Shown in pieces: positions 1-42,208 of a DNA stretch of 42,208 nucleotides (position 1 is its first letter; each line of letters opens with the position of its first letter). The stretch spans positions 1 through 42,208 of the IMG/VR virus record IMGVR_UViG_3300033552_000021; one strand, 5' to 3'. Position numbers and translations under genes: made by a program. Below the pieces are notes generated by a model. It did no database searches, was not told the DNA's origin, and was given only the letters and a program-made list of their open reading frames with translations. The DNA comes from a virus.

Positions 1-121
1 GTTGCCAGTAGGCCAGTTATGCCCGTGCCTGTGACGTTTGCAGCAACCGTGCCTAATGCGTTCGCAATAGACATACCGCCCGCAATTACCTGGCTGGCGA
101 CCGTTCCCACGCTGCCAAGGC
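1..121. repeat. Terminal duplication, left copy
   Basis: The first 121 bases recur exactly as the last 121 bases (42088-42208). The tape-measure reading frame continues without interruption across the join. This is what an assembler leaves when it closes a circular or circularly permuted genome, so the unique genome is 42,087 bp. A real short direct terminal repeat is possible but less likely, because the repeat lies in the middle of a coding sequence. Confidence 0.95.
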
Positions 122-2165
122 TGCTGGCGATGTTGCCAATGCCGCTTAAACCGCCTGCACCACCGCCGCCGCCCAACAGCGAAGAGGCTGCGCTGGCTAT
201 GCCGCCAGTACCACCCATGACGCCACCCACTACGCCCTGTATCGCTAGCTTTAAGACGGTAGTTTTAAACAGGTTTTTGATGCCATCCCAGAGCGATTTG
301 AAGAAGCCTTTGCCGGATTCAAAAGCGCGGAATAGGCTGTTTGTTAAACCGCTTTCTAAGTCGGTTGCAAACTTTGCGCCCTGCTTTTGTAGCTCTGATA
401 GCTTCTCAGATTCGGCGCTACGGTCAAACTTTTGTCCCTGCAATGCAGCGCGTTCTTTAAGTAGGCGTATCTCTTCCTCTAACGCAATTTGCTCACGGCT
501 GTAAAACTGCTCACTTTGCAGAGACGCAAGCGCTTGCTCTTTTTGGGCAATCACGCCGTTTAATCGTGCCTGGGTCAGCGCCTGTTGCTGGTCGGCACTC
601 AAGCCGATCAAAGCTACTTCGTCGGTTAGCGTTTTGTTTTGCTCAAAGCCTGACGCATTCGCTTTTTCTATAGCTTCTACGGTTTTGTATTTTTCCTCGC
701 GCAGGGTTTTTTCAAGAGCCAGATTGGCTTCATTGGCAACACGCACGTTTTCAACAGCAGTAAATTCAGCCAGCAGAGCTTTGGTTTTTGCACTTACAGC
801 GTCCCGAGCACTGATGCTTCCTTTTGCCAGCAGCTTTTGCACTTCCAGCACTTGCTTTTCAGAATCGGTAAGTTTGCGCCCGATGGTGATCTCTTCCTGA
901 TTCGCAGCAATCTTTTCTCTGATGCTGATGACAAGCTGCTGATAGGCTTTAATCTGTGGGTCTATTTTTTCAACCCCGCCGCCGCCTCCCGACCTTGCAG
1001 GCTTGGGTTCGTTTATGAGCGCAGGCAATTTAGGCTTCACCGGTACTAGGTCAGGTTCACCGTAACTGCCAGTTGCGCCCCCCGTGTTAGCTGGAGCCAT
1101 ACCGTAAAACCCACGCACGTTATCAGCGTAACGGCGCGTTGCGATTTCAAAGAAACTTTCCCCGGCTGCGCGACCTTCTTTAAACTTTTTAATGACCTCG
1201 TTGATAGACGCAACCAAAGGCCCGACGAGGGAACGCGACACGTCAGTCACGTTCTTTTGCATTTTGAAAAGCTCTTGATTAAACTTTTCTGCTTCCTCAG
1301 CCTGCCTAGTTGTGACCGTGGCAACTAGCTGACCTTTTTCGGCTAAGTCTTTGAGAAACGCTGCTACTTCTTTTGTGGATTTGCCAAAAAGCTCCTGCAT
1401 ACCTCGGGCTTTGTTGCCATCGTCGGCAAACTTGGCAAATGCCTGCGACGTTTTAAGTAACGCCTCTGCAGGGTCAATTTCCCTTAGCTCTTTAGCGCTT
1501 AAACCTAAAGCCTTTAAAACCTGCTCTGCCTCTGAGCCGATTTTTGCGCTGTTAAGAACGCCGTTGAACTTAATCATGGCTGCGCTGACAGTATCAAAAC
1601 TGCCCCCGGTGCGCCTTGCTATGTCCTCAAGGGCGCTGATGTTTTCAATGGATGCGCCTGTAGCGTCCTTTAAATCATTTATCGCGTCAACGCCGTCATT
1701 GATTTTTTTGGCGAACAAGGCAAAAGCGCCCAACGCGGCCCCGGCTGCAATCGCCGCAGTTTTAAGATTGCTTAGTGAAGCGTTGAATGATTCGTTAGCG
1801 GTTGCGGCTTCAAGCGTTTTTGCTTTGGCTGCATCTAGTTGGTCAAGGTAGGGTTTCAAGCCGTTAACGTCAATGCCCCGCTGACCAGCCAACGCCCGGT
1901 AATAGTCAGCGCCTGACTTTGCGCCCGCTTCGGTAGCTGCAATTTGTCGCTGGATCGAGCCAATAATGTTTTTCGTTGCGTCTTCGACTTTTTTGGACGC
2001 AATCCTGCCGCCGTCGCCTGACTTTTCAAGCGCCCCACTAGCAGCGGCCCCAGCATCAATAACCGCGCCTTTAAACCCAGCAATGGATTTTTTAGCCGAA
2101 CCAATGCCAGCTTCGACGCCCGACGCATCGGCTTTAATGTCAATAATGGCGCTTAAATCTGACAT
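1..2165 (-). CDS. Tail tape-measure protein, N-terminal part
   Basis: This is the 5' part of a gene that runs through the end of the window and continues at 42087-39132. The joined gene is 5,121 nt and encodes 1,706 residues with no break. Tape-measure proteins fill the tail tube, set its length and leave with the DNA. This part carries long alanine-, lysine- and glutamate-rich helical stretches. Around residues 640-740 there is a glycine- and alanine-rich hydrophobic segment typical of the family. The ATG at 2165 lies just after the assembly-chaperone extension, which ends at 2170, the usual order G/GT then tape measure. By the lambda ruler a protein this long implies a long siphovirus tail, perhaps near 250 nm (inference). 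Confidence 0.93.
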   Translation of the reverse strand, partial: MSDLSAIIDIKADASGVEAGIGSAKKSIAGFKGAVIDAGAAASGALEKSGDGGRIASKKVEDATKNIIGSIQRQIAATEAGAKSGADYYRALAGQRGIDVNGLKPYLDQLDAAKAKTLEAATANESFNASLSNLKTAAIAAGAALGAFALFAKKINDGVDAINDLKDATGASIENISALEDIARRTGGSFDTVSAAMIKFNGVLNSAKIGSEAEQVLKALGLSAKELREIDPAEALLKTSQAFAKFADDGNKARGMQELFGKSTKEVAAFLKDLAEKGQLVATVTTRQAEEAEKFNQELFKMQKNVTDVSRSLVGPLVASINEVIKKFKEGRAAGESFFEIATRRYADNVRGFYGMAPANTGGATGSYGEPDLVPVKPKLPALINEPKPARSGGGGGVEKIDPQIKAYQQLVISIREKIAANQEEITIGRKLTDSEKQVLEVQKLLAKGSISARDAVSAKTKALLAEFTAVENVRVANEANLALEKTLREEKYKTVEAIEKANASGFEQNKTLTDEVALIGLSADQQQALTQARLNGVIAQKEQALASLQSEQFYSREQIALEEEIRLLKERAALQGQKFDRSAESEKLSELQKQGAKFATDLESGLTNSLFRAFESGKGFFKSLWDGIKNLFKTTVLKLAIQGVVGGVMGGTGGIASAASSLLGGGGGAGGLSGIGNIASSLGSVGTVASQVIAGGMSIANALGTVAANVTGTGITGLLA

Positions 2166-2169
2166 TGGT

Positions 2170-2870
2170 TTAATCTTTTTGGTTCATTGCGTTTAAGGCT
2201 GCGTGCTCAAGCGTGCGGATGTCTTCAAGCAGCAAATCCCATTCGTCAGGGTCAAGCTGCAATCGGTCAATCAAGGGGTAAACAGCGGCGTAATCAAGGC
2301 CCGTAGGCCCGCCCATGCCGCCGCCTCTCCACTGTGTACGCAGCCTGCAAAACAGGTGCACAGCAGCAGCGTTTTCGGGCCAGTAAATCACCGGCTCTGT
2401 GTCGTAATCTGAAGCGGTAAAACCGAAAGCGTTTAGCTCCGCTTCGTCAGCCTGTTTTTCGTAGAGGGCGCAGGCAACCTCGGTTAGTTTTTTGCCTTGC
2501 CCTCAGTCACGGCTTCGCGGTAAGCGCGTGTAATGGCAGCGCCAGCCGCGGGGAACTCGTTGATAAGCGCCTGCACGTTTGATTCGGTGAAGTCGTCTTC
2601 TAAATCCCAGCCAGTAGCACAGCCCATGATGTACTTCACTTCGTCGGCTTGGGTTTTGGCGGCGTTTTCAACAATGTCGAAACCGGCCTCTGCTGATTCA
2701 GCAGGTGGATTTTTGATGCCTGGGTAAATCTGGTCAATAAATTCGGCAAACTGCGTGCGGTCGCGGTTGCGGTAGCTCATAGTAATGTCGCCTTTGCCGC
2801 CTTGCAGCAGGGGGAAAGTGACCTTGTGCGTGAATGATTTTGGAGCACTGCCGAGTTTGATTTTTGACAT
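2170..2870 (-). CDS. Tail assembly chaperone GT-type fusion, made by -1 frameshift
   Basis: If the ribosome slips -1 at 2493-2487, the 128-residue upstream protein continues through 105 further codons to the stop at 2170-2172, giving about 233 residues. No stop interrupts the -1 frame between the slip site and the downstream frame. The distal 73 residues read as a DUF1799-type domain, with WPEN near the start, TQWR, and GGPTGLDYAAV, the usual partner domain of tail assembly chaperones. In lambda the equivalent gpGT recruits the tail tube protein to gpG on the tape measure. The downstream frame has no ATG at its beginning, only an in-frame GTG at 2391, which favours expression by frameshift. 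Confidence 0.82.
2484..2870 (-). CDS. Tail assembly chaperone, gpG-like
   Basis: A 128-residue protein that starts with MSKIKLG and ends in GKAKN just before TAA. Position (between tail tube and tape measure), size and the frameshift signal at its last codons identify it as the G-type chaperone that coats the tape measure during tail assembly. The first third is beta-rich, including the FPLLQGGKGDITMSY stretch, and the remainder is helical and acidic. The start ATG is at 2870. No strong Shine-Dalgarno is visible, and a terminator-like hairpin sits 25 nt upstream. Confidence 0.8.
   Translation of the reverse strand: MSKIKLGSAPKSFTHKVTFPLLQGGKGDITMSYRNRDRTQFAEFIDQIYPGIKNPPAESAEAGFDIVENAAKTQADEVKYIMGCATGWDLEDDFTESNVQALINEFPAAGAAITRAYREAVTEGKAKN
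2487..2493 (-). other. Programmed -1 frameshift slippery site A AAA AAC
   Basis: On the minus strand the last sense codons of the chaperone gene read GCA AAA AAC TAA. The heptamer A AAA AAC is therefore in the correct X XXY YYZ phase, immediately before the stop. After a -1 slip the frame continues as CTA ACC GAG and enters the DUF1799-like frame. Confidence 0.85.
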
Positions 2871-2894
2871 GGTATTTTTTGTAGGTATGAAGTG

Positions 2895-2927
2895 AAAAAA
2901 GCCCTTGATCGGGAATGACCCGAGGGC
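2895..2927 (-). terminator. Terminator-like hairpin with U6 tract before the chaperone gene
   Basis: Minus-strand RNA can pair GCCCT/AGGGC and CGGG/CCCG (with a bulge) and is followed directly by six U (plus-strand A run 2895-2900). It lies between the tail tube gene and the chaperone gene and ends about 25 nt before the chaperone ATG. As an intrinsic terminator it would lower chaperone expression relative to tube protein unless RNA polymerase is antiterminated. Confidence 0.65.
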
Positions 2928-2933
2928 GTAAAG

Positions 2934-2959
2934 AAGCCGCCCGGTTTAATGGGCGGCTT
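2934..2959 (-). other. GC-rich hairpin just after the tail tube gene
   Basis: AAGCCGCCC and GGGCGGCTT are perfect 9-nt complements around an 8-nt loop. The minus-strand side is followed by CTTCTTTA rather than a clean U run, so it may protect the 3' end of the tail tube transcript or act in tandem with the adjacent terminator. Confidence 0.55.
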
Positions 2960-2976
2960 GAGGCAACGCGGTTTGT

Positions 2977-3624
2977 TTAGATCGTGTAGCGGACAGGACG
3001 CGACTGCAGCGAGAATGTCGCGGACACAGCGATAACTGAGCCTTTTGTCAATGTCGGTGTTTCGTTAAACGATACAAAGCCTTGATAAAGGATCAGCGAG
3101 TTATCAGGCAGCACCAAACGCAGCGCACGGACAGCGCGTGCATCGTTGGCAACCTTCAAAGCGACGTATCCGGCAAGCGCTGGATCGTCCGCAATACCAA
3201 TCGTGATTGACTGCGCAGAGGTGATGGTCGGGATTTGCGTCTCGAAGTTTTGCTCCAAAAAGCTAAACGTCGCAAACTGCTGATCGCCGCCGCTGGTGCT
3301 GAAATCAAGAATCTGGCTAATCTGCGTAAACGCGCTGATCCTCTGCGCCGTACCGCCGCCAGAGCCAGCCGGGTAAAGCGTCAAGCTAACTGTGTCAATA
3401 CCTTCAAGGTTGAAAGTATTGGCGGTCACGCCGGACACGCGTACAACGCGGTTGTTGAGGTTTGACCAGCCTGAAACGATGGTAACAATGTCGCCATTGA
3501 CAAAGCTGTGAGCGGTGGAAGTGGCAACAGCCGGGTTGGCGTTTGTGATGCCGGAAACGGTCAAGACCGTGCCGTAAGTGGTCGCAAGCGAAACGATTGC
3601 GCCGTCTGGAAGTTTGGCTGCCAT
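2977..3624 (-). CDS. Major tail tube protein
   Basis: A 215-residue, beta-rich protein in the tail-tube position, directly after the tail terminator gene and before the G/GT chaperone. It begins MAAKLPDGAIVSLATTYG and carries an Ig-like or ubiquitin-like insert near residues 35-80 (HSFVNGDIVTIVSGW). The C-terminal half, with FSFLEQNFETQIPTIT and FVSFNETPTLTKG, resembles lambda gpV/HK97-type tube proteins. Hexameric rings of such proteins form the siphovirus tail tube. Two tandem terminator-like hairpins precede the gene and another two hairpins follow it, as if this gene were a separately controlled high-level unit. Confidence 0.82.
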   Translation of the reverse strand: MAAKLPDGAIVSLATTYGTVLTVSGITNANPAVATSTAHSFVNGDIVTIVSGWSNLNNRVVRVSGVTANTFNLEGIDTVSLTLYPAGSGGGTAQRISAFTQISQILDFSTSGGDQQFATFSFLEQNFETQIPTITSAQSITIGIADDPALAGYVALKVANDARAVRALRLVLPDNSLILYQGFVSFNETPTLTKGSVIAVSATFSLQSRPVRYTI

Positions 3625-3648
3625 GATTGGCCTTTCTGAAAATGGACG

Positions 3649-3670
3649 AAAAAAAACCGCATTACTGCGG
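3649..3670 (-). terminator. Terminator-like hairpin with U8 tract before the tail tube gene
   Basis: On the minus strand CCGCA/TGCGG pairs around a 4-nt loop and is followed by eight U. The U tract ends about 25 nt before the tail tube ATG at 3624. The stem is short (5 bp) but the U tract is strong. Confidence 0.65.
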
Positions 3671-3696
3671 CAGGGTTGCGCCCATAAGCGGGCAAG

Positions 3697-3728
3697 AAAA
3701 AAGCCGCTGCGATTGCTCGAAGCGGCTT
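3697..3728 (-). terminator. Intrinsic terminator after the tail terminator gene
   Basis: AAGCCGCT/AGCGGCTT forms an 8-bp stem around a 12-nt loop, followed on the minus strand by TTTTTTCTT. It lies 25 nt downstream of the stop of the tail terminator gene and upstream of the hairpin at 3649-3670, so the two form a tandem pair. Confidence 0.75.
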
Positions 3729-3752
3729 TAGGGGTTGGCCTTACGGCCTAAA

Positions 3753-4106
3753 TCAAACTGAGAAAATCGTGAAATCCTGGCGTGTGCCGTACAGCTTCAA
3801 ATCAAGCTCATAACTACCGACAAGCGAGCCAACCGGCGACGCCTGAAAAGCTGTGGACAGCCTCAGTGCGTCTTCTACCTGTAGCGCCAGCGCGTTAGCA
3901 GCAAGCCGCGTATCGGCCCAGACGTTTATTTGCATTCGTGCGTTGCGCTTGCCCGGCAAGGTGCGGTCTAAAAACGTGATCGCCTCGCCGCCTACCTGCT
4001 GCCATGTGATGTAAGGCCGCGCAGGTAAAGGCTCAGGGCCAACATCGGGATACACGCGGGCGCATAGCGTTTTCAGTAGCGTGTTTAGATCGACTTCAAG
4101 CGCCAT
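3753..4106 (-). CDS. Tail terminator/completion protein (DUF3168-like)
   Basis: A 117-residue protein from ATG 4106 (MALEVDLNTLL), with the AAAAGGGG ribosome binding site 7-8 nt upstream. A longer form from TTG at 4124 is possible but would discard this site. The run YPDVGPEPLPARPYITWQQV, followed by RMQINVWADT, is typical of the DUF3168 family. Members cap the tail tube and join it to the head connector. The gene overlaps the stop of the preceding gp10-like gene by 11 nt. Confidence 0.82.
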   Translation of the reverse strand: MALEVDLNTLLKTLCARVYPDVGPEPLPARPYITWQQVGGEAITFLDRTLPGKRNARMQINVWADTRLAANALALQVEDALRLSTAFQASPVGSLVGSYELDLKLYGTRQDFTIFSV

Positions 4107-4644
4107 TAATAGCCCCTTTTGCAAGCTCTAGAAACTTGGCTTTTGACGCTTTTAGTGCCGTGCGTTTTTTGCTTTCGTAGGCTGGCCGAATGAATGCTTG
4201 CGCTGCAATCTGCCTAGGCGAAGAAAGCGGCACGTAGTAAGCGTCCTTGACGGACTGCGGCGCTTTGCGATTCGGTGCTGGTTGGCCCCTCATTCCTGCG
4301 CGTACTGCTGTGTACCAATTGCCGTCTGATCCGATGTATGCTTTGTAGCGCTGTATGTGACCGTACTCAACAAGGTGGCCGTGTTGAGCTTTTTTCCGGT
4401 TCCAACTTACGTAATAAGTGGCATAAGCAGCCCCGCTGAATCGTTCAGCAAATACCTGATAAATTGATTTATTCAGGTTGCCGGTTTTTGTACCAAGAGC
4501 CGCAACATTGGACTTAACTTCGTCGTAAAACACTTGCGCGCCAGCCTGCGCCGAAGGCCTCACAGCTTCTTGCAGCTTTTCTTGCAAGGCGTTGAGCTTG
4601 GCTTGTAGTGCCGTGTCGTCAAACTTGATGCTTACGCTTGGCAT
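4096..4644 (-). CDS. HK97 gp10-like head-tail/tail component
   Basis: A 182-residue protein from ATG 4644, whose A is shared with the preceding stop (TAATG). The upstream TTG at 4662 is an unlikely start. It begins MPSVSIKFDD, followed by a helical pair rich in Q and K, then GNLNKSIYQVF and HGHLVEYGHI, the core features of the HK97 gp10 family. These proteins sit at the head-tail joint or help tail completion. The gene order (connector, closure, gp10, DUF3168, tube) is the standard HK97/lambda-like one. Confidence 0.82.
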   Translation of the reverse strand: MPSVSIKFDDTALQAKLNALQEKLQEAVRPSAQAGAQVFYDEVKSNVAALGTKTGNLNKSIYQVFAERFSGAAYATYYVSWNRKKAQHGHLVEYGHIQRYKAYIGSDGNWYTAVRAGMRGQPAPNRKAPQSVKDAYYVPLSSPRQIAAQAFIRPAYESKKRTALKASKAKFLELAKGAINGA

Positions 4645-4955
4645 TACGCGACCGCCTGACAAACCAAATCAACAAACACCCGTTTGCTATCCGGCAAAAC
4701 TGCTTGAATTGCAAACACCGTAGCGCCCTGCAGCACGCGCATATCAGGCGTCACAACCCGATAACGGATGCGGATTGAAACCCGATTGACTGATACGTCA
4801 GCGGTGGCCTTAATCGCACTCATGCCGCTTTGGTGGCGAATGTCGGCGTAAACATCGGCTACGTTTGTCCAGCCTGTCAGCGGCTGGCCGATAGAGTCGG
4901 TTTCGCTAGTTGGAGCCTGTAGCGTTATCAGTGTGCGAAGCTGGCCTGCTTTCAC
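4644..4955 (-). CDS. Head closure / head-tail adaptor protein
   Basis: 103 residues from GTG 4955, chosen because GTG overlaps the stop of the connector gene (GTGA) and an AAGG site lies about 8 nt upstream. The longer frame to 4988 would overlap that gene by 37 nt. The sequence KAGQLRTLITLQAP near the start, then the GWTNVADVYADIR stretch and the RIRYR strand, are hallmarks of the SPP1 gp16/HK97 gp9-type head-tail joining family, which closes the DNA channel after packaging. Confidence 0.85.
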   Translation of the reverse strand: MKAGQLRTLITLQAPTSETDSIGQPLTGWTNVADVYADIRHQSGMSAIKATADVSVNRVSIRIRYRVVTPDMRVLQGATVFAIQAVLPDSKRVFVDLVCQAVA

Positions 4956-5482
4956 GAGTACGCCTTCACGGTGTCGAGCAATGCGCAAGCACCACGCGAT
5001 AATTCAGCCTGTTCTCGGTTTTCGTATAGCTCGCCAACAGTCAGCAATAAAGCCGCCTGCACTGCGGGCGGCACATTGCCAGCAACATAGCGAATCTTGA
5101 CGGCATTAGCAGCGCTGCCGGTATCCCGCCAGCCGTCAACGGGGATAGCCCAGTTCTCAATTCCGTAATCATCTAATGCATAAAACGTGGAAGCCAGCGT
5201 TTGCTCTACCCCGGCACTGTCAATGTATTTAATGCTGATGATGCTGGTCACCGGGCCTTGCTTAAGCTGAATAGCGCCTGACGGGAAAGCGTCCAGAGCA
5301 AGCTCCAGCGTTTGCACTCCAATGGATCGCCCGGTGTAATGCTCTGCAAAATGCGCAGCCGCTGCCAAGTTTGACAAAAGCAAGGCGTCTTCAGGGTGTG
5401 GATCACCGACAAGCCGCAAGTGCAGGCGCATTTGTGCCAGCGTCAAAACTGCCGACGCCGGTGTGATGACTTTGATACCCAT
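4952..5482 (-). CDS. Head-tail connector, gp6-like adaptor
   Basis: A 176-residue protein starting MGIKVITPASA. It has the family's helical N-terminus (MRLHLRLVGDPHPEDALLL), the AAHFAEHYTGR segment near residue 45, a central beta region (YIDSAGVEQTL) and a C-terminal helix ending in AYS. gp6-like adaptors form the ring under the portal. The gene lies 3 nt after the 22-residue-repeat gene, so that unusual gene is embedded inside the head operon. Confidence 0.85.
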   Translation of the reverse strand: MGIKVITPASAVLTLAQMRLHLRLVGDPHPEDALLLSNLAAAAHFAEHYTGRSIGVQTLELALDAFPSGAIQLKQGPVTSIISIKYIDSAGVEQTLASTFYALDDYGIENWAIPVDGWRDTGSAANAVKIRYVAGNVPPAVQAALLLTVGELYENREQAELSRGACALLDTVKAYS

Positions 5483-5485
5483 TAG

Positions 5486-6472
5486 TTACCTTGTGACTGT
5501 TTGCTGATTGCTGCGGTTGGCCGCTGTGCTTGGCTGTCGTGTGGCGTTGTCAGCGCTGGTGCGCGCCGCGCCGCCGCTGCTGAATCGCTGACTTGTCTGT
5601 ACTGCCTCGCGCCCGAACAAGCTACCCCGTTGACTAGCGGCTACCAAAATGCCGTTTCCTGAAAATGCCAATTGCAGACCGTTGCTTGCCAGTAGCAGAT
5701 GCGCCTGCACCACTACCGACCCGGCTGCGATGTTGTCCTGTACGCTTGCCGCAGCAACCAGCTTGTGCGATTGCGACACAACGCCAGCGCCAGAGCTGGA
5801 TTGCTGCACCGTGACGCCAGCGGCCAACGGATACTGAATTCCTATAACGCCAGCGCCGCTGCTTGCTCCTTGCGTTGCCGTGCCGCCCGTTAGAAAAACT
5901 GGAATCGACACCACGCCAGCGCCGCTGCCCGCGCCCTGCCCACTTGCAGCACCTTGCAGCGCATGGAATTGATTAACGCTGCCAGCACCCGCCGCCGCGC
6001 TTTGATTTGCCCCGGCCCCTGTCAGCGCGTGCGCCTGGGTCACTGCCCCGGATGCACTAGCCGCGCCCTGCGTGCTCAATGCACCTGTCAGCGTCACACT
6101 TGCCGCCACAGCCCCTGCACTCGACGCGCCGGTCTGTGTTGTTGCTGCGCCGGTCAGGGCGTGGATTTGCACTACCGCACCAGAATCCGATGCACTTGCT
6201 TGGCTACTGGTGGCCCCCGACAAAACTTGCACTTGCCCGGCTACGCCCGTCCCGCTTATTGCGCTCTGTGTGGCACCAGCACCAACCAATATGCGCGCTT
6301 GGGATATCGCTCCAGTGCCGGATGCCTGCGCTTGGCTAGTTGACGCGCCCGTCAAAATTTGCGCTTGCGCTACCGCTCCCGTTCCGCTGCTGGCAGCTTG
6401 GCTACTTCCCGCCCCAACCAAACTGACTGGCGCAGCCGCCGCCAGGTTATTTTGAAAGAGCGTTAACAGCAC
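5486..6472 (-). CDS. Virion-region protein built of twelve 22-residue repeats
   Basis: A 328-residue protein I do not recognise. After 17 leader residues it consists of twelve consecutive units of exactly 22 residues (residues 18-281), then a 47-residue Ser/Arg/Gln-rich tail. A unit typically reads L-(T/V)-G-A then x-(S/T)-Q, then (S/A)-G-(T/A)-G-(A/V)-(V/I) and ends xQ-A-(Q/H)-x. Regularly spaced small residues, glycines and a hydrophobic step in every unit suggest a beta-solenoid or other repeat fold. It lies between the connector gene and another repeat-rich protein, with 3-nt gaps on both sides, which implies a virion role such as head fibre or decoration. Units diverge least at the N-terminal end, consistent with tandem duplication. 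Confidence 0.8.
   Translation of the reverse strand: MLLTLFQNNLAAAAPVSLVGAGSSQAASSGTGAVAQAQILTGASTSQAQASGTGAISQARILVGAGATQSAISGTGVAGQVQVLSGATSSQASASDSGAVVQIHALTGAATTQTGASSAGAVAASVTLTGALSTQGAASASGAVTQAHALTGAGANQSAAAGAGSVNQFHALQGAASGQGAGSGAGVVSIPVFLTGGTATQGASSGAGVIGIQYPLAAGVTVQQSSSGAGVVSQSHKLVAAASVQDNIAAGSVVVQAHLLLASNGLQLAFSGNGILVAASQRGSLFGREAVQTSQRFSSGGAARTSADNATRQPSTAANRSNQQTVTR
5630..6421 (-). repeat. Twelve tandem 66-bp coding repeats
   Basis: The repeat block is 792 nt and encodes 12 units of 22 codons with no length variation. The units share protein pattern more than base identity, so the duplications are old and kept under selection for length. Confidence 0.8.
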
Positions 6473-6475
6473 GGT

Positions 6476-7843
6476 TTAAGGGCCGGTATAAAAGTACGCG
6501 GTAATCCTGCTTTGCACGCCTGCGCCTGCGAGCGGTGCTGTGATGGTTGTTGCGGTTGCTGCTGCTGACGACTTGATGCCGTTTTCTAGCTGCTCATCGA
6601 CTACGGTCTTTGACGTACCTGCTGCTAGTGCGTTGCCATCTGTCCAAGCCAATGCGCCGGGTAAGTTGGTCGAAGTGAATGCAAGGGTGGTAGCCGCCGC
6701 TGCAACAGCCGTAATCGTTGGGTTGTGCAAGGTGATGCGGATGCGCGTGACGTAGTGAAACTGGCCTGCAGCCGGTGCGGGCAATGTCAGCGTTGCAGCG
6801 GTGTTAGCCACTGACAATACGGTCACAGCGGTGACGGCAGTCATTTGCGTGCGCAATCCGTTGATTGCATCGCCTCGTGCACGATCCCAGCCTACGCCGT
6901 TGTAAACCATCCCAAAGCCCAGCACCTCTTCAAAATCATTCTCATTGCTGCGGGCGTCTTGCGGCCTGACCGATGCGCCTTTTCCATACGCTTTGTAGAG
7001 CTTGGTTTGCAGCCGGAAAGCTGTTTGTGCTGTTGCGCCGTTGGTGTACACGATGCGGAAAAACCGCGCTGATGCGCCCACGCTAAACGGTCTGCCGGTT
7101 GTTGCAGGTACGGTAAAAGCGTCTATCGAGTCCCAGTTTGTGCCGTTTGTCGATTGCTGAAGCTGCAAGCCATCTACCGCACTGGGCTGGTCTGCAAAAA
7201 CCATTAAGCGAACATCGGCAAATTCTGTAATATCTTCGGCTGGGCCGGTAAACACACCATTAGCAGCAAGGGCAACCGAAGTGCTGTTAACTGTCGAGAT
7301 GATGCCGTTAGCTGTAACGGATAGAGCACCACTGACAGGCACAGGCGTAGCCCTGAGTTGTGTGTCTGTCAGCGCAAGCGTGTTTGACATGGTTACAGGC
7401 AACGGAGTCGCTCGTAACTGCGTGTCGGTGGCAGGGCCGGACACTGGCTGCGTGGCTTGAAAGAATGCACCGCTAACAGGCAAGGCTGTAGCTCTAATTT
7501 GGGTGTCTGTCAGCCCTTGCGCCACCATATTTGATACGGCTACGGTGCCAGATACAGGCACAGCGGTTAGCCGTAGCTGCGTGTCTGTCAAACCTTGGGT
7601 GACCATGTTGGACACCGCAACCGTGCCGCTTATAGGCTGCGTAGCTTGAAAGAATGCGCCAGCTACCGGCATCGGGTTAGCTGCTGATGCTGTTTTAAAG
7701 TCACTAGCTGCGCCGTGTCCGACCTTGACAAACTGCACCGAAGCGCCAGCCGGAGCCGCTACACCGTCAACCGTGGTCAGGGTATCGACTAGCGGCTTGT
7801 CACCACCCGTGCCGGGGTTTAGCGTGATCGTTGCAGTGGTCAT
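6476..7843 (-). CDS. Repeat-rich virion protein, possible head fibre/decoration
   Basis: 455 residues. Residues about 60-180 contain repeated blocks: TDTQLRAT or close variants at about 87, 113, 140 and 160, each followed by PVS or PVT; GTVAVSNMV twice; GAFFQATQP twice. Residues 190-300 look like a compact beta domain (EFADVRLMVFADQPS, then LQLQQSTNGTNWDSI), and the C-terminus is beta-rich. The TDTQLRA-PVSG type of repeat occurs in structural proteins of various phages. No enzymatic motif is visible. The gene is 3 nt from each neighbour, downstream of capsid-module genes, so a capsid surface or fibre role is the best inference. Confidence 0.65.
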   Translation of the reverse strand: MTTATITLNPGTGGDKPLVDTLTTVDGVAAPAGASVQFVKVGHGAASDFKTASAANPMPVAGAFFQATQPISGTVAVSNMVTQGLTDTQLRLTAVPVSGTVAVSNMVAQGLTDTQIRATALPVSGAFFQATQPVSGPATDTQLRATPLPVTMSNTLALTDTQLRATPVPVSGALSVTANGIISTVNSTSVALAANGVFTGPAEDITEFADVRLMVFADQPSAVDGLQLQQSTNGTNWDSIDAFTVPATTGRPFSVGASARFFRIVYTNGATAQTAFRLQTKLYKAYGKGASVRPQDARSNENDFEEVLGFGMVYNGVGWDRARGDAINGLRTQMTAVTAVTVLSVANTAATLTLPAPAAGQFHYVTRIRITLHNPTITAVAAAATTLAFTSTNLPGALAWTDGNALAAGTSKTVVDEQLENGIKSSAAATATTITAPLAGAGVQSRITAYFYTGP

Positions 7844-7846
7844 GTT

Positions 7847-8230
7847 TTAAACGGGCTGTTGGCTGGTGTAAACCAGAGCCGGAAAATTGATCGTATTGCC
7901 AGAAGTGATAGGCTGATCACTCGTTTCGTCTGTGACCCAGATCACAACACCAACGCCGTCAGTAAAAGCAATGTGCAAGTTTGGCGTAGCGGCTGTTGCT
8001 GTAGCTGTGTCAGCCTTTCCTGCCGCCGTCGTCAACGTGCGGTTGTTTCCCACGGCGGCAAGGGTGAAGTCCGCAGCGACCATCGTCACACCAGCGTTTA
8101 GCCTGTTAGCAAAAACCACTGCGTAGGTGTCGCCTGCGGTGTATGTGCTCAAAAGCAGCATTTTTGTAGCCACTGTTTTGATGTCGTTCAGGCCGTTGTC
8201 CAAAACGCCACTTCTTACCCATTTAGCCAT
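7847..8230 (-). CDS. Small virion protein, possible capsid decoration
   Basis: 127 residues, start ATG 8230, with an AAAGGAAAC site upstream. The sequence begins MAKWVRSGVLDNGLNDI and is then beta-rich with many Ala/Thr (AAGKADTATATAAT). There is no signal peptide or membrane segment. It lies two genes after the major capsid protein and before two repeat-rich proteins. Size and place fit a decoration or head-surface protein, but I do not recognise a named family. Confidence 0.6.
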   Translation of the reverse strand: MAKWVRSGVLDNGLNDIKTVATKMLLLSTYTAGDTYAVVFANRLNAGVTMVAADFTLAAVGNNRTLTTAAGKADTATATAATPNLHIAFTDGVGVVIWVTDETSDQPITSGNTINFPALVYTSQQPV

Positions 8231-8274
8231 GATGTTTCCTTTGAATCTTGTTTGCTTTTGATGCTTGCTCTGAG

Positions 8275-8296
8275 ATACGCCCCGGCAGAGGCGTAT
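8275..8296 (-). other. 7-bp inverted repeat upstream of the small virion gene
   Basis: ATACGCC and GGCGTAT are separated by 8 nt, in the gap between the 64-residue gene and the next gene. No U tract follows on the minus strand, so it is more likely an mRNA 5' structure than a terminator. Confidence 0.45.
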
Positions 8297-8306
8297 GACG
8301 CAGCAA

Positions 8307-8501
8307 TTAGGCTTTGTGGGCCTGCTTTTTGGTCTTTGGTTCGTCTACTTCGACGGGTGGTTTGGCTTTGGTGTACTTGGCCGCGCCGCAATCAGTCACC
8401 AGGTGGTCGGCAAACTCAGCGCTGGTTCGCACAATGTCGCCTTGCTTAAGCGTCCCGTACTGCGCCGTTACGACGCAGCCGAGAATCTCAATTTCAACCA
8501 T
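8307..8501 (-). CDS. Small head-region protein, unknown
   Basis: 64 residues (MVEIEILGCVVT at the start, a lysine-rich C-terminus ending KKQAHKA). The start ATG shares its A with the major capsid stop (TAATG), so it is translationally coupled to capsid production. Small beta-rich proteins at this place are common in HK97-like head operons. No function can be assigned. Confidence 0.65.
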   Translation of the reverse strand: MVEIEILGCVVTAQYGTLKQGDIVRTSAEFADHLVTDCGAAKYTKAKPPVEVDEPKTKKQAHKA

Positions 8502-9667
8502 TAAGCTGGAGCCAACAGGCCGTAACGCGCTGCTGCTGGTTTTTCAACAGTCAGTGCCAAACGGCGTTCGGCGCGGATAGTCAAAAGGTTCAACTGGAAG
8601 TTGTTTTCGTCGGAATCGCTGATCTCGACCACAACACCTTCGCGGTTGTGCAGCGTTGCGGCTTGCGACAAGCTACCAACCCACACATTGCCCGCAATCA
8701 TGGCGTTTGATGCCACGACAGGACGGCCAAACAGGGATGGCGCAACGACAGAACCAGGATCACCCAACAGGTAGCGACCTTGCGAGTCTTTCGACAAGCG
8801 CATAGTCCACCAATCACCCGTGTTCAGGATGACCACATCAGCCGGATAGTCGGCAAGTGCAGCATCGCCCATCATCTTGCCGATAAGGTCAAAGCGGTTT
8901 GTCGCCGACAGTCCTGCATTGGTCAGCATCAGAGCGGTGTAGCCGTGCGGTGTGAAATTGCCGGTGTTGGTCAGGCCGTTCAGGTTAGGCGCTACGCCGT
9001 TGCCTGCTACAAGCTGATTTTCCACGCGCAAATTCACGCCGTAGACCATGCGGCGATTGATGTACGCGGCCAGAGCTGCGTTGTCCATCGCCAGTTGTCG
9101 CGTGATCTTGATCCAATGCGCCACTGTGCTGACGGGCATCGTGCCGGTCGTGAAGGTCAGGCTGGACTGAGGCTTAACCAAACCCTCGGCAGTTTCTGCG
9201 GCTGCGTTGGTGAAGACGTTTTCACGGATCCAATCAATCGACGGCGCGGTGGTCGGGATCGAGGTCAACAGGTCTTCAATTGTGAATACGCGGAAAGCGC
9301 CTTCAACAATTCCGGGCTTGCGGTCGCTGTAGGTCGCGCCGATGGCGTTGGTGATGGTGTTTTTCAACTCAAGGCGCATACCGCCGCGTCGTTCTTGCTT
9401 CAAAAACGTACTGTATTGCGCGTTTTTCGTGAACTGAGCGCCGACGCTTTCGTCTTTGGCTTCAGTATCAGCGGGCGCGCTCGACTTTTGCTCGATTTGC
9501 AGCATACGGTCGGCAAGGGTGCGCTGCTCAACGCCGATGGTATCAATGGCGGCTTTGGTGTCGGTAGACACTTGACCGAGGGTTTTCATCTCGCCATCAG
9601 CCTTTTCAGACATGGTTTTGAGCTTGAGTTCAACAGAATCGAGGGCTTTCAAAATAGCGTCGGACAT
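8501..9667 (-). CDS. Major capsid protein, HK97 fold
   Basis: 388 residues. The first roughly 75 residues are a predicted coiled coil (ALDSVELKLKTMSEKADGE, then ADRMLQIEQ), the delta-domain scaffold that the prohead protease removes. The mature part has HK97 features: VFTIEDLLTSIPTTAPSIDWIRE, SSLTFTTGTMPVSTVAHWIK, the NGLTNTG loop and the LFGRPVVASNAM stretch, ending in TIRAERRLALTVEKPAA. Hexamers and pentamers of it form the icosahedral shell. The gene has a good AAAGGA site and is preceded by a terminator-like hairpin; it lies after the protease gene. Confidence 0.95.
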   Translation of the reverse strand: MSDAILKALDSVELKLKTMSEKADGEMKTLGQVSTDTKAAIDTIGVEQRTLADRMLQIEQKSSAPADTEAKDESVGAQFTKNAQYSTFLKQERRGGMRLELKNTITNAIGATYSDRKPGIVEGAFRVFTIEDLLTSIPTTAPSIDWIRENVFTNAAAETAEGLVKPQSSLTFTTGTMPVSTVAHWIKITRQLAMDNAALAAYINRRMVYGVNLRVENQLVAGNGVAPNLNGLTNTGNFTPHGYTALMLTNAGLSATNRFDLIGKMMGDAALADYPADVVILNTGDWWTMRLSKDSQGRYLLGDPGSVVAPSLFGRPVVASNAMIAGNVWVGSLSQAATLHNREGVVVEISDSDENNFQLNLLTIRAERRLALTVEKPAAARYGLLAPA

Positions 9668-9686
9668 ATTGGGTTCCTTTAGACGT

Positions 9687-9709
9687 AAAAAAACCGCCTC
9701 AGTGGGCGG
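9687..9709 (-). terminator. Terminator-like hairpin with U7 tract before the capsid gene
   Basis: On the minus strand CCGCC/GGCGG pairs around a 6-nt loop and is followed by seven U, about 20 nt before the capsid ATG. The segment GCGGTTTTTTTACGTCTAAA recurs exactly before the gene starting at 33333. There is no room for a promoter between this hairpin and the capsid gene, so capsid expression needs readthrough, or the hairpin is an RNA processing or stabilising element. Confidence 0.75.
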
Positions 9710-9732
9710 CTAGATGCAGGGTTTTGCGTGCT

Positions 9733-10407
9733 TTATGCGCTGATTTTCTGGAGTCGATCCAGTATTTCAGCCATTTCTTTCGCTTCTTTGTCGCCTGCGC
9801 CTGCATCCCGCAGGGTGAACAACTCTTTAGCGCGGGCGGTCAACGCTTGTGCCGCCCCCTTACTGAATCCACCTGCATCCCGCAGGAACGACTCAAATTC
9901 TCTAATTGTTTCGACTTGCTTGATTTCGTCGCCGTAGCTCTTGACGCTGGATAGGTCAACGCGGGCGAATTTGTCAGCCGGGAAGGTCACGATGCTGACT
10001 TCGGCCAGTTGCGATATGTTTTTGATGATCCGGCCCGTATCGGTGTCGGTGTAGTCGCCTTTTTTGAGCCTGTAGCCGATGCTCATGCTGTCGACTGTGC
10101 CGTGCATCAAAGCCGCCTTAACTTCCTGCGCCATTGCGTTACCGGGTGTGAATTCGCCCGTCATAAGCAGGCCGGTATCGGTTTCTTCAGCCTTTATCCA
10201 CTTACCAAGCGGCACTTGGTCGCTTGAATGGTTAAAAAACATTTTGGGAAGACCGTGCGCGGTCAGTGTTTCAGCGTATGCGCCTTTGACAATCGTGTCT
10301 CCGTAGCTGTCCACATTGCCAAAAGTTGACGCAAGACCGACAAAATGCGCCCCGTCTGATGCCATTTTGAACTGCGCATCAGCAAGGGCGAGTGATTTAT
10401 GTTCCAT
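9733..10407 (-). CDS. Prohead maturation protease, HK97 type
   Basis: 224 residues. HK97-family protease signatures are visible: FVGLASTFGNVDSYGDTIVKGAY (residues 22-44), the histidine in MFFNHSS (H60), serines in VDSMSIGYR (S107/S109) and the acidic residue in LAEVSIVTFPA (E136), the usual H/S/E active-site neighbourhood. It cleaves the delta domain from the capsid protein and then itself. The C-terminal 60 residues are helical and may form the scaffold-binding part. The gene is preceded by an AAAGGAAA site and lies 9 nt after the portal gene. Confidence 0.93.
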   Translation of the reverse strand: MEHKSLALADAQFKMASDGAHFVGLASTFGNVDSYGDTIVKGAYAETLTAHGLPKMFFNHSSDQVPLGKWIKAEETDTGLLMTGEFTPGNAMAQEVKAALMHGTVDSMSIGYRLKKGDYTDTDTGRIIKNISQLAEVSIVTFPADKFARVDLSSVKSYGDEIKQVETIREFESFLRDAGGFSKGAAQALTARAKELFTLRDAGAGDKEAKEMAEILDRLQKISA

Positions 10408-10416
10408 GATTTTCCT

Positions 10417-11652
10417 TTATTGGGCGATATTCGCGCCACTGCCACCGGATGCAACTTGTTTGCCCAACATATTCAACGGGACAAGGTTAGATTGGGCGTG
10501 TAATACGTTAGTGCCTGCCATGTACGGCCACCCCTCCAACTGCCTCGCCTCTGCAATCGTAATCACGCCGTTTTGCAACAATTTGGCGTATGTCTCAGAC
10601 CTTTGCACAGGATTGCCCCTTAACAACGCATCAATGCTGATTTCGACGGTCATAGTGGCCCGCTGGCGTGAGGTCATCACCCTTTTACGCACGGCCTGCT
10701 CAATATTGACCAGCATCGGGCGTAGGCTCAGGGTGTAAAACCCCTGCACAATTTGCTCAATTCCGCTGCCCCATGCGGTGACGTTTGAATGACCAATTAA
10801 AACGGGCGGTACGTCAAACCAGCGGCACAACTCTTCGGTACTTAGGACGCGCGCCTCCAATAATTGCTGGTCAACCGGGCTTATGCTCAGTTGCTCATAT
10901 TTCATGTTAGCTTCAAGCAGAAACAGGCGGGCGGCGTTGCCTTCAGCCATGCCTGCAAAGTTTGCCAGCAGTGCTTTTCGCTGGTCAGCGTTTAGCACCT
11001 TGTCGATCATCAAAACGCCGGTTGGTTTGCCGCCGTTGCCAAATATTTTGCTGGCCTGCGCTTGCGCCTTGCTCGCTTCGTCAGTTGAAGACCGCATAAA
11101 TTCCAGCTTTGCGAGTCCCGTAGTCCCGTTGCCTAGATTCTTCAGGTGCATCACGTTTTCTGCAGCCAAAATAGCAACGTCGTTAGCGAAACTGTACTCG
11201 TAGACCATCGACCCATCAGGCAGCACCAGCACCTCTACTTGATCGGCGGGCATGGGCCAAAGGGCTATTGCTTCGCCGTTGGTGTCCCTGTCAACACGCG
11301 CGTAGGCATTGCCGCGCAAGTCGTGATTGAGCATCATCGACCGCCAAAACTCATAAGGCGTCATCCGACTGTTTGGGCTTTCGTGTAGCAACTCAAAAAG
11401 GCGTGATTTACGCGCTAAAACCTTTTCGCCATTCTTTGTTTCGTATGCGAAAAACGGCAGACTTGCCATTGTTGAAGCCCTGCGGTCAATGCACGCCCAA
11501 ACAGTGGCAATTTGCAGCGCGCCGTCAACGGTCGCCACTGCGGTATCAGGAATCAGCGCCGCGCCAGGTTGTGCATTTTGCTGCCCTACCCCCTCACCAA
11601 TGGCACCACCCCCGCCAAACCATGAGCGGAATGTGTTGTAAATAGATGCCAT
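10417..11652 (-). CDS. Portal protein, HK97 family
   Basis: 411 residues. The N-terminus MASIYNTFRSWFGGGG and the segments TVWACIDRRASTMASLPFFAYE, LNHDLRGNAYARVDRD, SLRPMLVNIEQAV and NGVITIAEARQLEGWPY are standard features of the HK97-type portal. Twelve copies form the DNA entry channel at the capsid vertex and dock the terminase. It lies 10 nt downstream of the large terminase gene and directly before the protease, the standard order. Confidence 0.95.
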   Translation of the reverse strand: MASIYNTFRSWFGGGGAIGEGVGQQNAQPGAALIPDTAVATVDGALQIATVWACIDRRASTMASLPFFAYETKNGEKVLARKSRLFELLHESPNSRMTPYEFWRSMMLNHDLRGNAYARVDRDTNGEAIALWPMPADQVEVLVLPDGSMVYEYSFANDVAILAAENVMHLKNLGNGTTGLAKLEFMRSSTDEASKAQAQASKIFGNGGKPTGVLMIDKVLNADQRKALLANFAGMAEGNAARLFLLEANMKYEQLSISPVDQQLLEARVLSTEELCRWFDVPPVLIGHSNVTAWGSGIEQIVQGFYTLSLRPMLVNIEQAVRKRVMTSRQRATMTVEISIDALLRGNPVQRSETYAKLLQNGVITIAEARQLEGWPYMAGTNVLHAQSNLVPLNMLGKQVASGGSGANIAQ

Positions 11653-11662
11653 AGGATGTAAT

Positions 11663-13183
11663 TCAGTTTGATATTGGACTATTTAGGAAGTCGTCTATGT
11701 TTGATTCAGTTTCAGTGGCTGGCATAACGCCGCAAGCCATAGCCAGCGCGACCATGCCGTCAATCCGGCCACGCGCGTGTTTCTTGTCGAACTTACGCGC
11801 GCCTGAATCGCCAATCACTTTGGCGTTTTTTGCGCACATTTCCAAAATCGGATGATTGCCGTGTTGAAGTTGTTTGCCTAGAAGTTTGGCCTCCAAAGCT
11901 CTAAGCGCTGGCGTCATACTCAAAGTGCCTTGCCCATACGGCACAAACTTTTCTAGTTCACTGTCGCTGAAATTAGCTTTTACAAGCCACGGCTTTAAAT
12001 GTTCAAACAAAGCGCGATCAAAAGCGATACGCTGTACATCACAGCGATCAAATAAGCCGCGCATTGCATCTGCCACAAATTCATATTCAATTGCCCTGCC
12101 TGGTGTCGTGTTCAAGTGGCCTTGTTTGGCCCACAAGTCATACGGCACGCGATCTTTACGGGACTTTTCTGCCAAGCCTTCAGCCGGTAACCAAAACTCC
12201 GAATGCACGCCGCCGTCATCCGTCACTAAAACAAGCGCTGTTAGGTCGTTGACGCTAGACAGGTCTAAGCCGCCCCATACCTGTTTACCCTCAATAGGGC
12301 CGCATTCACCGCCGTTGTCGCGCCATACGTTCTGGCTCACGAACGGGCTGACAGCTTCGACGCGCTGATTCAAGATCAGATTACGGAACTCGGGTTCGTT
12401 CGCTGGCATTTCCATTGCTGACTTGCACTGCTTTTCAATGTCAGCAACGCTGCGAAACTTACCCATTGCGGGGTTTGATGCCGCCCACGCTTTCTTGTCA
12501 TCCAGAGCGCAATCTTTTGGCGCTTCGTACACATGGCAAACCACACGCGGATCAGGCGCTGCGCGTTGCGCGTCAATCCATGTCGAAAACATATCCGCGT
12601 CCGTAGGCGCCTGGGTTGAAATCGCAATCAGCAGCGGGCTGGTGTATGCACCCTGCGCGCTAGTGATTGCGGTCACAAATTTATCTGTCGGCCCTACTAC
12701 CTGGCCCACCTCGTCCAAAATTGCCAGAATTGGTGAAAGTCCGTGTGCCGTCTTACCTTCTGCTGATAGCGCGCGGTATAAAACATTCTTACTCAAGCCG
12801 ATTAACCGCTTACCGCTGGGCAGGATGCGGACCAGCTTCGTCAAGATAGGCGACATTTCAATCATTTTGCGCGCCAGTTCAAAGACGACCGCCGCCTGCT
12901 CTTTTGACTGCGCACCGCTGACGATCTGGCTGTTTTGCACCGCTTCAGGCCCGCAGATATGCGCCAGCAGAATTGCCGCGATCAGCGCCGTCTTGCCGTT
13001 TTTGCGTCCAATGGACAGGTAGGCAGTGTGGGTTCCTATCGGGTTGTCGTAAATTTCCTTGATAAAGCGAACCTGAAACGGCTCAAGCTTTATCGGCTTG
13101 CCTATGTGCTGCCCTTCAGGAGAAAGCACGTACTTGTGGATAAACGCGACGACCTTTTCGCCGCGTGTAAGCTTTTTAGCCAT
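11663..13183 (-). CDS. terL: Terminase large subunit
   Basis: 506 residues. The N-terminal ATPase has Walker A at about 57-66 (SIGRKNGKTA) and Walker B with the DE pair at about 157-158 (ILAILDEVG). The C-terminal nuclease begins around VWGGLDLSSVNDLTAL, with Asp about 307 in the first metal-binding motif. It pumps DNA into the procapsid and cuts the concatemer. The start ATG shares its A with the small-subunit stop (TAATG). The sequence type (IGRKNGK, then DEVGQVVG) fits the HK97/Terminase_1 group; DNA ends in that group are usually cos, which the adjacent HNH gene also favours. Confidence 0.95.
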   Translation of the reverse strand: MAKKLTRGEKVVAFIHKYVLSPEGQHIGKPIKLEPFQVRFIKEIYDNPIGTHTAYLSIGRKNGKTALIAAILLAHICGPEAVQNSQIVSGAQSKEQAAVVFELARKMIEMSPILTKLVRILPSGKRLIGLSKNVLYRALSAEGKTAHGLSPILAILDEVGQVVGPTDKFVTAITSAQGAYTSPLLIAISTQAPTDADMFSTWIDAQRAAPDPRVVCHVYEAPKDCALDDKKAWAASNPAMGKFRSVADIEKQCKSAMEMPANEPEFRNLILNQRVEAVSPFVSQNVWRDNGGECGPIEGKQVWGGLDLSSVNDLTALVLVTDDGGVHSEFWLPAEGLAEKSRKDRVPYDLWAKQGHLNTTPGRAIEYEFVADAMRGLFDRCDVQRIAFDRALFEHLKPWLVKANFSDSELEKFVPYGQGTLSMTPALRALEAKLLGKQLQHGNHPILEMCAKNAKVIGDSGARKFDKKHARGRIDGMVALAMACGVMPATETESNIDDFLNSPISN

Positions 13184-13644
13184 TACGCCAGTAATTCGTC
13201 GTCTTCCAGTTCTTCGCGCAACTTTCGAGACTGTCGTTCAATCTTTCGCCCCGGCGCTTCATCGCGGGCTGCACCAGCGACCCGGCCACCCATGCGCAAA
13301 GTCCGCATCAAAGCCATTTCACGACGAGCGAACTGCTCCAGCACTGAAACGCGGGGGTTAACGACCGCCGTGCCTTTGTCGTTCTTTATTACAGTTCCCT
13401 CAACATCAAGCGCGGACTGTTCGTTTTCGATGTCATGCAGGCATCTGGCGAGCTGTGCAGCAACCACTAAATCAGTCTCAGTCCACTCGTCCCTCGCGCG
13501 TGCGCGCACAACGCCCTGCCAAAACACCTGATCGCCGCCACGCAAATTGACGTGCGCAGGTACGGCAATCTCGTCTTTTGAGGCGTTGACCATAGCCCGA
13601 ACTGCACTGGCAGCGGAGTCAGCGCGGTTTCTTTTGGTGGCCAT
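13183..13644 (-). CDS. terS: Terminase small subunit
   Basis: 153 residues. The N-terminus has the ADSAASAVRAMVNASKDEIAVP stretch, the middle is a helix pair (ETDLVVAAQLARCLHDIE), then NPRVSVLEQFARREMALMRTLRM, and a basic-acidic tail RKIERQSRKLREELEDDE. Position before and overlap with terL, size and helical composition support the small subunit that recognises the packaging site. The gene starts 107 nt after the HNH gene. Confidence 0.85.
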   Translation of the reverse strand: MATKRNRADSAASAVRAMVNASKDEIAVPAHVNLRGGDQVFWQGVVRARARDEWTETDLVVAAQLARCLHDIENEQSALDVEGTVIKNDKGTAVVNPRVSVLEQFARREMALMRTLRMGGRVAGAARDEAPGRKIERQSRKLREELEDDELLA

Positions 13645-13751
13645 GTAGTTTCCTGCCTTACTTTGGCGACGAGTTGTGCGTTAGCGTTAAATCAAAGGGT
13701 ACTGTCGGGTTTGGTCATAAGAGGCTGTGGACTTCTTGCCCACCCACCCCA

Positions 13752-14084
13752 TCACCACACCACGCGACCACTTACGTCAAACTCTGCTCGCTTCTCACCT
13801 GACCGCTCAAGCATCTGCTTGTCTCCGTCATGATGCGGTTTACACAGCGCCTGCCAGTTGTTATCGCTATCCCAAAACAGCGTTTGATCGCCTTGATGCG
13901 GCGTGATGTGATCGACTACGTTTGCTGCTGTCACCATTGGGGGCTTCATAGCTTGGCACATCACACACAGCGGATGCTCTGCAAGATACGCATTGCGCGC
14001 CTTTGTCCATGCCCAGGTGTAGCCGCGCTCTGTTGCTGTCCGCTTGTCTGTGCGCCAGCTAGGCTGCTTCTGCTTCGTTGCCAC
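13752..14084 (-). CDS. HNH endonuclease, HK97 gp74-like
   Basis: About 110 residues if started at GTG 14084, whose G overlaps the stop of the preceding gene (TAGTG); a GTG at 14135 would add 17 residues and overlap that gene by 52 nt. Visible motifs are PSWRTDKRTATERGYTW, HPLCVMC, the HNH core VVDHITPHQGD, and NWQALCKPHHD, with cysteines in CVMC and C of LCKPHH. Proteins of this family lie beside terminase genes of cos phages, and the HK97 member is needed for efficient cos cutting. The context here fits that role. Confidence 0.85.
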   Translation of the reverse strand: MATKQKQPSWRTDKRTATERGYTWAWTKARNAYLAEHPLCVMCQAMKPPMVTAANVVDHITPHQGDQTLFWDSDNNWQALCKPHHDGDKQMLERSGEKRAEFDVSGRVVW

Positions 14085-14902
14085 TAAATCAGAACCAGCA
14101 ACTTCGCTCCCTTGCTGATGTTCTCCGTTGCCCACATAGGCCGTAGATTGCTCAAGTGATTCAGCGCTATAACTTCCGCTTCATTAGTCGCGGACGCTAG
14201 CGGCACGATGTGGTCTATGTGAATCTCTTTACCCATGCGATCCCAGTTCATGCCTTTGGTGAACTGCCTCTCAATATGAATCATGAACTCTTCGAAGGTG
14301 CCACCAAGGATCGCTAAAGTCTCCTTATTTTTGCGGCATCCGAACGATAAAAAGGCATTGCTTATTTGTGAACGAATCCGCTTCTTAAGCGCAAACAATG
14401 GGTCGCTTAGTAATTTAGCTTTCGACCAATCATTTTGTCTTTGCGTCACCTTTGCGCGGTTAGCCGCCACATAAGCACGCTTCTGGTCGTTCATCCGCTG
14501 CCCATGCGTTAATCGTCTTGCCCTGCCTACCGCCTGCAATCGGTCACGCTTGCCGTTCAGGTTGGCCGCATAGGTTGCGCGGGCCGCTGCGTTGCTGCAA
14601 TCCAAGCACTCATGACTAAAGCCTTTTGCCTTCTTTCTAAATCCATCCATGGACTTAACCTGCTGACAAGTCCTGCATTGCCGCTCGCCTACCTTGAACA
14701 AAGCCTGACTCTGTAGGTTCCACTTATTCTTGTCTTCGGTGCCCATCAGTTTGGCGCGTCGCAGGTTTTGTCTAAGACAAATACATGCCTTGCAGACGCA
14801 CCCGAAGGGGGTGCTATGCCGCACAGGGAATTGATCTATCGCTTTACCCTCACCGCACTTCGTGCAATGCTTGACGGGGTTTAGAATTACTGTAGCTGTC
14901 AT
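14084..14902 (-). CDS. HNH homing-type endonuclease with zinc ribbons
   Basis: 272 residues with a clear GGAGG site before ATG 14902. The N-terminal half carries CxxC pairs (HCTKCGEGK, CVCKAC, RQCRTCQQVK and ECLDC), a long basic helix follows (RLTHGQRMNDQKRAYV), and the C-terminus carries the HNH core HIDHIVPLASATN then NHLSNLRPMWATENISKG. Free-standing HNH enzymes of this shape are usually mobile homing endonucleases. It lies between a 38-codon HNH-like remnant and the gp74-like HNH gene, as though it inserted into the terminase-side HNH locus. Confidence 0.85.
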   Translation of the reverse strand: MTATVILNPVKHCTKCGEGKAIDQFPVRHSTPFGCVCKACICLRQNLRRAKLMGTEDKNKWNLQSQALFKVGERQCRTCQQVKSMDGFRKKAKGFSHECLDCSNAAARATYAANLNGKRDRLQAVGRARRLTHGQRMNDQKRAYVAANRAKVTQRQNDWSKAKLLSDPLFALKKRIRSQISNAFLSFGCRKNKETLAILGGTFEEFMIHIERQFTKGMNWDRMGKEIHIDHIVPLASATNEAEVIALNHLSNLRPMWATENISKGAKLLVLI

Positions 14903-15277
14903 GCGTTCCTCCAGAACGTTTGATGGTTAGAAGGTCGGAGGTGTTATCAGCACTGTCCGGCCTTCGTCTATTTTAGCTCATCAGTAGCGAATTACCTACC
15001 CGCTCGGTAGCGCCTGCTTTGGTGTCCAGCACCTTCACGCGGTTGGTGTTGAGTACGGCCAATAGGGGTTTTAACGTCTTCAGTGCCATGCGCGCCCTTC
15101 GGGTTTAGCCTTGCGGCCAGGGCCGACCGTTCCCGCCGTGTGGATGGTGCGATGCCATTCGGAGATAACAGGATTTAGCCGTCCTGCTCGCGCCCACACT
15201 GCGCGATGACTCGGCAATAGGTGCGGGACGCGAATCTAAGCGTATAGCTGTGATTGTTGATTCGGCCCGCTAAACAG
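14903..15277. other. Mostly noncoding stretch upstream of the late genes; possible cos region
   Basis: Apart from the 38-codon remnant I see no gene in this stretch. It lies between the leader-RNA terminator and the HNH/terminase genes, where cos sites of HK97-like phages usually are. Several GC-rich inverted pieces occur around 15100-15240, but I cannot identify the cut site. Confidence 0.35.
14973..15089 (-). pseudogene. Truncated N-terminus of an HNH-type gene
   Basis: A 38-codon frame with an AAGGG site upstream reads MALKTLKPLLAVLNTNRV then KVLDTKAGATERVGNSLLMS and a stop. The segment LKTLKP then NTNRVKVLDTKAGATERV matches my memory of N-termini of small HNH nucleases beside phage terminases, which normally run on into a CxxC/HNH domain. 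Here it ends 71 nt before the homing-type HNH gene. I infer a remnant broken by that insertion; a short functional peptide cannot be excluded. Confidence 0.5.
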
Positions 15278-15312
15278 AAAAGCCCGCTAAGGAGTAAACC
15301 TTGCGGGCTTTA
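15278..15312 (-). terminator. Strong intrinsic terminator of the late leader RNA
   Basis: AAAGCCCGC and GCGGGCTTT pair perfectly, and TAAGG/CCTT extends the stem around a short loop. The minus strand continues with TTTTCTG. The plus strand also has a partial U tract (TTTAAATT), so it may work in both directions. It lies about 190-220 nt after the predicted promoter at 15505-15532. Confidence 0.85.
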
Positions 15313-15318
15313 AATTAA

Positions 15319-15384
15319 TTTGATGGCACGGTGTCGAACCTTGCTAGCGCAGGCCGTTAGACCAGGCTTTCCACTATCATCAAA
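15319..15384 (-). other. tRNA-like fold within the leader RNA
   Basis: The minus-strand ends TTTGATG and CATCAAA form a perfect 7-bp acceptor-like stem. A TTCGACA loop (plus 15332-15338) is flanked by CAAGG/CCGTG with one mismatch, like a T arm, and CCTGGTCTAACGG resembles a D arm. Only about 34 nt lie between acceptor and T arm, so a normal anticodon arm does not fit. It may be a decayed tRNA or a tRNA mimic. Confidence 0.3.
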
Positions 15385-15504
15385 ACGGCTGCTGACTAGC
15401 TCTCTAATGGTTCGCGTAACCACCTTACCTTACGGCCCTTGGGGTTTCACTAATCAACATGCGTTTTGAATGTGGTTCTGCAATTGCTTACGCCCCACAT
15501 CCAT

Positions 15505-15532
15505 ATATTATGCTAATTAATGCGGTTGTCAA
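15505..15532 (-). promoter_or_regulatory. Late promoter candidate P1 (sigma70 type)
   Basis: On the minus strand TTGACA (15532-15527), a 16-nt spacer and TAATAT (15510-15505). The -35 box is consensus and the -10 box is close to it. It faces the leader RNA and, past the terminator, all late genes. Confidence 0.75.
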
Positions 15533-15545
15533 CGCTTTTTTGTAG

Positions 15546-15722
15546 TTATTTCTTAGCGTTGTCAATCGCATTGCGCACCCATTGCGCACCACCCAGCAAC
15601 TTGACTTTTGCTAAAAGCTCCGGCGACATGACAACTTGCAGCACTGGAGACTTGCCTGCACCTTGAAGGCTCTTGCGCCCCTGCCCACGCTCTGCAGGCG
15701 GGCGCTTGGCAGGTATGTTCAC
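15546..15722 (-). CDS. Small DNA-binding-like protein
   Basis: A 58-residue frame starting at GTG 15722 inside a GTGA overlap with the preceding gene. It reads VNIPAKRPPAERGQGRKS at the start, then SPVLQVVMSPELLAKVKLL and GGAQWVRNAIDNAKK. The second half (strand, then two helices with LGGAQWVRNAID) resembles short ribbon-helix-helix-like phage and plasmid proteins. The gene lies directly in front of promoter P1, so a regulatory role is possible. Confidence 0.7.
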   Translation of the reverse strand: MNIPAKRPPAERGQGRKSLQGAGKSPVLQVVMSPELLAKVKLLGGAQWVRNAIDNAKK

Positions 15723-16039
15723 GCCTTAAAATCCCAGCAATTCTTGCCAATGGACTCTGAAAGCTGCTGCCAGTTGTCGTAGCTGTCGCCATCAACAAGC
15801 GCGATACCATTGCCATAAGAGTCTTGAAATACAGTGAATCCGGTGGATGCAGTAACAGCCTCGCAAAGTGCGTCGGTGTCGATTTCGATAGCTGTTGCAT
15901 CATCGCCAAATTGAGCTGAAGCATCGGCGTAATCTTTAAAGCCTGCATCGCTTGCGTATGCGTCGAGGGCTTCGGTTGCCGTACCCGCAACATAGCAACC
16001 CATGTCGCTGTCGTTTACGCTAATTGTGAAAGTTGCCAT
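15719..16039 (-). CDS. Small acidic protein, unknown
   Basis: 106 residues from ATG 16039 with GGAGAT upstream. The sequence is very acidic and rich in Asp, Ala, Ser (GYKD-like acidic turns, AQFGDDATAIEIDTDAL, DGDSYDNWQQL), with no membrane or HTH segment. It is transcribed from P2 (16088-16114) and coupled to the next gene. An acidic DNA-mimic or inhibitor is conceivable but is only an inference from charge. Confidence 0.7.
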   Translation of the reverse strand: MATFTISVNDSDMGCYVAGTATEALDAYASDAGFKDYADASAQFGDDATAIEIDTDALCEAVTASTGFTVFQDSYGNGIALVDGDSYDNWQQLSESIGKNCWDFKA

Positions 16040-16087
16040 TTTGATCTCCACTTAGGTTGGCGTGATTGCTTCCCCTTGAGTGATAGT

Positions 16088-16114
16088 ATATTAGCTAATC
16101 AATCATCAGTGCAA
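16088..16114 (-). promoter_or_regulatory. Promoter candidate P2
   Basis: The minus strand has TTGCAC (16114-16109), then TAATAT (16093-16088) after 15 nt or TATACT (16090-16085) after 18 nt. The segment ATTGATTAGC-TAATATA closely matches ATTAATTAGCA-TAATATA of P1. It lies about 50 nt before the ATG at 16039. Confidence 0.6.
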
Positions 16115-16147
16115 TGATTAAATAATATTTTTTCATAGGACAAACCC

Positions 16148-16528
16148 TTACATTACCCCCGCAGCGCTTAACCTCGTCATCAGTGCGCTCTTAGCCGCCA
16201 TCAGTATTGCAGCGCGTTCCATTGGGTCAGCCGGTAGCCTTGCGCTAGTCCAGACGCTGACACCTGTGTAAAGGTTGCGCGCTTTGATCTGTATAGCTGT
16301 TCGGTGGCTTGGCTCTAGCTCAGAAATGTGAAAATCCAAAGCTTTCATCGTTGAATTGTGCTTTGCGTTATCTAATACTTCGTCGGCGTCCTGCCACTGC
16401 CTGCTGCTTTTAACGTCGGTGAACATGGCGCAGCTACCACTTTGGGATACGTGCCTGAAGTTGCTGGCCCAACAATGCCAATCCGTCAAAAGAGCGTCAA
16501 AAATGTTGTCAATGTCGTTGCGCATCAT
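16148..16528 (-). CDS. Candidate late gene regulator, Q-like by position
   Basis: 126 residues from ATG 16528, with AAAGGG 6-9 nt upstream; the longer frame to 16600 would overlap the previous gene. Motifs: IFDALLTDWHCWASN near the N-terminus, SSRQWQDADEVLDNA, then LEPSHRTAIQIKARNLYTGVSVW and a helix ending in RLSAAGVM. Similar proteins sit at the end of early operons of many proteobacterial prophages, immediately before the late promoter. It is the last gene of the leftward early operon, followed by P2, P1 and a terminated leader, which is the place of lambda Q. Function is inferred from position, not from a recognised Q domain. Confidence 0.6.
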   Translation of the reverse strand: MMRNDIDNIFDALLTDWHCWASNFRHVSQSGSCAMFTDVKSSRQWQDADEVLDNAKHNSTMKALDFHISELEPSHRTAIQIKARNLYTGVSVWTSARLPADPMERAAILMAAKSALMTRLSAAGVM

Positions 16529-16538
16529 GTTTGCCCTT

Positions 16539-16784
16539 TCAGATATCACTACGGCCCCAGCCTTCACGCCTGAATTCATTGCCAGCATCACGGGAGACAA
16601 TGGCTATGCAGTCCATGAATGTGCAAAACTCGTGTTTAAAACGCATGAACTGTTTTTCGGCAACTTCCGTTTTTTTGGCATCCTGTTTGTGTTTTGCATC
16701 ACGCATTTCTTCATGATAAAAACTCATGTAACGCCTCGCAATCAGTGCCTTGTTTGCCAAAGTTAAAACGTCATTCGCTTTCAT
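16539..16784 (-). CDS. Early operon protein, unknown
   Basis: 81 residues with AAGGA before ATG 16784. The sequence is highly charged and helical (KALIARRYMSFYHEEMRDAKHK, KKTEVAEKQFMRFKHEF) and ends 10 nt before the Q-like gene. I recognise no domain. Confidence 0.65.
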   Translation of the reverse strand: MKANDVLTLANKALIARRYMSFYHEEMRDAKHKQDAKKTEVAEKQFMRFKHEFCTFMDCIAIVSRDAGNEFRREGWGRSDI

Positions 16785-16878
16785 GCTTGTCCTTTTTTAA
16801 TAGCTATCTAAGCCCGCAGGCATTGCGCTTATCAACTATCTTTTTCAAGATAACTTTGGATATTTGGGCATCAAGGCG

Positions 16879-17055
16879 CTATATCCATTGATAGCACTTG
16901 CGCGCCATGCAATCGGCCAGAAACTTTGTCCAGATGCGAGCCGTCCTAATGCTTTTGTAGCGCTGGCCGTCATTCGTTAAATCCAGCCCTTTAGCCTGCG
17001 CCTCGAAATCTGCGTTTAGTTGGATGATGGTCATTTGCTGCCTTTGGTTAGTCAT
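16879..17055 (-). CDS. Small early protein, unknown
   Basis: 58 residues from ATG 17055, which overlaps the ninB stop (ATGA) and has GGAG 9 nt upstream. It reads MTNQRQQMTIIQLNADF, then DLTNDGQRYKSIRTARIWT and KFLADCMARKCYQWI. Likely helical; no known family recognised. Coupling to ninB suggests a DNA metabolism context. Confidence 0.65.
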   Translation of the reverse strand: MTNQRQQMTIIQLNADFEAQAKGLDLTNDGQRYKSIRTARIWTKFLADCMARKCYQWI

Positions 17056-17465
17056 GCTGCTGCGCGCTCCATAGGTTGACTTTTGTAAACAGGCTCCACA
17101 CCACTTTGTGCGGCCATAGCCACGAGAAATTCCATCCACTCGCTAAAAACCCGCTTGCCCATTTGGCTAGTGCGTTGTGGCAGCATGATTACCTTGTTGT
17201 CAAATGCAGCCATGCGGGTTTCACCATTCCAGCAGCCGGTTAAAACGTCTTTCCAATCGTCGTCCGTGGCCTTTTGCATGACGCCGTTTATGCAAAGCTG
17301 TTTTTGCGCTGCGAACCCGGCCAGATACGGCCATTGCGCCGCGTTTTGATCCAGCGTGCGGTTAGGCTCGCTGACCACCACAGCAAAGCCTTCAGGCGCG
17401 TCCTTTACGGCTTGCAGGGCGTTTGAGCGGGCTTGGGTGTGCACCAGGATAAATGTGCGCTTCAT
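17052..17465 (-). CDS. ninB: NinB/Orf-type recombination protein
   Basis: 137 residues from ATG 17465. The protein has RTFILVHTQARSNALQAVKDAP, then SEPNRTLDQNAAQWPYLAGFA, the family's strongest stretch, and a later KRVFSEWMEFLVAMAAQSGV. Lambda NinB (Orf) is an ssDNA-binding mediator that helps load the recombination system. It overlaps the stop of the preceding 44-residue gene (ATGA). The nearby ninG gene keeps the lambda nin-region association. Confidence 0.9.
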   Translation of the reverse strand: MKRTFILVHTQARSNALQAVKDAPEGFAVVVSEPNRTLDQNAAQWPYLAGFAAQKQLCINGVMQKATDDDWKDVLTGCWNGETRMAAFDNKVIMLPQRTSQMGKRVFSEWMEFLVAMAAQSGVEPVYKSQPMERAAA

Positions 17466-17596
17466 GCTTTCAACTCCAAAAGCAGCCAATCGTCATAGGC
17501 ATCTTTTGGTTTGTACCCAATACCAGTAACAGTTTTACCCGGCTCACTAAAACGGCAGTACCACAGGCCACGGCGTTTGAAAATATGCGGTTTCAT
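17462..17596 (-). CDS. 44-residue basic protein between ninG and ninB
   Basis: Reads MKPHIFKRRGLWYCRFSE, then PGKTVTGIGYKPKDAYDDW and LLLELKA, from ATG 17596. Both ends overlap neighbours by ATGA, which supports it as real. The pattern (aromatic strand LWYCRF, then a helix with AYDDW) is common in small phage proteins of unknown role. Confidence 0.7.
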   Translation of the reverse strand: MKPHIFKRRGLWYCRFSEPGKTVTGIGYKPKDAYDDWLLLELKA

Positions 17597-18165
17597 GCTG
17601 CTGCTTTCAGTGCTTTTGTTTTTGCGGCGTAGTCGGTCTTAATCGCTTGAAGTTGTGGAATCGTGTATTTTTTTGGTTCGTGGTGGCTTTCTAGCCAAGC
17701 TACAAACTCAGGCCCGATCTTGGCTATCAGATTAAGGCGGTACTTGGCGATATTGCCGCTTAAATGGTTATTACATGGGGCGCATTGCTTGTGTACGTTT
17801 AGCGCCTCAAACCGTAATTCCGGCCTTGCACCTGTGCTTAAAAAATGTCCGGCATGGTATTGCCCTTGATGATGGCGCTGGCACGATATGCACGGCTGGT
17901 CGTCATCGCGTAGGCGTATCCATGCATTGAATGCGGTCTGTGCTTCACGCGCCCACTGTGATTTACTTTTCAGTTTGTCCAGCTTGGCTTTTGTCTCGCG
18001 CTTGTCCTTCACCGCTGCAATCTTTTTAGCTTTGCCGGTGACTGACCGGGCAAACGTCATTGCGCAAAAGTTAGAACATACCTTTGCGGCCATGCGTTGC
18101 GGTGTAAATTTGGTCTTGCACACTGCGCACGTTTTGGGCTTGGGTGGTTTGGCTTGCAGGGTCAT
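17593..18165 (-). CDS. ninG: NinG/Rap-type junction nuclease
   Basis: 190 residues. N-terminal zinc finger CAVCKTKF then VCSNFC, a long lysine-rich helix, the CISCQRHHQGQYHAGHFLSTG segment and CAPCNNHLSGN, all characteristic of NinG. Lambda NinG (Rap) resolves recombination intermediates and D-loops. The start ATG overlaps the stop of the Mom-like gene. Length and motif order look complete. Confidence 0.93.
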   Translation of the reverse strand: MTLQAKPPKPKTCAVCKTKFTPQRMAAKVCSNFCAMTFARSVTGKAKKIAAVKDKRETKAKLDKLKSKSQWAREAQTAFNAWIRLRDDDQPCISCQRHHQGQYHAGHFLSTGARPELRFEALNVHKQCAPCNNHLSGNIAKYRLNLIAKIGPEFVAWLESHHEPKKYTIPQLQAIKTDYAAKTKALKAAA

Positions 18166-18842
18166 GCTATTGGCCCTAAAAACAAAAGTGATTGCGTAGG
18201 TATGACACCCCCTGCGTCATAACGTATTGAATCGCCTTTTGGGTATGCTTCTAAACCATACTTAAGATCAGCAAAAAGCCTTTTTTTATCGCTTTTACTG
18301 CCGCTGAAAAAAACATACCTGTGTTTTCTTGATCTGTTTTTTAGCTTAAATTTATCGCCAAATTTTTCTCGCATAAATTCAACACGGTTTTTTTGACCTC
18401 GTGACATATCCGCTATCGTTGCGCCATGCAAATGCTCTAAACCTTCAACCGTCCAATCCGTACGCTTTGCGCTTAACCCTGTATAGACAAAATTTGCAGC
18501 CTGATAAACATAACCAACATGACCAACGCCAATATCAGCATAAGAAACAACAATCGAAGGTTTCGGAAGTAATCGCAAAGACCTGCCAATCAAAAAGCTT
18601 GCAAAGTTTTCACCGCTTTCACAGCACAAACGGTTTAATTCCAAAACCAAACCTTCGTTCTTTTTTCCACAAATGCCAGACCGAAGCGGAGAGCTTGACG
18701 GAACTCCATAAGTACAAATTCCTACTAACCGATCATTAACATACAAGCCAAAAGCATGAGATATTGGGCAAAGCCTTTTTGCATAATGTTTTTTCAATAG
18801 CCACGGCTCGCATTCGCTATGCAATATCGGGAGAACTCTCAC
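18162..18842 (-). CDS. mom: Mom-like DNA adenine modification protein
   Basis: 226 residues, close to the 231 of phage Mu Mom. The family run is visible: HYAKRLCPISHAFGLYVND, RLVGICTYGVPSSSPL, VLELNRLCCESGENFASFL, then RSLRLLPKPSIVVSYADI and GHVGYVYQAANFVYTGLS. Mu Mom is a GNAT-fold protein that converts adenine to N6-carbamoylmethyladenine and protects phage DNA from many restriction enzymes. Whether this relative makes the same base is unknown. Its gene is in the early operon with replication and recombination genes, 4 nt after a zinc-finger gene. I see no adjacent com-type translational activator. Confidence 0.82.
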   Translation of the reverse strand: MRVLPILHSECEPWLLKKHYAKRLCPISHAFGLYVNDRLVGICTYGVPSSSPLRSGICGKKNEGLVLELNRLCCESGENFASFLIGRSLRLLPKPSIVVSYADIGVGHVGYVYQAANFVYTGLSAKRTDWTVEGLEHLHGATIADMSRGQKNRVEFMREKFGDKFKLKNRSRKHRYVFFSGSKSDKKRLFADLKYGLEAYPKGDSIRYDAGGVIPTQSLLFLGPIA

Positions 18843-18846
18843 ACCT

Positions 18847-19050
18847 TCACCCCCGCGCTTTCACAGCCGCCAATATCGCTTCCCTCGACAAAGAACCCTT
18901 GCGCCGGGTCAGGGCGTAGATGTGGCCCTCCTGCATCGCTTTGGATGGTCTGGCTGATATAACCAAGCTTGCAGCGCATTGCAGGCAGTGCATGTGATAG
19001 CCGCCGTGCAAAGGCTTCGTCTGTCTTGTCGTGCAGTTGTTGCAAGTCAT
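18847..19050 (-). CDS. Small zinc-finger protein
   Basis: 67 residues. MTCNNCTTRQ has a CxxC pair, HMHCLQCAASLVISARPSK a second, so one zinc site is likely. The C-terminal SREAILAAVKARG helix is typical of small CxxC proteins in betaproteobacterial prophages. Another frame over the same bases (18839-19057) lacks such motifs and is rejected. The gene lies immediately before mom, in the place where Mu has com (also a small zinc protein), but I see no wider similarity. Confidence 0.7.
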   Translation of the reverse strand: MTCNNCTTRQTKPLHGGYHMHCLQCAASLVISARPSKAMQEGHIYALTRRKGSLSREAILAAVKARG

Positions 19051-19053
19051 TGC

Positions 19054-19191
19054 TCATACGCCCACCATTGGCGACAACAGCGAAGTAATATCGCCACAGA
19101 CGACCAGCGCCAAATTTATCTCAGCCCTTGTCGGCGTCTTATCGCCAGCACGGACGCGGTTTAGGATTTCGTGGGCTTGGGTTTCGGTCAT
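19054..19191 (-). CDS. 45-residue early protein, unknown
   Basis: Starts at ATG 19191, overlapping the previous stop (ATGA). Reads MTETQAHEILNRVRAG, then DKTPTRAEINLALVVCG and DITSLLSPMVGV. It is short and helical, a common small phage protein with no assigned function. Confidence 0.65.
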   Translation of the reverse strand: MTETQAHEILNRVRAGDKTPTRAEINLALVVCGDITSLLSPMVGV

Positions 19192-19937
19192 ACTGAAACC
19201 TCGTATTCTTTTTGAGCCATCTCGCAAAAAATGCCACATTGAATCTCTGGCTCTGTTTGGTAGTCGCCTATGCCTTGTGGCAGTTCGTCGAGGAATATCC
19301 GCTGCTCACCCACGCGGGTCATGCGTGCGCCTATTTCACGCGACACCTGTGCCATGCGGTCAAACTCAGCCGGAAAATCGTCGCGGATTTTGTTCCAATA
19401 GCCTGCGCCAGTAGCTTTGCAGCAGCCGATACAGTTGTTGTGCTGGTAGCCCAAGCTGTACATCACAGGAAGTTCAATTCCTGCGTTGCTTACCATTGCC
19501 AAGCAATCCGAATGCTCCAATCCGCGCTCCATAAGTGGCGACACAGCGTCTATGTTGTTTGCGTCAAGAAAACCGTCCCAGCGGCCTTGCTCTTCTGCGC
19601 AATAACCGAAAACATGCTTATCGTCTGGTTTTTGGAAATCAAGCCGTACCTGCTTTTTAAGCAACATCGTGCAAGGCGCGCCCGCAATACCGCTGATATA
19701 TTTACGCTTCTCGAATACCTCGTAAATGCTGCCGTTGTACTTTTCGCTGATTAGGTTCGTTATCGGCATACCAAACCACTTTTCGCAATCAGCGGCAAAC
19801 CGGTCGTTGTCGGGATGTTCCTCTTTGACAATGCAACGAGCGATAACAATCTCACGCCCCGCATATTGGGTAATGGCTAACTTTGTGGCGACGGCACTGG
19901 CGGCACCACATGAAAACCAACAAACAACACGGCTCAT
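19188..19937 (-). CDS. PAPS-reductase-like N-type ATP pyrophosphatase family protein
   Basis: 249 residues from ATG 19937 (MSRVVCWFSCGAASAVATK), which overlaps the preceding stop. The SCGAASAV run is the modified PP-loop seen in phage members of the PAPS reductase/DndC superfamily. Further features are IVKEEHPDNDRFAADCEKWFG, GAPCTMLLKK, and CIGCCKATGAGYWNKI with a cysteine cluster, then PAEFDRMAQ. The enzyme probably activates a substrate with ATP; the substrate is unknown. Such proteins are often found in phages, and DndC works in DNA phosphorothioation. Its place three genes before the Mom-like gene makes a DNA modification role attractive, as inference. Confidence 0.8.
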   Translation of the reverse strand: MSRVVCWFSCGAASAVATKLAITQYAGREIVIARCIVKEEHPDNDRFAADCEKWFGMPITNLISEKYNGSIYEVFEKRKYISGIAGAPCTMLLKKQVRLDFQKPDDKHVFGYCAEEQGRWDGFLDANNIDAVSPLMERGLEHSDCLAMVSNAGIELPVMYSLGYQHNNCIGCCKATGAGYWNKIRDDFPAEFDRMAQVSREIGARMTRVGEQRIFLDELPQGIGDYQTEPEIQCGIFCEMAQKEYEVSV

Positions 19938-20401
19938 GCTGCTGCCTTTGGAGTTAGCGAAAACGGTGCAACGGCTGACCGTGCCAGCTTCAGCGAATAG
20001 GGAAGAATCTTGTCGCCAGATGCATGGCGGGCGATGATTCTGTGCGCCCAATCCTTACTGCCGTTCGGAACTGTCGTCTTCAGGTTTTGCAGCTTTTGAG
20101 TAAATCCCGCAACAATGTCGGCGTCTAAACGCTGGGTTGGCGGTAGTGGTTCACCTGCCTCTGCGGGCATTTTCCAGGCGATAGCGCGAAACTCCAGCAC
20201 TGTCGGCGGCTTGTCTGTAGGCAGGTTTTGCAAGGCAAAGCCTATGCGCTTGGGTGCGCGGTCAAGCCCGTCAAGCTCATGCGCCCAATCAGCCTTAACT
20301 GCGTCGAGGTCCAAGTCCTGCCAGCGGCGCAGAAACTGCTGACCGTAGATCAGCGTCAGCTTCGTGAAAATCGGCTCAACCCAGCTTGAGGGCAGTGACA
20401 T
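19934..20401 (-). CDS. Replication protein P-like helicase loader
   Basis: 155 residues. It begins MSLPSSWVEPIFTKLTLIYG, then QFLRRWQDLDLDAVKADWAHEL, and has DRAPKRIGFALQNLPTDKPPTVLEFRA, a stretch typical of lambda P/replisome organiser partners in proteobacterial phages (FALENLP, PPTVLEFR). Such proteins load the host DnaB helicase at the phage origin. The gene overlaps the O-like gene by 26 nt. Confidence 0.8.
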   Translation of the reverse strand: MSLPSSWVEPIFTKLTLIYGQQFLRRWQDLDLDAVKADWAHELDGLDRAPKRIGFALQNLPTDKPPTVLEFRAIAWKMPAEAGEPLPPTQRLDADIVAGFTQKLQNLKTTVPNGSKDWAHRIIARHASGDKILPYSLKLARSAVAPFSLTPKAAA

Positions 20402-21173
20402 TGCTAGCTCCTAATTCGGTGAAAAACGTGTTTGGATTTACTGCGCCTAACGCTATTCGGGGCACGGCTTTTTGTGTTTCGGCCCGCTGCTGTTCGCGCC
20501 ATGCGGGTAGGGTTGAAGCAGCCTTTGCGAATTTGCGGGCATTGCCGCACCAGGTTCGCCATGCAGCCTGCCAATCAGCCATCAAGCTCCCTTTGCTGGT
20601 GTGGTGATTGAAAAACGCTGCAAGCTCGACTGAAACATTCAACCCAACCGCATCGGCAAGTCCGGCCTCGTTCGGGAAAAAGTCTTCCGGGATTGAGGTT
20701 CTCGGCTTACCTTTTTTTGGTGCAGCGAAAGCTGCGGGCTTTTCATGAATCAATAAATCAGGAATCAGAGAATCAGGAATCAGGAATCCGGAATCAGGGG
20801 GATTTCCACGCAAGTCAGACCGTGAGTTCACCGGTACTTCACCGTTAACTATCGGTTGTGGCAACGTAGATGCACGTTCTGTATGGTGTGGTGCTTGATG
20901 CTTATCCCAGTTATTAACCACGATGCAAGCCACCTCGCCCACCGTGTAACGACTGATAAACCCCGCCTTAGCTAGGTCTGCAAGCATCGGAGCCACATCA
21001 ATAGAGTCAGCGGGAAACAATTCCATCTTTATTTTTTTGGGTCTGTCTTCCAGACGGCCAGCTTTGTCCGCTAAGGTCCAAAGCCCGATAAAGAGAAGTC
21101 TTGTTTCAAAGCTAAGCTCTACCAACTGGTCGTTGGTGAAAAACCCAGGCTTGATATTGCGTGCGCGTGCCAT
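20376..21173 (-). CDS. Replication initiator, O-like
   Basis: 265 residues from ATG 21173 (MARARNIKPGFFTND), preferred over an upstream TTG-type start at 21221 that would run into the HNH gene. The N-terminal domain (LVELSFETRLLFIGLWTLADKAGRLEDRPKKIKMELFP) is a winged-helix DNA-binding domain found in phage replication initiators. A repetitive low-complexity linker (DSGFLIPDSLIPDLLI) follows, and the C-terminal half (WQAAWRTWCGNARKFA) resembles DnaT-like regions. The DNA of the linker holds iteron-like repeats, as in lambda O. Confidence 0.82.
   Translation of the reverse strand: MARARNIKPGFFTNDQLVELSFETRLLFIGLWTLADKAGRLEDRPKKIKMELFPADSIDVAPMLADLAKAGFISRYTVGEVACIVVNNWDKHQAPHHTERASTLPQPIVNGEVPVNSRSDLRGNPPDSGFLIPDSLIPDLLIHEKPAAFAAPKKGKPRTSIPEDFFPNEAGLADAVGLNVSVELAAFFNHHTSKGSLMADWQAAWRTWCGNARKFAKAASTLPAWREQQRAETQKAVPRIALGAVNPNTFFTELGASNVTALKLG
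20747..20797. repeat. Iteron-like GAATCAG repeats, candidate replication origin
   Basis: GAATCAG (or GAATCA) occurs at 20747, 20762, 20770, 20777 and 20791, with a GAATCC variant at 20784, spacing mostly 7-8 bp. The block lies inside the initiator gene, as the lambda ori iterons do, and codes for the PDSLIPD linker. Confidence 0.6.
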
Positions 21174-21175
21174 TG

Positions 21176-21727
21176 TTAGTTGCCCTCTTGCTTCCGCAGC
21201 TTGTTCCAACAAACGCCACAAAAGTATTTGAAGCAGCGGTGAATTCCACCCTTTGCGGCAGAGGCAATTTCCATTGCATCAAGCACCTCGTGGAAACCTA
21301 GTTTTTCCACAAACATCTTTGTGCTTTGAAATTGGTCTTTGCTGCATCCAACAGTTCTATCTACACCGCAGGCATCCAGCACATCCCACGCTTGACGCTC
21401 CAGACGGTCGCGTTTAGCCTCAAGTACATCGTGGTAGCCCTGCACTTGAGACTCACGCTCGGCCACTTCAGCCGCTTTTGCAGATAGGCTTTGAGGGATG
21501 ACGGTTAGGCTTGTTGCTGCTTTGCCGCGATTGCAGTTGAAGCACGCGGTTACGAGGTTGTCTATGTCATTACTGCCACCATTGGCTACAGGGTCAATGT
21601 GATCGACTTCCAAAACGATAGAAGGTGGATGGCCTCCGCAGTACTGGCAAGTGAATGCATCACGCTTAAAAACATCAAACCTGAGTTTTTTGGACATAGG
21701 CTTGCGCACTGGCTTTAAGTCGGTCAT
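21176..21727 (-). CDS. HNH endonuclease of the early operon
   Basis: 183 residues from ATG 21727 (MTDLKPVRKPMSKKLRF), overlapping the previous stop. The HNH core is complete: FKRDAFTCQYCGGHPPSIVLEVDHIDPVANGG then NLVTACFNCNRGKAAT. The C-terminal 100 residues (a helix with EAKRDRLERQAWD, then CFKYFCGVCWNKLRKQ) form an extra domain often fused to HNH in phage replication modules. It lies 2 nt before the O-like gene, so a role in replication or recombination is more likely than homing. Confidence 0.85.
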   Translation of the reverse strand: MTDLKPVRKPMSKKLRFDVFKRDAFTCQYCGGHPPSIVLEVDHIDPVANGGSNDIDNLVTACFNCNRGKAATSLTVIPQSLSAKAAEVAERESQVQGYHDVLEAKRDRLERQAWDVLDACGVDRTVGCSKDQFQSTKMFVEKLGFHEVLDAMEIASAAKGGIHRCFKYFCGVCWNKLRKQEGN

Positions 21728-21996
21728 GCAGCCGCCCAAACAGCACAACCACCCCGGCGCAATGCGGTTTTTATCAACCCACATTCGCTAATTCGACGGC
21801 TGGTTTCATGCCATTCGATTCCGGTACGCTCAGCAACCTCACGCGCTGTAAGCCCTGTGCAAGCCGCTTTAACGACTGCAATGATGGCCTGACGCTCAGC
21901 GTCAGCTTTACGGCTTACAGCGGCCTTTGCAGCGGCATGGCTGGTGTCGCAATCAGTCGTGCGGCTACGGGTGTCTGTGAATGTGAGTGTTGTCAT
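21724..21996 (-). CDS. Winged-helix DNA-binding protein
   Basis: 90 residues. DTSHAAAKAAVSRKADAERQAI is followed by a helix-turn-helix (CTGLTAREVAERTGIEWHETSRRISEC) and GLIKTALRRGGC. Proteins of this build occur beside phage replication genes. It overlaps its neighbours by ATGA on both sides. Confidence 0.75.
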   Translation of the reverse strand: MTTLTFTDTRSRTTDCDTSHAAAKAAVSRKADAERQAIIAVVKAACTGLTAREVAERTGIEWHETSRRISECGLIKTALRRGGCAVWAAA

Positions 21997-22187
21997 GCTG
22001 GCGTCCCATAGCTGACCACGACTGCGTTAGCGCCATCACGCGAAGAGCCCATGCTGTTGCCCGTGTAAGTGCCCTGCATTGCGCTATTAACGTATGTTTT
22101 TGGCTGTACTAGGCTGGCGTCTTTTGTAGCTGCGTAAAGCTTTTGGGCTTGCGATTCTTTGCGCTGTAGGATGTGGCTTAAGGTCAT
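21993..22187 (-). CDS. Small early protein, unknown
   Basis: 64 residues (MTLSHILQRKESQAQKLYAAT at the start), Ser/Gly/Asn-rich in its second half (GNSMGSSRDGANAVVV). No motif recognised. Kept because it overlaps both neighbours by ATGA in an operon with no gaps. Confidence 0.6.
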   Translation of the reverse strand: MTLSHILQRKESQAQKLYAATKDASLVQPKTYVNSAMQGTYTGNSMGSSRDGANAVVVSYGTPA

Positions 22188-22639
22188 GCTGCTTGCTTGT
22201 CTTCAACAATGTCTGTAACTCTGTTTGCATTCCATGCGTCCAATGCGTCTGCATGTCGCATCCGGGCGTTGGCAGCTTTTCGCAGCGTGTCAACATTCCA
22301 CTGCGCTTCAGATGTGGACAAGTGATCTCGCAGCTTGTAAACGGGGTCGCAGCCACGCTCACGCGGGGTTGGGTAACGGTCTTGCAATTGACCGGAAAAC
22401 ATATCTCCTTGATGAGCGTCGTTGGCATCGCCAGACTCTTCAAAACGACCAGACAAGGCTTTGCGCGCCATGTGCTTGATATGCTCAAGGCTTGTGTATT
22501 GGACGTGCGGCTCCATGCTTTGACTTGTAAAGCCACGTTGCACGGCCAGTGCTACGGACGTAGGGGATAACGCAATGGCAGAACCTAAGTTCTCAATTTC
22601 GAGGTTGATTGCGTTGGTGATGTCGTTATGCAAGCTCAT
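22184..22639 (-). CDS. Early operon protein, unknown
   Basis: 151 residues from ATG 22639, chosen because AAGGAGG lies at the right distance. The frame runs 165 nt further upstream but only through the preceding gene. Contents: MSLHNDITNAINLEIENLGSA, a Gln/Asp-rich middle (GDMFSGQLQDRYPTPRE), YKLRDHLSTSEAQWNV and NARMRHADALDAWNANRV. No family recognised. Confidence 0.65.
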   Translation of the reverse strand: MSLHNDITNAINLEIENLGSAIALSPTSVALAVQRGFTSQSMEPHVQYTSLEHIKHMARKALSGRFEESGDANDAHQGDMFSGQLQDRYPTPRERGCDPVYKLRDHLSTSEAQWNVDTLRKAANARMRHADALDAWNANRVTDIVEDKQAA

Positions 22640-23294
22640 GGAATGCCTCCTTAAGTTCATTAAAAAAATCAGCCATGCGCGGGGCGATACGCTCAATATC
22701 GGCGCGCATAGACGGGGTAAGTGGATCAAGCAGATTCGCAACAGATTTATGAAAAAACCCGTCACGCTCAAAGTCACGCATACGGCCCCAAAGCCACAAA
22801 ACATCGGCGGGCATTTGAGGCTCTGGGGCGCGGGCGTGGCGAATCAATGCGGCGGTCGTTGGCTTGACTACCGGGTCACGCAAAGCCTCTTCAAAGACTT
22901 GCGCGGGTACGTTGGCAAGGGCTTGGTAACGGCTGGCCGTCTGGGTACTGATTCCAGTTTGTTGCAGTGCGCTGGCATAGGGGGAAGGGGTAGCCGCAAC
23001 GGTGGTTTTATCCGCATCGTTGGGGGGATTAATCGTCCCTATCGTCGGGACAATTTCCTTAATTGGCCTGCCAGCATCCCCGCGTGCCAATTCCTTCAAC
23101 AGTTCACCAGTACGGCGTTCAGCGCGAAGGCGAATCTCGCTGGCTTTTCGTTCGGCTTCAGTGTTGCGGGCTTGCTTTGCGTAAAGCTCAAGGGCCATTG
23201 CCTTGTCTCGAATGTCTTTGACTTCATCAATGGCGTGACATTCGGCAATGGCGTAAACCATTGCTTCGTAACGAACGATTTCAGTGGTGCTCAT
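22626..23294 (-). CDS. Phage protein with charged helical N-terminus, unknown
   Basis: 222 residues. The N-terminal half (AIAECHAIDEVKDIRDKAMALELYAKQA, then TEAERKASEIRLRAERRTGELLKEL) is a long charged helix pair well known from many proteobacterial prophages. A ParB/KilA-like segment follows (TGISTQTASRYQALANVP with PAQVFEEAL), which looks like an HTH. The usual partners are methyltransferases or replication genes, and function is not established. It overlaps the next gene's stop by ATGA. Confidence 0.7.
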   Translation of the reverse strand: MSTTEIVRYEAMVYAIAECHAIDEVKDIRDKAMALELYAKQARNTEAERKASEIRLRAERRTGELLKELARGDAGRPIKEIVPTIGTINPPNDADKTTVAATPSPYASALQQTGISTQTASRYQALANVPAQVFEEALRDPVVKPTTAALIRHARAPEPQMPADVLWLWGRMRDFERDGFFHKSVANLLDPLTPSMRADIERIAPRMADFFNELKEAFHELA

Positions 23295-23524
23295 GCTGCT
23301 TCTCCTGATTTCCTTAGCGCTCCCTCAGATGGCGCTACTAATCCCTCGCGTTGCAATATCTTTATCAACACACTGGATGCATGTATCTCAGCAACTGCCC
23401 ACTTATGCAAAACGTCGCGGACAACTTCGCTTTTGTCTTTGCCTGTGGCACGCTGGACGGCTTCGAGTACCGCATCAGCTTCAGCCGAGATTTTTGCCCG
23501 CAGGTCTATCAAAGGAAGGCTCAT
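23291..23524 (-). CDS. Small possible ribbon-helix-helix protein
   Basis: 77 residues. ISAEADAVLEAVQRATGKDKSEVVRDVLHKWAV has the strand-helix-helix character of Arc/CopG-like proteins (KDKSEVVRDVLHKW), followed by a second helix and a short tail. It is the second gene of the leftward operon, 3 nt after the cro-like gene, and a regulatory role is likely. Confidence 0.65.
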   Translation of the reverse strand: MSLPLIDLRAKISAEADAVLEAVQRATGKDKSEVVRDVLHKWAVAEIHASSVLIKILQREGLVAPSEGALRKSGEAA

Positions 23525-23527
23525 GAT

Positions 23528-23752
23528 TTAAACCCTTGGGTCAGTTGTTTTGATGCTTTGGGTGGCCTTGACGCGCACCGGCTTGTTAGCCAAGCGAGCA
23601 ACAACACCCATGACCCGGTCGGCTGTTGCTTGCGGCAGCAAATCGGGCCAGAGGTAGATCGTCTGGATAGCCCGATAACCCATGGCGTTAGCAGCTTTTC
23701 TGGGTGTGCCGCCGAGCATTTCAATAGCTTTTGTTTTCTTCATGGCTGTCAT
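23528..23752 (-). CDS. Cro-like repressor
   Basis: 74 residues from ATG 23752, or 71 from ATG 23743 (MKKTKAIEMLGG). A helix-turn-helix is visible: AIEMLGGTPRKAANAMGYRAIQTIYLWPDLLPQATADRV, typical of Cro/YdaS-type proteins, where TPRKAANAMG and AIQTIYLWP are the two helices. It is the first gene of the leftward early operon and diverges from the CI-like gene. Neither start has a Shine-Dalgarno sequence, and the 16-bp operator abuts the first ATG, so a leaderless or operator-overlapping transcript is possible. Confidence 0.8.
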   Translation of the reverse strand: MTAMKKTKAIEMLGGTPRKAANAMGYRAIQTIYLWPDLLPQATADRVMGVVARLANKPVRVKATQSIKTTDPRV

Positions 23753-23768
23753 TGTAAACGTGTTTACA
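23753..23768. promoter_or_regulatory. Repressor operator, copy 1
   Basis: TGTAAACGTGTTTACA: two perfect 7-bp half sites around a GT centre. It touches the cro-like start codon and lies 45 bp before the CI-like start. The same 16 bp occur at 24475-24490. Confidence 0.8.
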
Positions 23769-23813
23769 GCTTTTGAAACAACTGAATTTACAATTTAACG
23801 CGTAAAGTTAAAT

Positions 23814-24218
23814 ATGCTTTATGGACAACGGCTTTTGGTAGCAATGCAGGCCCGCAGCGATGCGCTAGGCCAGCAAATCGACCGCAAGGATATTGCACAG
23901 GTCGCCCAAACCTCTGTCCAGAACATCGGCATGATCATCAAAGACGCCAAAAAGCGCGATCAAAAGCTTCGGACGGAATCACATGAAGCCGTCGCTGCTT
24001 ACTTAAAGGTGAACTCCATGTGGCTACTTAAGGAGGAGGGACGCATGGCGGTTGATGTCAGCATCATTGCGCCGTCCGAATTGACCCCCGCTGCTATAGA
24101 GCTAGCAGTTCTGTTTGACATGATCAGTCAGACAGACAAAATCCGGCGCGCCATGGCTTTTAATGCGGCCAGCACCGCGATCATGCAAGCGCTGCAAGAC
24201 GCAGCCGCCACTCCTTAA
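23814..24218 (+). CDS. CI-like repressor without a peptidase domain
   Basis: 134 residues. The N-terminal part LYGQRLLVAMQARSDAL, then IDRKDIAQVAQTSVQNIGMIIKDAKKRDQ, is a helix-turn-helix of the kind in phage repressors, followed by ESHEAVAAYLKVNSMWLLKEEG. The C-terminus (ELTPAAIELAVLFDMISQTDKIRRA) is a short helical domain and carries no S24 autocleavage Ser/Lys region, so RecA-triggered self-cleavage is not expected. No Shine-Dalgarno precedes the ATG, so a leaderless message, as for lambda cI from pRM, is possible. Confidence 0.8.
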   Translation: MLYGQRLLVAMQARSDALGQQIDRKDIAQVAQTSVQNIGMIIKDAKKRDQKLRTESHEAVAAYLKVNSMWLLKEEGRMAVDVSIIAPSELTPAAIELAVLFDMISQTDKIRRAMAFNAASTAIMQALQDAAATP

Positions 24219-24372
24219 GCAAAGCCTCATTCGGGAATACAAGGGTTTTATAACCCTGCTGCGCCAGCTTGCGCGCAACCGTTTTAGCGCGCCTTGCAGT
24301 CTCCTCCACGCCGCGAACTCGCGCCAAAGTCGCAGCCTCACCTCGTAACTCATGCACTGTCTTTTTATACAT
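24181..24372 (-). CDS. Small basic protein, convergent with the CI-like gene
   Basis: 63 residues (MYKKTVHELRGEAATLARVRG, then RRAKTVARKLAQQGYKTLVFPNEALL). It overlaps the CI-like 3' end by 38 bp on the other strand. The composition looks protein-like, but there is no good ribosome binding site, so its reality is uncertain. Confidence 0.4.
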   Translation of the reverse strand: MYKKTVHELRGEAATLARVRGVEETARRAKTVARKLAQQGYKTLVFPNEALLKEWRLRLAALA

Positions 24373-24440
24373 AGCCCATGATAACCACGGCCTACGGATA
24401 GTCGCAAGCGGGACATTGCCGGGTTAAACATAAATATATT

Positions 24441-24456
24441 TGTAAATTAATCTACA
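24441..24456. promoter_or_regulatory. Degenerate repressor operator
   Basis: TGTAAATTAATCTACA keeps the TGTAAA and TACA ends of the main operator at the same 16-bp length. It lies 34 bp, about three helical turns, from the perfect copy. Confidence 0.5.
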
Positions 24457-24474
24457 AATAAACGCGCACTGTGC

Positions 24475-24490
24475 TGTAAACGTGTTTACA
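24475..24490. promoter_or_regulatory. Repressor operator, copy 2
   Basis: TGTAAACGTGTTTACA, identical to the site at 23753-23768. It is 57 bp before the first gene of the rightward operon, as expected for a site controlling a pL-like promoter. Confidence 0.8.
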
Positions 24491-24546
24491 ATCATTCATC
24501 GCAAGCAAACATCCGGTTTGTAGCGGTTAACAAACTGGAGCAACGA

Positions 24547-24876
24547 ATGACCAACGCAACAGGATCACTTTTCACTATCGCTGGCCTCAGTGACCTTGAG
24601 GCAGGACAAGCACGTATCGCAGCAGCTCGCGGCTATCGGTCTTGTCCAGGTCGTGCTACCGAAGGACACATGACCTTTCACTATTGCCTTGCAGACGTGC
24701 CGCTGGTCTGCGAAATCTATTGGGAAGCTGCTGAAAAGCAGACTTACACAGAACCAGGCTGGCCTGCCAATGCAACGCTTGAGGCCGCTGATTGCGGCGG
24801 CTTGAACATTATTCAGATTTTGTCAGATGACCAGATTGCAGAAATTGAAACAGCTTTTTTGGAGCAGGAATCATGA
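24547..24876 (+). CDS. First rightward early protein, unknown
   Basis: 109 residues, CTGGAG upstream of ATG. Contains MTFHYCLADVPLVCEIYWEAAEKQTYTEPGWPANATLEAA and NIIQILSDDQIAEIETAFL. The PGWPANATLEAA run resembles small phage and plasmid proteins of unknown function. Being first after the operator it is an immediate early gene, where anti-host proteins are common. Confidence 0.65.
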   Translation: MTNATGSLFTIAGLSDLEAGQARIAAARGYRSCPGRATEGHMTFHYCLADVPLVCEIYWEAAEKQTYTEPGWPANATLEAADCGGLNIIQILSDDQIAEIETAFLEQES

Positions 24877-25139
24877 AAAAGACATTTAAAGCCCATCTGC
24901 TTTTTAACCTTGAACACAACGAATTTGATATGTGGGGTTTTGAGCCATATAGCAAAGACAAATATCTTGTACTGGGCTGCAAAGAAATCGAATTTGATAT
25001 TCCAGACGGCTTCGACCCACGCCCCGCGCAAATCGAGGCTTTGAAGGCGCAAGAAAAAGCAGCAGCAGCGGCTTTCCACACCATGCAAGTAGACATTCAG
25101 CGTCAGATTAGCCAGCTAACGGCGCTGGAGGTTGCATGA
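24873..25139 (+). CDS. Rightward early protein 2, unknown
   Basis: 88 residues, ATGA overlap with the first gene. The N-terminal half is beta-like (AHLLFNLEHNEFDMWGFEPY, then KYLVLGCKEIEFDIP); the C-terminal half is an Ala-rich helix (LKAQEKAAAAAFHTMQ). No domain recognised. Confidence 0.65.
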   Translation: MKKTFKAHLLFNLEHNEFDMWGFEPYSKDKYLVLGCKEIEFDIPDGFDPRPAQIEALKAQEKAAAAAFHTMQVDIQRQISQLTALEVA

Positions 25140-25348
25140 CCCCCTACACCACTACTGTCGGGCTTCAAATTGGCCGCTGCTACATACCCCCTGCAATGCC
25201 CGTCCAAGGCGATGCAGTAGTTATTCAAACCGTACTGCTTGCCAAGCCTTCAAACGCGACAACGCTGGGTGATAAAGCTGTTAGCTGGCTGCTAGTTGTC
25301 GCCGTGATGGTTGTCATTTATTCGATTGCTTTTGTTAGCGCGCCATGA
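25136..25348 (+). CDS. Small membrane protein
   Basis: 70 residues, ATGA overlap. A single strong transmembrane helix lies near the C-terminus (WLLVVAVMVVIYSIAF, about residues 50-66). The N-terminal part is a short beta-like region (TVGLQIGRCYIPPAMPVQGDA). Role unknown; early membrane proteins can mediate superinfection exclusion (inference). Confidence 0.65.
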   Translation: MTPYTTTVGLQIGRCYIPPAMPVQGDAVVIQTVLLAKPSNATTLGDKAVSWLLVVAVMVVIYSIAFVSAP

Positions 25349-25605
25349 CCAAGCCAAACGATTTGCGTGTTTGGTGGATTCCACAAGTGCCAGGAAAAGC
25401 TTTTCGCGTGCCTGTTGCCAGTGCAGCAGAGGCGCAAGCGCTTTTAAATACGCTGGCGCGTTACGACCAATTCCAACTGGAGAACAGGATAAAGCCTGAA
25501 TTTTGTAACGCGGGCGGGCTTGAGTGCTTTGAGGATGGTGAATGGTGTGAGTGGTACGACGAAGAAACAGGCGAAGACATTGATTCTTACGAGGCAAAAC
25601 CATGA
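25345..25605 (+). CDS. Acidic early protein, unknown
   Basis: 86 residues with MTKPNDLRVWWIPQVPGKAFRVP, then ASAAEAQALLNTLARYDQFQ and a very acidic tail (CFEDGEWCEWYDEETGEDIDSYE). The FxVPVxSxxEAxxLLxxLAxYDxFQ layout is widespread in phages of Proteobacteria and unassigned. ATGA overlap to its neighbours. Confidence 0.7.
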   Translation: MTKPNDLRVWWIPQVPGKAFRVPVASAAEAQALLNTLARYDQFQLENRIKPEFCNAGGLECFEDGEWCEWYDEETGEDIDSYEAKP

Positions 25606-25871
25606 CCTGCACACATGAATGCCAGCAGGGTCGAAATTGCGTTTGTAGCCTTGCCATCAAACAAGTTAAGCACTGCGACGCCATGCGTCAGCCATGCCCA
25701 AACCAGCCGGAATGTACAGGCGAATGCGACAGCCTAAAACAGCACTTAGACCAGCATCGTCAGGTGATTGATATGAACCCAAGCTGGCGCGATATTTTCG
25801 ATTGGCAGCCCATTGCGGGCGCGATTGCTTTGGTTGGTTTTGCCGGTTTGGTTAGCTGGTACTTTTTCTAA
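25602..25871 (+). CDS. Cys-rich protein with C-terminal membrane helix
   Basis: 89 residues. Many cysteines in the first half (CTHECQQGRNCVCS, then CDAMRQPCPNQPECTGECD), then WQPIAGAIALVGFAGLVSWYFF as a C-terminal transmembrane helix. Perhaps a tail-anchored metal-binding protein. Overlaps the previous gene by ATGA. Confidence 0.6.
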   Translation: MTCTHECQQGRNCVCSLAIKQVKHCDAMRQPCPNQPECTGECDSLKQHLDQHRQVIDMNPSWRDIFDWQPIAGAIALVGFAGLVSWYFF

Positions 25872-25881
25872 GGGGTATGAA

Positions 25882-26403
25882 ATGAATGCAGAAAAAACAC
25901 ACTGGAAGCGGCTGCAAAATCCTGATTACATCGGTGCGTATTGGTTGCCACCGGGTGAGGATGTGACCGTGGCGATTGATTTTGTTGTTCGGGAAGTGAT
26001 CGTTGGCACTGGTGGGAAAAAAGAGGAATGCACTGTTGCACATTTAAAGGGCGGCGTGAAGCCTTTTATCTTGAACGCGACGAACAGCAAAACGATTGCC
26101 AAGCTCTACGGGAATTACATCGAGGATTGGGCAGGCAAGCCGATCACGCTGTTTGCCAGCACTGCAAAGCTGGCGGGCGATACGGTTGAATGCCTGCGCA
26201 TCAGGCCGGTTGTTGCGACTCGCCAAAAGCGCCCAATCAATGAAGAACGGTTTAAAAAGGCTTTGGCGGCGATACAGGCCGGAACCTATACAGCCGATGA
26301 ATTGTCGGCTGGCTACGCCCTGACTTTGGCGCAGGAATCGACGCTGGAAGCCGCCTTAGAAGCGATGGCGGGCGCTGGCGTACCGGAGAACGTCGGTGCA
26401 TAA
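25882..26403 (+). CDS. Recombination-module protein, unknown
   Basis: 173 residues from ATG 25882 with AAGGGG upstream; an upstream start at 25813 would overlap the previous gene and is rejected. Contains WKRLQNPDYIGAYWLPPGED, then ECTVAHLKGGVKPFILNATNSKTIAKLYG and DWAGKPITLFASTAKLAGDTVECLRIRP. This beta-rich fold occurs immediately before YqaJ-type exonucleases in many phages; an ssDNA-binding or annealing accessory role is possible. Its stop overlaps the exonuclease start. Confidence 0.65.
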   Translation: MNAEKTHWKRLQNPDYIGAYWLPPGEDVTVAIDFVVREVIVGTGGKKEECTVAHLKGGVKPFILNATNSKTIAKLYGNYIEDWAGKPITLFASTAKLAGDTVECLRIRPVVATRQKRPINEERFKKALAAIQAGTYTADELSAGYALTLAQESTLEAALEAMAGAGVPENVGA

Positions 26404-27115
26404 ATTCAGAGCATCTAGCCTCGGGTTAATCATGACCGACGCGCAAAGCATCGACCCGGCGTTACTCACTGACGAACTGGCGACGATCAGCCGCAAGACC
26501 AAAAAGACCGACGAAGACCGGGCAATCCTTGCGCCATTGTGGGAGCGCAGTTTGTCGGCTGGCGCAAAGACGGTTATCAAGTCGCTGGCTAAACAGTCGG
26601 TTTACGGTTACGACGAACAAATTAGCGGCAAGTATCTCGATAAAGGTATCCAGTGCGAAGACGATTCGATTGACCTGTACAACGCAGTATTTTTCACCAG
26701 CCACAAGAAAAACACCGAGCGCAAAACCAACGACTGGATAACTGGCGAATGTGACATTTTCACACCAGCCAAAATTACCGACATTAAAAGCTCGTGGTCG
26801 TTGCAGACCTTCCCGGCGTTGTCAGAGGATGGCGCAGACAAGCTCTACGAATGGCAGGGCCGCGCTTACATGATGCTGTGGGCGGTCGAGAAATTCGAGA
26901 TTGCTTACTGCTTAGTTAACACCCCTGACGACCTAATCGGCTACGAGCGGCCAGAGCTTCATTACGTCGAGCATATCGCGCCAGAACACCGAATCACTAC
27001 CGTCCAGTACAGCCGTGATTTGGCGCTGGAGGACAAGATTAAAAACCGCTGCACTGTGGCGAATGAGTATCTGGATCAAATGATTCGGCGCATTGCAAAT
27101 GAACACACTTACTAA
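26396..27115 (+). CDS. YqaJ-like exonuclease (PD-(D/E)XK)
   Basis: 239 residues from GTG 26396, overlapping the preceding gene by 8 nt. The nuclease core is visible: ERKTNDWITGECDIFTP then ITDIKSSWSLQTFP, giving Asp at about 120 and the D-x-K pair at about 129-131. It continues with YEWQGRAYMMLWAVEKFEIAYCLVNTPDDLI. YqaJ/lambda-Exo-like enzymes resect double-strand ends for phage recombination. With the SSB-like and neighbouring proteins it forms a recombination module. Confidence 0.85.
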   Translation: MHKFRASSLGLIMTDAQSIDPALLTDELATISRKTKKTDEDRAILAPLWERSLSAGAKTVIKSLAKQSVYGYDEQISGKYLDKGIQCEDDSIDLYNAVFFTSHKKNTERKTNDWITGECDIFTPAKITDIKSSWSLQTFPALSEDGADKLYEWQGRAYMMLWAVEKFEIAYCLVNTPDDLIGYERPELHYVEHIAPEHRITTVQYSRDLALEDKIKNRCTVANEYLDQMIRRIANEHTY

Positions 27116-27123
27116 AGGCAAAA

Positions 27124-27423
27124 ATGACTGAATTTGACAATACTAATCGAGGCGTACTTTTCAAAAACGAGCGCAAGACCAAAGACAGCCAGCCAGGGTA
27201 CACCGGGTCGCTCAACGTAGACGGCGTTGAATTTTTCCTTGATGCATGGGTGAAAGAAGGCAAAAGCGGGAAGTTTTTCAGCGTGTCCGTCAAGCGCAAA
27301 GACAAGCAGCCAGAGGCGCAACGGCCCGCAGCGCCAGCACAGCAGCGCCAGCCGCCAGCACGTCAGGCAGCGCCAGCGGCCAGCGGCTTTGATGATCTGG
27401 ACGATAGCTCGATTCCCTTTTGA
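27124..27423 (+). CDS. SSB-like protein with acidic C-terminal tip
   Basis: 99 residues. The core (NTNRGVLFKNERKTKDSQPG, then LNVDGVEFFLDAWVKEGKSGKFFSVSVKRKD) is a small beta-barrel of OB-like character, followed by a Pro/Gln/Ala-rich linker and the end DDLDDSSIPF. That end mimics the SSB C-terminal tip (DDDIPF), which recruits DNA repair proteins. The layout barrel, disordered linker, acidic tip is that of a ssDNA-binding protein and fits its place after the exonuclease. The core is shorter than bacterial SSB. Confidence 0.72.
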   Translation: MTEFDNTNRGVLFKNERKTKDSQPGYTGSLNVDGVEFFLDAWVKEGKSGKFFSVSVKRKDKQPEAQRPAAPAQQRQPPARQAAPAASGFDDLDDSSIPF

Positions 27424-27425
27424 TC

Positions 27426-27620
27426 ATGCCAAGCACTGGCGAAACAAAAAAAGAGCAAAAGCGGGCGTATGACAAAACGCCCAAAGCGCTCGCAGTACGG
27501 GCTGCGTATCAAGTCAAATACCGAGCAGCACAAAAAAATGGCGGCGTTGACGCAATCCCGAGCTTAAAAATTGACCCGCAGGCGTTGCTTGCGGCGCTAT
27601 CAAACTGGAAACAAGCATGA
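27426..27620 (+). CDS. Small basic protein, unknown
   Basis: 64 residues from ATG 27426 (MPSTGETKKEQKRAYDK). Lysine- and alanine-rich, helical, with YQVKYRAAQKNGGVDA. No family recognised. It ends by ATGA overlap with the MazG-like gene. Confidence 0.6.
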   Translation: MPSTGETKKEQKRAYDKTPKALAVRAAYQVKYRAAQKNGGVDAIPSLKIDPQALLAALSNWKQA

Positions 27621-28033
27621 CGTACCTTTGCCCGACAACGATTAAAACAGCAGGCGAGACGCTGCAGTGGATATGCCACGGCCAAGCCAAGAAAAATGGC
27701 TGGTGGTCGGATATGACCAGCGGCGCAGATTTGACAAGCAAGGGTTATCCGCTGATAGCACCGACAAAAAACGTGGGCGAACTGTTGTGCTTGGTTCACA
27801 GCGAAATCAGCGAAGCAATGGAAGGCCACCGCAAATTGTTGAAAGACGACAAGCTACCGAATCGCTCGATGCTTGAAGTTGAACTGGCAGACGCCGTTAT
27901 ACGCATTTTCGATATGAGCGGCGGGCTTGGTCTGGACGTTGCAGGCGCGATAGCTGAGAAGCTAATTTTTAACGCCACAAGAATCGACCATACGCTAGAA
28001 AGTCGCCGCGCTGTTGACGGCAAGAAGTTTTGA
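27617..28033 (+). CDS. MazG-like NTP pyrophosphohydrolase
   Basis: 138 residues. The helical metal-binding motifs are visible: LCLVHSEISEAMEGHR (E63, E66) and MLEVELADAVIRIFDMSGGL (E89, D92), the EExx/ExxD pattern of the all-alpha NTP-PPase superfamily. Such phage enzymes hydrolyse (d)NTPs or alarmones and may counter host nucleotide-based responses. Complete for a phage-type single-domain protein. Confidence 0.85.
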   Translation: MTYLCPTTIKTAGETLQWICHGQAKKNGWWSDMTSGADLTSKGYPLIAPTKNVGELLCLVHSEISEAMEGHRKLLKDDKLPNRSMLEVELADAVIRIFDMSGGLGLDVAGAIAEKLIFNATRIDHTLESRRAVDGKKF

Positions 28034-28041
28034 GGCTTGAT

Positions 28042-28398
28042 ATGAATATAGCAGTTGAAGCAGAGTTGCGATTAGTCGAAGTCATACGCGAGGCACGCAC
28101 ACTTGTTGCCGACATGAAAGAACTCAAAAAAGAGTTTATGGCAAAGATTGACACGCTGCCGAAATCGCAAGCTTTAGACAGGCAATTTTTAAAGCAGCAG
28201 GTCTCAGTGTTGAACTCAAAGATTAATGTACTCAAGCAACAAATGGACTCGTCTCATGCAGCAGCATCAAAGATGCACGGCAATTTGAAGTGGAGGGATG
28301 CCGTATTAGCTCTGTACGGACAAGAAGGTTATCAGGCTTGCATTGATTATTTTCAAGGCAAAGAAGCTCAAGCAGCCATTACTCAAGGACCGATATGA
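28042..28398 (+). CDS. Coiled-coil early protein, unknown
   Basis: 118 residues from ATG 28042 with GAGG upstream; an in-frame TTG at 28030 would overlap the MazG-like gene. Long heptad-type helices (ELRLVEVIREARTLVADMKELKK, then FLKQQVSVLNSKINVLKQQM) suggest a coiled coil. The C-terminus WRDAVLALYGQEGYQACID may be a small helical domain. Function unknown. Confidence 0.65.
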   Translation: MNIAVEAELRLVEVIREARTLVADMKELKKEFMAKIDTLPKSQALDRQFLKQQVSVLNSKINVLKQQMDSSHAAASKMHGNLKWRDAVLALYGQEGYQACIDYFQGKEAQAAITQGPI

Positions 28399-28667
28399 CT
28401 GACGACATTCACTCATGCAGTTTGTTTTGTGACTTACCGGCGTGCATAAAGCGTCAGCGCGACGAATATCGGCAAGGGCTGATAGATGCGCTGCCAGTAC
28501 AGCCAGCCGCACCTGTAGCGCTTACCGACGCTCACCTTTGCGTCATATTGCTAGGCATTGAGCCAACAACAAAGCGACTGCCGCCAGGGTTTAAAGAATT
28601 TGCCCGCGCAATTGAAGCCGCCCACGGTATCGGCACCACACCACAACCTGCGGAGGGTGAGATATGA
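28395..28667 (+). CDS. Small early protein, unknown
   Basis: 90 residues with MTDDIHSCSLFCDLPACIK at the start, Cys-rich N-terminus, Pro/Ala linker, then LCVILLGIEPTTKRLPPGFKEFARAIEAAHG. No domain recognised. Overlaps both neighbours by ATGA. Confidence 0.6.
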   Translation: MTDDIHSCSLFCDLPACIKRQRDEYRQGLIDALPVQPAAPVALTDAHLCVILLGIEPTTKRLPPGFKEFARAIEAAHGIGTTPQPAEGEI

Positions 28668-28873
28668 GTAGTGAATATCTGTCATCGGGTGAGCTTCACG
28701 ACCTCACGGGGTACGCACGCCACGGCCAGCAGGCAGCGTGGATAGCGCAGCACGGCATCCCGCATCGGCTTGACGGCAAGCGCGTGATCTTGTCCCGAAT
28801 CCATGCCAGAGATTGGCTCGAAGGGCGTACAGTGGCGAGTTCAAACGGCTTAAATCTGGCAGCAATCAAGTGA
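28664..28873 (+). CDS. Excisionase-like DNA-binding protein (DUF4224-like)
   Basis: 69 residues. SEYLSSGELHDLTGYARHGQQAAWIAQHGIPHRLDGKRVILSRI has the layout of DUF4224: a winged helix with ELxxLTGY, then WLxxxGI and PxR. Such proteins lie just before tyrosine integrases and are probable recombination directionality factors. It overlaps the integrase start by GTGA. Confidence 0.8.
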   Translation: MSSEYLSSGELHDLTGYARHGQQAAWIAQHGIPHRLDGKRVILSRIHARDWLEGRTVASSNGLNLAAIK

Positions 28874-29880
28874 AAAAAAGCAAGTACCCACGCCTGCGCA
28901 GCAAGTCTTACAGGACGGTCGGCGGGCGCGTCCTAACCTACTACGTCTACGATATGCGCGGTACAGGCAAGTCAGACGTTAGGCTGGGTACTGACTATGC
29001 AAGTGCAATCGAGCAATGGCACAAGCTGCACAACCATATCCCGCTGACCATAGGGCGCGTACAGCAGGCAATCGACCAGTGGCGCGACGAAATACTACCG
29101 AACTACGAATCAGTCAACACCCGAGCGCAGTACAAAAGCTACCTCAAAAATATAGAGTCAGCTTTCGGGCAAATGGCTTGGCATGAAATCGAGGTTTACA
29201 CGCTGCAAATTTACCTAAATAAGCGAAGCGCAAAAGTGTCCGCCAATCGTGAATTGGCTGTGCTGGCTGTTGTTTGGGGTCAGGCGCGCAAGTGGGGGAT
29301 GACCAAAGAAACCTATCCAGCGCGGGGATTAACGGATTTTGGCAACAAAGAAAAGCCGCGCAAGGTCGAAGTGACCGACGCGATGTTTGACGCGATCTAC
29401 AGCAAGGCAGACCGGATATTGAAGGATGCAATGGACATTGCCACGGCTACAGGGATGCGGATTACCGACGTTCGCACTGTGCGTATGCCGGTAGACGGAA
29501 AGCTGCGATTTAAGGCCAGCAAAACGGCCAAATGGGCTTATTTTGACGTTGCTGACTCGCCCGTACTTTCAGCGATGGTAGAGCGCCGGGAAGCCAGCAA
29601 AGCGCATTGCGTCATGCTGCTGGCAAGCGATACCGGGCGGCAGGTAAGCGAATGGATGCTCTGTGAAAAACGCTGGAATGAAGCCAAGCAAGCGGCAATC
29701 AAGGCGTTTCCAAGGCTTAAATCTGACTTATCCGGTCTGTACCTGCGCGACTTGCGAAAACGTGCCGCAGACCTTGCCGACGATATGGAAAGCGCGTCCA
29801 AGCTATTGCAGCATTCAAGCGTGAAGCTGACCAGTGACCACTACCGAACGAAACCAACCAAATTGAAGGCTGTGCGATGA
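28870..29880 (+). CDS. int: Tyrosine site-specific integrase
   Basis: 336 residues from GTG 28870 in a GTGA overlap; the frame is open further upstream, but only through the excisionase gene. The core-binding domain is around residues 55-145. Catalytic residues visible: R197 in ATATGMRITDVR, the box II LRDLRKRAA with R296 (the usual His is an Arg at 293), H315 in LLQHSS and Y325 in SDHYRTK. It integrates and excises the phage at attP/attB. This shows a temperate phage. Confidence 0.93.
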   Translation: MKKSKYPRLRSKSYRTVGGRVLTYYVYDMRGTGKSDVRLGTDYASAIEQWHKLHNHIPLTIGRVQQAIDQWRDEILPNYESVNTRAQYKSYLKNIESAFGQMAWHEIEVYTLQIYLNKRSAKVSANRELAVLAVVWGQARKWGMTKETYPARGLTDFGNKEKPRKVEVTDAMFDAIYSKADRILKDAMDIATATGMRITDVRTVRMPVDGKLRFKASKTAKWAYFDVADSPVLSAMVERREASKAHCVMLLASDTGRQVSEWMLCEKRWNEAKQAAIKAFPRLKSDLSGLYLRDLRKRAADLADDMESASKLLQHSSVKLTSDHYRTKPTKLKAVR

Positions 29881-30263
29881 ATGAACTTGAAACGCTAACA
29901 AAAAGCCAAGCGCAAACTTTAGCTGCTATTTGCAGTGAAATTGGGTGGATTGATTACTGGATGTTGCGGGCTTTAGGCGGGTCGGCCTCGTCTTGTCCTA
30001 AGCTGATAAGGCTGGGTTTGATTGAAGTGCGAGAGGTAGGTGTTTACCAAAACAGAGAATGGCGCATGGCTCAGATAGGCGTACCGCAAGACGGCAGTAT
30101 TGAAATGCTGGTACTTCAAAAACTTATTGACAACCAGCACAACGGCGGCGGTGGGATATGTTTTCTTGATTTTGCTAAGGAATTAGGCATCACAGACGAA
30201 TCCCTTAAAGACGTTATTGACAACTTACGCACTGGCAATTTTATAAGGCGATTGCTTCATTAA
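29877..30263 (+). CDS. Protein downstream of integrase, winged-helix-like, unknown
   Basis: 128 residues, ATGA overlap with int. ALTKSQAQ-type N-terminus, then IDYWMLRALGGSASSCPKLIRLGLIEVREVG resembles a winged helix, and KELGITDESLKDVIDNLRTGNFI a second. A possible DNA-binding partner of the integrase; no named family. Confidence 0.65.
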   Translation: MNELETLTKSQAQTLAAICSEIGWIDYWMLRALGGSASSCPKLIRLGLIEVREVGVYQNREWRMAQIGVPQDGSIEMLVLQKLIDNQHNGGGGICFLDFAKELGITDESLKDVIDNLRTGNFIRRLLH

Positions 30264-30508
30264 TTCGCGGCTGAATTCGTAGGCGCATCAATTCCCGTAG
30301 CTATAGAGAAAAGCCTTTAAATAGCGATTCTTTGCGCCTAAAACCGGGCTGCAAGCCACTGTTTACGCCATTCTGTACCCTGATACCGAGTCAAACCTAA
30401 TCACCTGTTTTATTTAATTAAATCAATAGGTTAGGTGATAAATAGGCGCATGAGTAGGCGCATGAGTAGGCGCAATCACTTCACACAACCAAACTAAAAG
30501 GCAATGCG
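30264..30508. other. Repeat-rich noncoding region, candidate attP
   Basis: No gene fits here. AGGCGCA occurs at 30281, 30444, 30456 and 30468 on the plus strand and once on the minus strand (30333-30339). ATCACCT occurs at about 30400 and inverted at about 30432, flanking an AT-rich stretch (TTTATTTAATTAAAT). An AT-rich core with repeated arm-like sites directly downstream of int and its partner gene is what an attP looks like. The exact core cannot be set without the host attB. Confidence 0.5.
30444..30479 (+). repeat. 12-bp tandem repeat AGGCGCATGAGT
   Basis: Two perfect copies (30444-30455, 30456-30467) and a third partial copy AGGCGCAATCAC (30468-30479). A related composite, GGCGCATcgtgGGCGCAATCAC, lies at 30938-30959, on the other side of the 133-residue gene. 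Confidence 0.75.
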
Positions 30509-30910
30509 ATGACAGAGAACACAGAAAAAGCTCCTGCAAAGAACCCGATACAACCGCTTTCCAATGATGCGCATGGCGTGCTACGTTTCAAGCCCAATGC
30601 CATCGTGCAACACCTGCTGGACACGCACAGCAGCTGCGACATGAACACATTAAGGGCGATGAACTTCACGAACGACGACCGCCAGCAATTCGCGCAGCTA
30701 ATCGGTTACAGCCTATCTGGGTACGGCGATCTAAGGAGCTATGTGGACGACGAAAGCTATAGCGTAGCCGTCCACGTAGCCGACAGCATTGATGAAAGGG
30801 ACGCCCGCATAACTGTCTTGGAGAAAAAGTTGGCCGATTTACGCGCTTTTGTAATTACGCTCCGAGAACCGATGGCCCAGCTTTTTGAGATGCACCCCGA
30901 TGACCTTTAA
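30509..30910 (+). CDS. Conserved phage protein of unknown function, moron-like
   Basis: 133 residues with AAAAGG upstream. Contains VLRFKPNAIVQHLLDTHSSCDMNTLRAMNFTNDDRQQFAQLIGYSLSGYGDL, a stretch I know from many phages (sometimes with a partner for DNA metabolism), then VDDESYSVA and a C-terminal coiled coil (DERDARITVLEKKLADLRAF). It stands alone between attP-like repeats and the convergent lysis cassette, with its own 5' region, and so may be expressed independently. Confidence 0.65.
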   Translation: MTENTEKAPAKNPIQPLSNDAHGVLRFKPNAIVQHLLDTHSSCDMNTLRAMNFTNDDRQQFAQLIGYSLSGYGDLRSYVDDESYSVAVHVADSIDERDARITVLEKKLADLRAFVITLREPMAQLFEMHPDDL

Positions 30911-30955
30911 GCCGCGTAGCCAGTATTTAAAACGGTTGGCGCATCGTGGGCGCAA

Positions 30956-31432
30956 TCACCTAACCGGCCAAGCCTCACTCAAGGTTTTGGCGTCGTTGGA
31001 ATGCCCATCAGCTTGGCCCGCCAGGTTCGTATAAGCTGTTCCGCACTGAGCGAGTAAGACTGAGGCGGCATCGGCGTAGTCAATGCTGGCGCTGCAGGTA
31101 TCGCCGGGCAGGCGCAGGGCAACGGCGGCGGTTTCGAGGGCGTCGCGCAGGCGCTGAGACTCAGAGCGAGCGCCAACAGCGTCAGCCTGTAAGCTGCGGT
31201 TTCGCACGACAGCCGCGTTTTGGGCAGCGATGACACCGTTTGTGCGTGCGGATTCGATGTTTCTGTTTTCACGGTCGGCCTCTTTTTGTTGGCTCAGTTG
31301 AATGAATTTTTCAGCGTCCCACGCAGCCCGGACGTTTGCTTTACCATCCCGATACGCAAGGCCGTGCGTAAACGTCAGCACAGCGGCCAACGCAAGGGCT
31401 ACCCACACACGCGGGCTGAGTAGGGCCATCAT
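30956..31432 (-). CDS. Rz: Rz-like inner-membrane spanin
   Basis: 158 residues from ATG 31432. N-terminal transmembrane helix VWVALALAAVLTFTHGLAY, then a periplasmic coiled coil (AEKFIQLSQQKEADRENRNIESA and QRLRDALETAAVAL). Type II single-span topology with a helical periplasmic domain is the i-spanin layout. It overlaps the endolysin stop by ATGA and holds a second lysis gene in another frame. Fusion of the two membranes is the last step of lysis. Confidence 0.88.
   Translation of the reverse strand: MMALLSPRVWVALALAAVLTFTHGLAYRDGKANVRAAWDAEKFIQLSQQKEADRENRNIESARTNGVIAAQNAAVVRNRSLQADAVGARSESQRLRDALETAAVALRLPGDTCSASIDYADAASVLLAQCGTAYTNLAGQADGHSNDAKTLSEAWPVR
30979..31272 (-). CDS. Rz1: Rz1-like outer-membrane lipoprotein spanin, nested in Rz
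   Basis: 97 residues in a different frame, entirely inside Rz. A signal peptide LTLLALALSLSAC carries a lipobox (LSAC), and the mature part is proline-rich (PSKPPPLPCACPAIPAAP). A nested proline-rich lipoprotein is the classic Rz1. The first 20 residues before the signal are long; a later start is possible. Confidence 0.85.
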   Translation of the reverse strand: MKTETSNPHAQTVSSLPKTRLSCETAAYRLTLLALALSLSACATPSKPPPLPCACPAIPAAPALTTPMPPQSYSLSAEQLIRTWRAKLMGIPTTPKP

Positions 31433-31989
31433 GCAAACGCCTTGTAAGCCGCTGCCAGTTTTACGTCGTAGCTGTTGATCGCAAAATTTGCGCCGTTATA
31501 CCTGCGAGCAAAATCAGCCCACCGGCGATCACGCAAAAAGATGGCCATGCCTTCGTGCTGAATGAACGCAACAAAGGCTTCGAGCTGTCGGCCCTCGCTT
31601 TCGTACATCGCAGTGATGAACGATTGCAAGCTGTCAAAGCCCGCAGGTACATGGTTGAAGCCCATAATCTGAAACTTGCCCCAGCTTGCGGATTCCAGCG
31701 CGGCATGACGGTCCAAGGCTACCGCTTCGGCCAGCCGGTCGTGCTCTGCTTGCCCGCCCAAGTAGCCGCCTGGTTTCTGGTTGCTGATGCGGGGGTGCGA
31801 TATGTCAAACAAGCGGCCTGTGCGCTTACTGAACTGATGGCGCTCAAACAAGATGACCGGCTCACCGCTGGGCAGGAAACCGCCCTTCGGAGCTTCCACC
31901 TGGCACACGGCTTTGATGACAGCCACCGAGCACCCGAGGGTCGCAGCGGCGTCCGCAAAGTCTTGCGCTGTCAGGGCTGGTTTGGTCAC
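31429..31989 (-). CDS. Endolysin, N-acetylmuramidase type (DUF3380-like)
   Basis: 186 residues. Motifs of the family: IKAVCQVEAPKGGFLPSGEPVILFERHQF, with the catalytic Glu probably E32 in QVEAP, then SWGKFQIMGFNH and FITAMYESEGRQLEAFVAFI. It cleaves the peptidoglycan glycan strand. I see no signal sequence, so export depends on the holin. It overlaps the holin gene by ATGA. Confidence 0.88.
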   Translation of the reverse strand: MTKPALTAQDFADAAATLGCSVAVIKAVCQVEAPKGGFLPSGEPVILFERHQFSKRTGRLFDISHPRISNQKPGGYLGGQAEHDRLAEAVALDRHAALESASWGKFQIMGFNHVPAGFDSLQSFITAMYESEGRQLEAFVAFIQHEGMAIFLRDRRWADFARRYNGANFAINSYDVKLAAAYKAFA

Positions 31990-32204
31990 GGCGCAACGTC
32001 CGGTTGTTTTACAAACTTACCGAACAAACCGAGCATGACAATTGCAAAGCAAACCCACGAAACCGTTTGCCCTACTTCGACGGGCAGGTTTTCTTTAATG
32101 GATTCAGGGATGCTTACCCATGCGCCTTGCAGGCCGCTGGCGGCGGTCAAGGCAATAGTTGAATAGTGCCGCCATGCGCCGCGCACGTCATCGATTAGTT
32201 TCAT
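31986..32204 (-). CDS. Holin-like membrane protein
   Basis: 72 residues. It has STIALTAASGLQGAWVSIPESIKE, a weakly hydrophobic segment, and a clear transmembrane helix (QTVSWVCFAIVMLGLFGKFV). Position directly before the endolysin and size suggest a holin. Confidence 0.75.
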   Translation of the reverse strand: MKLIDDVRGAWRHYSTIALTAASGLQGAWVSIPESIKENLPVEVGQTVSWVCFAIVMLGLFGKFVKQPDVAP

Positions 32205-32773
32205 TTTTTGACCTCAATTTTCACCGTCGCGTTTGCTATCGGCAAAACAAGTGGCACAGCCGCTGCACCTGATACTGGTGCTGGTGCTGCAACTGGTGCG
32301 GGCGCTGGCGCTGGTGGCTTTGCGACTACTTCAAAAATGTCGGTATTCCAACCCACTTCATGCTCGAAAATCAAGCCCTTGATTACAGCCGTACCTGAGA
32401 ATCTGTAAAACCCCGGCGGGGAGTTTTCAGGCACTACATTGACGCGGGTTGATACGCTGGAGCAACCCGGATCAATCGTGATGAGCACGCTTTCCAAAAT
32501 GAGTGCAGGCTGGTTTGAGCTTTCCCGCACCAGCTTTCTGCTGCTCTTGTAAGTAACGGGTGTTCTTTGTGTATTGCATCGCGTAGCAGTAGCAGTAGCA
32601 ACCCCGCCCGGATAAATCTTTTGTGCTGTCACCGGAAATGGTAGTGGCGTGTAGCTGATGTATGGCTTTTCAAAGTAGGCTGAATAAACGTAAACACCTG
32701 CCACCAGTATTATCAGAAATGCGAGCATTGCCGACAGGACCGTGCGAATGGTTTTGAGTGAGGGCGTGTTCAT
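32201..32773 (-). CDS. Membrane-anchored Pro/Ala-rich lysis-region protein
   Basis: 190 residues. N-terminal transmembrane helix (SAMLAFLIILVAGVYVYSAYF), an extracytoplasmic beta-rich domain (ALILESVLITIDPGCSSVSTRVNVV, then PPGFYRFSGTAVIKG) and a Pro/Ala/Val-rich stretch near the C-terminus (PPAPAPAPVAAPAPVS). No family recognised. Its place between two holin-like genes suggests lysis or exclusion. Confidence 0.65.
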   Translation of the reverse strand: MNTPSLKTIRTVLSAMLAFLIILVAGVYVYSAYFEKPYISYTPLPFPVTAQKIYPGGVATATATRCNTQRTPVTYKSSRKLVRESSNQPALILESVLITIDPGCSSVSTRVNVVPENSPPGFYRFSGTAVIKGLIFEHEVGWNTDIFEVVAKPPAPAPAPVAAPAPVSGAAAVPLVLPIANATVKIEVKK

Positions 32774-32964
32774 TTCAGATGTCCAGTAATAAAGTTAAAG
32801 ATGTATGAAGCCATTGCAAGCACTGCGCCGCCGAGCGCCAGGATGCCCCACCTCATAGCCTTGTCTCTATCGGTTATCAAACTGTTAACCAGGGCTTCGA
32901 GATCTCTAATTCGCTTGTCGGTGTTCTGCGCTAACAGCGCGGCCTCTACTTCTGCTGATGGCAT
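32770..32964 (-). CDS. Small membrane protein with coiled coil, holin-like
   Basis: 64 residues. An N-terminal helix (EAALLAQNTDKRIRDLEALVNSLI) followed by one transmembrane helix (WGILALGGAVLAMASYIFNF). The coil plus C-terminal membrane helix layout resembles haemolysin XhlA-type lysis proteins. ATGA overlap with the next gene. Confidence 0.65.
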   Translation of the reverse strand: MPSAEVEAALLAQNTDKRIRDLEALVNSLITDRDKAMRWGILALGGAVLAMASYIFNFITGHLK

Positions 32965-32973
32965 GTTTATCCT

Positions 32974-33333
32974 TTAGAGCTTTTTGATCGCGTAGTACGC
33001 GGTTTCGAGGTGGCTGCAAATTGCGTTAATCGCTGCTGTGTGCACGGGCGCAGCATTCAACAGCGGCGCAACCAACGATGGCGAAGGTCTTAGCATGGCT
33101 TGCCAATCAATATTGAGCGCTGCCTGTGCCACTACTTCAAAAACCGCCTCATCCGGCGTTAGCGTGGTTTGTCGCAGAATGGCTTTGATGCCCTCTGCAA
33201 TGTCTTGCGCTGACGTAGCCGTAGTGACTTCAAAGCCCGCGCCGCCCTTGTGCCACAGCATCGGGTTGCTGTATTGGGGTACTTTGAAACTCCAATCGGC
33301 CATTCCTGGCAGGGTATACTTTTTGTCGCTCAT
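32974..33333 (-). CDS. Late protein upstream of lysis genes, unknown
   Basis: 119 residues (MSDKKYTLPGMADWSFKVPQ at the start, then MLWHKGGAGFEVTTATSAQD). No membrane helix or known motif. A terminator-like hairpin and U7 tract sit 26 nt before its start, sharing an exact 20-nt segment with the capsid gene leader, so it may be expressed at capsid-like control. Confidence 0.6.
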   Translation of the reverse strand: MSDKKYTLPGMADWSFKVPQYSNPMLWHKGGAGFEVTTATSAQDIAEGIKAILRQTTLTPDEAVFEVVAQAALNIDWQAMLRPSPSLVAPLLNAAPVHTAAINAICSHLETAYYAIKKL

Positions 33334-33358
33334 AGAGGCTTTGCTTTCGTTTAGACGT

Positions 33359-33382
33359 AAAAAAACCGCTGGTTAGGCGGTT
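33359..33382 (-). terminator. Terminator-like hairpin with U7 tract before the 119-residue gene
   Basis: AACCGC/GCGGTT forms a 6-bp stem with a 7-nt loop, followed on the minus strand by seven U. GCGGTTTTTTTACGTCTAAA is identical to the segment before the capsid gene (9679-9698 region). Confidence 0.75.
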
Positions 33383-33407
33383 GGGTTTTGGTGTGCAGGC
33401 GGTCAAG

Positions 33408-33821
33408 CTAAATTGCTACTGCCGCAAGAAACAGCGCGTCAAGCTGTGCACTGTTCAAACCCAACACTTGCCCCATTGACAACACCAGCGGCTGTGTGCG
33501 CGTCACTTCGCTGCTAAATTCCCACTCGATACGTGCTGCATCGCCTTGTACGCCGGTCATTGCTGCAATTGCTTGATTGACGGTGGCGAGCTTGCCGTCG
33601 CTCAAAAGGGCAAGACGTGCCTGCCTCATGCTGACAACTTGAGGGATCACTGGAGGCTTGATGGGCGGTGCTGTGTAGGTCGTGCCGTTATCCAGCCAGC
33701 CCGCCTGTACTGCATCAGGACAAGAGCGAAATAGTGCGACAACTTCAGGCATGAAAAGGTTTGCCGGGTCGTTGCCTATAACTTGGACAACAACATTATT
33801 CTCAGAGCGTGCGTATTTCAT
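33408..33821 (-). CDS. Tail fibre-associated/assembly-like protein
   Basis: 137 residues. A small N-terminal domain (KYARSENNVVVQVIGNDPANLF) is followed by YTAPPIKPPVIPQVVSMRQARLALLSDGKLATVNQAIAAM, which resembles the C-terminal regions of tail fibre and fibre-assembly proteins (MRQARLALL). Its place directly after the fibre gene fits. Role in fibre assembly is inferred. Confidence 0.6.
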   Translation of the reverse strand: MKYARSENNVVVQVIGNDPANLFMPEVVALFRSCPDAVQAGWLDNGTTYTAPPIKPPVIPQVVSMRQARLALLSDGKLATVNQAIAAMTGVQGDAARIEWEFSSEVTRTQPLVLSMGQVLGLNSAQLDALFLAAVAI

Positions 33822-33829
33822 TTGCGGCC

Positions 33830-34717
33830 TTAATAAAAGATTAGGACTGCTGCTGCGCCGCCTAATGCGCCGCCTGCGGTAGTACCAGAGCCGCCGCCAC
33901 CGCCGAAGCCGCCATTGCCGCCCGTCATGTTGCCTGAGCTACCGCCTGCACCACCACCACCACCACCGAAACCACCATCACCCCCGGCGTTATTACTTGC
34001 GCTGCCACCGCCGCCGCCCGTACCGCCCGCACCGCCCACTGAACTGTTGGCTCCGGGACCACCGCCTGCGCCTAATTGCCCATGCCCGCCAGTGTTGCCG
34101 CTCCTGCTGCCACCAAGCCCTTCAAGTCCAATCAATAAAGGATCAAGGCTTGGAATTGTCAAACCGCGTCCACCGTAATCAGTAGAGCCTGCACCGCCGA
34201 CACCACCGCCGCCGCCGCTGGTAACGCTAGCGCCGCCCCAACCAGAGCCGCCAAATGCGTTTGCAGCGAGCGAACTCCCAGCAACACCAGCGCCCAAAGG
34301 AGAACCACTAGAGCCACCGCCCGACCCGGCAATACCGGACGACCCAGCGCCGCCGCTGAAATTGCCGCCGCTGGTCACAGCAGCATTTTTGGATGCTGTT
34401 CCAGCCGTAGCTCCGGACGCTGGGTTAGCGGTCAGCATCGTCACGCCACCTTTCACGACCGTTGCCACACCTGCAGCAATGTTGATCGTGAGCACGTCAC
34501 CGGCAACCACTGCAATATCACCGTAAGCCATGCCACCACCGCCGCCAGCCGTACCAGCGCCGCCCAAGCCGCCAGCGCCTACGGCATAGGGTCGGGCCAC
34601 CGTCACGCCTGTGGGGATGGTGTGGGTTGTGCTGCTAGTGATGAAAGCTTTACGGACAATCGGCGGCGTTTTTATGCTGTCTTTTTTTGGTGGCAAAAAT
34701 GTACTTAGGTTGCTCAT
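33830..34717 (-). CDS. Glycine-rich tail fibre/adhesin
   Basis: 295 residues. The N-terminal 100 residues include HTIPTGVTVARPYAVGAGG and GDVLTINIAAGVATV, a gelsolin-like or beta start. Residues about 105-290 are dominated by glycine motifs (GGGGGVGGAG, GGFGGGGGGAGG) punctuated by SG, TG and NG. Such proteins can form polyglycine-II bundles, like the T2 adhesin gp38, and often make the receptor contact. It has AAGGGC upstream of ATG 34717. Confidence 0.72.
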   Translation of the reverse strand: MSNLSTFLPPKKDSIKTPPIVRKAFITSSTTHTIPTGVTVARPYAVGAGGLGGAGTAGGGGGMAYGDIAVVAGDVLTINIAAGVATVVKGGVTMLTANPASGATAGTASKNAAVTSGGNFSGGAGSSGIAGSGGGSSGSPLGAGVAGSSLAANAFGGSGWGGASVTSGGGGGVGGAGSTDYGGRGLTIPSLDPLLIGLEGLGGSRSGNTGGHGQLGAGGGPGANSSVGGAGGTGGGGGSASNNAGGDGGFGGGGGGAGGSSGNMTGGNGGFGGGGGSGTTAGGALGGAAAVLIFY

Positions 34718-34833
34718 TGGGATGCCCTTTTTAAGTTGTTGGCAGTCTGCGCGCCGTTTTCGACCAAATTGCGCGGTAGCAATGACGGGTATATGCCACC
34801 CACCAGCAGAAGTGTTCTTTGATGGTCATGGTG
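34718..34833. other. Gap between tail spike and glycine-rich fibre genes
   Basis: 116 bp with no gene or clear signal beyond the ribosome binding site of the downstream gene. Confidence 0.5.
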
Positions 34834-37800
34834 TTAATACCTTGTCAAAATAGATGAGTTAACAAAGCCTTTTTTGATCGCTGCGCCGTAGTCCAGCAAT
34901 CCCGCAGTAACGCCAAATTTGCCGTTGCCCGCAGCGCCTGTGATGTACGCAGCATGAATATTTTTTGACACCACCACCGCTCCCGACAGCCCGTTCAAAA
35001 TGTCCCGGAAAACAAAGCCAAAAACGTCATCGTCGCCCGTCGCCAGTGCAATCGCGTTGGCGCTTATTCGCTTTACAAACCGACCAGCGAGGATGGCCGC
35101 GCCGCTGTTGTTAAGCATCCGTCGCGTGTAGCCCAGGTCTGGATAAATTTCGTACTGGATATTTTTTTCGCTGACGGGGTTTGTCGTGATGGCTGCGTTT
35201 ATGAGCGTGATAACGTCTGCATTAGTAGCGGCTGTTAAGTTGGTGTTAAACGTGCAGGTCTGCACGCCGATGGTGAGTAATTTATTCGTTACTGAGCAAT
35301 CGCCCAGCCTTGCGCCGAGGCTCTTGGTCGTGCCTGTTTTGATCCACTTGTCGCCCCGCCCTAGCTCGTCAGTCACGCCGAATATCAGCGCCGCCGCTGT
35401 GCCGCTTGGCACTTGTCCTGCGGTTGTTGTCAGCACCAGCATATCTGCATCGGCTTGAATCACTGCGCCGTCATACACCCCGCCATACTCCCATTCATAG
35501 CGATCAGCAGCACGGTCAGTGTCAAGCTCACCCGTGGCTACTGCTTGTTGAATTAAGCCAAACTGGCAATCAGTCAGAACCAAGCGGCTTTTGTTGCCGC
35601 CGCCCAGGCTTTGAACGTAAACCGAAGCCGCTGTTGCGTCGGGAGAGCGGCAGCCGATTAGCTCCACAAGCGAAGGTTTGGCGGAAAGCGGTATGCCGGG
35701 AACGGATATTGTTGGCCCAACATTGTGAAAACCAAAGGCGGGTAAAGCACTGTCTGTCTTGCGGTGTTCTGCAATCACATCTTCAAAACGAATGTGCTGG
35801 CCGCTGGAAGTGCCGCAGCCAAAAATCCATGCGTTTTGATTTGCGCCGCCTGTCAATTTCAAGCGCCTGAAGGACTGCCGCAGTCGCCGAACTTGGTCTA
35901 CCCCGCCCAAACTGACTTTGTTGAAGTCATCACTGTGGATAGCATATTCACCAAGCCATGTGCTGCCGTTGCCCGTGTCTGAAATTATCGTAAGGCCGAT
36001 AAACTTGGTTTCAAAGTGAGCCTCGATAAGCGCATCTTCTACGTTGCTTTCTTTGGCGATAAAGGTCTTGTCCACACCTAAACCGCGAATGCTGACAAAC
36101 TCTGGGATGGCTAGAAAAGTAGCGTTGTAAGTGCCTTCGTCTACGAGATCAATCAAAATCTGATAGTCGTAGCAAGAACGGGCGCAAATTTGAGAGCCTG
36201 CTTCGTAGAGCGATTCCACTGCGGCACGCAAAGTGGCGAATGTGCGGCCAGAGCCTACTTTGATAACTTCGTGCCATACGTCACGGCTGAGATAGTCCGA
36301 TACCATTTCATCACTACGTAGCTTGGTTGAGCTGATACCGGATTGCGTGGCAAGCGTGTAGTTGTAGGTTCCCGTAATCGCTTTTGCCCAATCGAGCCGC
36401 ATCACAGCATAAATTCCGCCCCAGCCTACGCCTAGCGTGCTTCTAGCCAGCTTCCAAACAGGCTGCAGAGTGTTGTAGTTTGAAATCGTTGCAGTGACAA
36501 CTGCTCTAGCTACATCAACGCCTGTCGTAATATTTCGCAACGTGAAGGAACAACGGAAGGTCTGAATTTCAACTTGCGAGAGAATGTAAACGTGAGCCGG
36601 GTCGGCACCGTAAACAAAAATATCTTTGACAAAAGAGCGTAAAAAATCGTTGCTCAGTGTGTCAACAAAAGGCAGCTTTAGGCCGCTGGTCAGTGACGCA
36701 TTGGCATTGACAATTCCCGTGGCTACGGCTTGCTGAGACGCTGTCAACGCTGCTGACGAAGCCGCCGTATCAGCCCGCATCAGTGTGGCAGCGCTGCCTG
36801 CGTAAATAGCAAAGACGGCAGCAGCTTGCGAGAAGTCAACAACAAGCGTGCCGGTAATGCCTGAGCCACCTAGCGCAGTCATCGTGAACTCTTGCCTGCC
36901 GGTGTAAGTCGCGCCAGCAGAGACAAAAGACGCTACATCAATCGCCCCCGTTCCCGCTGCATCGTCGAGTTGTTGGATGGTGCAATTAAAGCGAATGCCG
37001 CTGTCATCTTTGAAAAAATAGCGCACCCAATAAAACTTTGTGACGTTCGCGCCGTAGAGTTGCAGCTTTTTAATCGGTAGCAGCAACGCATTGGCGGTTG
37101 GTACAAAAATACTGGCCTGTCCCAAATTCGTAACCGCGGTTGAACTCGGATAGCTGGCAATCAGCGCGGAGGTCGTGGAATTTGTGCGGCGATACTCAAG
37201 CGCCGCTACATCGCCAGTTCCCTGCACCTTAAATGCCACGCCATCGGCTACAGCGGCGCGGCCTAATGCCTCTGTGGTGTACACGCCAGCGCCGATGATG
37301 GCCGCATCACGTGCGGATTCGGCTTGCGTTTTGGCGGTTTGAGCTAATCCGGCCTGAGTTGTCGCAATGCCCGCCTGCGTCAGCGCTGTCGCCGCATTAA
37401 GGGCCGCAGTCGGAAACTCCGCGACGATAGCGGCATCAACCAAAAATCTCCATGCGTTACCTGCATATTCAAGCGTGATCCTCACGCTCGGCGCATCAAA
37501 CACCATGTCTTCGAGTATCGGAGCGCCTAGATCGTTGACAAGCAAACCCGATCCGTTACGCGCCACAATATTGTCGATTCGGTTGTTTGCAAAAGTGATC
37601 TCTACTTGCATTCCAGTGGCGGGCAAAGCTGGCAGCGTCAGAGTGGACAGCGCTGCATTCGTCATAACGTAGTGATTGCCAGCCGTGGCAGTGATCGACG
37701 TTCCAGTGACTGCGACGATTGGGCGATTCGAGGTGATAAGCTGCCAGCGGGCCGTGTCTGTTGCCGGATCAGTCGTGCTGACGCCAGCGGTCAACGACAT

Positions 37801-38208
37801 ATACGGACGGCCATTGGTCAGGCTGATTGCGCGCTGCCCTGCTGTGTAATTCGTTCCAGACACCCATCCAGGCAAAGCAGCAGACTGCGCAGCGGTTTGA
37901 GCGCTTAAAGCAGCGGCGGTTTTCTCCGCAGTGGCAAGCGTGACTTGGTTAATGGCAAGCGTTACCTGGTTAGTCGCATTAGTGGCGCTGTTTGCGGATG
38001 ACGTAGCACTGTTTGCAGCGTTTGTCCCGCTGGTCGCTGCGTCGGTTGCATTTGCAGCCACGTTTGTAAGCGCAAGCCTAAGCTGCGGTATCTGCACGTT
38101 TTTAGTGAAGTCATCCAACGCAATAGCTCGGGCCGAAAATGTAGCCCGGTCTGCGCGGTCAGGACTTAGGCCGGGGTCGGTTAGGACAGGTGGTGTAGCA
38201 ATTGGCAT
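34834..38208 (-). CDS. Tail spike/fibre with beta-helix, pectate-lyase-like region
   Basis: 1124 residues. After a short N-terminal head comes an Ala/Thr/Asn coiled-coil-like stretch (about residues 50-110) as in phage fibres, then a small aromatic-plus-Gly module (WVSGTNYTAGQRAISL). The C-terminal half contains WHEVIKVGSGRTFATLRAAVESLYEAG then YNATFLAIPEFVSIRGLG, the start of a pectate-lyase-type beta-helix common in receptor-degrading spikes. The end is beta-rich with LDYGAAIKKGF. It probably binds or cuts surface polysaccharide. Its ATG directly follows the stop of the 308-residue protein. Confidence 0.8.
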   Translation of the reverse strand: MPIATPPVLTDPGLSPDRADRATFSARAIALDDFTKNVQIPQLRLALTNVAANATDAATSGTNAANSATSSANSATNATNQVTLAINQVTLATAEKTAAALSAQTAAQSAALPGWVSGTNYTAGQRAISLTNGRPYMSLTAGVSTTDPATDTARWQLITSNRPIVAVTGTSITATAGNHYVMTNAALSTLTLPALPATGMQVEITFANNRIDNIVARNGSGLLVNDLGAPILEDMVFDAPSVRITLEYAGNAWRFLVDAAIVAEFPTAALNAATALTQAGIATTQAGLAQTAKTQAESARDAAIIGAGVYTTEALGRAAVADGVAFKVQGTGDVAALEYRRTNSTTSALIASYPSSTAVTNLGQASIFVPTANALLLPIKKLQLYGANVTKFYWVRYFFKDDSGIRFNCTIQQLDDAAGTGAIDVASFVSAGATYTGRQEFTMTALGGSGITGTLVVDFSQAAAVFAIYAGSAATLMRADTAASSAALTASQQAVATGIVNANASLTSGLKLPFVDTLSNDFLRSFVKDIFVYGADPAHVYILSQVEIQTFRCSFTLRNITTGVDVARAVVTATISNYNTLQPVWKLARSTLGVGWGGIYAVMRLDWAKAITGTYNYTLATQSGISSTKLRSDEMVSDYLSRDVWHEVIKVGSGRTFATLRAAVESLYEAGSQICARSCYDYQILIDLVDEGTYNATFLAIPEFVSIRGLGVDKTFIAKESNVEDALIEAHFETKFIGLTIISDTGNGSTWLGEYAIHSDDFNKVSLGGVDQVRRLRQSFRRLKLTGGANQNAWIFGCGTSSGQHIRFEDVIAEHRKTDSALPAFGFHNVGPTISVPGIPLSAKPSLVELIGCRSPDATAASVYVQSLGGGNKSRLVLTDCQFGLIQQAVATGELDTDRAADRYEWEYGGVYDGAVIQADADMLVLTTTAGQVPSGTAAALIFGVTDELGRGDKWIKTGTTKSLGARLGDCSVTNKLLTIGVQTCTFNTNLTAATNADVITLINAAITTNPVSEKNIQYEIYPDLGYTRRMLNNSGAAILAGRFVKRISANAIALATGDDDVFGFVFRDILNGLSGAVVVSKNIHAAYITGAAGNGKFGVTAGLLDYGAAIKKGFVNSSILTRY

Positions 38209-39135
38209 CTAGATCAACCCTTTGACGTTAATATTTATAGTGGAATAGACCGGGCCTTCATATGTCACGTCGCCTGACGCAAGCCCGAATACGCTTAAGC
38301 CCTCGTAACCCGTCTGGTCGGTGGCTATCCAGACCGCAGGAATATCGAGGACTGACTGAATCGTTAACAGCGCTGCATCGGCGTCTGCCTTGGGGACGAC
38401 CGCTCGTATATCGAGGTCGGTGGCTTTTGCGCGCCTGATGATTTTTGTATTACCGAATACGTCGGTGCTGATATAGCTGTACGTGATCGGTTTGGCTTTT
38501 GCGCCTGCCAATGTGCCGCCGAAACCGTCAGACAACATCAGGCTTCTAAGGTCGCCTATTGCAAACATTCCGGCTTTGACCGCGATGCCTGCGCCCGCCG
38601 ATAATGTGATCGTCAATTCAGGGTCGGCTTGCGGCAATATGTCTTTAAAAAACGCCTTGCTTGACGACCGAATAACACCAAAATAGTAATCGTAATAGTC
38701 AATCGGAGGCTCTAACAGGTCGATGGTTTTGGTGTAGAAAACAGCACCTGCAGGCGCGTCTTTGACACTGACGCTGACTGTCGCGCCGTCTAAACCATAA
38801 AGAGCAATGGCGTTAAAAAACCCCGGCCTGATTACCATCGTTAACGGTGTGACGATAGTGCTTTGCGAGCTTACAAGCGTGTCAAAAACCGCCCACCTAT
38901 TTGTCGGGCCAACATCAAGCCAGCGCGTCGGCGAGCTTTCGGGCAATGTCGCATCGACGCCCGCAATAAGGTTTTCATAAATGCGGTGAGTTTCAACACG
39001 AATGACTTGCTGGCCTATCGTGTAGCTTGTCGCCGCCGCCCAAACCGCTTCACCGGCTGCAGGCTCTGCAATCGTGCTACTGGTCAACATGGGCGTAGTC
39101 ACTGCGAGAGGGACTAAAACGAATGGGCCGCTCAT
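38209..39135 (-). CDS. Distal tail protein, carbohydrate-binding-like
   Basis: 308 residues. N-terminal SGPFVLVPLAVTTPMLTSST, then AVWAAATSYTIGQQVIRVE and YENLIAGVDATLPES followed by RW, a small aromatic carbohydrate-binding pattern similar to that in the spike. The rest is beta-rich with IDYYDYYFGVIRSS and AGMFAIGDLRSLMLSDGFGG. It is the only gene between the tape measure and the spike, overlapping the former by ATGA, so it probably fills the distal tail or baseplate position. Confidence 0.72.
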   Translation of the reverse strand: MSGPFVLVPLAVTTPMLTSSTIAEPAAGEAVWAAATSYTIGQQVIRVETHRIYENLIAGVDATLPESSPTRWLDVGPTNRWAVFDTLVSSQSTIVTPLTMVIRPGFFNAIALYGLDGATVSVSVKDAPAGAVFYTKTIDLLEPPIDYYDYYFGVIRSSSKAFFKDILPQADPELTITLSAGAGIAVKAGMFAIGDLRSLMLSDGFGGTLAGAKAKPITYSYISTDVFGNTKIIRRAKATDLDIRAVVPKADADAALLTIQSVLDIPAVWIATDQTGYEGLSVFGLASGDVTYEGPVYSTININVKGLI

Positions 39136-42100
39136 TGCGCCATCTCCACCAACAAAGGCCGGGTCTGTTGACCTTGCAGCACTTTAGCCGAAGAACTAGC
39201 CGATTCGTTACCGCGCTCTTGTGCATCAATCATTTGGGTCATCCTTGCTTCAAGCGCCTCAACAGCTTGCAGCAATTGCGCGTTGCTGCTGCCGTTGGCT
39301 GCGGGGTTGTAGGCTTTGGGGACAATCGCCTCACCTTCGTGGATTTTTGCAACCATGTCTGCGGGGACGTAGTTAGTGCCTATCCTGAATTCCGGTAGTC
39401 CGTTGTCACGCGCAAACTTGTTGCTAGTGCCTGGTGCGAAGCCCGCTAGTGCGTCCAGTGAAACCGCGCTGATACCCGCCTCAATGGCGCGGGTGTAAAT
39501 TGCCAGCGGGTCGTTTACGGCAAGTTTGGCCTGTATGAACGCCACAGCCTCGGCACCAGTGAACGATGAGCCGTCTTTTCCGAAAACGTCGATTCCGGTC
39601 TGGTTGTAAACGCCAATAGCACCTCCTGTGCTTGCGTAAACATCCTGCGATGTGCCTGCACCTGTACTGATCGATGTACGTTTCTCAGTGGGCAGCTTGA
39701 CGCCGCTGCCACGAATCTGGTCAATAGCTGAGACTGATCCGATAGCGCCGGTTTTTAATGACCCCAGCAGGGCAGTAATCAAGACGCCTTGCGCCTTTAT
39801 TTCATCGATGAAGGCAGTCTGCAAGCGTTCAACCGCACCGCCCACGCTCAATACGCTGGTATCAATACCGCGTAAAGCGTTGAATTGTTGCAGCGCTGAT
39901 TCTGACTGCGCTTCAAGTTGCAACAACTGATCCTCGGCAATCTTTACCGCCCGCTCGGATTCGCTGAGTTGATCGCCTGCAACATCTTTTAACTGCGCTA
40001 ATTTGGCCGCAAGCAACAACCTGGCTCGCTCTGCTTCAATTTTTGTCGCAAAGTTGTTGTCACCCAAGCCACCAGTTGCGGCAGCAATCGCCTGCTGCAA
40101 TTTCTGCTGGTCAGGCAAACCGCCGCCAGATGTGGCGATGCGCAACGCATCCTGAATAAACGAGCCGCCCTGCCCCGCTTGCTGTGTTTGAGTGCTTTCA
40201 ACACTGCCGTATAACTGTTCAACTTGATCGCGCAGCAGCGTAAAGACGCCAGAGATTTGCGTTCGGGTTTGGTTGGCTGCGTCACGCACTACACCGATGC
40301 GGGTTTTCTCTGCAGCAATGGCTTGCTTGATACCTTCAGCGGCTGCATTGGTCGCAGCCTGTGCGCCGGAAAAACCAGCGGTAGCGTTCGCAAGGGTTAG
40401 CGCAGATGCGGTCTTTGCTGCCTCTTTGAGTCTTGTAGCAGCAGTGGCGATAGCGTCGGCTGTCGCTTTGGTGGCGACATTTAAATCTTCCTGTGCGTAG
40501 ATTTGTTTGAGTATCGACCTAGTCGAGTCGTCCGTTGCATCGCGCAGGGCAATACTCCGCTCTGTCTCCGTACCTTTCAAGATTGCCAGTCGGTCGGTCA
40601 GTCCTTTGTTTGTAGCGGCAAGTGCGTCGGCTGCGGAGGTGGCTTTTTCGGTTGAAAGAGTGGCAGCATCCACAGCAGCGATTTGCACACGCAGGGACTT
40701 CGCGTAGTTGTAAAGGGCCAACTCCCCCTCCGACAGGCCTTTGGTGTCGATCTTGAACTGAAGGGCGTCGGCACCCGCTACATCCCCGCGCTTGCGGGCT
40801 AGTTCAATTTCCAGCGCTGAAATGCCCGCGCCAAAATTCGCCATGCTTGCTGTTAGTGCTTCAGCCGCTGTTTTGGCTGCTTGCCGCGTTTTAATTTCCT
40901 CACGCAACTCTTGGTTGTAATCGTATGCGGCGATCTCTAGCTCGCTGTAGCCAGCAGTGGCAATGAGACGGCGGGCCTTTTCTGCCTCGCCAGTTTTGCC
41001 TTGCAATTCCAAAATGTCAGCGCCGAGACTTAGGCCGTCTTTTTGCAAGCCCTTTAGGGTGTCGCTGATGGTTTCAACAGCAGCAACGACAGTTTTAACA
41101 GCGGCAGCGGCCACTTCAGCGGCAGGCGTGATACCGGCAAACGCGTCAGCGACACCAATCAACGATGCGTAGGTTTTGCGGCCTGACTCTGTTGTAAGGT
41201 CTTGCGCTTCTACGATTGCGCGGAATGATTCGCGTGTGGCTGTAGCTGCGTCAAGCCCGCTGCCTGCAGTCGCTGCGTTAATGCTGGCGATTGTTTGGAC
41301 GCGCTTTTCTTCTTCGCTGTAAAAGTTTTCGTAATATGCACCCAAGTTCGCAGACAGTTTTTCAAGCCCACCACCGGCGGCAATCAATCCTGCAGCAGCG
41401 TCAAAACTGAGGTCGCGCAGCGCTGCGAAGGGCAAACCCGCCACGGCGGTGCGGAAGCTTTCTATTTCGGTTATTTGCTTGTCAATAGTCGCAGCAAAGT
41501 TTTTCAGCGCATCGCCGGATAGCGCGTCAATGTTGACATCTTTGAGCTGGTCTGCAATGATTTTTGGCAGGTCGGATGCGGATTGCAAAGCTTGAAGCGT
41601 CGCCTGGATAAGTTCGTCTTTATATTCAGCGATAGCTTGTTCGGGTGTCTTTGATCCGCGATTGTTCTGAAAGCCCAACCCTGTAGCGCCCTGCCCGAAC
41701 GTCACGCCGTTGGCGAATGTGCCGCCAGCGTATGAAAAGCCCTTGCCCTTTTCCGACGACTCAAAACCAGAAGCAAAGTTGCCTACCTGCTGCGAGCTAC
41801 CTACGCGGGTAAGCAGGCTGTTAATAGCGCCAATTACAGCGTCCTGCGCTTTCATTTGACCGCCGAAATCAACGCCTTTATTTGGGCCACCAGCGATTCG
41901 GGTTTCACTGCCTGCGACGTATTCATATTGCGAGCCAAAGCGTGAATCTTTTTTGCCGCTCAAAATTGCCGCTACCGCACCAGCCGCAATAATTGCCCAA
42001 CCGACCGGCCCGATGGAACCAAGCGCGGCCGTGATGCTGCCACCAATACCGGCAGCGCCAGCAGCCGCCGTGCCAAATGCACCGTTGGTTGCCAGTAGGC

Positions 42101-42208
42101 CAGTTATGCCCGTGCCTGTGACGTTTGCAGCAACCGTGCCTAATGCGTTCGCAATAGACATACCGCCCGCAATTACCTGGCTGGCGACCGTTCCCACGCT
42201 GCCAAGGC
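39132..42208 (-). CDS. Tail tape-measure protein, C-terminal part
   Basis: Continuation of the gene that starts at 2165; positions 42088-42208 repeat 1-121. It has a long helical region: repeated KTAAEALTASMANFGAGISALEIELARKRGD-like segments with EKATSAADALAATNKGLTDRLAILKGTETERS, and at the N-terminal side of this part the hydrophobic GPVGWAIIAAGAVAAILS. The extreme C-terminus (GTNYVPADMVAKIHEGEAIVPKAYN) is the EGE-type motif common at tape-measure C-termini. It ends just before the 308-residue distal tail protein (ATGA). Confidence 0.93.
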   Translation of the reverse strand, partial: LGSVGTVASQVIAGGMSIANALGTVAANVTGTGITGLLATNGAFGTAAAGAAGIGGSITAALGSIGPVGWAIIAAGAVAAILSGKKDSRFGSQYEYVAGSETRIAGGPNKGVDFGGQMKAQDAVIGAINSLLTRVGSSQQVGNFASGFESSEKGKGFSYAGGTFANGVTFGQGATGLGFQNNRGSKTPEQAIAEYKDELIQATLQALQSASDLPKIIADQLKDVNIDALSGDALKNFAATIDKQITEIESFRTAVAGLPFAALRDLSFDAAAGLIAAGGGLEKLSANLGAYYENFYSEEEKRVQTIASINAATAGSGLDAATATRESFRAIVEAQDLTTESGRKTYASLIGVADAFAGITPAAEVAAAAVKTVVAAVETISDTLKGLQKDGLSLGADILELQGKTGEAEKARRLIATAGYSELEIAAYDYNQELREEIKTRQAAKTAAEALTASMANFGAGISALEIELARKRGDVAGADALQFKIDTKGLSEGELALYNYAKSLRVQIAAVDAATLSTEKATSAADALAATNKGLTDRLAILKGTETERSIALRDATDDSTRSILKQIYAQEDLNVATKATADAIATAATRLKEAAKTASALTLANATAGFSGAQAATNAAAEGIKQAIAAEKTRIGVVRDAANQTRTQISGVFTLLRDQVEQLYGSVESTQTQQAGQGGSFIQDALRIATSGGGLPDQQKLQQAIAAATGGLGDNNFATKIEAERARLLLAAKLAQLKDVAGDQLSESERAVKIAEDQLLQLEAQSESALQQFNALRGIDTSVLSVGGAVERLQTAFIDEIKAQGVLITALLGSLKTGAIGSVSAIDQIRGSGVKLPTEKRTSISTGAGTSQDVYASTGGAIGVYNQTGIDVFGKDGSSFTGAEAVAFIQAKLAVNDPLAIYTRAIEAGISAVSLDALAGFAPGTSNKFARDNGLPEFRIGTNYVPADMVAKIHEGEAIVPKAYNPAANGSSNAQLLQAVEALEARMTQMIDAQERGNESASSSAKVLQGQQTRPLLVEMAQ
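42088..42208. repeat. Terminal duplication, right copy
   Basis: Identical to 1-121. It should be removed when the genome is circularised. Confidence 0.95.

Follow-up and report, generated by a model that had tools for sequence, protein, structure and literature searches.

A putative relative of the lambda Q switch with a conserved start-proximal signature in a 42,208-base virus record

Q-type antiterminators control the late genes of many temperate phages, and to our knowledge the characterised Q-type families are only a few, unrelated or remotely related. The locus described here lies in a virus record of 42,208 bases (the window, by which the whole stretch is meant). It raises the question of whether a 126-aa protein, about 40% shorter than lambda Q, and the promoter and terminator downstream of its gene form such a switch, as an earlier note on this DNA had proposed.

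Anatomy of the late control region

The minus strand was read in the direction of transcription. NinG/Rap, NinB/Orf, an 81-aa ORF, the 126-aa gene and ORFs of 106 and 58 aa are followed by the late promoter, a non-coding stretch, the terminator, endonuclease genes and the small and large terminase subunits (Table 1). This order of nin genes, Q, late promoter, terminator and late genes is that of the lambda module, as is a strong promoter with an intrinsic terminator within a short leader. The earlier note had placed the late genes downstream of the terminator on the same strand, and endonuclease, TerS and TerL genes do follow there. Its description of the 126-aa gene as the last early gene does not hold, since the two small ORFs precede the promoter. 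A Mom-like DNA modification gene (phrog_1384, E 1.5e-48) lies in the early region at 18162-18842, directly upstream of NinG.

The late promoter that had been read at 15505-15532 is present and is the best among four promoter-like sites in 5 kb. With 5.0 such sites expected, their number is not above chance, so that single-sequence promoter evidence alone is weak; it is the sequence comparison between phages, and not the consensus match, that makes this promoter convincing. Its position predicts a +1 at 15497, in agreement with the 5' end that had been expected there, and a leader of ~222 nt extending to about 15275. A second promoter had also been claimed, for which there is at best the weak candidate of Table 1, probably serving the 106-aa ORF downstream.

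The leader had been described as a gene-poor stretch of about 200 nt. The ORF list indeed contains no minus-strand ORF of at least 50 aa there, but the stretch is strongly structured rather than empty: the entire leader folds with a z of −3.4, and a hairpin stands at its 5' end. The strong terminator noted at 15278-15312 was recovered at 15311-15278, with the sequence AAAGCCCGCAAGG-TTTACT-CCTTAGCGGGCTTTT. A pattern scanner listed no minus-strand terminator and missed this one, most likely because of its interrupted stem. Comparison of the leader with Rfam families gave only sub-threshold matches, which were driven by the terminator, and no direct match to the leader DNA was found in annotated phages. 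Right behind the terminator, at about 15270-15220, lies a hairpin-like block GCGGGnCG...CCCGCACC, which is also seen at the equivalent place in seven related loci (L055, L058, L059, L060, L063, L074 and L110; L numbers denote loci of relatives). It is a candidate cos site or RNA element ahead of the terminase genes.

The endonuclease genes have a history of their own. An N-terminal HNH fragment at 15089-14973, similar to L111 (78% over 37 aa), is cut short where an endonuclease VII-like gene begins (14902-14084), and the HNH gene that comes after it (14135-13752) is complete and belongs to another subfamily. Because the HNH subfamily of the fragment differs from that of the downstream ORF, we take the fragment for a truncated relic and not an exon; a homing-endonuclease invasion of the first late gene is probable. 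A hammerhead or group I intron in this region looked suggestive by eye and was discarded, having no Rfam match. A structured leader stands upstream of two different endonuclease genes, at about 14975-14925 in the window and about 7095-7165 in L056. Its pattern is TAAAATAGACGA ... GTGCTGATA.CAC ... CTCTAACC, with the variant TTCTAACC in the window and matching stem changes seen by eye, and it is possibly an RNA element of a mobile endonuclease.

Table 1. Coordinates of features in and around the late control region of the window
Feature	Position	Strand	Remarks
NinG/Rap (context)	17593..18165	-	phrog_171, E 2e-87
NinB/Orf (context)	17052..17489	-	PF05772, E 2e-17
Q-like antiterminator candidate, 126 aa	16148..16528	-	54 distinct relatives; no Pfam family
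Weak candidate promoter TTGCAC-18-TATACT	16085..16114	-	8/12 by our count; absent from scanner list
Small accessory ORF, 106 aa	15719..16039	-	ORF list; no family match
Small ORF, 58 aa	15546..15722	-	ORF list; no family match
Late promoter TTGACA-16-TAATAT	15505..15532	-	10/12 consensus; boxes of relatives equally distant from signature
5' hairpin of leader RNA	15467..15503	-	−16.5 kcal/mol, z −5.45
Start-proximal signature, +1 to +23, TGGGGCGTAAGCAATTGCAGAAC	15475..15497	-	conserved while promoter spacer diverges
−10-like hexamer CAGAAC, candidate sigma-dependent pause element, about +18	15475..15480	-	best TATAAT-match offset
E1, long imperfect stem TCAAAACGCATGTTGATT / AGTCAGCAGCCGTTTTGATG	15378..15469	-	z −4.05
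E2, tRNA-like segment closed by TTTGATG/CATCAAA	15319..15384	-	5' arm shared with E1
Intrinsic terminator (tR'-like)	15278..15311	-	−20.5 kcal/mol, z −4.88
Terminase small subunit, first clear late gene	13183..13644	-	phrog_5601, E 5e-43
Terminase large subunit	11663..13183	-	PF20441, E 2e-24; phrog_9, E 6e-119

The conserved unit and its protein

Viral contigs yielded relatives of the 126-aa protein (9 in one search and 55 in another), as did bacterial genomes of Polaromonas, Variovorax and Macromonas, with more from a later search. Those distinct from each other and from the window's own protein (Table 1) are 28-98% identical to it. In about 30 relatives a −35/−10 promoter, or its −10 end, lies 9-65 nt past the stop codon, and is followed by a conserved block GGnnGGCATAGGTGCCTCCAAAATTT and then in most cases by an intrinsic terminator; in several the −35 box sits within the 3' end of the Q-like gene itself. 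At these promoters the −35 and −10 boxes are near consensus, with 16-18 nt between them. From +1 to +23 the family signature reads GGnnGGCATAGGTGCCTCCAAAAT, and the terminator follows ~50 nt from the start in most relatives, while the window's subgroup (L055-L058, L064) carries a divergent version of the block, GTGGGGCGTAAGCAATTGCAGAAC, read by eye. A terminator was present within 150 nt of the signature start in 34/42 sites (median 49.5 nt), some of these sites having been located by matrix scan, as compared with 152/2000 random segments of the same loci (7.6%). Several of the 8 exceptions have a tRNA or other insert, or a 5-bp stem missed by our rule.

The linkage between gene and signature was assessed with a weight matrix that covers the block and the promoter, run on 20 loci excluded from its construction. 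Fourteen of these carry the gene and fall outside the window's own subgroup, and in 11 of the 14 (L070, L076, L077, L081, L082, L088, L094, L101, L106, L129 and L131) the top site in the whole locus lay downstream of the gene and on its strand, even where other genes intervene. The scan gave no convincing signature site in L117 and L119, and in the window it did not rank the window's own divergent block first. Among independent bacterial genomes the complete promoter-signature-terminator unit was found in L126 and L127, which were afterwards added to the alignment behind the matrix, and a terminator stands at the equivalent place in L128. The anatomy, its conservation and the linkage of protein and signature are thus observed directly.

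What lies between gene and promoter is not conserved, relatives having other ORFs or none in this gap, which is a variable cargo site. Unrelated small ORFs occupy it in the window (15546-16039) and in L055, L056, L057, L058, L076, L077 and L094.

The protein itself had been described as an antiterminator without recognised Q similarity. That holds for ordinary family searches only: no family match to the 126-aa protein was found in Pfam or NCBIfam, and none of 55 members matched the curated profile PF06530 at E up to 1. Sequence searches gave no direct match to solved structures, or, for four family proteins, to annotated phages. In favour of a Q relationship, 4/55 members matched phrog_79, 'anti-termination protein Q-like' (best E 0.0039). 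The description does not hold at the level of profiles. When the family profile was aligned with hhalign to five Q proteins of the PF06530 group, taken from one and the same bacterial family, the score was 28.0 (probability 30-35%, E about 5e-4), against a mean of 12.3 and a maximum of 19.5 for 200 column shuffles and 12.2 for the reversed profile. The similarity is limited to the N-terminal half (LxxWxxW ... GYPS), the C-terminal half having a distinct conserved motif, ARN..TG..VW.S.RLP. This comparison directly supports a remote but significant profile kinship with Q proteins.

In the structure models a long first helix, which carries the conserved tryptophans, is predicted together with a disordered loop and with three helices alignable to sigma region 4. 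Comparison with known Q structures, which the earlier note had suggested, gave a divided answer. For model 1 the top VIA-align row was the Q21 loading complex (6p18_Q, Z 7.8, rmsd 7.5), the alignment covering 110 residues in the range 2-125. For model 2, the better one, sigma region 4 led (Z 7.8) as the closest fold for residues 46-126, and Q21 was not listed; a Z below 8 is no proof of kinship and may reflect a common helical arrangement. The predicted fold thus resembles Q21 and sigma region 4 with moderate scores. As the curated-profile match failed, the Z scores stayed below 8 and the models disagree on Q21, we do not file the protein under PF06530 or the 21Q family.

The lambda-like reading of the earlier note is supported by these results. 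Since dozens of phages carry the Q-like gene along with the promoter-signature-terminator unit, in a lambda-like gene order and with remote Q kinship and a Q21/sigma-region-4-like predicted fold on the side of the protein, we put the probability that the region is a late-gene switch of the Q/pR'/tR' type at about 0.85. As judged from sequence, it very probably represents a hitherto undescribed relative of the Q switch of lambda.

Recognition, pausing and the leader RNA

The position of the conserved bases suggests where the protein may act. Between phages with 80-98% identical proteins the first 28 nt from +1 are 96-100% identical, whereas the −35/−10 spacer may fall to 53-65% identity even where the proteins are 95-98% identical (window versus L055 and L056; L113 versus L115). 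Because the spacer diverges while the first transcribed bases are conserved, the recognition site of the Q-like protein probably lies after the transcription start. This comparison, which addresses conservation and not binding, argues against a Q binding element between −35 and −10, and the known DNA site of 21Q or AlpA was for that reason not assumed here. One pair departs from the pattern: the proteins of L100 and L101 are 95% identical and their signatures rather different, which suggests relaxed recognition or recent recombination.

A candidate sigma-dependent pause element follows at about +18. Across the initially transcribed regions at 27 sites, this offset gave the best TATAAT match (3.56/6), with A at position 2 in 25/27; the A-rich hexamer there is YAAAAW in the family and CAGAAC in the window. 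A −10-like pause element within the signature loop was also considered, and was weaker than this block.

The signature is transcribed and its block is a partial dyad, and an N- or put-like antiterminator could therefore read a nascent RNA hairpin of +1 to +20 where a Q-style protein would load from DNA. Signature halves from one and the same phage pair more stably (mean −6.9 kcal/mol) than combinations of halves from different phages (−5.7 kcal/mol; 0/1000 permutations), and the covariation score was 0.280 against 0.222 after shuffling, with the true register above all slid ones, although related sequences inflate tests of this kind. The 5' hairpin of the window (Table 1) points in the same direction. 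However, admitting G-U pairs did not make the excess pairing any clearer (z 1.65, against z 3.0 for Watson-Crick pairs alone), so that a DNA dyad serves equally well. Moreover, pairing registers vary between loci, many cells are unpaired (68.5% paired), and the protein is Q-like and not arginine-rich. The dyad data therefore fit an RNA hairpin and a DNA inverted repeat alike, and a protein that acts through RNA seems to us an unlikely, if the least unlikely, alternative. A strict one-register RNA hairpin was rejected as a description of all loci, since the registers differ.

The leader elements E1 and E2 (Table 1) are found in part of the family. The arms of E1 recur directly behind the late-promoter signature in related phages, its interior being variable. 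The leader element, in which the near-constant arms TCAAAACGCATGYTGATT and AGTCAGCAGCCGTTTTGRTG enclose 29-88 nt of variable interior, is carried by the window, L055, L056 (two copies), L064, L070-L072, L158 and L159. It is also listed for L160, and L157, which is the same as L056, has a leader of about 650 nt with the two copies. The closing end pair is either TTTGATG/CATCAAA or TTTGGTG/CACCAAA, depending on the phage. In 8/10 copies a stretch of 6-9 downstream bases, which in several copies adjoins the terminator on its 5' side, also has its complement in the end of the second arm, so that one strand has two mutually exclusive partners.

In some copies the segment between these partners is tRNA-like: E2 of the window includes a T-arm-like GGTTCGACACC at 15340-15330 (GGGTTCGACTCCC in L159). 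A tRNA gene with full cloverleaf was rejected for the window's leader, as ARAGORN finds none, and the interior of E2 folds no better than shuffles (z 0.24). Real tRNA genes do occur in or just past the terminated leader of some relatives: Phe in L069 (3066-3150), Gln in L063 (5629-5704, the same as L098 4629-4704) and Gly in L116 (4495-4568). The element may be an RNA switch, an RNA-processing signal or a set of tRNA-gene relics; of these three, relics retained for processing seem to us likeliest. As a tentative extension of the Q-type reading, the protein would load at a site after the start, perhaps read as RNA, and in the subgroup a three-strand switch or tRNA-like processing would tune read-through; in such a switch the shared strand would choose between two partners, the arm upstream of it (E1) and the end of the tRNA-like segment near the terminator (E2).

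A strongly structured leader, with tRNA genes at that place in L069 and L063/L098, could alternatively be a stand-alone small or tRNA-like RNA, insulated by the terminator, with the late genes transcribed from elsewhere and the 126-aa protein in another role. Only sequence is visible to the methods used, which leaves room for this account; yet most relatives have a leader of ~50 nt and no extra RNA while the protein-linked unit persists, and the protein is Q-like, which makes it very improbable. Least probable of all is that the 126-aa protein is an activator of the late promoter and not an antiterminator: its sigma-region-4-like predicted part would suit DNA binding, but boxes this close to consensus do not require an activator, and the distance to the terminator that follows is nearly fixed.

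Proposed mechanism and comparison with known systems

For the Q-type switch we infer the following course. The late promoter is probably always on, and would make a leader of ~220 nt ending at the terminator. As the 126-aa protein builds up, it would be loaded on RNA polymerase while the first part of the leader is being made, with the +1 to +23 signature, and probably a pause at that place, as its guides. The loaded polymerase would ignore the leader terminator and later ones, and the terminase and structural genes would be transcribed. Antitermination may work as it does for 21Q and AlpA, through a nozzle in the RNA exit channel.

The locus adds a compact, probably Q-type family, found in phages and prophages whose named hosts are Burkholderiales; its DNA signature is recognisable and locates the late promoter without experiment. 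The tRNA-like leader element raises the separate question of the role of phage late leader RNAs.

Lambda shares with the window the Nin genes, Q, a constitutive promoter, a terminated leader of ~200 nt (the lambda 6S RNA) and the late genes that follow. In contrast to lambda, the conserved element lies elsewhere, and the leader RNA is unrelated to 6S. Also close are the PF06530/phrog_79 proteins, such as VG_p50 of Variovorax phage VarioGold (PMC9658991, OP296522), with which the family shares the remote similarity of its N-terminal half and a gene position before an HNH endonuclease gene, while its C-terminal motif and the failed PF06530 match set it apart. The VarioGold Q was considered as a family member and rejected, since it groups with PF06530 and is only a marginal match here.

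AlpA of Pseudomonas aeruginosa controls lysis genes through a binding element between −35 and −10 (PMC9371919). Promoter, intrinsic terminator and, as proposed here, processive antiterminator logic are alike, but terminase genes take the place of lysis genes, and AlpA's site is upstream of the start. The phage 21 Q protein resembles sigma region 4 and has its H1 helix packed on the sigma-region-4-like part; a ring formed by its flexible loops sits in the RNA exit channel, and tryptophans of H1 make contact with RNA polymerase (PMC6606751). Our protein is likewise small, with a predicted H1, flexible loop and sigma-region-4-like part, and a terminator follows the late promoter in both phages, although its sequence has no direct match to a solved structure. 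The DNA site of 21Q consists of TGAGCA direct repeats with centres near −21 and −13, before the start (PMC6606751), whereas here conservation is seen from +1 to +23 and is lacking in the upstream spacer. The pause-like block at about +18 is also later than in 21 or AlpA. Loading after the start, if true, would test the generality of the pause-and-load model, in which the binding element lies upstream and the pause element downstream.
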